64,000 bases of DNA. It comes from Pectobacterium parmentieri (GTDB taxonomy: Bacteria; Pseudomonadota; Gammaproteobacteria; Enterobacterales; Enterobacteriaceae). The translations under genes and the position numbers were made by a program. A model generated the notes under the pieces. It worked only from the letters and a program-made list of their open reading frames with translations, was not told where the DNA came from and searched no databases. Positions 1 to 64,000 of this stretch are shown here, piece by piece (the stretch's first letter is position 1; every line of letters begins with the position of its first letter). Location of the stretch: NCBI RefSeq assembly GCF_001742145.1, contig NZ_CP015749.1, positions 3,596,001-3,660,000 on the forward strand, read 5' to 3'.

Positions 1-3000
1 GCCTACCGGCCCGCCAGTACTGATACCGACGCCACTATGCGAGGTCTTAAACTCTGCTCGGTTTTCAATATCGCTAAAGCCTAGCGTCCCGGTGTCTAAT
101 CGGTTTTTCGCAGCCTCTGCCGTGGAGCCAATCACCGCACCATCAAGCTGCGTATGGTTGCCCACCTGTACATCGTAGCCACCTTGTCCGGCAAACAGCC
201 CGGTCTGCTCCTGCACGCTGCGATAATCGCTGTGCATTTTGTCCTTGCTCATGTTGAAACTGGCTGACGCGCTTCCCGCACCATAAATCGGAATGCTGAC
301 GCCTGCACTCATGCTCTGCTGCTTGCTGTTATACACGTCGCTGTCCTGCTCGCTACGCAACAGCAGATCGCGTCCGACGCGTGCCGTTACCTGCTGCCCG
401 CTGACCTGTGCACCCTGCAATGTGGTATCGCGACCGCTGTTTAGCCGTACCTGACGCCCCGCATCCAGCAGCGTTTCAGTGTGGCTCAGCCCTTCACCCA
501 GTTCGTTGCCTTTCGCTTTGTTCATGCTGGCGTTTACGCTCAGGCTAAAGCCGCCGCTGCCAGCACCAAGGCTCAGGCCAATGCTGCCACCTTTACTCTT
601 GTTGCTTCCTTCCGTGTGCTGACTGTTCTGCGCGGACACTAGCTGGATATCACGAGCGGCATCCAGCGCCACATCCTGACCCGCGCGCAGCTCGCTTCCC
701 TGCACCCGAATATCATCAACCGTTGCGGTCAGAGACAGGTTCCTCCCAGCGTTCAGGCTGCTGCCTTGCGCGGTGCGCTGCTCCACGGTTTGCTCGGATT
801 TCGATGACTGGCTTCCCAGCGAGACGCTGACCCCCACAACATTGTTATTCGTAGGATCGTCCTTACCTTTCAGCGCAGCCAGATAGGCAGCCTGCCCCGC
901 TTGTACGCCACTTAGTGTCGCTTTCACACCCTGCAAAGCTTGAAGACGGCTATCCTCCGTCTCTTTAGCCGTCTGTACCGTTTGTACCGCCGTATTCACC
1001 ATTCCGCCAACCGTGCCACTCAGCGCCAGCGTTAACCCACTCTGCTTCTGTTCATAGGTCTGCCGCTGCGTCTGACTGTTCTCCGCCGCCGTCACCGCTA
1101 GCGTCTTACCTTGCAGCGCCAGATCCTGTCCGGCAACCACGTCACTACCTTTCACAGTCAGTTGATTACCCGCCAGCAGCGTCGTGTTGCCTTTTTCACT
1201 GCCTATGATGCTGGCTTTCTCACTCATGCCATCGGTATCGGTCGTGCTCTTTTGGCTGGCCTGCCCAATGCTAAATCCGATACCGCCACTGCCCATCAGA
1301 CCGGATTTTTTCTCTTCCTTTAAATGAGTTTCCTGATGATTTTCATTCGCCGTCGTCACGGTAATATCGCGCCCGGCGGTAATGCTGACATCCTGCGTAC
1401 CCGCAACGGAGCTACCCACGATCTGCACGTTATTGCCAGCACCGATCGCCACTGTCTCGCCGCTGAACGAACTCCCCACCGCCGATTGGTGCTGAATGCT
1501 ATCATGGCGTTCACTGGACTGCGCAGAGAGCAGACCGCGACTGCTTTGCTTGCTGTGCTCCGTCAACGTATAGGATGACTCACCGCTGGTCAGATTGATG
1601 TCATTGCCCGCCTGAACCTGTAACCCCTGCTGCGCGGTGACGGATGCCGCCGTCGCATTCAGATTTTGTCCCGCGCGTAACGCTATCTGACCATTGGCGG
1701 CAATTTCGCTACCGATATCTTTGCTCGCCTGATAATGGCGATAATTATTGCTGTCCCAGTCGCTATTCTGCGTTTCCGTGGTCGTCAGCGTCGCCAGGTT
1801 CAGGTTATTCCCCGCGCTGATCAGCATGGAACTGTCGGCCCCCGAGTTAATCACCTGGCTACCGATCAAGTTGATATCTTTGCTGGCCGCCAGCGTCAGT
1901 TCACCCTTATCATTCTGAACATACATACCCGCTATGCGATCCAGAATGCGATTATCCTCACCGCCACCCAACGTGCTGGTACTGGTGATATTGCCGCCCG
2001 CCAGTGCGGTCAATTTATCTTCCGCCTGAATGACGCCACCGACATTATTCAGATCAGTACGAACCTGTAGCTGCACCTGTTTACCCAGCAGAGAACCTCC
2101 CTGATTGTCCAACGCATCAGACGAGATAAACAGGGTATCGCGCGCAGCAATACGTCCGCTGTTCAGCATTCCACCCGCTAGCCCAACAGAGATCGTATTC
2201 CCTGCTAGCAGACTACCCGCACCGATTTGTTCATTCGAGCGGACGTTGGTGTAAACCTGCGGAGCAAGTACAGTCTGTGAAGATCCGTCTGCCAAGGTCA
2301 CCGATTTTCTCACCATCCAGACCATGTCGGTGGTGAGCAACGCCATCTGCTCCGGCGTCAGCGCCACACCCGGCGTCAATGAGAACTGACGACCAAATGC
2401 GATACCCGCATTCATCAATGCCTTGTACTGTGCTTCGTCGCTGTTATAACCCGCCAGATAGCGCTGCCCGGTTAGTTGGGCGATCTGTTCGCGTACTTCT
2501 CGCTGTTCGTAGAAGCCATCGCCTAGTCGTTTATCCTGCCCCTCGATACTGAAGGCCTGTAGCATATAATCAGAGCTAAGCCACTGTTTCTGGTTGGTGA
2601 AGCGCGCATCCGTTTCCACCAGATAGCGGCTTTCTGCGGCGGGTTGCAGCGTAAATAGACTACTGTTTGGCAAATTGATCGTCGGCGAACCAACCTGTTG
2701 ATTAACACCGTTGGCACGCAGCGCCGTCACTACATAACCCGAACCGTCAAATGCAGCCTGATCGCGCCAGTCATGCACTTTTAGATCGATCGTTTCGACT
2801 TGCGCGGCTGGGGCATAGTTATTACCGTCAATCCCCTGTGAGGTTTTTGTTACCCCGCGCCAGTTCTTTTTCTTTTTGGCATACCAGCGTTCCTGCCACC
2901 CACTCTCAGACGTAGTACGTTCGCCCGGCGTCGCCAGATTGCTCAGCTCCTTCACACCGTCAATCAACAGACCTGCCGCAATCACACGGCTATCACTGTT

Positions 3001-5385
3001 GGTCATCCGTGCCGCTGTCAGATACAGATTATTACCGGACAGAATCTGCCCCGGATCGCTCTCTTTCACCCGGGTTTCATTCACCGTTCGGGTATAGATG
3101 TAGCGATAGAAGTCCTCACTGGCATATCCATCCGGCATATGTGCAGTGTTCACACCGTATTTATTGTCTGTAAGCCAAATATCGCTCCAGTTGTAGCGTG
3201 TGGTATGTCCACGCAGTACGGCTTCATCGATGTGGGTCGCGCTGGTAACGATTTCCGTCACCAAATTATCGTTAACGTTATTAATCTGGCCAGCGGACAA
3301 CGTCATATCACCAATGGACTCAATCGTGGCGCTATGGTTATTGATGGCATCAGCCTGGCCTGTCGCTCTACTTTCCGCATCCAGATTACGTCCCAACGCC
3401 ATCACGCCATCGCTATAAATCAGGCCGTGTTGACGATTGTTGAGCGTACCAACGCCCAGATCCAGACGCTGGCGTGCGGCGATCGTCGCCCCCATGCCAG
3501 CTTCATTCAGATTATTCAGCGTCTGCGCTTGCAGGCTGATCCCGTCGCCATAAATGCGACCGCTACCGATATTGTTTAGCATGCCCGCATCAATACGGGT
3601 TAGCCCCCCATCGATCAGGCCACGGTTGGTTAACGAATCCGACAGTGCCAACCGCGTCTTCTGACTACTGATTTCACCATTGGCCTGATTATCGAGACGT
3701 GCTGCCGTCAGCGTCAGTTCGCTGCCGGACTGAATTTTCTGGCTGTTGGTGACGTCCCCTGCCACCGAGAGATCGAGTTTACCGTTTGCAATCACATCGC
3801 TCTGGTTATCGAAGCGCTGTGCGGCCGTGAGCGACATGTCACCCAGTGACAACAGTTGGCCGTCGCCGCTCAGGCTATCGGCCTGTACATCCAGCTTTTT
3901 CCCGGCGATGAGCGTGCCGCCAGTATTATTGACGGCTTTCGCCGCCGTCACCTTAAGGGTGTTATCCGCGCTGACTTTCGCTTTACGGCTTGAAACCGAT
4001 CCGCTGGTGGCGTTGAGCGTAACATCGGTCGCCTGCGTCTGACCGCCATCGGTATTCACCTCTGCCGCCGCCATTGTCAGCGACCCGCCCGCAAGTTGCT
4101 GGCCGTTAGCATCAGCACGCTGGCTAGCTGTCAGAGATAGATTGCCCGTTTGCGCCACCGAGCCGTCACTGTTGATTCCCGCCCCCAGCACTGCGCCTTT
4201 CTGGTTGGTGATATTTGCTGCTTTCACTGTCGCATTGCGCTGCGCAGCCAGTACGCCACGGTTAGCGGTCTGTTGCCGAGTGCTGACACCGACATCACGC
4301 TGGGCGTAAACCTTGCCGCTATTATCCAGTTCACGGCCTGCCAGTTGTACATCCTGTGAGGCATTAATGCTGCCACTGTTCTCAATGCGGCCATCGGCAG
4401 AGATCGTTACGCTTCCTGCCTGTGCGCCAATCGCCCCCGCGTTGCGTACCCCAACGCCTTTCTCCGTACCAATGAGCTGGATTTTACCCGCGTACATACC
4501 GCCGAGTTGTGCTACGTCCACCGCCAGCTTCGGCTCTGTGCTAGCCGTTGACGCTGAGGCCGTCGCTGCTTTCTCAATTTTCTGCTGCTCGGCATCAACG
4601 GTATTGCGCCCTGCCGTCACTTTCAGATCGTTCGCCCATAGCCCGGCGTTGATTTCTACACTCTGTGCGATCAGGTCGGTATAATCCTGACGGCTGGAAT
4701 CCATCCCCGCCCCTTGAACGCGAATAGTGCCTCGCTCAACCTGGTAGCCCTTAAGTTGACCGTTTTCCATCATCGCCTTGCCGGTCGTCAACGTCGCCCG
4801 GTTCGCATTGATGAAACCGCAGCCGTCACAGGTGATGCCAGACGGGTTGGCGATGACGACCTGTGCTTTTTTCCCTGCGACTTCGATATATCCGTTTAAT
4901 TTGCTGGGATCGCGTGAATTCACTTCATTCAGAATGATCTTTGCTTCGCCTTTAGCCAGCCACGGGTTACCCGCAACCCAACCACCTTGCTGTGTTTGCA
5001 CCTGATTACGCGAGTTATTGAGAATGGCACCCTGCTGATTCACATCGAACTGGCTGTAGACATTGCGCGATACGCCACCTTCACTTGGCGTTTGAATATT
5101 GACCTGTGGCGTCCCGTTTGCCGTTTGTAAGATGTTAGGTTTTTGGTTACCGGGCGCGTTGCCGTCCGCGACAATGTTCGCCTGTGCCACAGGCGCAAGC
5201 GTGACAAATCCCATCACCCCCAGCAATAGGAACGTCAGTGGAGAGAGTCGCCCGGTTATCTGACTCAGCGTTGGCCCAAGGCCCAACGGAGAGGAATCCT
5301 TGACGCAGCCGCGACACAGTTCAGAGACCACCATCAACACGCCGCGAGCGCGGTTAAAAACGATGCGATACAGGTACTTATTCAT
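1..5385 (-). CDS. hecA: Filamentous hemagglutinin / CdiA-HecA type two-partner secretion exoprotein (partial, N-terminal 1795 codons)
   Basis: Large surface or secreted adhesin of the two-partner secretion class, exported through the neighbouring HecB-type transporter. The reading frame opens with ATG at 5385 and appears open to the window edge, so the C-terminus is missing. The start encodes an extended signal peptide (MNKYLYRIVFNRARG...) with a hydrophobic core ending near VAQANIVAD, typical of ESPR-type long signal sequences. Around residues 170-190 it has the TPS-domain signature NPSGITCDGCGF. The rest is low-complexity beta-helix type repeats rich in N/D/G/A. Because the C-terminus lies outside the window, a plain adhesin cannot be separated from a CdiA contact-dependent inhibition toxin. 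hecB lies 71 bp upstream on the same strand. I checked the frame at several points, not at every codon. Confidence 0.88.
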   Translation of the reverse strand, partial: MNKYLYRIVFNRARGVLMVVSELCRGCVKDSSPLGLGPTLSQITGRLSPLTFLLLGVMGFVTLAPVAQANIVADGNAPGNQKPNILQTANGTPQVNIQTPSEGGVSRNVYSQFDVNQQGAILNNSRNQVQTQQGGWVAGNPWLAKGEAKIILNEVNSRDPSKLNGYIEVAGKKAQVVIANPSGITCDGCGFINANRATLTTGKAMMENGQLKGYQVERGTIRVQGAGMDSSRQDYTDLIAQSVEINAGLWANDLKVTAGRNTVDAEQQKIEKAATASASTASTEPKLAVDVAQLGGMYAGKIQLIGTEKGVGVRNAGAIGAQAGSVTISADGRIENSGSINASQDVQLAGRELDNSGKVYAQRDVGVSTRQQTANRGVLAAQRNATVKAANITNQKGAVLGAGINSDGSVAQTGNLSLTASQRADANGQQLAGGSLTMAAAEVNTDGGQTQATDVTLNATSGSVSSRKAKVSADNTLKVTAAKAVNNTGGTLIAGKKLDVQADSLSGDGQLLSLGDMSLTAAQRFDNQSDVIANGKLDLSVAGDVTNSQKIQSGSELTLTAARLDNQANGEISSQKTRLALSDSLTNRGLIDGGLTRIDAGMLNNIGSGRIYGDGISLQAQTLNNLNEAGMGATIAARQRLDLGVGTLNNRQHGLIYSDGVMALGRNLDAESRATGQADAINNHSATIESIGDMTLSAGQINNVNDNLVTEIVTSATHIDEAVLRGHTTRYNWSDIWLTDNKYGVNTAHMPDGYASEDFYRYIYTRTVNETRVKESDPGQILSGNNLYLTAARMTNSDSRVIAAGLLIDGVKELSNLATPGERTTSESGWQERWYAKKKKNWRGVTKTSQGIDGNNYAPAAQVETIDLKVHDWRDQAAFDGSGYVVTALRANGVNQQVGSPTINLPNSSLFTLQPAAESRYLVETDARFTNQKQWLSSDYMLQAFSIEGQDKRLGDGFYEQREVREQIAQLTGQRYLAGYNSDEAQYKALMNAGIAFGRQFSLTPGVALTPEQMALLTTDMVWMVRKSVTLADGSSQTVLAPQVYTNVRSNEQIGAGSLLAGNTISVGLAGGMLNSGRIAARDTLFISSDALDNQGGSLLGKQVQLQVRTDLNNVGGVIQAEDKLTALAGGNITSTSTLGGGEDNRILDRIAGMYVQNDKGELTLAASKDINLIGSQVINSGADSSMLISAGNNLNLATLTTTETQNSDWDSNNYRHYQASKDIGSEIAANGQIALRAGQNLNATAASVTAQQGLQVQAGNDINLTSGESSYTLTEHSKQSSRGLLSAQSSERHDSIQHQSAVGSSFSGETVAIGAGNNVQIVGSSVAGTQDVSITAGRDITVTTANENHQETHLKEEKKSGLMGSGGIGFSIGQASQKSTTDTDGMSEKASIIGSEKGNTTLLAGNQLTVKGSDVVAGQDLALQGKTLAVTAAENSQTQRQTYEQKQSGLTLALSGTVGGMVNTAVQTVQTAKETEDSRLQALQGVKATLSGVQAGQAAYLAALKGKDDPTNNNVVGVSVSLGSQSSKSEQTVEQRTAQGSSLNAGRNLSLTATVDDIRVQGSELRAGQDVALDAARDIQLVSAQNSQHTEGSNKSKGGSIGLSLGAGSGGFSLSVNASMNKAKGNELGEGLSHTETLLDAGRQVRLNSGRDTTLQGAQVSGQQVTARVGRDLLLRSEQDSDVYNSKQQSMSAGVSIPIYGAGSASASFNMSKDKMHSDYRSVQEQTGLFAGQGGYDVQVGNHTQLDGAVIGSTAEAAKNRLDTGTLGFSDIENRAEFKTSHSGVGISTGGPVG

Positions 5386-5456
5386 TCTTGTTATCCATTC
5401 AAAGAAGGAAATTTTTCAACAAACCGGTTTACGACTGGTGCATTCCAACGGCTGCT

Positions 5457-7235
5457 TCAGTACCGCCAGTTCAGGCTGAAACCGAAGACAGCCGGGCTGG
5501 TTTCAAAACCATCAGGCTTGGAAAGCGGAATCCCCGCAAACAGGTCATAGCCGGTGTTCAATACGTTGCCACGTACTCCAATGACACCACCTGCCAAATG
5601 GTTACCAATCAGCCGCTCTTTACTGTTGTTACTGATCTCACCGTAATCCACACCCAGATACAGTTCCTGATTCCGAAGCGGCGTGCGCCAGGCGAGCTCA
5701 TTGCGTACCAGCCAACCGTCGTCGGCGCTGAGCGTGAGCTCACCGTCAAAGCCGCGAACCGTCCAGCGGTTACCAATCGAGAATTGATCCTGTGCCGTCA
5801 GGCGGGTACTCGCGAGCTGACGACGGTATTGCACGTTGTAGCGGAAAGTTTCATCAAACACGGCGAAGGGAACATCCAACTCGGAAGAGAACTGAATAAT
5901 TTTTGATAGCCCGGTTCCTTCATTATTGGTTTCTTCTGGAACGGGTTGCGCACCAAACCAGCGAGTACCGCGCTGATAGCTAACGGCAGCATCCAGCGTG
6001 GCTTGGGAAATATAGTGACGATGCTGTAAGCCCAGACGCCATCCCGCCGTTTTACGCCGCTGTACCTCAACCTCGGTATCATTGACAAAATTGCGTGATT
6101 CACGCGTCATGACCTCATAACTCACCGACGTCTTCTGGCTACCACTACGATGTAACATTCGACTCAGTTGAAAATTGAGGCTCTCGTTTTCACCTTTATA
6201 GGTATAGTTTTCATTCAATCCGGCTATCGTCTGGTGATAGTCATAACCGCTGGCGGTCATCCCAGCCTGCCAGTAGCCAAACGGCACCGAGTAATGGGCA
6301 ACGTAGCTCTTACTACCTTTGCTGGTACGCCCTTGTAGATCGTGACCACCGTAGAGATAGAACGTGTCGCTCAGTGAAAAGGGATTATCGAGGAAAAACG
6401 TCAGACCGCCCTGATAGCGCCCTGTGCTTTTGGTGCCGGAGTCGTCCAGCGTCGCACCAAGCCGCCAGTGTTTTGCTTGTTTATAGCTAACAACGATATC
6501 GCTCTCGCCCGGTTTCTCTCCTGGAACCAGTTGCATATCAGCCCGTGCTGTCGGCACGCGCTGCAAATTCTCCAGCCCCTGCTCGATATCGCGTAAATCA
6601 AGCAGTTCACCTTCACGTGCAGGCAAAGCGCTATAGAGATGAATATAGCGGTCACTGTCCGGCGACAGCGTTATCTTGCCAACCTTACCAGCCATCACCA
6701 CCAGCTTCAGCGTACCGCTTTTCAGATCTTGAGCGGGCGCCAATACGCGGGCAGTTACATAGCCGTGATTCACCAGGCGATTTTGCAACGCGCTCATTAA
6801 CAAGTTAATGCCTTTACCGCCCAGACATTGGTTCACTGCCTGATCGGCCAGCCGCTGCAACGGTAGCCAACTGGGGAAATCCTTCGTTCCCTGTAATTCC
6901 ACCTTGTTGATGGGAAAACAGGGCGTCATCTCCACGGGAAAATGCAACCGTGTCAGAAATGCCCCCGGCTCTTGCAGGCGGACATCTGGAGCCTGAGGTG
7001 AGAGCTGTCGCTCTTGCGCACGCTGCCGTTCCTGCTGATTAATTTGCTGCTGGTTGATCTGACGTTGATCGAGCTGTTGCAGCTCAACTGGCGTGGCGGC
7101 ATTCACCATGACTGCAAAGAAAGGTAAAGGCAGCGTGAAGGCTAACGGACGAAACAATACAGAGAGCGTTAATGGGATGGATTTTATTTTATTGATTTTT
7201 AATGAAAAAAAACCAATGAAAACGTTCCTTGTCAT
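5457..7235 (-). CDS. hecB: Two-partner secretion outer-membrane transporter, ShlB/FhaC/HecB family
   Basis: TpsB pore that exports the adjacent hemagglutinin across the outer membrane. It is 592 aa, the usual size. A basic and hydrophobic N-terminus (residues 1-45, ending near VNAATPVE) is a plausible signal sequence. A Gln/Arg-rich stretch (residues 55-85, [17 protein letters not shown]) corresponds to the plug helix and linker. It is followed by a POTRA-type domain with the pair [10 protein letters not shown], then a long beta-barrel region ending in an aromatic residue (FSLNWRY), as outer-membrane barrels do. It lies directly upstream of the exoprotein gene on the same strand, the canonical tpsB-tpsA order. 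The start codon is uncertain because no strong ribosome binding site is visible. Confidence 0.9.
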
Positions 7236-7429
7236 GGTAAATAAACCTGAGCATTAAAATAATTAGTTACATTTTCATCTCAGATAAAAATATTAGGAAT
7301 GGGAACAGTCTTATTCGTTCTTATGGGTAATTGGCAGGATCGCGGGGAAAACGAATGGGTGAGAGAGGCGTTCAGATAGGTTTGAGCATCGAGATATGTA
7401 CCGCATAATGCTGCGGTTCTGAGGAATTA

Positions 7430-7472
7430 ACCGTCTGTTCCCTTAGCGAAAACGGGTAAGGGAACAGACGGT
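7430..7472 (-). terminator. Long hairpin downstream of the chemoreceptor gene
   Basis: A perfect 16-bp inverted repeat (7430-7445 and 7457-7472) with an 11-nt loop sits 15 bp past the stop of the chemoreceptor gene. There is no strong U-run on the minus strand, so it may act as an mRNA 3' stabiliser or a weak terminator. Confidence 0.6.
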
Positions 7473-7486
7473 GGGGCATTTAACGA

Positions 7487-9106
7487 TTAGCGGGCATCGG
7501 ACAGTGCAATGTTCTGACGCAAGCCGGGCAGAATACCGTTCATTTCCACGTTTTCTCTTGCGATCTGAAAACGGGAAACAGACTGTTGCAGGTTAATAAC
7601 CTGTTCCTGAAGCGCATTTGCTGAGGTCGCCACTTCTGATACCAGTGACGCATTCTGCTGCGTCACACCGTCCATCTGATTAATAGCGATGTTAATCTGC
7701 GAAATACCGCGGCTCTGCTCGCTGGAAGCCAGCGTGATCTCATCCATGATATCAACCACTTTTTTCACATCCATCAACACTTCGTCCATGGTGTTACCGG
7801 CCAGTTCAACCAGCCCTGCGCCTTTTTCAATGCGGCTGAGGGAAGCATCAATCATGGTGCCAATCTCTTTCGCTGCCGTCGCACTGCGCGCAGCCAACAT
7901 CCGTACTTCAGAAGCAACCACCGCAAAGCCTTTGCCGTATTGACCCGCACGGGCAGATTCCACCGCAGCGTTCAGTGCCAGCAGGTTGGTCTGGAAGGCA
8001 ATGCCGTCGATCACTCCAACAATGTCGGAAATCTTGGCAGAACTCTGCTTAATAGAACGCATCGTATCAACCACTTCGGTGACAACATTCCCGCCGCGAG
8101 ATGCAGAATCCGAGGCTTTCAACGCCAGATCGTTGGCTTTACGCGTGTTGTCTTCGTTGTTTTTCACCGTTGACATGATCTGTTCCATGCTTGAAGCCGT
8201 TTCATCCAACGAGGCCGCCTGCTGCTCGGTACGGCTAGAGAGATCGATATTGCCGGATGCGATTTCCTCAACACCAACGCTGATCGCATCAGTGCCGTTA
8301 CGTACCACCCGCACCATGTTTTCCAGCCCGTCACGCATGCGCTGAACCGCGGCGAACAACTGTGCAATTTCATTTTTCCCGCTGCTATCAATCTGTGCGC
8401 GCAAGTCACCTTCCGCGATGCGGTCAAAGACGGAAATAGCCTGATTCAATGGTTTTACAATAAGGTTGGTCATCACAGACCAGGCCAGTGCTGCCAGCAG
8501 CAACGCACAGGCAATGGCGGCGTACAGGATAGTTTCCATCAACTCCACACGCCCATTCGAATCCGCGTAGGCTTCATCAATGCTCTTCAGCTTAAAGGCA
8601 ACCAGCGCTTTAGACGATTTATCAAACGCGGCATACAGCACCGTCGATTTCCCGGCACGCTGGCGATATTCATCCAAATTCCCTGCGTTAAGCGCCGCAA
8701 ATGCTGGATCGATAAACTCCTGCATCAGCGTATTACGTTTCTCAGCCATGTCCGCAGAAATGATTTTTTCTTCTGCAGACTGTGGATATTTCAGGTAGTT
8801 CTGCCATTTCTCGCTGGCACCATCGACCTTGCCTCTGGCGCGTCCCAGTGCAACTTTCGCTGCCTCGACGTCTCCTTTCCCCATTAATGATTCGTACAGA
8901 CGTAAATCTAACCGACCACGCAACAGCAGTTCGGAACTATCATTCAACGCGACTAGCCCTGGCAGCACTTCCATATCGACACGGGCAAATGATTTATTCC
9001 CCGACTGAACTGCAACCAACCCTAAAACGCCGACAAAAAGCAGTAGCGCCGCTAACGAAAACACCATCATGCTGAGGGCAGTACGGATCTTTATCTTACG
9101 AAACAT
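7487..9106 (-). CDS. Methyl-accepting chemotaxis protein
   Basis: Inner-membrane chemoreceptor that feeds the CheA/CheW array. It is 539 aa: a transmembrane helix at about residues 10-32, a periplasmic four-helix-bundle style sensor (about 35-190), a second transmembrane helix (about 191-212), HAMP, then the coiled-coil signalling domain. The highly conserved hairpin tip is visible (GIAFQTNLLALNAAVESARA, continuing into the usual basic and KGFAVVA motifs). The C-terminus ends IALSDAR and lacks the NWETF-type pentapeptide that tethers CheR/CheB in Tar and Tsr, so it probably relies on other receptors for efficient methylation. The ligand cannot be read from the sequence. It is flanked by hairpins and appears monocistronic. 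Confidence 0.95.
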   Translation of the reverse strand: MFRKIKIRTALSMMVFSLAALLLFVGVLGLVAVQSGNKSFARVDMEVLPGLVALNDSSELLLRGRLDLRLYESLMGKGDVEAAKVALGRARGKVDGASEKWQNYLKYPQSAEEKIISADMAEKRNTLMQEFIDPAFAALNAGNLDEYRQRAGKSTVLYAAFDKSSKALVAFKLKSIDEAYADSNGRVELMETILYAAIACALLLAALAWSVMTNLIVKPLNQAISVFDRIAEGDLRAQIDSSGKNEIAQLFAAVQRMRDGLENMVRVVRNGTDAISVGVEEIASGNIDLSSRTEQQAASLDETASSMEQIMSTVKNNEDNTRKANDLALKASDSASRGGNVVTEVVDTMRSIKQSSAKISDIVGVIDGIAFQTNLLALNAAVESARAGQYGKGFAVVASEVRMLAARSATAAKEIGTMIDASLSRIEKGAGLVELAGNTMDEVLMDVKKVVDIMDEITLASSEQSRGISQINIAINQMDGVTQQNASLVSEVATSANALQEQVINLQQSVSRFQIARENVEMNGILPGLRQNIALSDAR

Positions 9107-9279
9107 AAATTATCCCTGTAGTCTGAAAATAAGGAAGGGTGGGTGCCAGCTCCAGAGCAGAGCCGTTCAGTTATTTACGTAATAGTCGTTATATTTCAAT
9201 TTCCAGACGTGTTGATTCCACGAACTGAAATAAATCCATTGTAAAAGCGTAATAAATAAAGGAACAAATAAAGAAGATC

Positions 9280-9313
9280 ATGGCCGACAGAAAACCTATT
9301 TTCTGTCGGCCAT
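9280..9313. terminator. Perfect 15-bp hairpin between chemoreceptor and hydrolase genes
   Basis: Left arm 9280-9294 and right arm 9299-9313 are fully complementary with a 4-nt loop. It follows the stop codon of the hydrolase gene on the minus strand. The plus-strand side is followed by T-rich sequence, so it could work in either direction. Confidence 0.7.
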
Positions 9314-9319
9314 TAAAAT

Positions 9320-10399
9320 TTATTTTTTATTCTTTTTCTGAGACTGATTTTTGTCTAAGAAACGTTGCAACTCATCTTTATAAAACTTCGCCGACATCAT
9401 CGTGCCATGCCCGCTGGTTTCGCTACTGGCGGGAATAAGGAACACGGTTGCCTGCTTAATTTTCTTAAGCTCATTATCCAGGATGCCTGTTTCAACAGGA
9501 TTACGCTCATCATCCGCAGAGTTAATCACCAGAACAGGCGCTTTAATTTTATTCAGCTCCGGGGCAGCATTATAATTTGCAGACGACCCCCAGATATAAA
9601 TAAAGTCATTGGCATCGCTGCTTGACGGTGCAGCAAGGCGATCTTCTACCAGTTTGTCTGCCTGTGCTCGCGTCGGCGCTTTGCTCTGATAGGCCAGCGT
9701 TCCGCCAGTAGTGGCGATACTGAACATGATGCTAGCCGTTTTCAGCGTTGGCGGCTGCTGCGTGTAATCACCATTATTCCAGGCCGGATCGTTCTTGATG
9801 GACTCAATCAAGATGCGACGCATCATCCAGTTACGGCCAGACAGCTCATTTGGCAGCGACGCCATTGGCACCAATGCATCCATCATGTCCGGGTATTTTT
9901 CCCCCCAGAGCCAGGTCTGCATTCCCCCCATGGAATATCCCATCACCAGACGCAGGTGGTTAATACCCAGTCCTTCTTTGATTAAGCGGTACTGGGCCTG
10001 CACCATATCGTTATAATCGTATTGGGGAAATGCCATCCGTAAGCCGTCTGACGGTTTGGAGGATTTTCCAGAACCAATGCTTTCCGGCATGATAATAAAG
10101 TATTTGCTGCTATCCAGTGCCTGCCCCGGCCCGAACAACTCCCCGCCAAAACCATTTGCTAACAGCGCTTTAATCGGCTGGTTTGTTCCATGCAGTAATA
10201 ACACGGCGGGCTTGGTTTTATCACCGAGCGTGTAATAGTGAATGCGCAGATCTTTTAATTTTTCGCCACTGCTGAAGGTAAATTCAGGCGCGATCCAGTC
10301 GCCTTCTTGTGGTGCTGAAAAATTTATCTGTGCATACGTTAATGGTGACAGCATTAACAGAAATGCACCCACCACCCCTGATAGTATTCGGTTAACCAT
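9320..10399 (-). CDS. Secreted alpha/beta hydrolase, homoserine acetyltransferase-like fold
   Basis: Probable periplasmic or secreted hydrolase of the alpha/beta superfamily. The start is placed at the second Met (10399) because GAAGAG lies a few bases upstream; a longer reading from 10420 has no such site. An N-terminal signal peptide (VVGAFLLMLSPLTYAQ) is clear. The oxyanion region LLLHGTNQP, the nucleophile elbow GYSMGG, an acidic residue in NSADDERNP and a histidine in SGHG form a complete triad. The overall pattern resembles MetX-type proteins, but the signal peptide argues against a biosynthetic acetyltransferase. The C-terminus is lysine-rich (QSQKKNKK). The substrate is unknown. It stands alone between two noncoding gaps. 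Confidence 0.82.
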   Translation of the reverse strand: MVNRILSGVVGAFLLMLSPLTYAQINFSAPQEGDWIAPEFTFSSGEKLKDLRIHYYTLGDKTKPAVLLLHGTNQPIKALLANGFGGELFGPGQALDSSKYFIIMPESIGSGKSSKPSDGLRMAFPQYDYNDMVQAQYRLIKEGLGINHLRLVMGYSMGGMQTWLWGEKYPDMMDALVPMASLPNELSGRNWMMRRILIESIKNDPAWNNGDYTQQPPTLKTASIMFSIATTGGTLAYQSKAPTRAQADKLVEDRLAAPSSSDANDFIYIWGSSANYNAAPELNKIKAPVLVINSADDERNPVETGILDNELKKIKQATVFLIPASSETSGHGTMMSAKFYKDELQRFLDKNQSQKKNKK

Positions 10400-10740
10400 A
10401 AATAGCTCTTCGGTAATCATGACGTCGTGAAGCCGCGATTTTAATGTCTATTAGGAAAAATCCCAATCACCATAAGTGAGCTAATAATAAAAAGATATTA
10501 TTATCTGGATTTTTTATTTATAGCGAACGATTCTATAAGAAATTTCCAATAGAATGATATTTAACACATTCCTGTTAATCAACTGACTACGCCGCTCATA
10601 CTTTCCGCTCGACATTAACGTCCATAAAAACAGCAAAAAGCAGGGGGAAGTTGTTCACATCACGAATAAGAATGCCGATAGTGCACAGTAATATCCGCGC
10701 ACTATCGGCATATGGCAGGGGGTAAAATCAGCGTTGAGGA
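10400..10740. other. Noncoding gap
   Basis: About 340 bp between the hydrolase and the M48 protease genes, both on the minus strand. It is AT-rich near 10440-10570, fitting the promoter region of the hydrolase gene. The only clear structure is the hairpin at 10673-10710. No convincing small gene was seen. Confidence 0.6.
10673..10710 (-). terminator. Hairpin downstream of the M48 protease gene
   Basis: A 12-bp perfect stem (10673-10684 with 10699-10710) and 14-nt loop lie 30 bp past the protease stop. No U-run follows on the minus strand, so termination strength is uncertain. Confidence 0.5.
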
Positions 10741-11778
10741 TCAGTGCTTATTCATTTCTCTTTCAATCGTTCTCAGCCGCTCGTCCATATCTGGATGTGT
10801 ACTCAGCCAGTCAGGTAAATCCAGCGATTCAACTTCATCCTCGCTGCGGTCGTGATTGATCAAGGCCTGATACATTGCCTGCATGGACTGAAGCGAACGC
10901 CCTTGCTGTTGCATTTTTGCTATTGCCCATGCATCGGCTTCCCGCTCCATATCGCGAGAAAACTGCATCTCGTTGATAAAAGCGGCAGACTGCAACACGA
11001 TATCCCCCACGCCACTCACATCTCCTGTCATCCACATGAACGTCAGCGATACCAATGACGAACGCACGACCATACGCATTGGATGGCGGTAGGCGTGGTG
11101 TCCCATTTCATGCAACATCACCGCAGCCAGCTCGTTATCACTTTTCGCCAGCGTTACCAGATCGTCACTGATAATCAGCGTGCCATCTGCCAACATAAAG
11201 GCATTCGGCCCAATAGGCGCCGACATAATCTCCAGGCGCAGCGGCGTTTTGTCTTCCCGCATGTCAGCGGGCATAACCTGTTGAAACAGCGTTTGCATCG
11301 CCTGTTGGCGAGCAATAGGCAGTTTTGAAGGTTTAAAATCACTGTGCCGTAACAGCGTTAGCGTATGTTGCCCCAATTGCTGTTCGATCGCGGTAGGAAT
11401 GTGTAGCGCCAACGCGGAGCTCGCCCACGGCAACACCACATAGACATAATTTATGACGATGAATAGCGTGGCAAATAACGTGAGAATCACGCCACGCTTA
11501 TGGCGTTCCAGACGATGGACCAGCCCAGGGCGACGGCGCGCGGAATACCACGCACGAAATGTAGGATCGTCGGCAGGAACAAAGCGACCGCCGTCAGGAA
11601 ACGTTAACGTCAGGGGAATGGATCCCAGCGCATCGGAAACCGCGACCTGCTCCAGTGTAAATGTCGTATTCGATGACTCCGTGCTCAGCACCATCATCGA
11701 ACCATTGTCCGTTAAATGAAGAGAAGCGGCCACGCGGGCCGCCAATCCGGGGTATTGATAATGCCCCTCAATATTCAT
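10741..11778 (-). CDS. M48 family zinc metalloprotease, membrane-anchored
   Basis: Membrane protease of the M48 (HtpX/Oma1-like) group. It is 345 aa. An N-terminal cytosolic region of about 95 residues is followed by one transmembrane segment near residues 98-118. The zinc motif HEMGHH is at residues 223-228 and the third ligand lies in the EREAD motif near residue 280. It starts 16 bp after the yjgN-type gene on the same strand, so the two form an operon. YjgN-family (DUF898) proteins paired with an M48 protease recur in proteobacteria, which suggests envelope quality control, but that role is inferred. A hairpin follows the gene. Confidence 0.87.
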   Translation of the reverse strand: MNIEGHYQYPGLAARVAASLHLTDNGSMMVLSTESSNTTFTLEQVAVSDALGSIPLTLTFPDGGRFVPADDPTFRAWYSARRRPGLVHRLERHKRGVILTLFATLFIVINYVYVVLPWASSALALHIPTAIEQQLGQHTLTLLRHSDFKPSKLPIARQQAMQTLFQQVMPADMREDKTPLRLEIMSAPIGPNAFMLADGTLIISDDLVTLAKSDNELAAVMLHEMGHHAYRHPMRMVVRSSLVSLTFMWMTGDVSGVGDIVLQSAAFINEMQFSRDMEREADAWAIAKMQQQGRSLQSMQAMYQALINHDRSEDEVESLDLPDWLSTHPDMDERLRTIEREMNKH

Positions 11779-11794
11779 ATTCCTGCCTTATAAC

Positions 11795-12976
11795 TTACAG
11801 GCCGACACCCAAATCGAGGGCTTGTACGGCTTCTTCGGCCAGAGCACTGTTTGCCGTGTCTTGATGCGCCTGAACGTGCAGCAGTGCCAGATCACCTTCA
11901 ACCATCGTCGCATTCGCGAGGTAGCGAGCATGACGAATCTCTGCCACCGGTGCAGCCCAACCGAAAGAAAAGACCGTAATCAGGCTATTGGTTATCAGCA
12001 GCCATATGTAAGACAGCGTTTGCATGGAAGAGTGCAATTTCACACCGCCGCTCAGCGATGTCTGATTGAACAGGTAATTACGCTGTGCGACCAGTTGGTA
12101 GCAAGTAGAAGCCAGCCCCCCCAGCAGCAGCACAAGCAGCGTGATCATCAGATTAAGAGTATTGCTCGCCATCATACTGATCACCTCATCTTCATTTCCG
12201 CCACCCGTTATCGCGGTCTGGAATGATGTTAAGAAGGACGAACTCATGAATGACAGTCCTACGATCACAAAAGGAATAATAATCAGTACGCCAATCAGGC
12301 CAATTTTAATGAATGCCGCTTTCGTCAATTCCGCGTTAAACGCCGTTTTACCGAAAAACAGGTTATTCACATAGAAATCAAGCTGCATCATTTTCATGAT
12401 GCCATTCACCACAGCAAAACCCGGAGTAGCAAGCACTAGGGCGATGAATATAGCCAGAATCGGGCTATTGCTCTGCATACCAATAACCATCACAACAACC
12501 AGCACGGCATACAAAGCCAGAAGAAGCAAAATAGGACAAAGCAGTAATACCCAATATGCGCGGCCTGTCTGGCAATGATAATTAAAACGAATACCACGGT
12601 AGCTGGACATAATGGCGTTATAACGCCAGTTACGGATTACAATAATCGGAATGAGGGCCGCAAATGCCAACGCGAGCAGTACGCCAAGCGTCGGTGACGC
12701 GGCCATTACGGCATAAAAAAGAATAATACCGGCAATAACCAGCAAACGCCCTTTTAAGATTTGAATAGGCTCGGCGTGGTAGTCAAAACGGTCACCATTA
12801 ATTTCCGTATTGCCGTAGAAATAACGGCGGCGGCGCACTGTCGCCCATGCAGAATAAATTCCCAAGGTGATTGCCGTTAATAACGCATTCACCAGCCAAA
12901 TTGCAAAATATTCCCCAGCCTTACCATGAAACTGCACGCGATGCTGCGTGTTATTTTTTGAAGTATTGGTAGTCAT
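11795..12976 (-). CDS. yjgN: YjgN family (DUF898) polytopic inner-membrane protein
   Basis: Polytopic membrane protein of 393 aa, close to the length of E. coli YjgN. The N-terminal motif HGKAGEYFAIWLVNALLTAI and later LGIYSAWATVRRRRYFYGNT are typical of the family, and several hydrophobic helices follow, each block repeating an ITLG(I)YS/W-type pattern. The function is unknown in the family. It is the first gene of a two-gene operon with the M48 protease downstream. Its position beside yjgM, rraB and argF matches the E. coli neighbourhood. Confidence 0.9.
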   Translation of the reverse strand: MTTNTSKNNTQHRVQFHGKAGEYFAIWLVNALLTAITLGIYSAWATVRRRRYFYGNTEINGDRFDYHAEPIQILKGRLLVIAGIILFYAVMAASPTLGVLLALAFAALIPIIVIRNWRYNAIMSSYRGIRFNYHCQTGRAYWVLLLCPILLLLALYAVLVVVMVIGMQSNSPILAIFIALVLATPGFAVVNGIMKMMQLDFYVNNLFFGKTAFNAELTKAAFIKIGLIGVLIIIPFVIVGLSFMSSSFLTSFQTAITGGGNEDEVISMMASNTLNLMITLLVLLLGGLASTCYQLVAQRNYLFNQTSLSGGVKLHSSMQTLSYIWLLITNSLITVFSFGWAAPVAEIRHARYLANATMVEGDLALLHVQAHQDTANSALAEEAVQALDLGVGL

Positions 12977-13270
12977 AACCCTTTCATCCTAAAAGAAATA
13001 AACCTCATAAATGCTTTATTGGACACGCTATCGGCATACAAAAAGCGGCTTATTTAAGCATGTCCTGTTAACGACAACAATAAAAGTTAACAGCAATTAA
13101 ACAAATTTATATACTGATTAATTATTAGGAATAGGGTAATTCATAGAGAAACTGACGTGCTGCCACTTGAACTATGACAGGTATAGACGTTGCATCGAGG
13201 TGGTCTGAAATGGTATTACAATCGGTCAAGATCATTACCCTCATAAACCGTAAGAACAAGAGTATGTATT

Positions 13271-13774
13271 ATGACAACTGCGACCTCCACTAATCTTCAG
13301 GTACGCCTAATCACTGCGCAGGACGATGCCACGATTGCACAGGTCATCCGTCAGGTTTCTGCTGAATTTGGTTTAACGGCCGATAAAGGTTACACCGTTT
13401 CCGACCCTAATCTGGATGCGTTGTTTGCCTTGTATAACCAGCCGAAAAGCGCCTATTGGGTTATTGAATATGAAGGCCGCGTGGTTGGCGGTGGTGGGAT
13501 TGCGCCGTTGGTTGCGGGTGAAGAAGATGTCTGTGAATTACAGAAAATGTATTTCTTACCCGTCGTGCGGGGCAAAGGTCTGGCACGTCAGTTAGCAATA
13601 CAAGCACTTGATTTTGCTCGTCAGCATGGCTTTCGCCGCTGTTATCTGGAAACGACGGGCCACTTGACCAGCGCAATTCGGCTATATGCGTCGCTGGGCT
13701 TCGATGCGATCCCCCATTCAATGGGCAACACAGGCCACACCGATTGTGAAGTAACGATGCTGAAAGTGCTGTAG
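13271..13774 (+). CDS. yjgM: GNAT family N-acetyltransferase (YjgM-like)
   Basis: Small cytosolic acetyltransferase of 167 aa. The GNAT core is visible: [10 protein letters not shown] strand, then the acetyl-CoA binding loop [15 protein letters not shown] (R/QxxGxG/A type) and the C-terminal [18 protein letters not shown] helix-strand. The acceptor substrate is unknown. It is convergent with rraB. The location between yjgN and rraB is the same as in E. coli, which supports the orthologue assignment. Confidence 0.9.
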
Positions 13775-13863
13775 ACAGCCATACCGATTGTTTCAGGATC
13801 GAGATTCCGAGGGAAATACGGTATCCGCATTTAAGCGATCGACATAACGATCGCGTAAAAACC

Positions 13864-13894
13864 AAATAAAAACGCCGCAGGATATTCCCGCGGC
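13864..13894 (-). terminator. Intrinsic terminator of rraB
   Basis: On the minus strand a GC-rich stem (13874-13894, about 9 bp with one wobble) is followed by a run of U, 30 bp past the rraB stop. It lies between the convergent yjgM and rraB genes. Confidence 0.8.
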
Positions 13895-13924
13895 ATTCTG
13901 TGAGGCAGGGTTGAAGCTCAATGA

Positions 13925-14347
13925 TTAATGGCGCTTACCGTCATCATCTTCGTCATAAAAATCTTCATCATCCCCTTCTTCGCCTTCACCATCTGGATCT
14001 TCGAAGTAAGTACCCCACCCGTCGTAATTCACACCGTGACGTTCTGCCAGCGCCAGTAGCTGTTCTACCTGTGCGTCGATCAGTTCCGCATTCAGCGCAA
14101 CTTCACTGATCGCATCACAGCACATCAGCAACACACCATCTTCCACTTCCAGTTCTTCCGCATCCGTCACTTCATAGCCCAGCTTGAAGGCTTCTACAGC
14201 AACTTTCTCCAACACTTCAAACTTCTCAGCAGAGAAATGGTGTTCAATGGTATAGAGCGCGTCAGGATCGCTGCCATCATCCAGCAGTTCTTCAATGATC
14301 AGGCGTGTCTCTTCCCGTTGCTCTTCCAGTAATTCGCGATTTGCCAT
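13925..14347 (-). CDS. rraB: Ribonuclease E inhibitor RraB
   Basis: Regulator of RNase E activity that binds the degradosome scaffold. It is 140 aa and strongly acidic, with a C-terminal Asp/Glu run ([16 protein letters not shown]), as in the E. coli protein (YjgD). The N-terminus [38 protein letters not shown] is family-typical. It is divergent from argF with about 160 bp between them, and has its own terminator. Confidence 0.95.
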
Positions 14348-14437
14348 GCCTCAGTCCTCATTAATCGACGTAATATTGCTTATTGTCCCACAGCCCTGCG
14401 GCTTGCTCCACCACAAAGTTTGATATCACCACTTGAA

Positions 14438-14476
14438 TTTGAATAATTACACATATAAAGTGAATTTTAATTCAAT
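14438..14476 (+). promoter_or_regulatory. Tandem ArgR boxes upstream of argF
   Basis: Two 18-bp ARG boxes, 14438-14455 and 14459-14476, are separated by 3 bp, the canonical hexamer spacing. The second is a perfect palindromic match to the consensus (TGAATTTTAATTCA core); the first has a good left half and a weaker right half. A TATAAA hexamer at 14454-14459 overlaps them, so ArgR-arginine would block RNA polymerase. Confidence 0.85.
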
Positions 14477-14508
14477 AGATAATCTTGGGTCACATGGAGA
14501 AGTACATC

Positions 14509-15516
14509 ATGCAACCGTTCTATAAGCGTCACTTTTTAAGGTTAATGGATTTTACACCTGCAGAAATTGCCCATCTTTTAGCCCTGTCGACGAAACTGAA
14601 AGCCGATAAAAAAAGCGGGACCGAAACCCGCCGCCTACAAGGTAAAAACATCGCACTCATCTTCGAAAAAGATTCGACTCGTACTCGCTGCTCTTTCGAA
14701 GTTGCTGCATACGATCAGGGCGCACAAGTGACCTATCTCGGCCCAAGCGGCAGTCAAATTGGCCATAAAGAATCCATTAAGGACACCGCCCGCGTACTGG
14801 GAAGAATGTACGACGGCATTCAATATCGCGGCTACGGCCAGCACATTGTTGAAACGCTAGCACAATATGCGGGCGTTCCCGTGTGGAACGGACTGACAAA
14901 CGAATTCCACCCCACGCAGTTGTTGGCCGATCTGTTGACAATGCAGGAACATTTGCCGGGTAAAGCGTTGTCAGACATGACGCTCGTCTACGCTGGCGAT
15001 GCGCGTAACAACATGGGTAACACCATGCTGGAAGCGGCGGCGCTGACCGGGCTGGATTTACGCCTTGTTGCGCCAAAAGCCTGCTGGCCGGATGCCGGTC
15101 TGGTGGCTGAGTGTCAGGCGGCGGCAGAGCAAACGGGTGGCAGCATCACGCTGACGGAAGATATCGCCGCAGGCGTCGCGGACGCAGATTTCATCTATAC
15201 CGACGTTTGGGTTTCTATGGGTGAACCAAAAGAAACTTGGAAAGAGCGTATCGCGCTGCTGAAACCTTATCAGGTGAACATGGCGATGATCGCTGCAACG
15301 GGCAATCCGCAGGTAAAGTTTCTACACTGCCTGCCAGCGTTCCATGATGACCAGACAACCATGGGTCAACAAATGGCGGAACAGTATGGCCTGCACGGTG
15401 GAATGGAAGTCACGGACGAAGTCTTTGAATCCGCGCACAGTATCGTGTTCGATCAGGCGGAAAACCGTATGCACACCATCAAAGCAGTGATGGTCGCTAC
15501 GCTGGCGCAGGATTAA
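14509..15516 (+). CDS. argF: Ornithine carbamoyltransferase
   Basis: Makes citrulline from ornithine and carbamoyl phosphate in arginine biosynthesis, as a cytosolic trimer. It is 335 aa from the Met at 14509, which has GGAGAAG about 6 nt upstream; a longer reading from 14485 adds only eight unlikely residues. It has the carbamoyl phosphate motif [22 protein letters not shown] and the ornithine-loop motif HCLPA. It corresponds to E. coli argI (adjacent to rraB). Two ArgR boxes precede it. Confidence 0.97.
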
Positions 15517-15610
15517 GGTTTAGCCTGCCTTTGAGATGTTTTAAAAACAGATCAGAGGATTACAGGTAGCGTCGTAGCGGGAAACAAAGTCGATAGTCTG
15601 AGCAATGTAC

Positions 15611-15646
15611 ATAAAAAAATCCGAAAACCAGGCGCGTTTTCGGATT
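15611..15646 (-). terminator. Intrinsic terminator of the tandem LuxR-type genes
   Basis: An 11-bp perfect stem (15618-15628 with 15636-15646) is followed on the minus strand by seven U, 40 bp past the stop of the downstream regulator gene. It also faces the convergent end of argF. Confidence 0.8.
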
Positions 15647-15686
15647 CTTGCACAGCAGTTGGATCGCTCAACTGAACTACCGCCCC

Positions 15687-16352
15687 TCAGGTAATCGACA
15701 CATGCCCTTTTATCAGAAAAAAAGGGGGAATGTAGTTATCCCATCCTTTTTGGTTGCAGTGTTGGATCAGGGTGGCGCTGTTTGCCACACCTGTTTTATC
15801 ACAGCAACGCATTATCCTGTTACGAAGCGTTGAAGAACTTATACCGAGTATGTCTGGAATACTGTTCTGCTTCACCCCGCACTGCAGCAAAAGAACGACT
15901 TCCCACTCTTTATCTGTAAAAATATTTGCCGGTCGGGTGAACACAAAGGGCTTCCTTTCGCATGGCATAAGAAAAGTTGAAAAGTAAACATTGGTGATTT
16001 CTATGTAAGTGCAAACAATACCGTCAGTGCCATCATTGAGCCGCCAAGGACGCTTCTCCACCAGAAAAGATCTGAGTCTATTTCGTCTTCCGTAATCAAA
16101 TGTTTTGAGGACGATACTCATTTCATTTGTGGTCAATATTTTTTGGTCGTCATACAGTATATGGTCATAGTGCTCGCTGACATCGGGCGTTAAGTCAGTG
16201 TCGAGACAGCCTAAAAGTTTATTTTCTGTTACACCGAAATACTGACATACCATCTTATTGCCATAAACATACTGGGAGTTGCAGTCCTTTATTGCCCAGC
16301 CAAACAAAGAGTTATCAAAGTAATACTCAACAGGAGTCAAATCTGGATCCAT
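15687..16352 (-). CDS. PAS-like sensor / LuxR-type helix-turn-helix regulator (second of a pair)
   Basis: Probable transcription factor of 221 aa. Residues 1-120 look like a PAS fold (LFGWAIKDCNSQYVYGNKMV...YFGVTENKLLG). Residues 150-200 form a LuxR/GerE-type HTH (FTDKEWEVVLLLQCGVKQ...LGISSSTLRNRI). The C-terminus DNYIPPFFLIKGH is shared with the upstream paralogue. The genes are 4 bp apart on the same strand and end at one terminator. The ligand and targets are unknown. Base composition is lower in GC than the flanking core genes, hinting at acquired DNA. Confidence 0.8.
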   Translation of the reverse strand: MDPDLTPVEYYFDNSLFGWAIKDCNSQYVYGNKMVCQYFGVTENKLLGCLDTDLTPDVSEHYDHILYDDQKILTTNEMSIVLKTFDYGRRNRLRSFLVEKRPWRLNDGTDGIVCTYIEITNVYFSTFLMPCERKPFVFTRPANIFTDKEWEVVLLLQCGVKQNSIPDILGISSSTLRNRIMRCCDKTGVANSATLIQHCNQKGWDNYIPPFFLIKGHVSIT

Positions 16353-16356
16353 CAGG

Positions 16357-17040
16357 TTAGCCTCTGATAATGATATGTCCTTTTTTCAGAAAGAACAGCG
16401 GGATGTAGTTATCAAACTTGTTATCTCTACAGTATTCTTTTAGGCCTGATAGTGAATTCAAGCCTGTTTTTCTGTAGCAGCTTCGGAGTCTGCTGTTAAC
16501 GGCATCGACGGTGATTGAGAGGATGCTGCTTATATCTTTAAGCATCATCCCACAGACCAGTAGGTAAATAACCTCCCATTCCTTCTCGGTAAATATTTCA
16601 GAAGGGGGCTCGAAGGTGGAGTGTTGCATTATTGTTCCATTTAGCAACGAGGTCGGCGTGATGATCCTAACATGTCTGACGCTGATAACTGTGCCTACAC
16701 AGTTGCGATGTTCATCATAAATTGGCTCCTGAATATTGTAGGCAGGCTGCATTATTTTTTCCGTGCCTTGAATATGCGTGGTAATGGCTCTCACCGCCTT
16801 ACCTGTGCGTTCTATCTCTCGTTCCTGCTGGTTAAAAATGTCTGAAAATTCGGCTACAGGAACAGGGATATCCCTAATATTCAAGCCTTCATAATCATAA
16901 CGAGTTGATATGGTTTGCCAGGTTTTAAAGGTGTTATTGACATAAATAAAACGGGAGCTTGTGTCTTTTATTGCCCAGCCGACGAGAGGATCGCTTTCGA
17001 ACATTGCGATTAATCTGTCAGGTAATGTAATTGGCTTCAT
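16357..17040 (-). CDS. PAS-like sensor / LuxR-type helix-turn-helix regulator (first of a pair)
   Basis: Paralogue of the next gene, 227 aa, with the same layout: PAS-like N-terminus (LVGWAIKDTSSRFIYVNNTF), a middle segment, then an HTH (FTEKEWEVIYLLVCGMMLKDISSILSI...) and the shared ending DNYIPLFFLKKGH. The two proteins are clearly duplicated but well diverged. Translation of the downstream gene is probably coupled (4-bp gap). What they sense is not apparent. Confidence 0.8.
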   Translation of the reverse strand: MKPITLPDRLIAMFESDPLVGWAIKDTSSRFIYVNNTFKTWQTISTRYDYEGLNIRDIPVPVAEFSDIFNQQEREIERTGKAVRAITTHIQGTEKIMQPAYNIQEPIYDEHRNCVGTVISVRHVRIITPTSLLNGTIMQHSTFEPPSEIFTEKEWEVIYLLVCGMMLKDISSILSITVDAVNSRLRSCYRKTGLNSLSGLKEYCRDNKFDNYIPLFFLKKGHIIIRG

Positions 17041-17414
17041 CAGAGTATCCCTACATTAAAATTACCCTACATAAAATATGCCGTACCTGATATATACCTG
17101 TTTATCAAAACTAAAATAGAATAAAAAGTCTGTGACAGGCCAATACCAGGGCAAACATCCTACATAGTTTAAAGTAATAACATACCTCTAATCGAAAGAT
17201 CATGAAATATTCTAGCAAGAAAATTATTTTCTGAATATGCCAGTCAGTTAAGCAACTGACTGGCTGTTTTTTTCCAGGCCTGACCGTATTTACCTGGTTT
17301 TTCCTTTACTGCTCTTGGGAAGGTGACGTGGTTCTCCGGTGTATCTGGCGAACCCGATCGGCATTAATCAATTGCTGAATGAATACATTTTTCCGGTCAT
17401 TGTTCACAGAAATC
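17041..17414. other. AT-rich noncoding gap upstream of the regulator pair
   Basis: About 370 bp between the divergent start of the LuxR-type pair and the convergent end of yjgK. It holds the promoter region of the pair and a strong plus-strand terminator (17240-17273) with no annotated plus-strand gene in front of it. No open reading frame was convincing. Confidence 0.6.
17240..17273 (+). terminator. Strong intrinsic terminator without an obvious gene
   Basis: A 10-bp perfect stem (17240-17249 with 17254-17263), tetraloop AAGC, then CTG and seven T. It reads on the plus strand, but the nearest upstream plus-strand gene is argF, which lies beyond the minus-strand pair. It may end an unannotated small RNA starting in 17041-17200. 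Confidence 0.75.
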
Positions 17415-17978
<564 letters not shown>

Positions 17979-18077
17979 TCATCACTCTTCTCGGCCAGCC
18001 TTCTCTCGCCTACGGCCATCATGCAGAGAGCATTCGCTCCGCAACCGATTGCAGTGCGTAAAAAACCACGTTTTATG

Positions 18078-18105
18078 CTTGAAATAGCCTAGTCGGCGCG
18101 TATAA
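18078..18105 (+). promoter_or_regulatory. pyrLBI promoter
   Basis: A -35 hexamer TTGAAA (18078-18083), 16-bp spacer and perfect -10 TATAAT (18100-18105) lie about 27 bp before the leader peptide start. This matches the layout of the E. coli pyrBI promoter. Confidence 0.8.
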
Positions 18106-18131
18106 TTCCCGACAGTTTGCCGGGAGGGGTT

Positions 18132-18254
18132 ATGCACTGTTACACCAAAAAATCCGCTGCTTATGTTGGTTCTCAACCACAACTGCCATCCGGCAGCCAG
18201 CCAGCGTTTTCCTTTCCGTCGCTCAATCGATCAATTAAGAAAGCCCCTCAATGA
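18132..18254 (+). CDS. pyrL: pyrBI operon leader peptide
   Basis: A 40-codon leader peptide starting at ATG 18132, preceded by GGAGGGG, and ending in a TGA that lies inside the attenuator hairpin. The peptide begins MHCYTKKSAAYVGS and differs much from the E. coli sequence, as expected since only the coupling matters. A T/C-rich run (about 18208-18218) is the UTP-sensitive pausing stretch. At low UTP the polymerase pauses, the ribosome catches up and covers the terminator, letting pyrBI be transcribed. The mechanism is taken from E. coli. Confidence 0.85.
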   Translation: MHCYTKKSAAYVGSQPQLPSGSQPAFSFPSLNRSIKKAPQ

Positions 18255-18268
18255 GGGGCTTTTTTTTG
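18240..18268 (+). terminator. pyrBI attenuator
   Basis: GC-rich hairpin with arms AAGCCCCTC and GAGGGGCTT around a 3-nt loop, followed by eight T. The leader peptide stop codon overlaps it, the arrangement needed for UTP-sensing attenuation. Confidence 0.92.
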
Positions 18269-18327
18269 CCCGCCGTTCGGGCCGCCAGATACGACATTTC
18301 CTGTTTACTCGTTAGGAGAAAGACAAC

Positions 18328-19263
18328 ATGGTCAATCCGCTCTATCAAAAACATATCATTTCGATTAACGACCTCAGTCGGGAAGATTTAGAACTGGCGC
18401 TGAATGTCGCCGCCAGCCTGAAAGCCAAACCTCAGCCTGAGCTGTTAAAACATAAAGTGATTGCCAGTTGCTTCTTCGAGGCCTCCACCCGGACGCGTTT
18501 ATCTTTTGAAACCGCGATGCACCGCCTGGGCGCCTCCGTCGTCGGTTTCGCTGACAGCAACAACACGTCGCTGGGAAAAAAGGGCGAAACGCTGGCCGAC
18601 ACTATCTCTGTTATCAGCCAATATGTTGATGCCATCGTGATGCGTCATCCGCAGGAAGGCGCATCACGCCTTGCCACCGAATTTTCCGGCGGCATTCCGG
18701 TGCTGAACGCCGGGGACGGTGCGAACCAGCACCCGACGCAAACGCTGCTCGATCTGTTCACCATTCAGGAAACGCAAGGCCGACTGAACAACATCAACAT
18801 TGCGATGGTCGGTGATTTGAAATATGGCCGTACCGTGCATTCACTCACGCAGGCGCTGGCGAAGTTCGAAGGCAACCGCTTCTACTTCATCGCCCCGGAC
18901 GCATTGGCGATGCCGGATTACATTCTGAGCATGCTGAAAGAGAAGAATATTGCTTACAGCCTGCACAACAGCATCGATGAAGTTGTCGGCGAACTGGACA
19001 TTCTGTATATGACGCGCGTTCAGAAAGAACGTCTGGACCCGTCCGAATACATCAACATCAAATCCCAATTTGTCTTGCGCGCTGCCGACCTGGACAGCGC
19101 CCGTCAGAATTTGAAAGTGCTGCACCCGCTGCCGCGCGTCGATGAGATCACCATTGATGTGGATGCCACGCCTTACGCCTATTATTTCCAACAGGCGGGT
19201 AATGGTATTTATGCCCGTCAGGCGCTGCTGGCGCTGGTCCTGAATCGCGAACTGGTTCTGTAA
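18328..19263 (+). CDS. pyrB: Aspartate carbamoyltransferase catalytic subunit
   Basis: Catalyses the committed step of pyrimidine synthesis, carbamoyl phosphate plus aspartate to carbamoyl aspartate. It is 311 aa, the length of E. coli PyrB. Motifs: [11 protein letters not shown] (carbamoyl phosphate), [18 protein letters not shown] and HPLPRVDEI (aspartate loop). It is followed after 15 bp by the regulatory subunit gene, and is controlled by the pyrL attenuator. Confidence 0.98.
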
Positions 19264-19743
<480 letters not shown>

Positions 19744-19754
19744 TTTTCTGCTTT

Positions 19755-19791
19755 GCCCCGTCATGGACATTGCCTGCCACGGGGCTTTTTT
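19755..19791 (+). terminator. Intrinsic terminator after pyrI
   Basis: Stem GCCCCGT/ACGGGGC (19755-19761 with 19779-19785) followed by six T, 11 bp past the pyrI stop. Confidence 0.8.
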
Positions 19792-19841
19792 GAATAATGG
19801 CTGAGTCCGCGTTCCTTTTACGCCCCCATCAAGGAGATACC

Positions 19842-20228
19842 ATGTCACGCATTATCAGCACTGAGCACGCCCCAGCCGCCATCGGCCCTTATGTTCAGGG
19901 CGTCGACCTTGGCAGCATGATCTTCACCTCTGGTCAGATCCCCGTGAACCCGAAAAGCGGTCTGGTCGCTGACAACATCACCGCTCAGACCCGCCAGTCA
20001 CTGGAAAACGTTCAGGCGATCGTGGAAGCTGCCGGCCTGAAAGTTTCCGATATCGTGAAAATGACCGTGTTCGTGAAAGATCTGCACGACTTCACCCTCG
20101 TGAATACCGCGTATGAAGCCTTCTTTAAGGAACATGATGCACCGTTCCCGGCTCGCTCTTGCGTTGAAGTCGCCCGTCTGCCGAAAGATGTGAAAATCGA
20201 AATCGAAGCGATCGCCGTTCGCCGCTAA
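19842..20228 (+). CDS. ridA: 2-iminobutanoate/2-iminopropanoate deaminase
   Basis: Hydrolyses reactive enamine/imine intermediates released by PLP enzymes. It is 128 aa. The start at 19842 follows a perfect AAGGAGA site; a frame extended to 19797 is unlikely. Signature motifs: GPYVQGVDLGSMIFTSGQIPV and PARSCVEVARLPKDVKIEIEAIA (including the conserved Arg). In E. coli it also follows pyrI. It forms a trimer in the cytosol. Confidence 0.97.
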   Translation: MSRIISTEHAPAAIGPYVQGVDLGSMIFTSGQIPVNPKSGLVADNITAQTRQSLENVQAIVEAAGLKVSDIVKMTVFVKDLHDFTLVNTAYEAFFKEHDAPFPARSCVEVARLPKDVKIEIEAIAVRR

Positions 20229-20250
20229 CGATCGGCAGTACAATCCCCGA

Positions 20251-20283
20251 AAAGCGCACGGTAACCAGTGCGCTTTTTTCTGC
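20251..20283 (+). terminator. Intrinsic terminator after ridA
   Basis: Ten-bp stem (20251-20260 with 20269-20278) with an 8-nt loop, running into a T tract, 22 bp past the ridA stop. Confidence 0.85.
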
Positions 20284-20446
20284 TTTTTCTTTCACCACAA
20301 CAAGATTATGGACATCTCAGACACACATCACGGCCAAAAAACAGACGAATTTCTGCCAACCCGCGCGTAGCAAGCCTTCACGCTTCAATCGCCTTTTTTG
20401 GCTATTTTTTGTTCAGGTTCAAATTCACTCCGACATGATGATTTCT

Positions 20447-20460
20447 TTGCTCTACATCAA
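20447..20460 (+). promoter_or_regulatory. Candidate FNR box upstream of nrdD
   Basis: TTGCTCTACATCAA matches the FNR consensus TTGAT-N4-ATCAA with one mismatch. Anaerobic activation of nrdDG by FNR is established in E. coli, so the placement is sensible. Confidence 0.55.
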
Positions 20461-20496
20461 TTTTGCAGCGATAAAAGCGCAAACACCCCTACGCAA

Positions 20497-20543
20497 TTTC
20501 AATATATAGTGCCTATCCTATAAACACGACCCATATATAGTGT
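20497..20543 (+). promoter_or_regulatory. Pair of NrdR boxes upstream of nrdD
   Basis: Two 16-bp NrdR-type boxes with the ATATATAGTG core, 20497-20512 and 20528-20543, lie 31 bp apart start to start (three helical turns), as NrdR requires. They imply ATP/dATP-dependent repression of the anaerobic ribonucleotide reductase operon. Confidence 0.8.
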
Positions 20544-20608
20544 TTATCCACAGTGTCATCCACAGCCCTCATCAACCCTTGTCGGCTAGGGCTTTCGCCT
20601 GTGGATAA
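20544..20608. promoter_or_regulatory. Cluster of DnaA boxes upstream of nrdD
   Basis: Two perfect DnaA boxes (TTATCCACA at 20544-20552, and its reverse complement at 20600-20608) and one with a single mismatch (TCATCCACA at 20556-20564) lie within 65 bp, directly next to the second NrdR box. DnaA control of nrdAB is known in E. coli; here the cluster is in front of nrdD. Confidence 0.7.
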
Positions 20609-20628
20609 CCTTTCTAGAGGAAAAAAAC

Positions 20629-22767
20629 GTGAAACCAGTTGTGATTAAACGGGACGGTTGCCAGGTGCCTTTTGATGAAGTTCGTATCAAAGAGGCGGTC
20701 GAACGCGCGGCACGTGCAGCCGATGTCAATGATGCAGACTACTGTGCAACGGTGGCCTGTGCGGTCGCTCAACAAATGCAGGATAAATCGCGTGTGGATA
20801 TCCGCGATATTCAGGATGCGGTCGAAAATCTGCTGATGTCTGGCAACTATAAGCAACTGGCGCGTACCTACATCGAATACCGTCATGACCGAGATATTGC
20901 GCGTGAACGCCACGGTCGCCTGAATCAGGAAATTCGCGGTCTGGTCGAGCAGAGCAACATGGCGCTGCTGAACGAGAACGCCAACAAAGACAGTAAAGTG
21001 ATCCCAACCCAGCGCGATCTGCTGGCGGGTATCGTCGCTAAGCATTACGCCAAACAGTACATCCTGCCGCGTGATGTGGTGCTGGCACACGAACGCGGTG
21101 AGATTCACTATCACGACCTCGACTACTCGCCGTTTTTCCCGATGTTCAACTGCATGCTGATCGACCTGAACGGCATGCTGACCAACGGCTTCAAAATGGG
21201 CAATGCGGAAATTGAGCCACCGAAGTCGATCTCAACCGCTACCGCTGTCACCGCGCAGATTATCGCGCAGGTCGCCAGCCACATTTATGGCGGCACCACC
21301 ATTAACCGTATTGATGAAATTCTGGCCCCGTTCGTCACCGCCAGCCATGCAAAGCACAAAGCGGTGGCGGAAGAGTGGAAGATCCCAGATGCAGAAAACT
21401 ATGCCCGAACCCGCACCGAAAAAGAGTGCTACGACGCCTTTCAGTCACTGGAATATGAAGTCAACACACTGCACACCGCGAACGGCCAGACGCCGTTCGT
21501 CACCTTTGGCTTCGGGCTTGGCACCTGCTGGGAATCGCGTCTGATTCAGGAATCCATCCTGCGCAACCGCATTGCCGGGCTGGGTAAAAATCACAAAACC
21601 GCAGTATTCCCGAAACTGGTCTTCGCTATCCGCGACGGCCTGAACCATAAAGCAGGCGATGCGAATTACGATATCAAGCAGCTCGCGCTAGAGTGCGCCA
21701 GCAAACGCATGTATCCCGATATCCTGAACTACGATCAGGTCGTCAAGGTCACCGGTTCGTTCAAAACGCCAATGGGCTGCCGCAGCTTCCTCGGCGTCTA
21801 TGAAGAAGACGGCCAGCAGATTCACGACGGTCGTAATAATCTGGGCGTCATCAGCTTGAACCTGCCACGTATTGCGCTTGAAGCCGAGGGCAATGAAGAC
21901 CGCTTCTGGACGCTGCTCGATCAGCGTCTGACGTTGGCGAAGAAAGCACTGATGACGCGCATTGCGCGGCTGGAAAGCGTGAAAGCGCGTGTCGCGCCGA
22001 TCCTGTATATGGAAGGTGCCTGCGGCGTGCGCTTAAACGCGGACGACAGCATCGCAGACATCTTCAAAAACGGACGCGCCTCAATTTCACTGGGCTATAT
22101 CGGCCTGCATGAAACCATCAATGCGCTTTTCGGTAGCCAAACACACGTGTTTGATGATGAAGCGCTGCGAGCCAAAGCCGTCGCCGTTATCGCTCGTCTG
22201 AAAGCCGCCACCGAGCAGTGGAAAGACGAAACGGGTTACGGATTCAGTCTGTACAGCACGCCGAGCGAGAACCTGTGCGATCGCTTCTGTCGCCTGGATA
22301 CCGCCGAATTTGGCGTCGTACAGGGCGTGACGGACAAAGGTTATTACACCAATAGCTTCCACCTCGATGTAGAGAAGAAGGTGAATCCTTACCAGAAAAT
22401 CGACTTTGAGCTGCCCTATCCGCCGATGGCTAACGGTGGGTTCATTTGCTACGGCGAGTACCCGAACCTACAGCACAACCTCAAAGCGCTGGAAGACGTG
22501 TGGGATTATAGCTACACCCGCGTGCCTTACTACGGTACCAACACGCCGATCGACGAATGCTATGAGTGTGGCTTCACCGGTGAATTCGAGTGCACCAGTA
22601 AAGGCTTCACCTGCCCGAAATGCGGTAACCACGATTCGGCTCGCGTTTCCGTGACGCGCCGCGTATGCGGCTATCTCGGTAGCCCGGATGCACGCCCGTT
22701 CAACGCCGGTAAGCAGGAAGAAGTTAAACGCCGGATTAAGCATCTGGGTAACGGTCAACTGGGATGA
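20629..22767 (+). CDS. nrdD: Anaerobic ribonucleoside-triphosphate reductase
   Basis: Class III reductase that makes dNTPs without oxygen using a glycyl radical. It is 712 aa, identical in length to E. coli NrdD. GTG start at 20629 with AGAGGA upstream. N-terminal ATP-cone (VIKRDGCQVPFDEVRIKEAV) for allosteric control. C-terminal zinc site (CYECGF ... CPKCG) and the radical loop RVCGYLGSPDARPF with the radical glycine. nrdG follows after 81 bp. FNR, NrdR and DnaA sites precede it. Confidence 0.98.
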   Translation: MKPVVIKRDGCQVPFDEVRIKEAVERAARAADVNDADYCATVACAVAQQMQDKSRVDIRDIQDAVENLLMSGNYKQLARTYIEYRHDRDIARERHGRLNQEIRGLVEQSNMALLNENANKDSKVIPTQRDLLAGIVAKHYAKQYILPRDVVLAHERGEIHYHDLDYSPFFPMFNCMLIDLNGMLTNGFKMGNAEIEPPKSISTATAVTAQIIAQVASHIYGGTTINRIDEILAPFVTASHAKHKAVAEEWKIPDAENYARTRTEKECYDAFQSLEYEVNTLHTANGQTPFVTFGFGLGTCWESRLIQESILRNRIAGLGKNHKTAVFPKLVFAIRDGLNHKAGDANYDIKQLALECASKRMYPDILNYDQVVKVTGSFKTPMGCRSFLGVYEEDGQQIHDGRNNLGVISLNLPRIALEAEGNEDRFWTLLDQRLTLAKKALMTRIARLESVKARVAPILYMEGACGVRLNADDSIADIFKNGRASISLGYIGLHETINALFGSQTHVFDDEALRAKAVAVIARLKAATEQWKDETGYGFSLYSTPSENLCDRFCRLDTAEFGVVQGVTDKGYYTNSFHLDVEKKVNPYQKIDFELPYPPMANGGFICYGEYPNLQHNLKALEDVWDYSYTRVPYYGTNTPIDECYECGFTGEFECTSKGFTCPKCGNHDSARVSVTRRVCGYLGSPDARPFNAGKQEEVKRRIKHLGNGQLG

Positions 22768-22848
22768 TCCCTTCTGGGTCGCAGCAATGCGGCCCACCTT
22801 TCGCGGCACCGTTAGCACACGCCCGCTTCATAACATGGGCTCTACCGT

Positions 22849-23313
22849 ATGAATTACCACCAATATTATCCCGTTGATGTAGTCAACGGCCCCGGCACTC
22901 GCTGCACGCTGTTTGTCGCTGGCTGTGTGCATGAATGTGTTGGGTGCTACAACAAAAGCACCTGGCGACTGAACTCCGGTCAGCCGTTTACGCAGGAACA
23001 GGAAGACCAGATCATCGCCGACCTTCAGGATACAGCGGTTCCACGTCAGGGAATTTCACTGTCTGGCGGCGATCCGCTTCACCCACAAAATGTGCCTGAT
23101 ATTCTGCGGCTGGTCGAACGTATCCGTGCGGAATGCCCAGGCAAAGATATCTGGGTTTGGACCGGCTACGTGCTGGCAGACATCACGCCGGAACAACAGC
23201 AGGTGGTCGATCTCATCAACGTATTAGTCGATGGAAAATTTGTGCAAGATCTGAAAGATCCCGCACTGATTTGGCGCGGCAGCAGCAATCAGGTTGTCCA
23301 CCGCCTGCGTTGA
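22849..23313 (+). CDS. nrdG: Anaerobic ribonucleotide reductase activating protein
   Basis: Radical SAM activase that installs the glycyl radical on NrdD. It is 154 aa. The cluster motif CVHECVGCYN (CxxxCxxC) is near residue 26, followed by GISLSGGDPLHPQN, the SAM-binding GGDP motif. It is co-directional with nrdD and presumably co-transcribed. Confidence 0.98.
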   Translation: MNYHQYYPVDVVNGPGTRCTLFVAGCVHECVGCYNKSTWRLNSGQPFTQEQEDQIIADLQDTAVPRQGISLSGGDPLHPQNVPDILRLVERIRAECPGKDIWVWTGYVLADITPEQQQVVDLINVLVDGKFVQDLKDPALIWRGSSNQVVHRLR

Positions 23314-23324
23314 TCGATAAAGAG

Positions 23325-23978
23325 CTACTGAAGCGGTTGCCACTGACCTAGCGAACGTAATTGATCGGATTCCAGTACCGTCACCCGCGCTTTTGGCTCT
23401 GGCGAGAACGCCTGATTCAACAACGCCTGCGCCACCGTTTTCCCCTCAATCGCCCGCCACTTCGCCGGAAACAGGCGAAACAGCGGCGCGGCAAGGCTCT
23501 CCAGTGTGCGACTGTCCTCTCTTTCCCCCAGCAGCATCGACGGCTGTGCCAATGTCAGATGCTGCCAGCCCTGCTGACGCAGCGATTTTTCCGTTTCCCC
23601 TTTCACTCGCGAGTAGAAGAAAGGCGATGTTGCATTCGCGCTCAGTGAACTGACCACCAAAAGGTGCGTCGCGCCCAGCGCGAGCGCTACTTTTGATCCT
23701 TCCACGACCAGCGTGTAATCCACATAGCGGAAAGCCTGCTTACTGCCTGCCGTCTTGAGCGTCGACCCCAGGCAACAAAATGCAATATCGACAGGCTCAG
23801 TCAACTGCGCCAGTGCGGCAGACAGATCGGTGTTGTACGGATTGACTACTTTATCAGAAAGCATTAACGGTTTACGGGTCGGCGCATAGATCGTCTCTAC
23901 CCGGTTATTAACTTTCAGCAGTTCTAACAGTTCGTGTCCCACTAACCCCGTTGCACCTAATAACAGTACCTGGCTCAT
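23325..23978 (-). CDS. NAD(P)H-binding atypical short-chain dehydrogenase
   Basis: Protein of 217 aa with an N-terminal Rossmann motif LLLGATGLVGHELL (GxxGxxG). It also has FCCLGSTLKTAGSKQAFRYVD, VVSSLSANATSPFFYSRVKGETE (YxxxK) and QPSMLLG. This resembles the HTATIP2/TIP30-like atypical SDR group found in many enterobacteria. The substrate is unknown. It ends convergently 11 bp from nrdG and is followed upstream by two further minus-strand genes. Confidence 0.85.
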   Translation of the reverse strand: MSQVLLLGATGLVGHELLELLKVNNRVETIYAPTRKPLMLSDKVVNPYNTDLSAALAQLTEPVDIAFCCLGSTLKTAGSKQAFRYVDYTLVVEGSKVALALGATHLLVVSSLSANATSPFFYSRVKGETEKSLRQQGWQHLTLAQPSMLLGEREDSRTLESLAAPLFRLFPAKWRAIEGKTVAQALLNQAFSPEPKARVTVLESDQLRSLGQWQPLQ

Positions 23979-24004
23979 CCGTTTTCCCCCTTGCTTTGCG
24001 TCTT

Positions 24005-24511
<507 letters not shown>

Positions 24512-24958
24512 TCAATCGATTTTCTGAACGAACGTATCCTGCCCGACCAATCGTTGGCCTTGCGCAGAATGCGGCAACATGGCTTGCAGAGGCTGGCCAG
24601 TACGCTTATCCAATAACAGGGAGTGAGATTCCCCTTCAGCAAATAGCTGCTGTTCGCCCCACTGACGTAGCGCCACAACGAGTGGGAAGAGCTGTTCACC
24701 TTTTGGCGTCAGAACATATTCCTGATAGGCCGAGCTTTCGGAAACGGGCTGAACGGACAAAATGCCCTCGTCAACCAGGGTACGCAAACGGTCGGTAAGA
24801 ATATTTTTGGCAACGCCCAAACTGCGCTGAAAATCGCTGAAACGGCGGCGATTATCGAAAGCATCGCGGATAATCAGCAATGTCCAACGATCGCCAACGG
24901 CATCCAGCGCGCGCGCGACGGGGCACACATCCTCTTTCAGACTTTTGCGCTTCACCAT
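24512..24958 (-). CDS. HxlR family winged-helix regulator
   Basis: MarR/HxlR-type transcription factor of 148 aa. It has the HxlR signature CPVARALDAVGDRWTLLIIRDAF (conserved N-terminal Cys), RRFSDFQRSLGVAKNILTDRLRTLVDEGI and a YVLTPKGEQL wing. Many members sense electrophiles through the cysteine. It is divergent from an MFS transporter gene; two matching 19-bp palindromes lie in the 140-bp gap, suggesting it controls both directions. Confidence 0.92.
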   Translation of the reverse strand: MVKRKSLKEDVCPVARALDAVGDRWTLLIIRDAFDNRRRFSDFQRSLGVAKNILTDRLRTLVDEGILSVQPVSESSAYQEYVLTPKGEQLFPLVVALRQWGEQQLFAEGESHSLLLDKRTGQPLQAMLPHSAQGQRLVGQDTFVQKID

Positions 24959-25032
24959 ACCTATTTCCTCCCCTTTTTCCTGTTCATCCTGCCTGCCTTA
25001 TCCACAAGCTGAAAAACCGACCGTTCATTTTT

Positions 25033-25088
25033 TGGTTGCAGAGTAAAACCAGATCGCCCATGCTTCAACTGGTTTTATTTTGAAACCA
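25033..25088. promoter_or_regulatory. Two 19-bp palindromes, candidate HxlR operators
   Basis: 25033-25051 and 25070-25088 both have the form TGGTT-N9-AACCA, 37 bp apart start to start, in the gap between the divergent regulator and transporter genes. A repeated palindrome in such a gap is the usual picture for an autoregulated local regulator; binding is inferred. Confidence 0.6.
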
Positions 25089-25097
25089 AAATGAGTA

Positions 25098-26384
25098 ATG
25101 AAAGCCAATATTATGAAAAATAGTCCTATTCATACCACGTCATCCGTCACTGAATATGATCTTTACAGCAAAAGGCTACCTGCGCAGACGGGATTACCGC
25201 GCGCGTTAGTGCTGCTGTTTGCCTGTGCCAGCGCTCTCAGTGTCGCCAATGTTTATTACGCACAGCCACTGCTGGATGCGTTATCGGTAGATTTTCACAT
25301 CAGTATCGCCGCCGTTGGCGGTGTGATGACAGCAACACAGCTTGGCTGTGCGCTGGCGTTAATTCTGCTAGTGCCGCTGGGCGACATCCTCAATCGACGC
25401 TATTTGATGTTGGCCCAGTTAAGTCTGCTCATCGTGGCGCTGATTGCCGTTGGACTAGCCACCACATCCCTGTATTTATTGATCGGCATGCTAGCCGTGG
25501 GCATGTTCGGCACGGCCATGACTCAGGGCCTGATTGCTTATGCCGCGACGGCTGCTGCACCGCAGGAGCGTGGGCGCGTTGTGGGTGCAGCGCAGGGAGG
25601 CGTGGTGATTGGGCTTTTGCTGGCTCGCGTACTGTCCGGTTTCATCGCCGATATAGCAGGCTGGCGCAGCGTGTATTTTTTCTCCGCGCTACTAATGCTA
25701 CTGCTTGCCGTATTTCTGTGGCGTGCACTACCACATCAGCCGCCAGCCCAGCAGCGCCCACACTATTCCGCGCTGCTGCTTTCGATGCTGATCCTGCTGC
25801 GTAAAGAACGCGTGTTGCAAATACGCGGCATCATCGCTCTATTGATGTTTGCTGCCCTGAGCATTTTTTGGAGCGCACTGGTTCTGCTGCTGAGTCGCGA
25901 ACCCTATTTCTTTTCTCATACAGTTATCGGTGCGTTTGGTCTGGTGGGTATTCTCGGCGCACTGGCGGCAGTGAAAGCAGGCTCGCTGGCCGATAAAGGC
26001 CGCGAACAGTGGCTCAGCGGTATCGCCCTATTATTGCTTCTGGCATCGTGGCTACCGCTGTGGCTGGCCCCTTATTCTCTCTTCGCATTAGTCGTCGGTA
26101 TCATCGCCCTCGATCTGGGCGGACAGGCCATTCACGTGACCAACCAAAGCATGATTTTCAAGACTCACCCTGATGCACACAGCCGTCTGGTTGGCTGCTA
26201 TATGCTGTTTTATAGCATCGGCAGCGGGCTTGGCGCGATGGCAACGACGGTGGCGTATGACGCTGCCGGTTGGTCAGGCGTATGCTTTCTTGGTGCCGCA
26301 GTCAGTCTGCTGGCCTTACTCTTCTGGAAAATAACGCGGCACATTTCAGCGTCGCCACCGGCAGCATTCACACCGTCGAGATAA
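25098..26384 (+). CDS. MFS transporter, DHA1-like efflux family
   Basis: Inner-membrane transporter of 428 aa with about twelve hydrophobic segments. Loop motif A appears as LVPLGDILNRRYLM after helix 2. The first helix carries NVYYAQPLLDALS, typical of a group of putative arabinose or drug exporters in this family. Start at 25098 or 25113 cannot be decided. It is divergent from the HxlR regulator and followed 30 bp later by a PLP decarboxylase gene, so it may export or import the amine or amino acid handled by that enzyme (inference). Confidence 0.88.
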   Translation: MKANIMKNSPIHTTSSVTEYDLYSKRLPAQTGLPRALVLLFACASALSVANVYYAQPLLDALSVDFHISIAAVGGVMTATQLGCALALILLVPLGDILNRRYLMLAQLSLLIVALIAVGLATTSLYLLIGMLAVGMFGTAMTQGLIAYAATAAAPQERGRVVGAAQGGVVIGLLLARVLSGFIADIAGWRSVYFFSALLMLLLAVFLWRALPHQPPAQQRPHYSALLLSMLILLRKERVLQIRGIIALLMFAALSIFWSALVLLLSREPYFFSHTVIGAFGLVGILGALAAVKAGSLADKGREQWLSGIALLLLLASWLPLWLAPYSLFALVVGIIALDLGGQAIHVTNQSMIFKTHPDAHSRLVGCYMLFYSIGSGLGAMATTVAYDAAGWSGVCFLGAAVSLLALLFWKITRHISASPPAAFTPSR

Positions 26385-26414
26385 CAAAAAATGATTATTG
26401 ATGAAGGAAAAACC

Positions 26415-27767
26415 ATGAGCGAATTGACATTACTGGCCGATGCCGATGAGCGCGGCCGACGTTATTTGGTAGAGAATGCACAGCGTCGGGTTTTCCCCGA
26501 TGCAGAGGCTCTCGCGGCGCTGGCGCGTTTTGATGAGGCGTTGCCTCAACAGGGTTTTTCGGCTGAAGACACTCTGACGCTACTGGATGAGGTCGGTTCA
26601 CCGGCCACCACTGCATCCAATGGCCCAAACTATTTCGGCTTTGTTATCGGTGCAGCATTACCGATTGCCGCCGCCTCCGAGCGATTGATGATCGCCTGGG
26701 ATCAGTGCGCCTCCACCTTTGATAATTCACCAATATCAGCCACGCTGGAACGCCTCACCAGCCGTTGGGTGCTCGACGCCCTGAACTTACCAAAAGAAAG
26801 CGCCGTTGGATTCGGCACCAGCGCCACCGCCTGCACGCTTTCCTGCCTGGCGGCCGCGCGTCGTGCTCTTCTGGCAAAACAGGGCTGGGATTTTGACAAC
26901 GATGGGCTGATCGGCGCACCTGAAATTAAGGTCGTGATTTCGGAACTGACGCACATCACCGTGAAGAAAGCGCTACGCGTACTCGGCTTTGGACTACGCC
27001 ATATCATCGTCACACCTGTTAATGCGTTTGGACAGATCGATGTGACACAGCTTCCTCCGCTCAACGAGCGCATGATTCTTTGTTTGCAGGCCGGTGAGGT
27101 AAACACGGGCGAGTTCGATGATTTTGCGCAGATCATTCCAACCGCTAAAGCAGCGGGTGCCTGGGTTCACGTTGATGGCGCATTCGGGCTATGGGCCAGA
27201 GCTTCATCCCACTCAGCGCTCACAGAGGGTATCGAGCTGGCCGACAGTTGGACAACGGACGCGCATAAATGGCTGAACACTCCTTACGACTGTGCGATGG
27301 CAATTTGCCGCAGTGCGGACGTGTTAGCCGAGGCAATGAACGCTGATGCGGTTTACTCAAGTGCGGCACGCGATGCCCAGAAGAATCTAACGCTCGAATT
27401 TTCCCGTCGCCCACGCGGGATCCCCGTGTGGGCGGTGCTACGCACGCTGGGGCGTGATGGTGTAGCTGAGATGATCGAACGGCACTGCCAACAGGCAACG
27501 TTAATCGCCGAGGGCCTGCGCCATGCGGGTTTTGAAATATTAAATCGGGTGGTACTCAATCAGGTTCTGCTGCGTGGGGAAACCGACGGTCAAACGACAG
27601 CAATACGGGAGACGTTACAGGCTTCGGGCAAGGCATGGTTTGGCGGCAGCGTCTGGCAAGGGCGTCCAGCATTGCGTATCAGCGTGTCATCCTGGCGCAC
27701 ACAGGACGACAACGTGCAGGCGCTCATCACGCTGCTGACGGAAATCAAAGCTCAGACCCAACGCTGA
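26415..27767 (+). CDS. PLP-dependent group II decarboxylase family enzyme
   Basis: Pyridoxal-phosphate enzyme of 450 aa. Start at 26415 follows AAGGA. Motifs: GFGTSATACTLSCL (phosphate-binding), THITVKKAL, WVHVDGAFGLWA (PLP-ring Asp) and TDAHKWLNTPYDCA (Schiff-base Lys). The family includes aromatic amino acid, glutamate and related decarboxylases; the substrate is not evident. It is probably co-transcribed with the MFS gene and under the HxlR-type regulator. Confidence 0.87.
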   Translation: MSELTLLADADERGRRYLVENAQRRVFPDAEALAALARFDEALPQQGFSAEDTLTLLDEVGSPATTASNGPNYFGFVIGAALPIAAASERLMIAWDQCASTFDNSPISATLERLTSRWVLDALNLPKESAVGFGTSATACTLSCLAAARRALLAKQGWDFDNDGLIGAPEIKVVISELTHITVKKALRVLGFGLRHIIVTPVNAFGQIDVTQLPPLNERMILCLQAGEVNTGEFDDFAQIIPTAKAAGAWVHVDGAFGLWARASSHSALTEGIELADSWTTDAHKWLNTPYDCAMAICRSADVLAEAMNADAVYSSAARDAQKNLTLEFSRRPRGIPVWAVLRTLGRDGVAEMIERHCQQATLIAEGLRHAGFEILNRVVLNQVLLRGETDGQTTAIRETLQASGKAWFGGSVWQGRPALRISVSSWRTQDDNVQALITLLTEIKAQTQR

Positions 27768-27785
27768 TCGCAGCGTAAAACAACG

Positions 27786-27805
27786 CTCCCCGCAAACACG
27801 GGGAG
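27786..27805. terminator. Short GC-rich hairpin after the decarboxylase gene
   Basis: Stem CTCCCCG/CGGGGAG with 6-nt loop, 18 bp past the stop. No T-run, so weak or assisted termination. Confidence 0.45.
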
Positions 27806-27847
27806 AAGATAAAGGACGACGTCATCAGACCATTGCATACCGATGCG

Positions 27848-28306
27848 CTAGACGTAAACGCTAATGCTGGAGACTTGCCCCTGAAAGCGATTCAGCGCCT
27901 CTGCCGCACGTTGCAGGCTTTCGGTATTTTGCACTTCGCTACGGGATGATGCACCCGCAGCACCTTGCTGGATGGTGTCGAAAACATTAATTGGCTGGAA
28001 CACATTAGAAGGCGGCACACTGCCGATATTCTCTCGCGGCGACGAAATAAAACCCAGCAGTGCGGAGCCCTCTTCGCGCCCCAGTTGTCCGCTGCTGACA
28101 AGACCTTCTACCGTTTCATACAGTTCGGCAGGGCTGATGCGGGTAAAATCATAGCGTGTCGTCTGACCAGCAGGAACGGCACCGCTGCCCGCCTGATAAG
28201 GCTGAAGCTGTTCGGACAGCGCCACTTTCTCCGCATGCTCTGTGGAACGCTTCGCCATCACCTGCTGGCTGGCAAAAACGGAGGACTCTGCGGCTTCAAC
28301 TTTCAT
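27848..28306 (-). CDS. Conserved-looking hypothetical protein, unrecognised
   Basis: A 152-aa protein I do not recognise. It has no membrane segment and no signal peptide. The N-terminal 50 residues are polar (SEQLQPYQAGSG). The middle (ISPAELYETVEGLVSSGQLG...SALLGFIS) forms two short helices, and the C-terminal part is rich in Ser, Gln and Asn. Codon usage resembles the core genes. It is bounded by the decarboxylase hairpin and the distal end of CRISPR array 1, and there is no evidence of a CRISPR role. The polar, Ser/Gln-rich composition would also suit a secreted or surface-apparatus protein. Confidence 0.65.
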   Translation of the reverse strand: MKVEAAESSVFASQQVMAKRSTEHAEKVALSEQLQPYQAGSGAVPAGQTTRYDFTRISPAELYETVEGLVSSGQLGREEGSALLGFISSPRENIGSVPPSNVFQPINVFDTIQQGAAGASSRSEVQNTESLQRAAEALNRFQGQVSSISVYV

Positions 28307-28487
28307 ACCACCTCCTTACGGGTAACGTATGGAAGACAAAAAATTATGGATATCGTGCCGCACCAGTACGGTGAGCACAAAAACAGCGTTCTGTAATACT
28401 GACACGCAATTTGCCATCGCGCCAGCTAGAAGCGGGATTTGTCCGCATGCGGGGAATATTTAGACCAACATGCAACAAGGGGTATAA

Positions 28488-29309
28488 CCGTTTATCCCCG
28501 CTGGCGCGGGGAACACGATCTGATTCCGGCAATCACAACATTCAATAACGGTTTATCCCCGCTGGCGCGGGGAACACGCAACTTGCCACGGCAATGCGGC
28601 TTTTCCGCCCGGTTTATCCCCGCTGGCGCGGGGAACACTTCTAGATAAATCACGGTATCTGTCTTTCATGCGGTTTATCCCCGCTGGCGCGGGGAACACA
28701 TATCGCCAAAAAATATGGTTGGATGATGTTCCGGTTTATCCCCGCTGGCGCGGGGAACACTCAGTTAAATCCATAGCGTTAACTCAACAGGACGGTTTAT
28801 CCCCGCTGGCGCGGGGAACACTGCATTGGTAGATTCCGAGAGATCAAAAAAACCGGTTTATCCCCGCTGGCGCGGGGAACACTTGATGAATCCAGTCTTA
28901 GCCAGTCTAGCGCCCGGTTTATCCCCGCTGGCGCGGGGAACACCGGTAGGACATTACCTGAACGGCAGGATCGCGCGGTTTATCCCCGCTGGCGCGGGGA
29001 ACACTCGCGGACGTATTCTTGCAAACCGCGAACCTGCGGTTTATCCCCGCTGGCGCGGGGAACACGCGCTCCCATCTCCACCAAGGGCTCTGATTTCCGG
29101 TTTATCCCCGCTGGCGCGGGGAACACTCTCCAGACGTAAAAAAACCCTCCGGAGAGGGCGGTTTATCCCCGCTGGCGCGGGGAACACTGAGCCACACAGG
29201 GGGCAGTGGAGTACGACACCGGTTTATCCCCGCTGGCGCGGGGAACACTGGGCATGAAACTGGAGCAGTTCAACAACAATCGGTTTATCCCCGCTGGCGC
29301 GGGGAACAC
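28488..29309 (-). CRISPR. CRISPR array 1: 14 repeats, 13 spacers, type I-E
   Basis: 29-bp repeats with strict 61-bp period; every spacer is 32 nt. The plus strand shows the reverse complement of the canonical I-E repeat (starts CGGTTTATCCCCGC, ends GCGGGGAACAC), so transcription is on the minus strand, leftward from the leader at 29310. The leader-distal repeat at 28488 has one substitution (G to C at position 2), as terminal repeats often do. Repeats start at 28488, 28549, 28610, 28671, 28732, 28793, 28854, 28915, 28976, 29037, 29098, 29159, 29220 and 29281. Spacer 3 from the leader (29127-29158) carries an intrinsic terminator. Confidence 0.99.
29127..29158 (-). terminator. Intrinsic terminator inside CRISPR spacer 3 of array 1
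   Basis: Read on the minus strand, the direction of pre-crRNA synthesis, this spacer has a 5-bp GC stem CCCTC/GAGGG closed by a UNCG-type loop (TCCG), immediately followed by seven T. That is a textbook intrinsic terminator. It should reduce transcription of the ten older spacers beyond it. Confidence 0.7.
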
Positions 29310-29455
29310 TCTAAAAGTAGAGGTTTGTTTTATAAAACTTTTTTCAGTAGAGAAAATCCCACCGATTTTTCCATGTTGTTAAATATCGCCAACTTATTGA
29401 TTTTCAATAGATGAAAAAGAGGCTAACAGCAGGCCGTCCAGACCTACCGGCATTC
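29310..29455 (-). promoter_or_regulatory. Leader of CRISPR array 1 with duplicated cas2 3' end
   Basis: These 146 bp align without gaps to 32307-32452 (leader of array 2 plus the end of cas2), with about 13 mismatches by eye. It holds a boxA-like element at 29377-29388 (CGATATTTAACA on the minus strand), a consensus IHF site at 29390-29402 and a TATAAA hexamer about 20 bp from the first repeat. Confidence 0.88.
29394..29455 (-). pseudogene. cas2 3' fragment
   Basis: The last 19 codons (MPVGLDGLLLASFSSIENQ) correspond to the end of the intact Cas2 ([19 protein letters not shown]), followed by the same stop codon. The match stops abruptly at 29455, so only the tail was duplicated with the leader. 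A frame continuing upstream to 29603 is unrelated and not a gene. Confidence 0.85.
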
Positions 29456-29493
29456 CTTTCAATAATTTCTTACAATGCGTCTCAGCCATAAAG

Positions 29494-29517
29494 TAATCCC
29501 TGCTAACGCAGGGATTA
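29494..29517. terminator. Hairpin downstream of higA
   Basis: Perfect 10-bp inverted repeat (29494-29503 with 29508-29517) and a 4-nt loop, 70 bp past the higA stop. No U-run on the minus strand. It may protect the mRNA end or separate the toxin-antitoxin operon from array 1. Confidence 0.5.
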
Positions 29518-29586
29518 TTCAGATAACACTCCAGCACGGCAGTCTTTATTACATGACGCATCATGCTGTACTTGGCAAAAATCGTA

Positions 29587-30003
29587 CTAATCAACAAAAG
29601 CACTCACGGGAATATCAAATCGTTTAGCAAGTGCGCTCATGTGATCAACCGTTAGTGTACGCTCACCATTTAGAATTCGGGATACCAGAGATTTTTTACC
29701 GATCTCAGCTTCAAAGTCACTTTGCGTTAGCCCATGCTGATCCATAAGTATGCGCAGCAAAGCGATACCAGCAGGGAGCGCTTTAATACGCTCGTTGAAA
29801 GCTACAAACTCTGGCGCATCCTCTTCATATTTGTCAATTTTAGCCGTCAGCATATCGATTAGCGGGCTATCAGGCTCGCTCTCGAGTAAATATTCAATGA
29901 GTTTCAGCGCATCCTCATAATCTTTACAAGAGGTGCTACCTCCGAGGAGCGGTACGATACTCGTCAGATTGTTAGCGGCCTTGATTGCGTCTGCGTACAT
30001 CAT
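29587..30003 (-). CDS. higA: HigA-type antitoxin with HTH domain
   Basis: DNA-binding antitoxin of a type II pair. It is 138 aa, the same length as E. coli HigA and similar in layout: an acidic N-terminal region (SPLIDMLTAKIDKYEEDAPEFVAFNERI) then an Xre-like HTH (ALLRILMDQHGLTQSDFEAEIGKKSLVSRILNGERTLTVDH). It overlaps the upstream toxin gene by 4 bp. It probably represses its own operon. It lies between the two CRISPR arrays. Confidence 0.9.
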   Translation of the reverse strand: MMYADAIKAANNLTSIVPLLGGSTSCKDYEDALKLIEYLLESEPDSPLIDMLTAKIDKYEEDAPEFVAFNERIKALPAGIALLRILMDQHGLTQSDFEAEIGKKSLVSRILNGERTLTVDHMSALAKRFDIPVSAFVD

Positions 30004-30338
30004 TCTTTATTCCTCCGGTAATATTCTGTCAGACTGCCGTACTCTGCATGGGATGTGATGTGTTTGATAAAAATTTTCCCTCGCTCAAAATCAGCGAAAA
30101 ACATCACCCGAAGATGCCCACCACCAATATCAATAACCCACCACTTTTCCCTGTACTTCATCCTGTCTAAGCTGGGGAAACGTTTTTTCATATCGTCCGG
30201 CGTTGCATATATTTCACGCTTTATCGTCCGGTATAGGTCAGCCAGTGCTGCCGCCTGATTAGGGAATTGGGCGATTGCAGTGTCAAAAGGTGCCCGGGAG
30301 AACACTTTACATTGCCTCTCTTCACCGTATTGCGTCAC
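30000..30338 (-). CDS. higB: HigB-type mRNA interferase toxin
   Basis: RelE-superfamily toxin, 112 aa as read from 30338. The core KKRFPSLDRMKYREKWWVIDIGGGHLRVMFFADFERGKIFIKHI is typical of the HigB group, which cleaves ribosome-bound mRNA. The first 11 residues (MTQYGEERQCK) look non-native: the conserved part starts at VFSRAPFD, whose own start may have been an ATG now followed directly by TAA (out of frame). A GTG at 30305 with GAGAGG upstream is an alternative start. It pairs with the antitoxin downstream. Confidence 0.85.
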   Translation of the reverse strand: MTQYGEERQCKVFSRAPFDTAIAQFPNQAAALADLYRTIKREIYATPDDMKKRFPSLDRMKYREKWWVIDIGGGHLRVMFFADFERGKIFIKHITSHAEYGSLTEYYRRNKE

Positions 30339-30456
30339 TGCGGTTTATCCCTGAAGGAGCAGCATAATCATCGACAAGAAATAAGAAAAAATGAAAAAAA
30401 CCTGAAATTATCTTATAATTAACTTATATCAAGGAAGGGTTTCGTTTGAGGGATTC

Positions 30457-30717
30457 ATGCTTAAGGTTAGTTGGTCAAAACGGGCATTAAAACAACTCGG
30501 CACCATTGACACCAGATATCGAAAACGAATCAAAGAAAAAGTGGGTGAGCTGAGTACATTTCCAGATGTGAATCTGGACCTGAAAAAACTCGAATCGTCT
30601 GGTAAACAATATCGGCTACGGGTTGGGGATTACCGCATTATCTTTGAGCTAATCAACGATGTACCACAAGTGTGCGAGATACTTGAAATCAAACGCAGGA
30701 CAACGACGACATATTGA
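30457..30717 (+). CDS. RelE/ParE-family toxin
   Basis: Type II toxin of 86 aa. Start at 30457 has GAGGG 5 nt upstream. Family pattern: VSWSKRALKQL at the start, DLKKLESSGKQYRLRVGDYRIIFEL in the core, then CEILEIKRR. The arginines and the C-terminal basic strand fit a ribosome-dependent mRNA interferase or gyrase poison; the exact target is not readable. The HTH antitoxin gene follows 73 bp later. It is divergent from the higBA operon. Confidence 0.9.
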   Translation: MLKVSWSKRALKQLGTIDTRYRKRIKEKVGELSTFPDVNLDLKKLESSGKQYRLRVGDYRIIFELINDVPQVCEILEIKRRTTTTY

Positions 30718-30790
30718 GGAGGAAAATGCGTCCTTCTTTACACCACAACTGATTTTCACCCATCGAAAGAAAATGTTGGAGCAATACACT

Positions 30791-31162
30791 ATGAGCATAC
30801 AAGTCATTCGGGATAAAAGCGGTAAACCTGAATATGCTGTTGTTCCGTACGAGTTATATCAGAAACTTATTGAAAATGCTGACGACCCCGCCCTCTATGA
30901 GAGCATTCCCTACGATCATAGCGCAGAGGATGACGTCTCTATTCCTCATGAAGTGGTTAGCATCCACATTGATCAAGACGTCAGCTTACAGGCAGCCTGG
31001 AGAATTTTCAGAGGCTTCTCTCAGCAAGAAGTTGCAACCGCGCTTGGCATGACCCAAGCGGCCGTCTCTCAGCTTGAATCCCCAGATTCAAGGCCGCAGA
31101 AGCGCACCCGAGAAAAGCTGGCTAAGCTGTACCACTGCGAACCAGAACAGCTAATCCTGTAG
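30791..31162 (+). CDS. Xre-type antitoxin partner of the RelE-like toxin
   Basis: Antitoxin of 123 aa from the Met at 30791; a longer frame starting at 30659 overlaps the toxin gene and is not credible. The N-terminus (MSIQVIRDKSGKPEYAVVPYELYQKLIENAD) resembles a Phd-like dimerisation and toxin-binding part. The C-terminus holds an HTH (FRGFSQQEVATALGMTQAAVSQLE). The gene ends 16 bp before the first repeat of CRISPR array 2. Confidence 0.88.
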   Translation: MSIQVIRDKSGKPEYAVVPYELYQKLIENADDPALYESIPYDHSAEDDVSIPHEVVSIHIDQDVSLQAAWRIFRGFSQQEVATALGMTQAAVSQLESPDSRPQKRTREKLAKLYHCEPEQLIL

Positions 31163-31178
31163 CCGCTTCCACGGATTA

Positions 31179-32306
31179 GGGTTTATCCCCGCTGGCGCGG
31201 GGAACACTACTCAGGTAGAGCTTGCTGAAAGGGTTGGAACGGTTTATCCCCGCTGGCGCGGGGAACACTCTCCGGTAATACCGGAAGGTTACAAATTAGC
31301 ACGGTTTATCCCCGCTGGCGCGGGGAACACCGATCACCTCCGTTACGAGAGAGCTATCTAACCGGTTTATCCCCGCTGGCGCGGGGAACACTCTGGCCCC
31401 GCCTCTCCAAACACACCAGCCCCCGGTTTATCCCCGCTGGCGCGGGGAACACGACGTGTTGTTATCAGCGATCGATACATACGACGGTTTATCCCCGCTG
31501 GCGCGGGGAACACAATTAAAACCAGATGAATAGCCTCTTCGGAGGCGGTTTATCCCCGCTGGCGCGGGGAACACAAGTTTCTTTGATCTGCAAACTCAGT
31601 TGCAGCCGGTTTATCCCCGCTGGCGCGGGGAACACCTCCTTTCTTGGCACCGATTCGCCATTAAACCAGGTTTATCCCCGCTGGCGCGGGGAACACTCCG
31701 TAAACATGGGCGTCCCTGATAACGATTTCGGTTTATCCCCGCTGGCGCGGGGAACACCAATGAATCGACCTATTGGGCTTATTTGCGATCGGTTTATCCC
31801 CGCTGGCGCGGGGAACACAGGTATCCACCAGTGGCGAATGATCCACGAACCGGTTTATCCCCGCTGGCGCGGGGAACACACACGTCAATGTCAGGGCAAA
31901 TCGGTGCCGCTCGGTTTATCCCCGCTGGCGCGGGGAACACCAGCGCCAGACGGCAGCAGAGTTAAGCAGTCTCGGTTTATCCCCGCTGGCGCGGGGAACA
32001 CATCCAAACAAGGTTCTTGATGTTCTCCATGTCCGGTTTATCCCCGCTGGCGCGGGGAACACGATTCATCCCCTCCAGACTTGAGGCCCAACTGCGGTTT
32101 ATCCCCGCTGGCGCGGGGAACACACACTAAATCAGACTTCGACCTTGCGATGCGCCGGTTTATCCCCGCTGGCGCGGGGAACACGTCCAGCATATAGAGC
32201 CTGCTGCTGCCGAGCGCGGTTTATCCCCGCTGGCGCGGGGAACACTCGCCATATTATTTATTCCTGTCGGGTAAATGCGGTTTATCCCCGCTGGCGCGGG
32301 GAACAC
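31179..32306 (-). CRISPR. CRISPR array 2: 19 repeats, 18 spacers, type I-E
   Basis: Same 29-bp repeat and orientation as array 1, with its leader on the right against cas2. Repeats start at 31179, 31240, 31302, then every 61 bp to 32278. One spacer (31269-31301) is 33 nt, all others 32. The distal repeat at 31179 has a first-base change, and the repeat at 31668 has A for C at its first base. No spacer is shared with array 1. It is the array nearest the adaptation genes and so probably the active one. Confidence 0.99.
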
Positions 32307-32390
32307 TCTAAAAGTAGAGAGTTGTTTTATAACACTTTTTTCGGTAGAAAAAATCCCACCGATTTTTCCATGTTGTTAAAGATCGCTAAC
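32307..32390 (-). promoter_or_regulatory. Leader of CRISPR array 2
   Basis: AT-rich 84 bp between the first repeat and the cas2 stop codon. On the minus strand it has a boxA-like element CGATCTTTAACA at 32374-32385, one base from the core of the rrn boxA, 67 nt from the first repeat. A consensus IHF site (AATCAATAAGTTA) overlaps the end of cas2 at 32387-32399. A TATAAA hexamer lies about 20 bp before the repeat. Confidence 0.85.
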
Positions 32391-32684
<294 letters not shown>

Positions 32685-33608
32685 TTAACCCTGTCCTCGG
32701 TGGCCGCTGTCACCAAACGGTTTCGGTTCAGGGATCGCAGGCGGCTGAGCATCGTCCGGTGGCAGCGGTGGCGTAATCCCTCCCGCAGACAATACCTCTT
32801 CAATCAAGGGAATCAGTTTGCTCAGCGTTTTCTGGCTGCGGAAAATATCACGGCAGGCAAGCCGCACTTCACGATCCGGCTCGGCAGGGTTACGGGCAGC
32901 AATTTCAAAGGCTTTCGCTACCACGCCCTCGAATTTAATGATGTCGGCAATGTCATAGACAAAAGAGAGCGGTTTACCACTGTGGACAAACCCGATCGCA
33001 GGGGCGTAACCCGCCGCCAGTACGGCCGCTTCCGTAATACCGTACAGGCAGGATGTCGCCGCGCTAATACACTGGTTCACTTTGTCCCCACGTTCCCAGT
33101 CTTTCGGGTCGTAGCGGCGGCCATTCCATTTCACGCCGTACTGCTGTGCCAACAGCGTATAGGTTTGGCGCACGCGGGCACCCTCAATCCCTCGGAGCTG
33201 ATCGACCGAACGGCGGCTCGGTGCAGGTTCGCCAAAGCGAAGCTCAAACATTTTGCGCACCACCTTCAGACGCAATTCCTCATCCAGCGCTAGCTTAGCC
33301 TGATAGAGCAACTTGTCCGACCGTGCGCCGCCGGGCTGACCAGACGCGTACAGCCGCACGCCCGCTTCGCCGACCCACACCAGCAATGTGCCAACCGTTG
33401 CCGCCAGCCGCACCGCAGCATGAGAAACCCGCGTACCCGGTTCCAGCATGATGCAGGCCACCGAGCCAACGGGAATATGCGTGCGCACGCCGGTTTTATC
33501 CACCAGCACAAACGCACCGTCGATAACATCAATCTGCCCGTATTGCAGAAAGATCAGTGAAACCCGATCCTTAAGAGGGATAGGGTTGAGCGGAACATAC
33601 ATCGTCAA
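32685..33608 (-). CDS. cas1: CRISPR-associated integrase Cas1 (type I-E)
   Basis: Metal-dependent integrase that inserts new spacers at the leader end. It is 307 aa. The catalytic residues are visible: Glu in LRGIEGARVR, His in AIGFVHSGKPLSF and Asp in VYDIADIIKF. The C-terminal tail is proline-rich (GGITPPLPPDDAQPPAIPEPKP). It abuts cas2 and lies 21 bp downstream of cas6e. Confidence 0.98.
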   Translation of the reverse strand: MTMYVPLNPIPLKDRVSLIFLQYGQIDVIDGAFVLVDKTGVRTHIPVGSVACIMLEPGTRVSHAAVRLAATVGTLLVWVGEAGVRLYASGQPGGARSDKLLYQAKLALDEELRLKVVRKMFELRFGEPAPSRRSVDQLRGIEGARVRQTYTLLAQQYGVKWNGRRYDPKDWERGDKVNQCISAATSCLYGITEAAVLAAGYAPAIGFVHSGKPLSFVYDIADIIKFEGVVAKAFEIAARNPAEPDREVRLACRDIFRSQKTLSKLIPLIEEVLSAGGITPPLPPDDAQPPAIPEPKPFGDSGHRGQG

Positions 33609-33629
33609 CTCTCCCTGTAATTGGGTGCG

Positions 33630-34277
33630 CTACGCCCGTTTCAATAGCAGCAGGCCACACCCCAATGCTTTGCTTTTTCCTAATCCCTGCTGGACAGATG
33701 CCGCAAACCGTTCGGCATCCGTAATGTGGAGCATCCCGTCATAATCCACGCTGCTGAACACGATCGCCGCCGACTGGCCGGGTTTATTCAGGCGGTGACG
33801 TTGATAGCCATCCACACAACACGACGACAGCGTGAAGCCTGCGTTTTCACCCTGACGCACCAACCAGTCGCGAGCACGCTGCTGCTGGTGCAGCCACAAT
33901 TCCACACCAGAAAGCCCAGCGGCTTTCGCCTGATGCCGCGCATCCATCAACACATCGCTACGCTTGCCATCCCGCGTGACAACCGGGTTAGCACGCAGTG
34001 AAAACGCCAGCGTCATACCGTCACGCCACTGCGGTTGGTACGGTTTGGTTTCAACCCGAAACAGATTATGGTCAACCTGCGGTGCCTGTTCGGAGAGCAG
34101 ATAAAACAAGCTCTTGGTCTCTTGTTCCTCTTCGCGAAAGAGGAATGACCGCTGTGGCTGGTCGGGAAACAGTTGCCAGAGCCATTGATGGCTGGCATAG
34201 CCCCCTGCATGTAACCGCTTTGTCGCCATAGCATGCGGTAACGCATTAAGGTTCAGCGTTATTCTGGAAAAATACAT
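33630..34277 (-). CDS. cas6e: Pre-crRNA endoribonuclease Cas6e
   Basis: Cleaves the repeat hairpin and stays on the crRNA 3' end within Cascade. It is 215 aa. His in the KRLHAGGYASHQWLWQLF motif (near residue 23) is the likely catalytic histidine. The C-terminal glycine-rich loop (GLGKSKALGCGLLLL) is the ferredoxin-fold signature. Its start overlaps the stop of cas5 by one base (TAATG), indicating translational coupling. Confidence 0.97.
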   Translation of the reverse strand: MYFSRITLNLNALPHAMATKRLHAGGYASHQWLWQLFPDQPQRSFLFREEEQETKSLFYLLSEQAPQVDHNLFRVETKPYQPQWRDGMTLAFSLRANPVVTRDGKRSDVLMDARHQAKAAGLSGVELWLHQQQRARDWLVRQGENAGFTLSSCCVDGYQRHRLNKPGQSAAIVFSSVDYDGMLHITDAERFAASVQQGLGKSKALGCGLLLLKRA

Positions 34278-35011
34278 TATTCCTCTCCCTTCTCACTACC
34301 GACGTATTGCACGCGGGAAGTGAACTGCCAGCGCCGTCGATCGGCAGGCTGATCGTTGCGCACAACACGGTATTGCGGCGTTAACCCGGTGTCGCTTTCC
34401 TGTTCCCAGTAGCACAGCCCTTCGGCGCGACCGATTAACTGTAACGCGAGATCGTTCAGTGCAGGCGTCTGCCTTGCCTGCTGCCACACCTCGGCCAGCG
34501 AGCCTGAAAATAGGTGCGGTGCCAGCGGCAGAGCGGGCGGGCAACTTTTACGCCCAAAATAGAGCGCAAACACCGGAGATAACAGCGCGTCACGCAACGC
34601 AGTTAGCGAATAAGGCGCATCCGGTGTGACGCTAATGGCAATGTGGTAATAGGCATCACAGCGGTATTCGCGTGAGGTCAGCATGGTTTCAAGTGATTGC
34701 CCCGCCTCCGGCCGCAGTTCATCACGCCGGGTATAGCGTGGCACTTTGCGGTTTTCTTTCGGCATCTGCACCGTGTGGTAGTCATTCAGCCAGGTTTCGC
34801 GATCGGAAAGCGGCCGCACCGCCACAGAGTAATGCTGGTTAAACGCCGTCAGAGCAGCCCGATCGTCACGTCGAATCCCTAGCGCCGCCGCCAGTAACCC
34901 CAACAGGGCGGAACGGCTAGGCACCGTTGAGGTGTGGCGCACTTCACCGACCGCCGCTTCTCCCCATGACACCAGCGGGGCATAGATCTGGAAAACCAGA
35001 TAGTTATCCAT
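34277..35011 (-). CDS. cas5e: Cascade subunit Cas5e (CasD)
   Basis: Holds the 5' handle of the crRNA in Cascade. It is 244 aa. N-terminus YLVFQIYAPLVSWGEAAVGEVRHTSTVPSRSALLGLLAAALGIRR is the RAMP-type Cas5 signature. cas7 lies 9 bp upstream and cas6e overlaps downstream. Confidence 0.97.
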   Translation of the reverse strand: MDNYLVFQIYAPLVSWGEAAVGEVRHTSTVPSRSALLGLLAAALGIRRDDRAALTAFNQHYSVAVRPLSDRETWLNDYHTVQMPKENRKVPRYTRRDELRPEAGQSLETMLTSREYRCDAYYHIAISVTPDAPYSLTALRDALLSPVFALYFGRKSCPPALPLAPHLFSGSLAEVWQQARQTPALNDLALQLIGRAEGLCYWEQESDTGLTPQYRVVRNDQPADRRRWQFTSRVQYVGSEKGEE

Positions 35012-35020
35012 AGCACGCTC

Positions 35021-36088
35021 CTACTGGCTGATGAAATCCAGTAACCCTTGCAGCGATCCGCCCTCATTGGTCGCTTCCACGTTCAGCTCATAGGAAGGAA
35101 CACAGCCCCCAGAGGCGTACACCCGGTCAAATTTGGCCTTTTGTTGGCACAGCAGATCGATGGCATCATTAACCTGATCAGCACTGCGAATCGGTTTGAA
35201 AAATGCGACGGACAAGGTTCGCGGCTGATCGGTTCCCTTTTCTGCCAGCGCATAGGTCGCCAGCGCCCGGCTGGCAAAGCTGTTCTGCTTGCCGCCCGGC
35301 GACACGGTTAATGCTGTTTCGGTCAGCGCACGTAGGGTTCGTGCCACCAGATCTTCATCGTTGTTCAGGTTTTCCAGCAGCAGATCGCGGTTAATGCACA
35401 CATAGTGATAAAACAGCGCAGAGGCAAAGCTCTGTTCGCCCATATGCGCCGATCCGCTGTCGGCTGCCGTATTCAAGTCATCCACCGCCGTAAAGAAGTC
35501 ATCTTCGATGGTAACGGCACTCACGCCCAGCGCGTGCGCGACCTGACACGCCGCTTCAATATTGAACTCTGGGCTGGAGGCTAGCATACGACCAAACAGC
35601 GCGATATCGACGCTGGCGGCATCTTTGCGCAGTAATTTCAGCTCTTCGCTATTTGGCTCACGAGATTCTGTCGCTAGCTGGGCGATCAAGCGATCGATCC
35701 GCGCTTTTTCCTGCACGCTGATATGTGCAAGCTGTTCGATATCATATTTTTCTAGTGGATCTTTACTGTCTTTCTCTTCTTTCTTCGGTTTACCAAACTG
35801 GGCTGCGATACTCAGCGCCGCTTTATCTGCCAGCTTTTCAACCATGCCTCTGGCAATCAGCGCGTTGTATACCTCACGCCCTACCCGGCGGCTGCGGGTG
35901 CCGATATGTCCATCGAGTGCGTCTTCAAATACCTCAGAGGTGCGCCATGCACGCTTCAGGCTTTGCGAGGAAACCCGCAGTCGCTCCACTCCACCGACCA
36001 TTGCGGTTTTCGGACGACCCGCGTCATCACGGTTCAGATTGGAAGAAGGATAAGCGGTTAAAAAGTGAAGCTGGATAAAAGTGGTCAT
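35021..36088 (-). CDS. cas7e: Cascade backbone subunit Cas7e (CasC)
   Basis: Backbone protein that assembles as six copies along the crRNA. It is 355 aa. N-terminus FIQLHFLTAYPSSNLNRDDAGRPKTA and VERLRVSSQSLKRAWRTSEVF are typical of I-E Cas7. A moderately charged insert (KPKKEEKDSKDPLEKYD) lies near residues 98-114. It follows cse2 by 3 bp. Confidence 0.97.
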   Translation of the reverse strand: MTTFIQLHFLTAYPSSNLNRDDAGRPKTAMVGGVERLRVSSQSLKRAWRTSEVFEDALDGHIGTRSRRVGREVYNALIARGMVEKLADKAALSIAAQFGKPKKEEKDSKDPLEKYDIEQLAHISVQEKARIDRLIAQLATESREPNSEELKLLRKDAASVDIALFGRMLASSPEFNIEAACQVAHALGVSAVTIEDDFFTAVDDLNTAADSGSAHMGEQSFASALFYHYVCINRDLLLENLNNDEDLVARTLRALTETALTVSPGGKQNSFASRALATYALAEKGTDQPRTLSVAFFKPIRSADQVNDAIDLLCQQKAKFDRVYASGGCVPSYELNVEATNEGGSLQGLLDFISQ

Positions 36089-36091
36089 CAG

Positions 36092-38345
<2,254 letters not shown>

Positions 38346-38467
38346 TTAACGCATTCAAGCCGCGACGCCAGAGAGATGGCTCACGTTTGTGGTTGAGAGA
38401 CGGGACAATACAGGTGGGATGCGGCGGCGGTGCCTCCGCTTTGGTTTGATAAATGGTGATGTTTATC

Positions 38468-38496
38468 GTAATAGGGACAATTGGAATAATTAACAA
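38468..38496 (-). promoter_or_regulatory. Candidate promoter of the Cascade operon
   Basis: On the minus strand, TTGTTA and TATTAC are separated by exactly 17 bp in an AT-rich patch, about 190 bp before the cse1 start. Each hexamer matches 4 of 6. AT-rich sequence here would also suit H-NS silencing, as in E. coli. Confidence 0.4.
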
Positions 38497-38520
38497 TCTA
38501 TTCATTCCTTCCGTCGTAGT

Positions 38521-38549
38521 TTGATTTCCACGAAATGCGCCGCTAGGAT
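38521..38549 (+). promoter_or_regulatory. Candidate plus-strand promoter facing the solitary repeat
   Basis: TTGATT (38521-38526), a 17-bp spacer and TAGGAT (38544-38549). The predicted start near 38556 is about 11 bp before the solitary repeat and in its crRNA sense. Its position matches the anti-Pcas promoter of E. coli. Confidence 0.4.
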
Positions 38550-38555
38550 GAAATA

Positions 38556-38635
38556 AGATCTTTCTTGCGTTCCCCGCGCCAGCGGGGACAAACCGCGAGA
38601 AGAAAAATAGCGAGAGAGGTTGCCCCTTCTTTTTT
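38556..38635 (+). ncRNA. Candidate single-unit crRNA-like RNA in the cas3-cse1 gap
   Basis: Predicted from sequence only. It runs from promoter-like hexamers (38521-38549), through one repeat in crRNA sense (38567-38595) and a spacer-sized 32 nt (38596-38627), to six T (38630-38635) preceded by a weak stem (GAGAGG with CCTTCT). Cas6e cleavage at the lone repeat would leave an 8-nt handle ACAAACCG plus the 32-nt guide, with no 3' repeat hairpin. This resembles cas-regulating crRNA-like RNAs (CreR) or the CreA antitoxin RNAs described in other CRISPR types. Confidence 0.45.
38567..38595 (+). repeat. Solitary type I-E CRISPR repeat between cas3 and cse1
   Basis: 27 of 29 positions match the array consensus in transcribed sense; the changes are T to C at position 2 and T to C in the 5'-handle (ACAAACCG for ATAAACCG). 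The hairpin core CCCCGCGCCAGCGGGG is intact. It is on the opposite strand from both arrays, and no second repeat follows within 100 bp. Confidence 0.93.
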
Positions 38636-38812
38636 CAGTTCATCAACGCTATAGGCATAAAAATCAGCGCCGCCATTCAAGCCAATAAATTCTCCCCGGA
38701 ACATTTCAATTTCCGAGTCAAAAGCAATAACGGCAGGATGGCCATCAAAAAAGCGCATTTCATACCTATCGGTGAATACTGCGACGACGCCTCACAATGC
38801 AGCTCGTTCCTC

Positions 38813-41536
38813 TCACGAGCCCAATAGCATCAACCCCACCTGTTCGCTATAAAATGCGTGGTTTTCCCCTCGATGCAACAGCAGCACTTCCGCCTGTGGG
38901 CGGTGTAATTGCTGCCGAAACCGTTCCAGTGCCTCACCTTCCAGTATCGGTAATCCGGTTTTACGTTTCTGCCACCAGCTAACTCGTACCTGCACGCGGC
39001 TCTGTTCCCAGGCAAAAGTGTCCGATATGGCATAAGGCTGAGGTAGCTCACCATCGTTTTCTGGTTTCCATGCCAGATACAGATCCAGCGTTTCCTCCCC
39101 CAGACGGGTGGAAATGTCCACTGCATCGCTCCAGCCTGCTTCGCTGGATTGGGCACAATAACCGTGGACAAGCGCTAACGACGACTGACTCGCCACTGAA
39201 CGCTGGCCGTAACGCTCGCCCAGTACCTTGTTGGCTATTGCCTCCAATGCCGGAGGCACCGCGATCTGTTCTTCATACACGCTGTTGATCAGCAGACGCG
39301 CCGCTTCCGGCATTTTGATCGCACCGCACTCACGCAACATCGCCTGCGTGCGCCACAGCGCAGCATGATCGGGGTAAACATAGCCACTATTGCGCAGTTC
39401 ATCGCCCAACCAGTCAGCCTCCGCTTCCGGCTGCCAGACTGGCGCCATGATATGCAGCACCGCTGCCGGGCGCTCATCCGTTAGCGGTGTAGCGTCCGCC
39501 TCAGTTTTACGACGCCCGTCGAGAAACCGAATATGTCGCTGTAGCCGCCCTGCGCGTTGAATCAGCAGATCGATGGGCGCAAGGTCGCTAATCATGTTAT
39601 CGACATCAATATCCAGCGACTGCTCGACAACCTGCGTGGCAATCAGCACCTTACCAGCACGCTCATCCGGCATACTGTCTTTGCCAAACCACGCCAGCGC
39701 CCGCTCTTCAATCGCCATCCGATCGCAAAAGGCAAAACGGCTGTGGAATAGCAGCATATTGTCCTCTGCGACACCCGCCTCAATGAGTTGGCGATAAACC
39801 GCGATAGCATCATCCACCGTGTTCCTAATCCAAGCGATCGATTGCCCTGCCGCCACCGCAGCCTTAACGCAATCAATGCCCTGCAACCGCTCAGTCAGCC
39901 AGCCAATCTTGACCTCGCGCCGCACTTCCTTCCGCGTTTCCAACTTCGTTTCCCGCAATCCTTCACGCGTTAACTGCGTCAGCCACGGATACGTGGCATT
40001 GGGATCGGGCGGAGCAGCCTCACAGGCTATGCCCTGCGCAAACGCCCGCGTCAGCTTTTCTCGCAGAGTAAGCGGTAACGTCGCCGTTAAGATAATCACG
40101 CTGCCGCCCTGCTGTGCATGGAAACCAATCAACAGCTCGATCAGCTTGCTCATGTAGGCGTCATACGCATGTACTTCATCCAGAATCAGCAGTTTATTCT
40201 GTAGCCCTAGCACCCGTAGCGACTGGTGGCGGAACGGCATCACCGCCATCAGTGCCTGGTCGAGCGTACCCACGCCGATATCGGCCAGCAGCGCTTTCTT
40301 GCGTGAGTCCGCAAACCAAATGTTGCAGTCTTTGCTGGCGGCATTTTCTTCCTTGTCGTACTGCGCCTGCCCCTGACTGTCACCTTCCCATAGCGATTGC
40401 ATAAAGGCCGATGACATATGTCGCGCACCGTGCGCCAGCATCAGCGAAGGGTTATGTTCTGGTGAATATAATGCGCGATAGGCTTGCGCCAGCCGTTTAT
40501 ACATGGCATTTGCCGTCGCCATCGTCGGCAGACCGACATAAATGCCGCTCGCTTTTCGCTGCGCCATCAGTCGATGCGCCAGTATCATTGCCGCTTCCGT
40601 TTTCCCGGCCCCCGTCACATCTTCCAGAATGAAAAGCTGCGGACCGTCAGCGGAAATATCAGCCTCTAGCGCTTTCTGTTGTAGCGGCGTCGGTTGCTGC
40701 ATAAAGGGAAAGAGCCGTTGGATAGAATGAAAAGAAGCGGGAGACGGAGTACGCGGCAAACGCGAGACAACCTTTTCCGCTATCGGTAGCGCATGCTCAC
40801 GCCAGTAGGTTTCGAGCGGCATTGGCGTACTGCAATACCAAAAGTCCTGCTGACGCGAACCCAGCCAGTCTGCCAGTACGGTCAAACCAGCCAATCCCCA
40901 GCTTTGTTGCTTCAACCTGTTTCGCCAGCTCTTGTTCGCAAAGCACATAGGAAAAACGGACACTTCAGGAAAGCATGTTGCTACATCATGCAGGTAATCT
41001 TGCACTGCCCGATAATCGTCACGATGAAAGGCCAGACTCCCTTTTTTCACCACCTCTGGCGGCTTGCCGTGGTGCCCGGTAACGATGTTCAGCCAGATAT
41101 CAAGCGTCTTTTGGGAGTCAGAGGTGAGCATGTCCGCAGAGAAAGGTAATAGATCGGGAAAGTCATCACGCTCTTGCCAAAGCCAGAAACCTAACGCGTC
41201 ATGCCGCGCCGTATCGACCTGCCCTGAAGACTGAACCAGCGGGGAATCCGGGTTGATATATTTACGCTGGAAACCACGGGCAAATTTTCCGATATCGTGC
41301 CAGGCGAGAAAATACGCAAACCATGGAGCAACATCATCATCACCAGATGCCAGTTCGCGCAGTACATGGCTAGCCTGAAAATAATTTCCCTTTAACAAGA
41401 AATAACCACAGGCCGCCACATCCAAACAGTGATAAGGCAGTAGGTGATAATCGTCACCCACCAGCGCATCCGTTGATCTATTCGCTTTGCCCCAATAGTG
41501 GAAATAACGCCGGTCGATGATGCCCTCCTTGTCCAT
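38813..41536 (-). CDS. cas3: CRISPR-associated nuclease-helicase Cas3
   Basis: Degrades target DNA after Cascade binding. About 907 aa from the ATG at 41536 (AGGTGG 8 nt upstream); a GTG at 41548 is the alternative. The HD nuclease part shows HCLDVAA and HDIGKFARGF. The SF2 helicase part has Walker A GAGKTEAAM, DEVHAYDAYM and QRAGRLQRH. The C-terminal domain is complete. It is separated from cse1 by 533 bp with a HicB-like remnant, and a bactofilin gene lies close upstream. Confidence 0.97.
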   Translation of the reverse strand: MDKEGIIDRRYFHYWGKANRSTDALVGDDYHLLPYHCLDVAACGYFLLKGNYFQASHVLRELASGDDDVAPWFAYFLAWHDIGKFARGFQRKYINPDSPLVQSSGQVDTARHDALGFWLWQERDDFPDLLPFSADMLTSDSQKTLDIWLNIVTGHHGKPPEVVKKGSLAFHRDDYRAVQDYLHDVATCFPEVSVFPMCFANKSWRNRLKQQSWGLAGLTVLADWLGSRQQDFWYCSTPMPLETYWREHALPIAEKVVSRLPRTPSPASFHSIQRLFPFMQQPTPLQQKALEADISADGPQLFILEDVTGAGKTEAAMILAHRLMAQRKASGIYVGLPTMATANAMYKRLAQAYRALYSPEHNPSLMLAHGARHMSSAFMQSLWEGDSQGQAQYDKEENAASKDCNIWFADSRKKALLADIGVGTLDQALMAVMPFRHQSLRVLGLQNKLLILDEVHAYDAYMSKLIELLIGFHAQQGGSVIILTATLPLTLREKLTRAFAQGIACEAAPPDPNATYPWLTQLTREGLRETKLETRKEVRREVKIGWLTERLQGIDCVKAAVAAGQSIAWIRNTVDDAIAVYRQLIEAGVAEDNMLLFHSRFAFCDRMAIEERALAWFGKDSMPDERAGKVLIATQVVEQSLDIDVDNMISDLAPIDLLIQRAGRLQRHIRFLDGRRKTEADATPLTDERPAAVLHIMAPVWQPEAEADWLGDELRNSGYVYPDHAALWRTQAMLRECGAIKMPEAARLLINSVYEEQIAVPPALEAIANKVLGERYGQRSVASQSSLALVHGYCAQSSEAGWSDAVDISTRLGEETLDLYLAWKPENDGELPQPYAISDTFAWEQSRVQVRVSWWQKRKTGLPILEGEALERFRQQLHRPQAEVLLLHRGENHAFYSEQVGLMLLGS

Positions 41537-41563
41537 AGACTTTACCACCTCTTACCAACTGCC

Positions 41564-42292
41564 TCACGCCGTCGGTGTACTTCCCGCTAATGCCACGACG
41601 TTTTCTTGCTCTGCTGGCGCTTTGCTGGTTTTCTCTTTTTTCTTTTCCACGTAGGTCAGTTTTTCCTGATTTTGCGTTGGCGGGGTTAACGGGTGGGATT
41701 GGCCGGTGAAAATACCGCCTTTTTCGATGGAAAGCTCATCAGTAAAAATATCGCCGAACACTTTTCCTTGCGCCAGAATCGCCACAACGCTGGCGACTAC
41801 ACGACCTTCCACACGACCGTTAATGACGATCTGTTGCGATTTCATTTCACCGTTTACCTGACCGGTGTGCTCCACTTTAATTGTGTTATCACACTGCACA
41901 TCACCTTCTACCTGACCTTCTACAGTGATGTTGCCATCAACGCTTAGAGAGCCCGTCATCCGCGCACCCTGAGAAATGAAGGTATCCTTTTTCACGCGCA
42001 CAGGGTTCACTGAATTAATCAACTCGTTCGATGGGCTGATGGCGGGAGAGTTATTTATTTCACTGCGCCCTTGCGGCTCTTTTACGTCTTTTTTATTTTT
42101 ATCAAATGAAAACATGGTGTTATTCCTTTTAACAGTATAGAAAAATGCAATCACAGCACTCGCGGCCAGCACGACTGCCACTCCCTGACCATAATAGCGA
42201 AGGGGAAATTCGCTATAAATATCAACAAGCCAGGCGACAACCAATATCGCCCATATCGCCCATATTCCCCAAAGCAGGTTGTAATTACGCAC
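41564..42292 (-). CDS. Bactofilin (polymer-forming cytoskeletal protein) with N-terminal membrane segments
   Basis: The central part (about residues 105-200) is the bactofilin beta-helix with repeated G-x-(I/V)-x-G steps (GSLSVDGNITVEGQVEGDVQ, NGRVEGRVVASV). Bactofilins self-assemble into nucleotide-free filaments. As read from GTG 42292 the protein has two N-terminal hydrophobic helices (LLWGIWAIWAILVVAWLV and VAVVLAASAVIAFFY). A strong site AAGGA precedes an internal ATG at 42115 that would give a soluble 183-aa form. It runs toward cas3 with 16-27 bp between them. Confidence 0.85.
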   Translation of the reverse strand: MRNYNLLWGIWAIWAILVVAWLVDIYSEFPLRYYGQGVAVVLAASAVIAFFYTVKRNNTMFSFDKNKKDVKEPQGRSEINNSPAISPSNELINSVNPVRVKKDTFISQGARMTGSLSVDGNITVEGQVEGDVQCDNTIKVEHTGQVNGEMKSQQIVINGRVEGRVVASVVAILAQGKVFGDIFTDELSIEKGGIFTGQSHPLTPPTQNQEKLTYVEKKKEKTSKAPAEQENVVALAGSTPTA

Positions 42293-42526
42293 CGGGATAA
42301 ACCCAGAAAGAGGTGGGGTAATACATATCCTTCTCCATTCGTCCTTTTTTGCGGCTTAATTTTCGGTTTCATCCGGCCACGCCCCATAGATATCGGATAG
42401 TCAGCCTTTTTATTTAGCCCGGCGACCGTAGCGCGTGATGACTATCGCATAAATTTTCACCAATGAGACGTGGAAATATAAATTATCTTGATGTAAGTGC
42501 ATCTCCGCAGTGAAGAGGATTGCTTA

Positions 42527-42542
42527 GCTAAACCGATTCTTC
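42527..42542 (+). promoter_or_regulatory. Candidate ScrR operator upstream of scrK
   Basis: GCTAAACCGATTCTTC shares the left half of the palindrome GCTAAACCGGTTTAGC expected for the LacI-type sucrose repressor. It lies 44 bp before scrK. Confidence 0.6.
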
Positions 42543-42585
42543 TATGTTAGCAAACAGTCTAACTATCGCTGATAAGAGTAACTTT

Positions 42586-43521
42586 ATGGCAAACAGAATT
42601 TGGGTCATGGGCGACGCCGTTGTCGATCTCATCCCAGAAGGTACGGAACGCTATCTGAAATGCCCCGGCGGTGCGCCAGCCAACGTCGCGGTCGGCATTG
42701 CCAGACTGGGGGGAAACAGCGCCTTTGTCGGTCGCGTCGGCGACGATGTGTTTGGGCATTTTCTAAAAACGGTGCTGGAACAGGAAAACGTCGATACCCA
42801 CTACATGGCGCACGACAGGCACCACCGAACATCAACCGTGGTCGTAAACCTTGATGAGGCAGGGGAACGCACCTTCACGTTTATGGTACGCCCCAGCGCT
42901 GACCTATTTTTACAGCCGGAAGATCTACCGGTGTTTAATCGGAGAGAGTGGCTGCACCTCTGTTCCATCGCGCTGTCGCAGGAACCGTCGCGTAATACCG
43001 CATTTAAGGCAATGCGGCAGATAAAAGCCGCGCTGGGGCGGGTTTGTTTCGATCCCAATATCCGTGACGATCTCTGGCAAAGCGAGCAGGAGCTGCGCGA
43101 CTGTCTGACACAGGCGCTCATGCTGGCCGATGTGGTGAAGCTGTCGCGTGAAGAACTGGCCTTTCTCTGTTCAACGCTCGACGTTGAAGAAGGCATCCAG
43201 CAGTTCATACAGCGCTACCCTACTCGATTGTTGCTGGTGACGTTGGGCAGTGAAGGCGTCTGGCTGCACGATCGCCACCAGCTACGGCACTTTGCTGCGC
43301 CATCGGTGACGCCTGTCGATACCACTGGCGCGGGGGATGCCTTCGTTGCGGGTTTACTGCACGGCCTGGCGGAATATGACGATCTATCGCAGCCGCTTAG
43401 CTGGGATCCGATTATCGAGCAGGCACAGCGGTGCGGTGCGCTAGCCACCACGGCAAAAGGCGCAATGACCGCACTCCCCTACGCCCAAGCGCTGCACGCC
43501 CTCCCCGTAATCAAACCCTAA
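42586..43521 (+). CDS. scrK: Fructokinase
   Basis: Phosphorylates the fructose released from sucrose-6-phosphate. It is 311 aa from Met 42586 (AAGAG upstream); the frame extended to 42544 is unlikely. PfkB family: N-terminal MGDAVVDLIPEG, GGAPANVAVGIARLGG, and the C-terminal signature DTTGAGDAFVAGLL with catalytic Asp. It stands first in the regulon, separated from scrY by a second promoter region. Confidence 0.96.
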   Translation: MANRIWVMGDAVVDLIPEGTERYLKCPGGAPANVAVGIARLGGNSAFVGRVGDDVFGHFLKTVLEQENVDTHYMAHDRHHRTSTVVVNLDEAGERTFTFMVRPSADLFLQPEDLPVFNRREWLHLCSIALSQEPSRNTAFKAMRQIKAALGRVCFDPNIRDDLWQSEQELRDCLTQALMLADVVKLSREELAFLCSTLDVEEGIQQFIQRYPTRLLLVTLGSEGVWLHDRHQLRHFAAPSVTPVDTTGAGDAFVAGLLHGLAEYDDLSQPLSWDPIIEQAQRCGALATTAKGAMTALPYAQALHALPVIKP

Positions 43522-43553
43522 TCCCTCCGTTTCGTGCCGCTACCGCCCGGTTT

Positions 43554-43569
43554 TGTAGTCAGGATCACA
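43554..43569 (+). promoter_or_regulatory. Candidate CRP site upstream of scrY
   Basis: TGTAG-N6-TCACA matches the CRP half-site spacing with a perfect right half. It is centred about 70 bp before the predicted scrY transcription start, a class I position. Confidence 0.45.
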
Positions 43570-43596
43570 GTTACAGAATCGGGCGAGTGAAATTTC

Positions 43597-43625
43597 TTGC
43601 TAACCCTTCTTCTGGCTTTTATTTT
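43597..43625 (+). promoter_or_regulatory. Candidate scrYAB promoter
   Basis: TTGCTA, 17 bp, TATTTT. A ScrR-type operator starts 6 bp downstream, consistent with repression of this promoter. Confidence 0.4.
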
Positions 43626-43631
43626 CCTCAT

Positions 43632-43647
43632 GAAAAACCGGTTTAGC
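43632..43647 (+). promoter_or_regulatory. ScrR operator upstream of scrY
   Basis: GAAAAACCGGTTTAGC has the central CCGG and the right half of the expected palindrome. A further half-site TTAGCTAAAC follows at 43651-43660. Confidence 0.65.
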
Positions 43648-43654
43648 AATTTAG

Positions 43655-45268
<1,614 letters not shown>

Positions 45269-45281
45269 TGATTGGCTAGCC

Positions 45282-45312
45282 TTGGCGTCGATGACACGCT
45301 AATCGACGCCAA
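45282..45312 (+). terminator. Intra-operon hairpin between scrY and scrA
   Basis: Perfect 11-bp stem (45282-45292 with 45302-45312), no T-run. It may stabilise scrY mRNA or cause partial termination, giving more porin than transporter. Confidence 0.55.
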
Positions 45313-45338
45313 AGAAACGGTATACACAGAGGAATAAC

Positions 45339-46712
45339 ATGGATATCAACGCAACTGCCTCCGCGCTCATCCCCTTGCTTGGCGGAAAAGAGAATATCGC
45401 CAGCGCTGCCCACTGCGCCACTCGCCTACGTTTGGTGCTAAACGACGACAGCCTGGCAGACAAAAAAGCGATCGAGAATGTTGACGGTGTTAAAGGCTGC
45501 TTCCAGAACGCCGGACAAATGCAAATTATTTTCGGAACGGGGCTGGTGAATAAGGTCTACGCTGAGTTCATTAAAGCCGCTGGCATCAGTGAATCAAGCA
45601 AGTCCGAAGCCGCCTCGATCGCGGCGAGAAAGCTGAACCCGCTGCAACGGCTGGCACGTCTGCTATCAAACATCTTCGTCCCTATCATGCCAGCGATTAT
45701 CGCTTCCGGCCTATTGATGGGGCTGCTCGGCATGATCAAAACCTACGGCTGGGTCGATGCCAGCAGCGCGATCTTCGTGATGCTCGATATGTTCAGTTCC
45801 GCAGCCTTTATTATCCTGCCTGTTCTGATCGGTTTTACCGCCGCACGAGAATTCGGCGGCAACCCCTATCTGGGTGCAACGCTGGGCGGCATTCTGACCC
45901 ATCCGGCACTGACCAACGCCTGGGGCGTCGCAGGGGGTTTCCAGACCATGCATTTCTTCGGCATGGACATTGCCATGATTGGCTATCAGGGCACCGTATT
46001 CCCGGTACTGCTGGCCGTCTGGTTCATGAGCATCGTGGAAAAACGTCTGCGTAAAATCGTACCCGATGCACTGGACATTATCGTCACGCCGTTCCTGACG
46101 GTCATCATTTCCGGCTTTGTCGCCATGCTGATCATCGGGCCGGCGGGGCGTGCACTGGGTGATGGCATTTCTCTCGTCCTCAGCACCTTGATTGCTCACG
46201 CTGGCTGGTTCGCGGGTTTACTGTTTGGTGGCCTTTACTCCGCCATTGTAATCACTGGCGTCCATCACAGCTTCCATGCGATTGAAGCTGGTCTGCTTGG
46301 CAACCCGGCTATCGGCGTCAACTTCCTGCTGCCGATTTGGGCGATGGCCAACGTGGCGCAGGGTGGCGCATGTCTGGCGGTCTATTTCAAAACGCGTGAT
46401 GCCAAAACCAGAGCCATTGCCGTTCCGGCAGGGCTTTCTTGTCTGCTGGGGATTACGGAAGCAGCGATCTTTGGTATCAACCTGCGCTTCATTAAGCCGT
46501 TCCTGGCAGCACTGGCGGGCGGTGCGCTCGGTGGTGCATGGGTAGTCTTCAATCACGTCAATATGACGGCCGTCGGGCTGACTGGTTTTCCGGGGCTGGC
46601 GATTGTGCAAGGGGGATCGATGCTTAACTACCTGATTGGGATGTTGATTGCATTCGGTGCCGCCTTTGTCATTTCCTTACTGCTGAAATACAAAACGGAT
46701 AGCGAATCATGA
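45339..46712 (+). CDS. scrA: PTS sucrose-specific enzyme IIBC
   Basis: Takes up sucrose and phosphorylates it at the membrane. It is 457 aa. The EIIB domain (1-90) has the phospho-Cys motif AAHCATRLRL. The EIIC domain has about ten membrane helices, with IMPAIIASGLLMGLLG and GVHHSFHAIEAGLLG. No EIIA domain is present, so it relies on the glucose EIIA. Its stop overlaps scrB by 4 bp (ATGA). Confidence 0.97.
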   Translation: MDINATASALIPLLGGKENIASAAHCATRLRLVLNDDSLADKKAIENVDGVKGCFQNAGQMQIIFGTGLVNKVYAEFIKAAGISESSKSEAASIAARKLNPLQRLARLLSNIFVPIMPAIIASGLLMGLLGMIKTYGWVDASSAIFVMLDMFSSAAFIILPVLIGFTAAREFGGNPYLGATLGGILTHPALTNAWGVAGGFQTMHFFGMDIAMIGYQGTVFPVLLAVWFMSIVEKRLRKIVPDALDIIVTPFLTVIISGFVAMLIIGPAGRALGDGISLVLSTLIAHAGWFAGLLFGGLYSAIVITGVHHSFHAIEAGLLGNPAIGVNFLLPIWAMANVAQGGACLAVYFKTRDAKTRAIAVPAGLSCLLGITEAAIFGINLRFIKPFLAALAGGALGGAWVVFNHVNMTAVGLTGFPGLAIVQGGSMLNYLIGMLIAFGAAFVISLLLKYKTDSES

Positions 46713-48118
46713 AGGAAATCCACTTACTCAAGCGCATGGCGCACGCCCTGATGTCAGGCCAATCACGGAAACAAGACGATCCTTATCGCCCGGACTGGCA
46801 TCTGTCCCCGAGCGTTGGCCTGCTTAACGATCCGAATGGGTTTATTCATCACAACGGGTGTTACCATCTGTTTTATCAGTGGAATCCTTTAGCCTGTGCC
46901 CACGGAGCAAAATTCTGGGGGCACTGGAGCTCCGCCGATCTGGTGAACTGGAAGCATGAACCCGTGGCGCTGGTGCCGAGCGAAAGCTATGAAAGCCACG
47001 GCTGCTACTCCGGTTCCGCCGTGGTAGATCAGGAGGCGATCATGTTGATGTATACGGGTAACGTGAAATACGACGATGGCTCACGTACCGCGTTTCAGTG
47101 CCTCGCCCGCGAAAACCCCAACGGTGAATATGACAAGCTGGGAGCAGTGCTAACGCTCCCCGACGGCTACACTGGCCACGTCCGCGATCCGAAAGTGTGG
47201 CGTCATGACGATCGGTGGTACATGGTGCTCGGTGCACAAGATCTCGATCTTCAGGGAAAAGTACTGCTTTATCGTTCTGCCGATCTGCTGGCATGGGACA
47301 AGATCGGCGAGATCGCCGGTTCCCGTTTAGGTGGGCTCGGTGATTTTGGCTATATGTGGGAGTGTCCAGACCTGTTCCCGCTGGATGGCAAAGATGTACT
47401 GATTTGCTGCCCACAGGGTATTCCCGCCGAAGAGGAACGCTACCTGAATACCTTTCAGGCTGGTTATTTTATTGGTTCACTCGACTACGAAAGCGGTACT
47501 TATCCGCATCAGGGGTTTCACGAACTGGATCTCGGCTTCGAGTTTTACGCACCGCAAACTACGCTGAGTGAAGACGGGCGACGCCTGCTGTTCGGTTGGA
47601 TGTCGATTCCTGATGACAATGAGTTTTTTGAACCGACAATCGAACATGGCTGGATCCATACCATGACCTGCCCGCGTGAACTCACACGGCATGGCGATCG
47701 CGTTTATCAACGTCCTGCCCGAGAATTGCAACAGTTACGCAAGCAGCATGATATCTGGCAGGGTGCCGCAGACTACGCGCCGCAGTTCGCCATTAGCCGC
47801 GCGGAAATACTCATCACCGCTCAGGGAGAGTTCCAGTTCAACCTTGCCTCGCAGATCGTTCTCTGTTGGGACGGCGAACGCGTCACGATGAGCCGACACA
47901 ACCGTCGCACTGGCGAACCCGAACATCGCTATTGGCGCGGCGATCTGCGTCAATTGCAGATACTGTGCGATCGCTCCAGCATTGAGATTTTTATCAACGA
48001 TGGCGAGGCCGTGATGTCTGCACGCTACTTCCCGGAAAGCGAGGCGACCATCATGTTCAGCGGCTCTGGACGATTAACGCTACAACACTGGCTGTTAGCG
48101 CCATGCGTGATAGAATAA
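46709..48118 (+). CDS. scrB: Sucrose-6-phosphate hydrolase
   Basis: GH32 invertase that splits sucrose-6-phosphate into glucose-6-phosphate and fructose. It is 469 aa. Motifs: HLSPSVGLLNDPNGF (nucleophile Asp), RDPKVW (RDP) and WECPDLF (acid/base Glu). Translation is coupled to scrA. scrR follows 30 bp later. Confidence 0.97.
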   Translation: MKEIHLLKRMAHALMSGQSRKQDDPYRPDWHLSPSVGLLNDPNGFIHHNGCYHLFYQWNPLACAHGAKFWGHWSSADLVNWKHEPVALVPSESYESHGCYSGSAVVDQEAIMLMYTGNVKYDDGSRTAFQCLARENPNGEYDKLGAVLTLPDGYTGHVRDPKVWRHDDRWYMVLGAQDLDLQGKVLLYRSADLLAWDKIGEIAGSRLGGLGDFGYMWECPDLFPLDGKDVLICCPQGIPAEEERYLNTFQAGYFIGSLDYESGTYPHQGFHELDLGFEFYAPQTTLSEDGRRLLFGWMSIPDDNEFFEPTIEHGWIHTMTCPRELTRHGDRVYQRPARELQQLRKQHDIWQGAADYAPQFAISRAEILITAQGEFQFNLASQIVLCWDGERVTMSRHNRRTGEPEHRYWRGDLRQLQILCDRSSIEIFINDGEAVMSARYFPESEATIMFSGSGRLTLQHWLLAPCVIE

Positions 48119-48148
48119 CATCCCTTTTTTCTGATAGCAGACCACGCG

Positions 48149-49168
48149 GTGAAACCGACTAAACGCATAACAATCAGTGACATCGCCGCACTAGCCGGTG
48201 TATCAAAATCCACCGCCAGTCTGGTGCTTAACGGCCGCAGTAAAGAGTTTCGCGTTTCTGATGAAACCCGCGATCGCATTTTGGCCGTTGCGCACGAGCA
48301 GCGTTACCAACCCAGCATTCACGCACGTTCTCTGCGTTCCTCACGCAGCAACACGCTAGGGCTGGTAGTGCCGGAAATGACCAACTACGGCTTCGCCGTG
48401 ATTTCCCGCGAACTGGAGATGCGGTGCCGTGAAGCAGGGTTACAGTTACTGATTGCCTGTACCGACGAGAATGCCAGTCAGGAGATGATGGCAGTTAACA
48501 GTCTGGTACAGCGTCAGGTCGATGGCTTGATCGTCGCTTCCAGCCTGTTGAGCGACGTCGAATATCAAAAAATTAATCAGCAACTGCCCGTTGTACAATT
48601 TGACCGGGTTATTGGTGATTCCACGCTGCCGATGGTGATTTCCGAAGCGGTAGAATCCACGGCGGAAATGGTCGAACGTATCGCCCGTCAGCACCGTGAT
48701 GAGTTCTATTTCCTTGGCGGCCAGCCGCGTATTTCCCCGACTCGCCACCGTCTGGAAGGCTTCCAGCTTGGGCTGACGCGTGCCGGTATCGACTGCCAGC
48801 CAGAGTGGATCCTTCATGGCAGCTATCACCCCAGCGCGGGCTATGAAATGTTTGCTCAGTTGTGTGCGACACTGGGACGTCCGCCAAAAGCACTGTTTGT
48901 TGCCGCCTGCGGCCTAATGGAAGGCGTGCTGCGCTATATGAACCAGCATAACCTGATGGGAAGCGGTATCCGGCTGTGCTGCTTTGACGATCACTATCTG
49001 TTCGATTGTTTACCGCTGAAGATCGATACCGTGGCACAGGATTGTGAAAATCTGGCGCGCAACAGCTTTGAAATGATTACAAGTTTGATTGCGCAACAGC
49101 CGCTTGAAGAAGACCGGCGCTATATCCCGACGCGTATTCACTGGCGTCACCCTGACTCACGGGCATAG
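48149..49168 (+). CDS. scrR: Sucrose operon repressor ScrR (LacI family)
   Basis: LacI-type repressor of the scr genes, 339 aa, GTG start. N-terminal HTH ([39 protein letters not shown]) and a periplasmic-binding-fold core. It is last in the cluster and likely relieved by fructose or fructose-1-phosphate, as for other ScrR proteins. Palindromic operators lie before scrK and scrY. Confidence 0.95.
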
Positions 49169-49568
49169 TTCAAAACGGTTCTCAAGCGGTTATTCGCTAC
49201 AATCACCTTATTGCTAGCAGGTCTATGGCGTCTTCTGCTATTAACGCAAATATTCCCGTCACGACGGCTTGACCTAGCGGGAAGTTAAGGGTTGCATTGA
49301 TAGCAATAATGCGGAATCATTTTGTCTAAGCATGATGGTCAAGGAAGACGCTAAGGTTCATCTGGATGATAAATAAGGTAATTAATAAGGCACCGCTCAG
49401 CCAATTAGCCCCCCGCTGCTTTCCTCAGCCACTCTGCGTTCAAAGAAGCATCACCTCTTCAAAAACAGTCATCACCACATGTAGCGCATCACCCAAGGGC
49501 GTCTAACGGTAGCCCTGATGTGACGGCATAACCATCATATATCACGACCAAAGAAAAGGGAGATTCAC
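49169..49568. other. Noncoding gap
   Basis: About 400 bp between scrR and the lipoprotein gene. No convincing gene, repeat or terminator was seen. The right end holds the ribosome binding site AAAGGGAGA of the lipoprotein gene. Confidence 0.6.
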
Positions 49569-50588
49569 ATGAACGTTCGCACTATCCGGACACCCGCTAG
49601 GCTGGCCGCGCTCGTTGCCGCCACCATCGGCTTAACGGCCTGCGAAGACAAGCCCGACGTCGCAGCAGCCCCAGACCAGCCCGCTTCTGCCACCGCCAGC
49701 GCAGCACCCGCACCGGCGGCGAAACCTCAGGTGGATGCTAACCAGAAGCTCAATATCTACATCGAATGCTTCAACTCCACCCATGTTTCTGCCCACAAGG
49801 CGATGGAGCGCTACACATCCTGGGTAAAAGATATGAAAGCAGGCCCTACGGGCAAGGAACGCGTTATTTACGGCACCTACTCGGTATCGGAATCCAGCCT
49901 GAAAGACTGTAGAGACCCCGTTATCAGCGCGGCCCAAAGCGAGCCAGCCATGCCCGCGCTGGACACGGCCGCCAAAGACTACTCTGCAACAGTAATCGCC
50001 TGGGGCCAAACGCTGCAGGAAGCCTCGACTTACTACGATCGCGAGAACTATAAAGATGATGCGATGGCACGCGGCAAGGCGATGCACGGCGACATCGTCA
50101 AGCACTATGCGGCATTCAACACAGCCAGTCGCCAGTTCAATCAGGCTCTGGAAGAAGCTAACGACGAGCGCCAACTAAAGCAACTGGCAGAAATCGAGAA
50201 GAGCGAAGGCCGCCAGTTCAATTACTGGCATATGGCCACTATGCTCAGCGCCAAGCAACTGGTAAATGTGCTAACGCAGGATGACTTCGACATCAACACC
50301 GCCACGGCCCGGCTTAAAGCCTATGAGGACAACGTCGACGCACTGATCGAACTGACCAAGCAGCCCAACACAGTGAAACCCGCGACATGGTCTCTGATGA
50401 ATTTGCCACTGGAAGATTATCGTATGTCCGCTAAAGAGCGCTTGCGCCGAGTGCGTGATAAGACGCCCTACAGCCAAGGCGATCGTATACTGCTGTCCAA
50501 GAACTCCGGCTGGATGGTACATGGCAGCGCCGACAGGCTCATCAGGAACTACAACTCTCTGGTGGAAAGCAGCAACCGCCAGCGCTGA
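49569..50588 (+). CDS. yiiG: YiiG-like lipoprotein, DUF3829
   Basis: Lipoprotein of 339 aa. Signal peptide with lipobox LTAC (VAATIGLTACEDKP), then a flexible Ala/Pro linker (residues 32-58), then a helical domain with NIYIECFNSTH near the start and conserved Trp/Tyr residues, as in E. coli YiiG. The function is unknown. Strong AAGGGAGA site before the ATG. It stands alone. Confidence 0.85.
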   Translation: MNVRTIRTPARLAALVAATIGLTACEDKPDVAAAPDQPASATASAAPAPAAKPQVDANQKLNIYIECFNSTHVSAHKAMERYTSWVKDMKAGPTGKERVIYGTYSVSESSLKDCRDPVISAAQSEPAMPALDTAAKDYSATVIAWGQTLQEASTYYDRENYKDDAMARGKAMHGDIVKHYAAFNTASRQFNQALEEANDERQLKQLAEIEKSEGRQFNYWHMATMLSAKQLVNVLTQDDFDINTATARLKAYEDNVDALIELTKQPNTVKPATWSLMNLPLEDYRMSAKERLRRVRDKTPYSQGDRILLSKNSGWMVHGSADRLIRNYNSLVESSNRQR

Positions 50589-50744
50589 TTCATGCGACCA
50601 CGTTGCATAGAAAGACGACCGCGCGGCGAGTTAACCCTGTCGCGCGTCTTGATAAAGGCTGCGGGAAATGGTGCCTTGGTTGCCTTTCTGAACGCTGGAC
50701 TAGCGGCGCTTTCCAGCGTTCATGCGGCACCGGACTTCACGTTG

Positions 50745-50789
50745 AAATAAAAAAAGGAATGCGGTTTGAACCTTCACCCCGCATTCCTT
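50745..50789 (-). terminator. Intrinsic terminator of exbBD
   Basis: 11-bp perfect stem (50754-50764 with 50779-50789) followed on the minus strand by seven or more U, 22 bp past the exbD stop. Confidence 0.85.
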
Positions 50790-50811
50790 CTTAAAACATC
50801 ACTCGTAATCG

Positions 50812-51237
50812 TTATTTAGCAGCAGCGGTTTCCGCACCGACCAAACCAACCTTGAGGTAACCCGCTTTACGCAGTGAATCCATCACGCTCATGATGGTTT
50901 CATAATCGACGCTTTTATCCGCCTGAAAAAAGATAGTTGTTTCTTTGTTGGCACTGGTTTTTGCATCCAACACCTGAGCCAGAGACTGCTCGTTAATCGC
51001 CTCTTCCCCCAGAAACATTTGCTTATCCGCTTTTACCGTCAGATAAAGCGGCTTCTCTGGGCGCGGCTGCGGCACGGCTGATGATGCTGGCAGATCGACA
51101 CGAATATCCACCGTTGCCAGCGGGGCTGCCACCATGAAGATGATCAGCAGAACCAACATGACGTCAATGAACGGCGTGACGTTGATGTCATGCATTTCAC
51201 CATCATCACCTACGTCCTCCTTCAAATGCATCGCCAT
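50812..51237 (-). CDS. exbD: TonB system transport protein ExbD
   Basis: Part of the ExbB-ExbD-TonB proton motor that energises outer-membrane siderophore and vitamin uptake. It is 141 aa. One membrane helix (residues 23-42) with the essential Asp in NVTPFIDVMLVLLIIFMVAAPL, then a periplasmic domain. It starts 3 bp after exbB and ends at a strong terminator. Confidence 0.97.
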   Translation of the reverse strand: MAMHLKEDVGDDGEMHDINVTPFIDVMLVLLIIFMVAAPLATVDIRVDLPASSAVPQPRPEKPLYLTVKADKQMFLGEEAINEQSLAQVLDAKTSANKETTIFFQADKSVDYETIMSVMDSLRKAGYLKVGLVGAETAAAK

Positions 51238-51240
51238 GAC

Positions 51241-52239
51241 TTAACCCACCCGCAGTTTATGCGCTGCTGAAGACGCCCGGTTATCGTTGCTGGCAGCCAC
51301 GTCGAGATCGCGGCTTTGCAGCAGCAGCACTTGTGCCGCCACATCACCGACCGTCGCTTTGTAACCAGCAATCGAGCGCGCAAAGACGTTATAGATGACA
51401 ACCGCAGGGATCGCCGCGACCAGACCAATCGCCGTCGCCAGCAGAGCTTCTGCAATCCCCGGGGCAACCACCGCCAGGTTAGTCGTTTGCGTCTGTGCGA
51501 TACCGATGAAGCTGTTCATGATGCCCCATACCGTACCGAACAGCCCTACGAACGGTGCAACTGCACCGACCGTGGCCAGGTAGCCATTACCACGCCCCAT
51601 ATGACGCCCAGTTGCCGCCACGCGACGTTCCAGACGAAACGCGGTGCGCTCTTTAATCCCGTTGTTATCATCTGAACGTGCAGAAAGTTCCAGTTCGTTC
51701 TGCGCATCCTCCAGCAATTGCTGCGCTACGCTGCCTGCTTTGAACGAATCAGCCGTCTCCAGCGCATCGTCCAGCGTTTTCGCCTGCTCCAGCGCCAGAT
51801 ACTCACGACGCAAGCGACGTTTCGCGCCAGACATTTCGACACTTTTACTGAAGAAAATCGACCAGGTAATCACGGAAGCCAGCAGCAAACCGATCATCAC
51901 CGTTTTCACCACGGCATCGGCGTGCTGGTACATACCCCAGACGGATAAATCGGTTTTCATCAGGTTATTCGTACCCGGCACCGCACTAGCCGGAAGCGTA
52001 AGCGCTGACGTCGGCGCGGATGCTTCGGTTGTCACGGGTATTGGAGAGGGTGCCGCAGTTGGTGCCGCATTCTCTGTCGATAACGGCGTCGTTGCCGGAG
52101 CCGCAAACGCATTTCCACTTAGTCCCGCCGTACATAGCAGGATAACCAGCACGCTACGGGAAAATGCGCTGAACGCACCACGTTTTTTTTGCCAGGTTGA
52201 TAACACCTGTTGAGTTGTATTACTGACAGCCGTTTTCAC
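51241..52239 (-). CDS. exbB: TonB system transport protein ExbB
   Basis: Pentameric motor subunit partnered with ExbD. The start is placed at GTG 52239, which has GGAGG six bases upstream; the frame extended to 52377 covers the promoter. It gives 332 aa with a signal-like N-terminus (VLVILLCTAGLSGNAFAAP) and an Ala/Pro/Thr-rich linker. Three membrane helices follow (VVKTVMIGLLLASVITWSIFF, then YLATVGAVAPFVGLFGTVWG and LLATAIGLVAAIPAVVIYN). The longer, signal-bearing form is the ExbB type found in Serratia and Pseudomonas rather than the short E. coli form. Confidence 0.95.
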   Translation of the reverse strand: MKTAVSNTTQQVLSTWQKKRGAFSAFSRSVLVILLCTAGLSGNAFAAPATTPLSTENAAPTAAPSPIPVTTEASAPTSALTLPASAVPGTNNLMKTDLSVWGMYQHADAVVKTVMIGLLLASVITWSIFFSKSVEMSGAKRRLRREYLALEQAKTLDDALETADSFKAGSVAQQLLEDAQNELELSARSDDNNGIKERTAFRLERRVAATGRHMGRGNGYLATVGAVAPFVGLFGTVWGIMNSFIGIAQTQTTNLAVVAPGIAEALLATAIGLVAAIPAVVIYNVFARSIAGYKATVGDVAAQVLLLQSRDLDVAASNDNRASSAAHKLRVG

Positions 52240-52339
52240 GCTGTGCCTCCACCATTCGTTCTGTACAATAACGCGCACACACCCGTAGGTATCATGCCGC
52301 AATAACGCAGCCTGAAATGATACCAAACCCTGAACGAAT

Positions 52340-52354
52340 TGATAGTCGTTCTCA
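52340..52354 (-). promoter_or_regulatory. Candidate Fur box upstream of exbB
   Basis: TGATAGTCGTTCTCA matches 12 of 15 positions of the Fur 7-1-7 consensus. It lies about 100 bp before the exbB start. Iron control of exbBD is established in enterobacteria. Confidence 0.65.
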
Positions 52355-52377
52355 TTATTATTTACGTCAGATAACAC

Positions 52378-52910
52378 ACTTTTTCTTGCGTTCTGACAGG
52401 GTTTTTGGGGGTATTACCTGCATTTCGACGGAAAATGCATAAAGAAGCATGAAGAATCGCATTCAGGAATATATCTGGCAGGCGATAGCTGCAGGTACTC
52501 GCCTAAAACACTGCCTTATACTGTAAGGTTTTTGTGATCGACATTAAGTTATCACACCATTTCATGGTGACTGGCGATAAGTTCAATGAAATGAATAGAA
52601 ACACAAACACACAACAAGACAAATAAAAACATCATGTTATGAAGATTTAGATTAAGAAAATAGGAATAAAAACCCTATAAAACAGCATTTCATATTAGCT
52701 TTTTCTTTTGTGACACGAGTCATTCTACGAAGTTGTATAATAGGTTAGCTTAACCCACAGAGAATCCCGACGCGCGCCACGATAATAGCTATACAAGGAT
52801 GCCGTCTTCTCACCGATGCACCACAATAAATTATTCTATTTTTCATGGGTTTGATTTTTTAATCACCCTTTTATTATCGATAATGTCCCCCTACCTCTGG
52901 AGATAATTCA
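52378..52910. other. AT-rich noncoding gap upstream of the TRAP operon
   Basis: About 530 bp between divergent exbB and the TRAP solute-binding gene. It contains a CRP-like site (52709-52724) and a wide inverted repeat TGTGAT-N12-ATCACA near 52533-52556. No gene was seen. Confidence 0.6.
52709..52724 (+). promoter_or_regulatory. Candidate CRP site for the TRAP operon
   Basis: TGTGA-N6-TCATT: perfect left half and 3 of 5 in the right half, about 190 bp before the first TRAP gene. Confidence 0.4.
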
Positions 52911-53888
52911 ATGAAGCTGTCGAAAACATTGATCGGCATTTGTCTGGGTTCTACTGCATTCCTGATGAGCCAAGCGATTCAGGCACAACAAATTAAAGCC
53001 TCTGATGTTCACCCTGAAGGTTATCCTAATATCGTCGCCGTACAGAAAATGGGAGAAAAATTAAAATCTGCTACCAATGGCAGGCTGGAAATTAAAACCT
53101 TCCCCGGCGGCGTATTAGGGGATGAGAAGCAAATGATTGAACAGGCTCAGCTCGGTGCAATTGATATTATCCGTGTTTCAATGACGCCCGTTGCCGCTAT
53201 TTTACCAGAAATAGAAGTCTTCACCCTGCCCTATATTTTCCGTGATGAAGATCATCTGCATAAAGTGCTGGATGGAAAAATCGGTCAGGAAATTGGTGAC
53301 AAAATTACCCATAGCAGTAAATCAAAATTGGTTTTCCTGGGCTGGATGGATGCGGGAACGCGTAATTTAATCACCAAGCAACCCGTGGCGAAACCAGAAG
53401 ACCTCAAAGGTATGAAAATTCGAGTTCAAACCAGCCAGGTTGCTCTCGCAACGCTGAAAGCTATGGGCGCTAACGCCATCGCTATGGGCACCAGCGAAGT
53501 CTTCAGCGGCATGCAAACCGGAGTGATTGACGGCACCGAAAATAATCCACCAACTTATGTGGCACATAACTACATGCCTGTTGCCAAGAATTTCACCTGG
53601 AGTCGCCACTTCATTATTCCTGAGCTGTTCCTGTACTCCAAAACCAAATGGGATAAGCTTTCCAAGGAAGATCAGGATCTGATCCTGAAACTGGCGAAAG
53701 AAGCGCAGCAAGAGCAGCGCGTACTGTGGAATGAATATACTCAGCAATCCCTGGATAAAATGAAGGCCGGTGGCGTTCAGTTCCATGAAACCGATAACGA
53801 GTACTATTTCAAAGCGACACAGCCTGTACGCGATCAATTTGGTGCCAAATATCAGGATCTGATTAAAGCCGTCGCCGACGTCCAATAA
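52911..53888 (+). CDS. TRAP transporter solute-binding protein, DctP family
   Basis: Periplasmic receptor for a carboxylate or related solute. It is 325 aa, with signal peptide ending near AIQAQQ. Family motifs: GYPNIVAVQKMGEKLKSATNGRLEIKTFPGG, DEKQMIEQAQLGAIDIIRVS and LKGMKIRVQTS with the carboxylate-binding Arg, then GMQTGVIDGTENNP. The substrate cannot be told. AGATAATTC precedes the ATG weakly. A hairpin separates it from the membrane subunits. Confidence 0.94.
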   Translation: MKLSKTLIGICLGSTAFLMSQAIQAQQIKASDVHPEGYPNIVAVQKMGEKLKSATNGRLEIKTFPGGVLGDEKQMIEQAQLGAIDIIRVSMTPVAAILPEIEVFTLPYIFRDEDHLHKVLDGKIGQEIGDKITHSSKSKLVFLGWMDAGTRNLITKQPVAKPEDLKGMKIRVQTSQVALATLKAMGANAIAMGTSEVFSGMQTGVIDGTENNPPTYVAHNYMPVAKNFTWSRHFIIPELFLYSKTKWDKLSKEDQDLILKLAKEAQQEQRVLWNEYTQQSLDKMKAGGVQFHETDNEYYFKATQPVRDQFGAKYQDLIKAVADVQ

Positions 53889-53904
53889 TCAATATCTCAT
53901 CTCA

Positions 53905-53944
53905 GCGGATAAATAGAGGAACGTTGATAACTCTATTTATCCGC
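53905..53944 (+). terminator. Intra-operon hairpin after the TRAP binding-protein gene
   Basis: 14-bp perfect stem (53905-53918 with 53931-53944) and 12-nt loop, without a T-run. It likely protects the binding-protein mRNA so that it exceeds the membrane subunits. Confidence 0.6.
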
Positions 53945-54012
53945 CACCCTTAATAGCTTGATAAAAAAATTATCCTTCGCTTATCACTCACTGAGTGAAT
54001 ATAGGTGACACA

Positions 54013-54519
54013 ATGGCACAGTCTTATCACTTAAGTATGGATGTACTCTATCGTATTGCCATGTGGGTTTCTGGTCTGGCGTTACTCATTATGACGCTAA
54101 TAATTCCTATCGGCATATTCGCACGTTATGTTTTAAATGCGGCATTATCCTGGCCAGAACCCATTTCAATTATTTGTATGGTGACGTTTACTTTTGTAGG
54201 TGCGGCGGTCAGCTATCGTTCTAATTCACATATTGCTGTCAGCATGTTGACCGACAGATTGCCAGAATCCGGTAAGAAGATTTGCGTTCATCTGTCGAAT
54301 CTCCTGATGCTCTTGATCAGCCTGTTTATTCTTTATTACAGCACAGTGCTCTGTCTGGAATTATGGGAACAGCCCGTCGCAGAATTCCCATTATTAACTG
54401 CGGGTGAAAGTTATTTACCGCTGCCTATCGGCTCGTTAATTACTGTGCTTTTCATCATCGAAAAAATGTTTTTCGGCCCGCAGGATAAACGCCCTGTGGT
54501 CATGCTTGGCAGTTCTTAA
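54013..54519 (+). CDS. TRAP transporter small permease, DctQ family
   Basis: Four-helix membrane subunit of 168 aa. Start at Met 54013, with AGGTG upstream. Family motif near residues 25-60 (IPIGIFARYVLNAALSWPEPISI) and SYRSNSHIAVSML. It is followed after 17 bp by the large permease gene. Confidence 0.92.
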   Translation: MAQSYHLSMDVLYRIAMWVSGLALLIMTLIIPIGIFARYVLNAALSWPEPISIICMVTFTFVGAAVSYRSNSHIAVSMLTDRLPESGKKICVHLSNLLMLLISLFILYYSTVLCLELWEQPVAEFPLLTAGESYLPLPIGSLITVLFIIEKMFFGPQDKRPVVMLGSS

Positions 54520-54536
54520 TTCGGAGCCAATACACC

Positions 54537-55829
54537 ATGGATGCATTTATTCTTGTTGCCACGCTGGCAGTGCTGTTGGCGGTCGGCGTTCCCGTCGCCT
54601 ACGCGGTAGGGTTGAGCGCAATTGTTGGTGCCTTCTGGATCGATTTGCCGCTTGAGGCTGTCATGATTCAGATTACCAACGGCGTGAACAAATTTTCGCT
54701 ACTGGCGATCCCCTTCTTTATTCTGGCTGGGGCCATTATGGCCGAAGGCGGCATCGCCCGCAGGCTGGTCAGCTTCGCGTATATTTTTGTCGGCTTTATT
54801 CGCGGCGGCTTATCACTCGTTAACATCGTCGCATCGACGTTTTTCGGGGCGATATCCGGCTCTTCTGTGGCAGACACGGCTTCAATCGGCTCAGTGATGA
54901 TCCCAGAAATGGAGAAGAAGGGCTACCCACGCGACTTCTCCGCTGCCGTCACCGCCAGCGGCTCCGTGCAGGCAATTCTGACACCACCGAGCCACAACTC
55001 TGTAATCTACTCGCTGGCAACCGGCGGCACGGTTTCGATCGCCTCGCTGTTTATCGCCGGGATCCTGCCCGGTCTGCTGCTCAGCCTGACCTTGATGGTG
55101 ATGTGTGTTGGTTTCGCACATCGACGGGGTTACCCGAAAGGTGAACGCGTACCGTTCCGTCAGGCGCTGAAAATCTTTGTCGATACCCTGTGGGGGTTGA
55201 TGACGGTTGTTATCATCATGGGTGGGATTTTGTCCGGCATTTTTACCGCGACGGAGTCTGCGGCCATCGCCTGCCTATGGTCCTTCTTCGTGACCATGTT
55301 TATCTATAAAGATTATAAATGGTCTGAGCTGCCCAAACTGATGTACCGCACGGTAAAAACCGTCACGATCGTCATGATCCTGATCGGCTTCGCCGCCGCA
55401 TTCGGTGCCATCATGACCTACATGCAGTTGCCCGCCCGCATTACCGAGTTCTTCACCTCCATTTCGGATAACAAGTACGTCATCCTGATGTGGATTAACA
55501 TCATGCTGCTGCTGGTCGGTACGCTGATGGACATGGCACCGTTGATCCTGATCCTGACCCCCGTTTTGCTGCCTGTCGCCCACTCGCTCGGCATCGATCC
55601 AGTGCATTTCGGTATGATCATGCTGGTTAACCTTGGGATCGGCCTGATCACGCCGCCGGTAGGGTCGGTACTTTTCGTCGCCAGTGCGGTGAGTAAACAG
55701 AAGATAGAACAGGTCGTTAAAGCGATGCTGCCTTTCTACTGTGGGCTCTTCTTTGTACTGATGTTGGTCACCTATATTCCGGCTATCTCGCTCTGGTTGC
55801 CGAAATTCTTTGGCGTCCACACGGGTTAA
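54537..55829 (+). CDS. TRAP transporter large permease, DctM family
   Basis: Sodium-coupled transport subunit of 430 aa with about 12 helices. Signature motifs: GGIARRLVSFAYIFVGFIRGGLSLVNIVASTFFGAISGSSVADTASIGSVMIPEM and ITPPVGSVLFVASAV. It completes the P-Q-M operon and is followed by a terminator. Confidence 0.95.
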   Translation: MDAFILVATLAVLLAVGVPVAYAVGLSAIVGAFWIDLPLEAVMIQITNGVNKFSLLAIPFFILAGAIMAEGGIARRLVSFAYIFVGFIRGGLSLVNIVASTFFGAISGSSVADTASIGSVMIPEMEKKGYPRDFSAAVTASGSVQAILTPPSHNSVIYSLATGGTVSIASLFIAGILPGLLLSLTLMVMCVGFAHRRGYPKGERVPFRQALKIFVDTLWGLMTVVIIMGGILSGIFTATESAAIACLWSFFVTMFIYKDYKWSELPKLMYRTVKTVTIVMILIGFAAAFGAIMTYMQLPARITEFFTSISDNKYVILMWINIMLLLVGTLMDMAPLILILTPVLLPVAHSLGIDPVHFGMIMLVNLGIGLITPPVGSVLFVASAVSKQKIEQVVKAMLPFYCGLFFVLMLVTYIPAISLWLPKFFGVHTG

Positions 55830-55841
55830 CCCCTCCTAATT

Positions 55842-55884
55842 GCGCCATGTTATTCGTAGCAATGCAGAAAAACATGGCGCTTTT
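55842..55884 (+). terminator. Intrinsic terminator of the TRAP operon
   Basis: 10-bp stem GCGCCATGTT/AACATGGCGC (55842-55851 with 55871-55880), then TTTT, 12 bp past the stop. Confidence 0.75.
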
Positions 55885-56153
55885 CTTACCTGAAATATTT
55901 TCACCTACCTCCGATCTTATCCCAGAAAAATCGGCGAAAAGCCCCTTCGCTGCTGGATATCAGCAGTGCTGAGCCTTTTCTCTGTCGCGACAAAACCCGA
56001 CCACACGCCGCCCAAGCCGTGATAACGTAGACCTTATAAATTGAACGCTCATGAATCCAATCATGCCCCGCGATTCCCACCGCGCTCACCGTCGGAAATA
56101 GTCAGCGCAGTGAGTCATTCGGCAAGACTGAACAGAAAAAGGTGATAGTGGTT
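55885..56153. other. Promoter region of metC
   Basis: No gene seen. I looked for MetJ boxes (AGACGTCT repeats) and found no clear one in this stretch. Confidence 0.5.
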
Positions 56154-57344
56154 ATGACAAGCAAAAAAACGGCAACCGCGTTAGTCGCCGCAGGACGCAG
56201 CAAGAAATTCACCCACGGCTCCGTAAACCCCGTTATTCAACGCGCTTCTTCTCTGGTATTCGATACCGTGCAGGACAAGAAACATGCCACGATTAACCGG
56301 GCCAACGGCGCGCTGTTCTACGGTCGCCGTGGCACGTTGACCCATTTCTCGTTTCAGGAGGCGATGGTGGAACTGGAGGGTGGCGCTGGCTGTGCGCTGT
56401 ACCCTTGTGGAGCAGCAGCCATCTCTAACGCAATCCTCTCTTTCGTTGCGGCAGGCGATCATATTCTGGTAACGGAATCGGCCTACGAACCCACGCAAGA
56501 TTTCTGCACGAAAGTACTCAGCAAGCTGAACGTCAGCACTACCTATTTCGATCCGCTCATTGGTGCCGGAATTGCCGAGCTGATCCAGCCGAATACCAAA
56601 GTGGTCTTTCTTGAATCACCGGGCTCTATCACCATGGAAGTCCACGATGTGCCGGCCATCGTCCAAGCCGTGCGCCGTATCAATCCCGAGATCGTTATCA
56701 TGATTGATAATACCTGGGCTGCGGGCATCTTATTCAAGGCGTTCGACTTCGATATTGATATCTCGATTCAGGCCGGTACGAAATATATCGTCGGCCATTC
56801 CGATGCTATGATCGGCACAGCAGTCGCTAACGAACGCTGCTGGGTACAGCTACGTGAGCACTCTTACCTGATGGGGCAAATGGTAGATGCAGATACCGCT
56901 TATGTCGCCAGCCGCGGCCTGCGTACATTGGGCGTTAGGCTCAAACAGCATCAGGAAAGCAGCATCCGCATCGCGAAGTGGCTGGCGGAACGGCCAGAAG
57001 TGGCGGTCGTTAACCACCCCGCGTTACCAGGATGCAAAGGGCATGAATTCTACAAGCGCGATTTTAACGGCTGCAACGGCTTGTTCTCCTTTGTTTTGAA
57101 AGAGAAATTAAGCAAAGAAACGTTGGCACATTATCTGGACCATTTTGAGCATTTCAGTATGGCGTATTCCTGGGGGGGCTTTGAGTCCCTGATTCTGGCG
57201 AATCAGCCAGAAGAACTTGCGGCCATTCGTCCTGTGAGCGGCGTGGATTTTACCGGTACACTTATTCGGTTACATATTGGACTTGAAGACAGTGACGATC
57301 TGATCGACGATCTGACCGCAGGTTTCAGCAGACTGAGCGCCTAA
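56154..57344 (+). CDS. metC: Cystathionine beta-lyase
   Basis: Cleaves cystathionine to homocysteine in methionine biosynthesis. It is 396 aa from Met 56154; AGGTGA lies about 9 nt upstream. Nearly colinear with E. coli Met[43 protein letters not shown] and the PLP lysine in [17 protein letters not shown]. In E. coli metC is next to exbB; here the TRAP operon separates them. Confidence 0.97.
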
Positions 57345-57660
57345 CAAGGCGTCAGCAAGCGGATGCTTAGGCCAACGGCAGGAAAAAAATACAGAAAGTG
57401 TGACGACCATAAAGCCGCCGCGTCTTGATTTCCCCTGCGGCGCAGTGGGTAATGCGTTATGATAATCGTGAGTCAACGCTTACCAAAAAACGGCGTTACC
57501 TTAACCAAAATGTAGCATTAAGCCCTGCCGTATTATCACAATGCGACAAGGCATTTGCCCCATACCGATTTTAGGGCTTGATAGGCAATAGATTTCAGGT
57601 AACCCAGCGCTCTACCGCCGCTGCCTGAGAAATAATGAATATCGTCACGCGGGAAGTAAT
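57345..57660. other. Noncoding gap between metC and yghB
   Basis: About 315 bp. A GC-rich inverted repeat near 57413-57440 may end metC. GGGAAGTAAT precedes the yghB start. No other feature was seen. Confidence 0.5.
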
Positions 57661-58320
57661 ATGAGTATGGTTCACGACATTATTCAGGCGCTCTGGCAGC
57701 AGGATTTTAGTGCGCTGGCCGATCCCCACGTCATTTGGGTAATTTACGGTATTCTGTTCACAACGCTGTTTCTGGAGAACGGCCTGCTACCGGCCTCTTT
57801 TCTGCCCGGCGATAGCCTACTGCTGCTCACCGGAGCCATGATTGCCAAAGGCGTGATGAGCTTTTTCCCCACAATGATTCTGCTTACCATCGCCGCCAGT
57901 CTCGGCTGTTGGCTCAGTTATCTGCAAGGGCGCTGGCTGAGCGATACCCGATTAGTAAAAGGCTGGCTGTTGCAACTTCCTGCACATTACCACCAGCGCG
58001 CCCATCACCTGTTCCATCGCCACGGCCTGACGGCGCTGCTGGTGGGGCGATTTTTAGCCTTTATCCGCACGTTACTGCCAACGATGGCGGGAATTTCTGG
58101 GTTAAATAATACGCGTTTTCAAATTTTCAACTGGCTTAGCGGGCTGCTGTGGGTCGGCGGGATCGTCACGCTCGGCTATGCGCTTAGCCATATTCCGCTG
58201 GTCAAACGCTATGAAGATCAGGTGATGACCGCGCTGATCCTGCTGCCTATTATTTTACTGGTCAGCGGCCTTATCGGCATGGCTGTTGTGGTGTGGCGTA
58301 AAAAACGGACGGTCGCCTAA
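57661..58320 (+). CDS. yghB: DedA family membrane protein YghB
   Basis: Inner-membrane DedA protein of 219 aa, as in E. coli. Motifs: [22 protein letters not shown] (re-entrant loop with Glu/Asp) and [25 protein letters not shown]. DedA proteins are needed for envelope integrity and act in undecaprenyl phosphate or phospholipid translocation. Convergent with yqhC. Confidence 0.95.
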
Positions 58321-58349
58321 TCGGTCAACCGTTCGATTTATTGCCGCAA

Positions 58350-59438
58350 TCAGCCTTCTTCAACCGCCATATTATTGGCCTTTAATCTCGTGACTTCATC
58401 ACCTGGCGTCGCACCAAAATAGCGCTTAAATTCCCGGCTAAACTGCGACGCACTCTCATACCCGACACGAGCTGCCGCAACGCCCGCTCTCAGGCCATCA
58501 TTGAGCATCATCACGCGTGCTTTATGTAAGCGGTAGGACTTCAGGTATTGCAGCGGCGATGTGTTAGTGACCGCCTTGAAGTTATGATGAAACGCGGAGA
58601 CACTCATATTCACCTCGGCAGCCAACTGTTCCACATTCAGGCTATCGGCGTAGTGATTCTCAATGCGTCGCAGTGCTTTGGTGATTTGGCTGAAGTGCGT
58701 GTGCCGATTCACCAACGCCTGTAATGCCGCACCACGTTCGCCACAAAGCATATGATAGATAATCTCACGCACAATCGTCGGGCCTAGCACACGGGCATCG
58801 CGCGGGTTATTCATCGCATCCAGCAGCCGCTCAACGGCACACAGAATCTCATCGTTCAGCGGTGCGCTATTCACCCCGCAGGTACAGGAACAGGGGCGGA
58901 TCGCGCTGTCATCATCACCGATGTCAATCAGCAAATCCTGAAGCATCGGGATATCGATGCTAATCGCAATCCCTACCAGCGGGTTCTCAACGCTGGCTAT
59001 CGTTTCACATTCGAACGGCAGCGGAACGGTCATCAACAGGTAGTTTTCGGGGTCATACAGGAACGTTTTTCCGCCCAGATAGCCAATTTTTTTGCCCTGA
59101 AGAATGATGACAATCGTCGGATCATACATCACTGGCACTCGAGGATGATGCTGTTCCGTATACAGAATTCGAACCTGTGGCACGAGCGAAGGCGTGACCC
59201 AGCTTTTGGTTGAACAGCGTATAGCCTGCTGCACGATGCGTTGCCGCGCAGCCTGTTGCTGTTCTGTTTGTTTCTGAATTATTTGTTTCTGAACAAGCCG
59301 CTCGCATTGGCTCTCCATCGACATGCCCTGGCCTTTCGTCAACATGCCTTGGTTTTCCATCAACATAGTTGTTATCTCGCTACCCGTTATTTTTTCCTGC
59401 CTGAAGCCTTTCTCCTGACAGGAGAAACAAAATGGCAT
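58350..59438 (-). CDS. yqhC: AraC family regulator YqhC
   Basis: Aldehyde-responsive activator of yqhD. Length 362 aa as read from 59438; the real start may be an internal Met (59366 or 59321), since E. coli YqhC is about 318 aa. A Gln-rich stretch ([20 protein letters not shown]) precedes an AraC_N cupin domain. A Cys-rich loop ([11 protein letters not shown]) lies in the middle. The C-terminus has the double HTH ([23 protein letters not shown]...[22 protein letters not shown]). Divergent from the nitroreductase-yqhD pair. Confidence 0.9.
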
Positions 59439-59577
59439 ACCTGCGAATTATTATCACCCTTTTCTCCTGTATTTTGTAGGAATAGGCAATAACCAAACAG
59501 AAATGTGCATTGAACGTCTTCCCTCGGTTGATGACAATACTAAGCATACATTTGCCCACTATCATTCGGGAAAAGAC

Positions 59578-60318
59578 ATGAATAAAACGATTGAACTGTT
59601 TACGTCACATCGCAGCGAACGTAGCTATCTTGATAAACCGATTCCCGATGACGTGCTGGATGCCATTATTCAGTCCGCACATTTGGCACCAACGTCCGTG
59701 AACTCTCAGCAGGTTTCACTCATCGTCACCCGCGACCCCGCGCACAAAGCACGCATTGCCGAACTGGCCGGTGGCCAACCGTGGATTACCAAAGCGCCTG
59801 TATTCATCACCGTCGTGCTGGATATGCATAAAACGCAGGTTGGGATTGCCATGAGCGGCAAACAGCAGCACGCGCATGAAAGTCTCGAAAGCCTGATCGC
59901 TGGTACAACGGATGTCGGCATCGCGCTCGGCACATTGATGGCCGCCGCACGTTCATTTGGGCTGGGTATCGTCCCGATTGGCGGCATCCGTCGTGAACCA
60001 CAAGCAATGATCGACTTTCTGGAGCTTCCTGAGCTGACGTTCCCTGTCGCCGGCGTTGCTATCGGCTACATCGATACCCCTGCGCATCAGAAACCGCGCC
60101 TGCCGCTGAGTTCATTCCGCCATGATGAAACCTATCATCAGGACGTTCTGCCTGCAGCGATTGAACAATATAACCACACGCTGGTGGCGCACTGGCAGCA
60201 AACTGGCCGCGCTGACGGCGACAACTGGGGCGATAACACCGCCAGCTATTACCAACACATCTACTTCCCTAAAGTCTTGCCCGCGATCCTTCAACAGGGC
60301 TTTAAACTGGACAAATAA
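59578..60318 (+). CDS. NADPH-dependent nitroreductase family flavoprotein (NfsA-like)
   Basis: FMN oxidoreductase of 246 aa. Start at 59578 follows GGGAAAAG. Family motifs: HRSERSYLDKPIPDDVLDAIIQSAHLAPTSVNSQQ, then IVPIGGIRREP and PVAGVAIGY. It lies 3 bp before yqhD, so the two are co-transcribed, probably under YqhC, and may act together in reducing reactive carbonyls or nitro compounds. Confidence 0.9.
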   Translation: MNKTIELFTSHRSERSYLDKPIPDDVLDAIIQSAHLAPTSVNSQQVSLIVTRDPAHKARIAELAGGQPWITKAPVFITVVLDMHKTQVGIAMSGKQQHAHESLESLIAGTTDVGIALGTLMAAARSFGLGIVPIGGIRREPQAMIDFLELPELTFPVAGVAIGYIDTPAHQKPRLPLSSFRHDETYHQDVLPAAIEQYNHTLVAHWQQTGRADGDNWGDNTASYYQHIYFPKVLPAILQQGFKLDK

Positions 60319-60321
60319 CCT

Positions 60322-61485
60322 ATGCTAAATTTCACACTCCATACCCCTACCAAGATTTTGTTTGGCGAAGGCCAGATTGCTGAATTAGGCAAAGAAATTC
60401 CTGCCGATGCCCGTATTCTCATCACTTACGGCGGCGGCAGCGTGAAGCACAATGGTGTGCTGGATCAGGTCTATCGCGCACTGGAAGGCCGCAACGTACA
60501 CGCATTTTCCGGCATTGAGCCTAACCCAACGTATGAAACGCTGATGAAAGCCGTCGAAGTCGTCCGTGCGGAGAAGATTGATTTCCTGCTGGCGGTTGGC
60601 GGGGGTTCAGTGGTTGATGGCACGAAATTTATCGCTGCCGCCGCAGATTATCAGGCGGCACAGGATCCATGGCATATTCTGCAAACTGGTGGAGCGGAAA
60701 TCGATCGCGGCATCGCACTCGCTGCGGTACTCACTCTGCCAGCGACCGGTTCGGAATCTAACAACGGTGCGGTCATCACCCGTAAATCCACCAACGATAA
60801 ACTCGCTTTCCGTTCACCACACACACAGCCGCTTTTCGCCGTACTCGATCCGGTCGTGACTTACACCCTGCCCGCTCGCCAGATCGCGAACGGCGTGGTC
60901 GATGCCTTCGTTCACACGGTTGAGCAGTATCTGACCTATTCCGTTGATGCCAAAGTACAGGATCGTTTTGCGGAAGGTTTGCTACTGACGCTGGTTGAAG
61001 AAGGCCCGCGCGCGCTGGCTGAACCGGAAAACTACAAGGTCAGAGCCAATGTAATGTGGAGCGCGACCATGGCGCTGAACGGCTTGATTGGCGCAGGCGT
61101 ACCGCAGGACTGGTCAACTCATATGCTGGGACACGAATTAACGGCATTACACGGCCTCGACCATGCCCAGACACTGGCTATCGTCCTGCCCGCCATGCTG
61201 ACGGCAAGAAAAATCCAGAAGCGAGACAAACTACTGCAATACGCCGAACGCGTCTGGAATCTGCGCGACGGTAGCGAAGACCAGCGCATCAACGGCGCGA
61301 TTGCCGCTACTCGTGACTTCTTCGAGAAAATGGGCGTACCAACCCGCCTGTCTGACTATCAGTTGGATGGCAGTTCTATTCCCACGCTGGTCGCCAAACT
61401 CAGCGAGCATGGCCTGACCGCATTAGGCGAACATGGCGATATCACACTGGAAGAAAGCCAGAAGATTTATGAAGCCGCGCGTTAA
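60322..61485 (+). CDS. yqhD: NADPH-dependent aldehyde reductase / alcohol dehydrogenase YqhD
   Basis: Iron- or zinc-dependent group III alcohol dehydrogenase that removes short-chain aldehydes. It is 387 aa. Rossmann motif AVGGGSVVDGTKF, metal ligands in NGVVDAFVHTVEQY (Asp, His) and LGHELTALHGLDHAQTLAI (two His). Preceded by the nitroreductase gene with 3 bp between. Confidence 0.97.
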   Translation: MLNFTLHTPTKILFGEGQIAELGKEIPADARILITYGGGSVKHNGVLDQVYRALEGRNVHAFSGIEPNPTYETLMKAVEVVRAEKIDFLLAVGGGSVVDGTKFIAAAADYQAAQDPWHILQTGGAEIDRGIALAAVLTLPATGSESNNGAVITRKSTNDKLAFRSPHTQPLFAVLDPVVTYTLPARQIANGVVDAFVHTVEQYLTYSVDAKVQDRFAEGLLLTLVEEGPRALAEPENYKVRANVMWSATMALNGLIGAGVPQDWSTHMLGHELTALHGLDHAQTLAIVLPAMLTARKIQKRDKLLQYAERVWNLRDGSEDQRINGAIAATRDFFEKMGVPTRLSDYQLDGSSIPTLVAKLSEHGLTALGEHGDITLEESQKIYEAAR

Positions 61486-61503
61486 AGCACTTCGTATTTA
61501 GCG

Positions 61504-61544
61504 ACAGCACTGCCTATCTGGAAATAACGGATAGGCAGTGCTGT
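61504..61544 (+). terminator. Hairpin after yqhD
   Basis: Perfect 15-bp inverted repeat (61504-61518 with 61530-61544), 11-nt loop, no clear T-run. Confidence 0.6.
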
Positions 61545-61619
61545 AAGTATCCCTGCAAAACGGCCCATTCGCTTTTAGGGATCTTCCGACATACTGAATA
61601 TGTCACTGAGGAGATCGCC

Positions 61620-61919
61620 ATGCGCAAAGCACGATTCACCGAGCACCAGATCATCGCCGTTCTGAAATCAGTCGAAGCTGGCAAGGCCGTCAAAGAGGTG
61701 TGTCGCGAGGCCGCTATTTCCGAAGCCAGCTATTACAACTGGAAAGCGAAGTTTGGTGGTATGGAAGCCGCTGATATCAAAAAGATGAAAGATCTGGAGG
61801 ATGAAAATCGTCGTCTGAAACAGATGTTTGCCGATCTGAGTCTCGAGTGTCGTGATCTGAAAGATGTCATCGAAAAAAAGCTTTAAAACCAGCGATAAAG
61901 CGTGAGCTCGTTATACTGC
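61620..61919 (+). mobile_element. Truncated IS3-family element (orfA and start of orfB)
   Basis: orfA (61620-61886, 88 aa) has a transposase HTH (FTEHQIIAVLKSVEAGKAVKEVCREAAISEASYYNWK) and a leucine-zipper region ending LKDVIEKKL. A slippery run of seven A precedes its stop. The -1 frame continues as KKALKPAIKREL, the expected start of orfB, but this breaks off near 61915-61920 where rhs sequence on the other strand begins. Transposition is therefore lost. AGGAG-like bases (GAGGAGATC) precede the ATG. Confidence 0.85.
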
Positions 61920-62029
61920 CAGCGAACTTCGCTGTTCTGTGTATCACGCCAGGCCTGCAACTGACCATGGGCATTCCAGTGCAGAATTTCCCGGCGACCA
62001 TCCGGGTAGATAACGCGCGTCAGAGTCGG
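61914..62029 (-). pseudogene. rhs core fragment
   Basis: Minus-strand translation reads TLTRVIYPDGRREILHWNAH, then GQLQAWRDTQNSEVRW, a segment of the YD-repeat core of Rhs proteins. It has no start or stop of its own. The left junction is with the IS3 orfB fragment and the right junction with the first copy of an 84-bp repeated module. Confidence 0.75.
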
Positions 62030-62106
62030 GGTTTATGACCGGGATGCCCATCACCATTACAGTTGAGCGCAGGAGACTGGTGATTGAGACCGAAATTAAT
62101 TTCTGA
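62023..62106. repeat. 84-bp module, copy A
   Basis: Aligns without gaps to 63557-63640. On the minus strand both encode a LIS-(I/V)-SIT...G-(I/V)-PVIN-x-DS peptide. The two copies bracket the orphan Rhs tip region. Confidence 0.65.
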
Positions 62107-62206
62107 CGTCACACATCAAGGAATAAACAGCAGATAAAAAATAGCCAGAAGGATCGCTGGAATCACTTTCGGATTTTACTTTAATTATTACTATTAATTA
62201 ATAAAA

Positions 62207-62536
62207 TCATTCCGATGGGAATGGATGAATACACTCTTTAAATGCTTCTCTTAATAGTTCATCACTTGATTTATTAATTGATTTATTTTTATACCCTTCC
62301 ATTTTTTCTTTTAAGAAAGTTTCATTAGCTATATTTCTTTGGCTATAAAATTCTTTCTCATACTTTCCAAGATAATCGGCCTCAATAATTTTATCGAATA
62401 GTGAATTTATAGCAGTACTGCCAGCGAATTGGAGTGATTCGACATCACTGCAAGAAAATTTAGTATACATAATGAGCTTTTTCAATGCACTGATCTCATC
62501 CTGCGTAATGATTATGTTTTTCTCATTTTCTAACAC
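62207..62536 (-). CDS. Candidate immunity protein of an orphan Rhs tip
   Basis: A 109-aa acidic, helical protein (MLENEKNIIITQDEISALKK...) in low-GC DNA. It overlaps the end of the upstream Rhs tip gene by 14 bp, the usual toxin-immunity arrangement. I do not recognise the family. The call rests on position, size and composition. Confidence 0.55.
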   Translation of the reverse strand: MLENEKNIIITQDEISALKKLIMYTKFSCSDVESLQFAGSTAINSLFDKIIEADYLGKYEKEFYSQRNIANETFLKEKMEGYKNKSINKSSDELLREAFKECIHPFPSE

Positions 62537-63008
62537 CGCATTTACCTCGCATACTTATCTGATTGAGGGTTAGCTTATTCCTGGCCTCATAGTTTATATT
62601 AGACGTTATTGAGTATGGATTGCTTCCAGAGTATAAAACATCATTTAATTCTATCTTACCCGAATGAATATATTCCAACATAGAAAATCTCTTAATGTTA
62701 CTCATTTGGACGGAATCTGCTTTAAAAATGATTGCATAGTCACTACGTCCTGCATGTAAGGGATCAGTAATTAGAAGATATCTCATAATATCGTTGGGAG
62801 ACATCAAAGTATCTGTTACATATAATTTCCCTGCGGCGTTCTGGCGCTGCTGCACCAGCAGTTCCCAGCCGTTGTGTATCCAGTGGCGGCGTGAGACAAG
62901 TTCGCCGTCGCGGTCATGCTGCACTTCGGCGATCTGGTCCCCATCCCACAGATAGCGGATATCTTCATGGGTCTGGTCGTAGTGTTTGCTATTCAGGGTA
63001 TACACCAC
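62523..63008 (-). pseudogene. Orphan Rhs C-terminal fragment (core remnant plus toxin-like tip)
   Basis: 161 codons from a GTG. The first 55 residues are Rhs core (HEDIRYLWDGDQIAEVQHDRDGELVSRRHW); then after KLYVTD the sequence changes to an unrelated low-GC tip (MSPNDIMRYLLITDPLHAG, then a section ending MRGKCGVRK). The full Rhs core and the usual PxxxxDPxGL motif are missing, so this is a displaced tip. The toxin activity is unrecognised. Confidence 0.7.
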
Positions 63009-63157
63009 TCTGAAGGGGTTGCGTCTGCCCCGCTGACAACTCGGAATAATAGGGTGGATAAATTAGTGAAGCACAATACATGTTTTATCGCATACAGCTT
63101 TACAACCTATTAGGTGAATTACATCTTCTTGCTATAATACCCCCTATGATCGAGGAG

Positions 63158-63316
63158 TTAACCTGACCTCAATATAGATGGATCAAAAACAACTATCTCA
63201 TTAGAGTTTTTTTTCACGCCACAGGGAAAAACACCTATTTTTAAAATATCAAAAAGTTCTTCGAGTTTATTTTTAATTCCATCCCATTTCAGATATCTCT
63301 GCACACTAACCATCAT
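63158..63316 (-). CDS. Small ORF, possible immunity protein or fragment
   Basis: 52 codons (MMVSVQRYLKWDGIKNKLEE...VVFDPSILRSG), starting 15 bp after the stop of the degraded tip at 63332. It is low GC. No ribosome binding site is visible. It could be a truncated immunity gene. Confidence 0.4.
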   Translation of the reverse strand: MMVSVQRYLKWDGIKNKLEELFDILKIGVFPCGVKKNSNEIVVFDPSILRSG

Positions 63317-63331
63317 TAAAATATAATGACA

Positions 63332-63633
63332 CTAATCATCTACTTCCTTAACAAATTTATCATATTCAGAATTATCGGCTAGCCCTGCCTTTTTCCTCAA
63401 AAGATACTCTTTCCTTTTTCTTATAGTTTCTTTTAGAGTATAAACACCCCCTGCCTACCAACTTGGCCTATGTCCTTACTAAAGATGTCTGCATTCCACA
63501 TATCTTTAGACCGAATAGGCATACCATCCATCATTATTAAAGGCTGGCCGCTAAAAGAGTCGAGATTTATGACCGGGACGCCGATCGCCGTGCCGGTTGA
63601 GTGGGGGAGGTTGGTGATTGATATGGAGATTAG
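63332..63633 (-). pseudogene. Degraded Rhs-type C-terminal tip with frameshift
   Basis: From 63633 the minus strand reads LISISITNLPHSTGTAIG, then VPVINLDSFSGQPLIMMDG and a Trp-containing stretch to GQVGRQG. There a run of five G (around 63451) breaks the frame. One extra G would continue it as GVYTLKETIRKRKEYLLRKK to the stop at 63332. No start codon fits its length. Confidence 0.55.
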
Positions 63634-63640
63634 CCTCTAG
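63557..63640. repeat. 84-bp module, copy B
   Basis: Second copy of the module at 62023-62106, with no length difference but many substitutions. Confidence 0.65.
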
Positions 63641-63823
63641 CCTGTCCCAATGGTACCCATACCTGTGGGCAGGTAGTTCGGTTGAGTCACCTGCCTGCGT
63701 ATTAAAAAAGACAGATTTACTAAAAAATTTGACTGGTCAAAAAATAAATCTGCCATTTTTCATTTAATAATCACGACATTTACGAAATAAGAAACTCTAT
63801 GCCATTTTAATTTTACAGAAAGT

Positions 63824-64000
63824 TTAATTCTTCGATATTTTATTCAAATAAAAATCAAGATATTTTTTAGGTCGATCCTGAAAAGCTCTTTTCTTTCCGT
63901 AGCTATACGCATCATGAAAATGTTTATAAGCCATATCATATTCTTCTAACTCATAGCAAACCATCCCAAGATCAATTAGCGGAGCCGTATCTATATCTGA
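63824..64000 (-). CDS. TPR-like protein, partial (C-terminal 58 residues)
   Basis: Open to the right edge. It reads LIDLGMVCYELEEYDMAYKH then FHDAYSYGKKRAFQDRP and ends NKISKN. The spacing of Gly, Tyr and Ala fits a tetratricopeptide-like helix pair. It lies in low-GC DNA next to rhs debris. TPR-like immunity proteins are common partners of Rhs and CDI toxins, so it may belong to a cassette beyond the window. Confidence 0.55.
   Translation of the reverse strand, partial: SDIDTAPLIDLGMVCYELEEYDMAYKHFHDAYSYGKKRAFQDRPKKYLDFYLNKISKN

Follow-up and report, generated by a model that had tools for sequence, protein, structure and literature searches.

A lone CRISPR repeat between cse1 and cas3 of Pectobacterium is very likely the remnant of a CreR mini-CRISPR

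The 64,000-nucleotide stretch of DNA analysed here (the window) contains a type I-E cas locus in which all eight cas genes are open and each has a Pfam family match. Between cse1 (cas8e; 36711-38279, minus strand) and cas3 (38813-41548, minus strand) lies a gap of 533 bp (38280-38812), and this gap houses a single 29-nt CRISPR repeat (38567-38595, plus strand). The question raised by this locus is whether such a repeat belongs to a working guide gene or is left over from something else. A sequence-only reading had proposed the former, in the shape of a crRNA-like gene with its own promoter, one repeat, one spacer-length guide and a terminator. Its account of the repeat itself is borne out: the repeat stands in crRNA sense, agrees with the array repeat at 27 of 29 positions and lies on the strand opposite to the arrays and the cas genes, and its handle, ACAAACCG, matches the description given. 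The repeat cannot be the product of chance. A repeat search of the same genome at E ≤ 0.001 returned 34 matches, namely the locus itself and 33 in arrays, on the other strand. A known RNA family was rejected for the region, the sole match in an Rfam scan of 38200-38900 being Chlorobi-1, below its cut-off (14.4 bits against 50). The comparisons set out below make it very likely that the lone repeat is the deletion remnant of a CreR mini-CRISPR (encoding a cas-autorepressing RNA) that is intact in relatives, and not a working guide gene.

For these comparisons the window was taken as Pectobacterium, and 25 genomes of the genus were covered. When the gap DNA was searched against 98 genomes (its own included), 21 gave matches, many of them plain array repeats. 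The 11 other genus genomes with a gap match were compared, and a twelfth (G016), with one weak match, was left out. Five genomes (G024, G008, G011, G014 and G010) have two repeats in the cas3-cse1 gap, with repeat starts 49-50 bp apart and a spacer of 20-21 nt between them; one pattern search through the 25 genomes returned the same five intact mini-arrays. In each of the five, a near-copy of the spacer lies upstream of repeat 1 behind an AAG and agrees with it at 7/7 seed positions (those scored being 1-5, 7 and 8). The guides of these Pectobacterium elements fall into two groups (AGTAT... and AGTAA...), and their targets differ correspondingly. An alternative target in G024 (L038:1421; 15/20, behind AAG) was rejected: its total is higher, its seed agrees at only 5/7 positions, and its counterpart is absent from the four best sites of the other four loci. 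The PAM and repeat 1 stand 56-92 bp apart in the 15 elements measured. The Pectobacterium target lies about 375-406 bp upstream of cse1, and in this genus a second promoter may stand closer to the gene. The roughly 120 bp directly upstream of cse1 (38280-38400 in the window) are nearly identical across four aligned Pectobacterium gaps, with or without an intact CreR, and may hold a second cas promoter that is independent of CreR.

The same layout recurs in other Enterobacteriaceae, in Halomonas and Chromohalobacter, and in Burkholderiales. A scan of named genomes for two repeats with a short spacer found 32 loci, 12 of them in the cas3-cse1 gap or beside cse1: three in Pectobacterium, four in Halomonas, and one each in Pluralibacter gergoviae, Chromohalobacter beijerinckii, Bordetella ansorpii, Pigmentiphaga sp. 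and a Burkholderiales MAG. In all 12, an AAG-flanked site close to the mini-array matches the guide at 6 or more of the 7 seed positions (6/7 in L059, 7/7 in the remaining 11; in L081 the target is on the other strand). The remaining 20 loci, outside such a gap, look by their context like array spacers or chance for the most part.

A survey of Cse1-upstream DNA gave a measure of how specific the AAG is. Cse1 was present in 60 of 392 family genomes, from which 54 upstream stretches were taken (three were dropped, one as a split gene and two as weak matches; another three were in the set already). With 12 Pectobacterium regions these made 66, of which 56 reached 60 bp in length and 37 reached 300 bp; four of the 66 had no cas3 in the stretch. 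A handle of at least 6/8, an AAG and a core of at least 9/10 were found together on the strand opposite cas in 19 regions (of the 56 of at least 60 bp; 19/37 for gaps of at least 300 bp) and on the cas strand in one. When the 63 other trinucleotides served as a control, a core of at least 9 was reached in 56 regions in total, with at most five for any one of them; at a core of 10/10, AAG gave 12 regions and the 63 others six combined. Because this control was not empty, about one of the 19 regions may be due to chance, and two of them, G051 and G166, are doubtful, with oddly placed targets. Other gaps in the survey have repeats of less regular form. In G177 (L101), two repeats stand about 64 bp apart beside MazE/PemK genes, cse1 has two in-frame stops, and no AAG target was found by the survey criterion; this is possibly a further decaying locus. 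The gaps of G359, G220, G415 and G248 have lone repeat-like stretches (20-25 of 29) in which no guide-target pair was detected, and these are candidates for further relics or for CreRs with more degenerate repeats.

Guides and targets also match as pairs. In a swap test that left out G051 and G166 for their oddly placed targets, the element's own guide agreed with its target at 9-10 of the 10 core positions in 17/17 cases, and 261 of the 272 swapped pairs scored no higher than 7; of the 11 exceptions, 10 were swaps between sister species. The mismatches that remain are patterned. In a type I-E guide, every sixth base is flipped out and is not read by Cascade. Among the 19 survey elements, mismatches fell at positions 6, 12 and 18 in 12, 13 and 15 elements and at positions 13-17, 19 and 20 in 2, 4, 7, 8, 9, 8 and 8, the set having been selected on positions 1-5 and 7-11, which leaves 12 and 18 as the only fair contrasts. 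A 15-element set, in which positions 9-12 lie outside the seed and which has seven elements in common with the 19, was mismatched at position 12 in 11/15 against 2, 1 and 1 of 15 at positions 9, 10 and 11, and at position 6 in 10/15. At positions 6, 12 and 18 the mismatch rates (63-79%) come near the 75% that applies to bases free of constraint. The guide thus appears to be selected for its use by Cascade.

The position of the target points to a promoter. In 13 of 22 elements the best promoter-like pair directed towards cse1 begins at the PAM, so that the AAG would overlap the -35 box of such a pair in over half of the elements. A null made by single-letter shuffling with the PAM letters kept fixed had a mean of 3.4, and 0 of 2000 shuffles reached 13; with near relatives thinned to 17 elements, 10 pairs began at the PAM against 2.7 expected, again with 0 of 2000. 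This set counts the duplicates G137/L063 and G404/L055 once each and omits targets on the other strand (G409, G171, G166, G051 and L081). Individual promoter scores are mostly no better than those of shuffles; the shared position is. In the relatives, cse1 lies downstream of the promoter-like site overlapped by the CreR target, and their element probably represses a cas promoter.

In the window, the relatives' guide, target and promoter site are all missing, and the DNA that remains can be assigned piece by piece. The cse1-proximal part of the gap (38280-38553) is 93% identical to the CreR-bearing G011 (query 1-274). At 38553, before the target region, the window leaves the path that it has in common with G011, and the deletion that took target, promoter site and guide appears to begin with this part. 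From 38556 onwards there is agreement with G015, a second solitary-repeat relic whose repeat is identical to that of the window. The sequence common to the two, AGATCTTTCTTGCG (38556-38569, plus strand; its last 3 nt are the repeat start), is a probable leader remnant. The 14 nt before the window repeat that are shared with G015 match none of the intact leaders seen, so that the ancestral allele is absent from the set compared. The repeat itself reads as a chimera of the two repeats of a collapsed CreR mini-CRISPR: its 5ʹ GCG agrees with repeat 1 as found in G024 and G014, its TTCCCCGCGCCAGCGGGGACAAACCG with repeat 2 in the five intact relatives, as expected if the repeats had recombined and the guide between them had been dropped.

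Behind the repeat come 19 nt (38596-38614, plus strand) that form the downstream flank of repeat 2; G024, G011 and the relic G015 have them unchanged, G008 and G014 have diverged versions, and G010 has a different sequence. At an 11-bp direct repeat, AAAATAGCGAG (38604-38614), the flank passes directly into a hicB fragment (38604-38746, minus strand; 38600-38746 of the window is 99% identical to G024). A 5-bp homology, CCATC (38742-38746), marks the second hicAB deletion junction and joins the fragment to the cas3-proximal end of the gap (38742-38812), which is 94% identical to G024. Both hicA and the remainder of hicB are missing at this locus, and the HicA family had no match in the window's own genome. 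An open reading frame across the fusion (38543-38758) arose by chance and has no Pfam or NCBIfam match. Matches to the gap DNA in E. coli genomes (1/5426) and in plasmids (3 records) are confined to the hicB part of the query and were rejected as relatives of the element.

This anatomy bears directly on the proposal that the repeat and the next 32 nt (38596-38627) form a self-contained guide for tuning either the cas operon or a linked toxin, a proposal that now has very little chance of being right. It could draw on the crRNA sense of the repeat, on the identity of the next 19 nt in three other genomes, and on the existence of CreA genes with one ectopic repeat, which are mentioned in the available parts of PMC9458426. 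However, the 19 of 32 nt that are indeed kept across relatives are kept as the flank of repeat 2, the remainder is hicB, and the guides of the five intact relatives sit upstream of these 19 nt. Nor was a target found behind AAG, the only PAM tried for this pseudo-guide, in the gap or the genome: within 38280-38812 the best core reaches only 5/10, AAGCGAGANGAAAA (AAG plus seed) has 0 exact genome matches, and with one mismatch allowed it has 7, the reversed control having 11. On these counts 38596-38627 was rejected as a working guide. The hexamers assigned to its promoter, TTGATT (38521-38526) and TAGGAT (38544-38549), are present on the plus strand with 17 bp between them, but they agree with the consensus at 8/12 positions only, and a promoter role is not supported. 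A promoter scan at 9/12 found 0 sites in the window gap (shuffle mean 0.6), the 17-bp spacing is lost in G015 and G024 (two of three aligned relatives), and in G011 the hexamer sequence sits far upstream of repeat 1. The T-run (38630-38635) is likewise real, but it lies in the hicB fragment, and in G024 and G008 the corresponding DNA belongs to hicB; the gap has three terminator-like sites (shuffle mean 0.8), all elsewhere. What stands of the proposal is a crRNA-like regulator beside cas, of CreR type by descent, and what finds no support is a working guide in this copy.

The repeat might instead have been kept for its own sake, as a decoy or RNA-anti-CRISPR-like element whose hairpin transcript ties up Cas6e or Cascade subunits. 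The hairpin is intact and folds, the identical repeat persists in G015, and solitary repeats function as Racrs in viral genomes according to the available text of PMC10651486. Against this, the 9/12 scan left the gap with no promoter-like site, the flanks mark the repeat as the leftover of a two-repeat gene, and the site is within a cas operon and not in a phage, so that the decoy reading is extremely improbable. Some use of the repeat itself, which still agrees at 27/29 positions, is possible. A relic of a CreA- or CrePA-type antitoxin RNA, guarding a neighbouring toxin-antitoxin (TA) pair and not regulating cas, would account for the hicAB or mazE/pemK-like pairs beside the mini-array in G024, G008 and G011, and the review PMC12737573, as far as its text was available, describes CrePA modules with protein toxins. 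However, the mini-array gap of G014 has no open reading frame of at least 65 aa, toxin families and orientations vary, and pairs with antitoxins of their own occur. Moreover, the target position at the cse1-directed promoter-like pair is common to elements with and without TA genes; other target sites were sought in five loci. This origin is highly improbable, and the decayed CreR remains the preferred reading.

TA genes are a feature of this gap in their own right. HicAB, PemK and HigB have been described in the Pectobacterium I-E locus, either beside cas3 or in the cas3-cse1 gap (PMC6963963, 2019), and the available part of that report does not describe the repeat element or the fused hicB debris found in the window. 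Gaps with TA genes are those of G024, G008, G011, G015, G003, G004, G005, G013, G177, G280, G225, G278 and G369. Pfam families identify HicA/HicB in G024, MazE/PemK in G011 and G177 (PemK also in G003 and G015), HigB in G004, CcdA/CcdB in G225, and Gp49 with an HTH partner in G278 (Gp49 also in G369); proteins like MazE/PemK occur in G280, and HigB-like ones in G005 and G013. At least five unrelated TA families (HicAB, MazE/PemK, HigB, CcdAB and Gp49/HTH) are thus found at this position in different genera. The habit may extend more widely than reported in 2019; within the genus, only 2 of the 44 listed HicA matches and 3/11 PemK matches lie in the gap. A conserved pair of genes for proteins of 343 and 252 aa also occurs there (L043 and L089 in G013, L045 and L090 in G012, L047 and L091 in G005). 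The G013 copies, which were scanned, had no Pfam, PADLOC or NCBIfam match; the pair is possibly a nucleotidyltransferase pair of AbiE type.

In the intact relatives, Cas6e-processed CreR RNA would guide Cascade to the AAG-flanked site. Because the partial pairing of guide and target would block transcription without cutting, free Cascade would repress its own operon. In the window, recombination between repeat 1 and repeat 2 would have removed the guide, and a deletion would have taken the target and promoter sites; an inserted hicAB pair would have lost most of its sequence in two more deletions. We infer the order of these deletions. What is left is a hybrid of repeat 1 and repeat 2 that adjoins the repeat-2 flank and the hicB fragment. 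Since guide, target and promoter site are missing, the window copy is predicted to make no functional guide, in which case control of cas there must rest on something else. It is conceivable, if unlikely, that CreR loss is a recurrent switch, in which guide, target and promoter site vanish together, the type I-E operon passes to other control, and diverse TA pairs in the gap take over the task of making cas loss costly. If this were true, the window would represent a late stage, with both safeguards decayed beside intact cas genes.

The lone repeat is thereby explained as a traceable piece of CRISPR regulation that shows how such an element is lost, and the locus cautions against taking a solitary repeat between cas genes as evidence of a guide. 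The comparison also yields a testable sequence signature for type I-E CreRs: a position on the strand opposite to cas, a guide of 20-21 nt, an AAG-flanked target often at a cse1-directed -35 box, and freedom at every sixth core base. This comparative signature is a useful by-product and the part worth keeping.

Three kinds of known element invite comparison. Racr, in the available text of PMC10651486, is like the window in consisting of a single repeat outside an array; here, however, the repeat lies inside a cas gap, derives from a two-repeat gene and belongs to the cas operon of a 5.03-Mb contig, not to a phage or mobile element. CreTA/CreA, as described in the available parts of PMC8501985, PMC9458426 and PMC10097628, has a guide that is set between two degenerate repeats and partly matches a promoter close by, and its repression depends on Cascade. 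Unlike that system, the elements of the relatives have their target on the cse1 promoter side, and the 15 elements measured have no creT, a gene for a toxic RNA, between target and creA; a toxin RNA at this place was rejected, the interval between PAM and repeat 1 leaving no room for it.

The closest likeness is with the CreR of type I-E systems (Liu et al. 2023, Cell Host Microbe, doi 10.1016/j.chom.2023.08.005), known here through the available text of two reviews that cite it (PMC13131331 and PMC12737573), the second of which, from 2025, describes its mechanism. No literature joining CreR with Pectobacterium or Halomonas was found, a result of little weight given that subscription journals lay mostly outside the search. 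Like CreR, the element of the intact relatives is a mini-CRISPR of type I-E beside effector genes, a crRNA-like gene whose cas-type repeats lie apart from the arrays and whose guide is partly complementary to a PAM-flanked and apparently promoter-overlapping site on the cas side. Because the reviews describe a type I-E CreR with which these features agree, the intact element fits a known kind. The window copy differs in having neither the relatives' guide beside its repeat nor a target in the cas promoter region nor the promoter site, and it is best placed as a decayed member of that kind.
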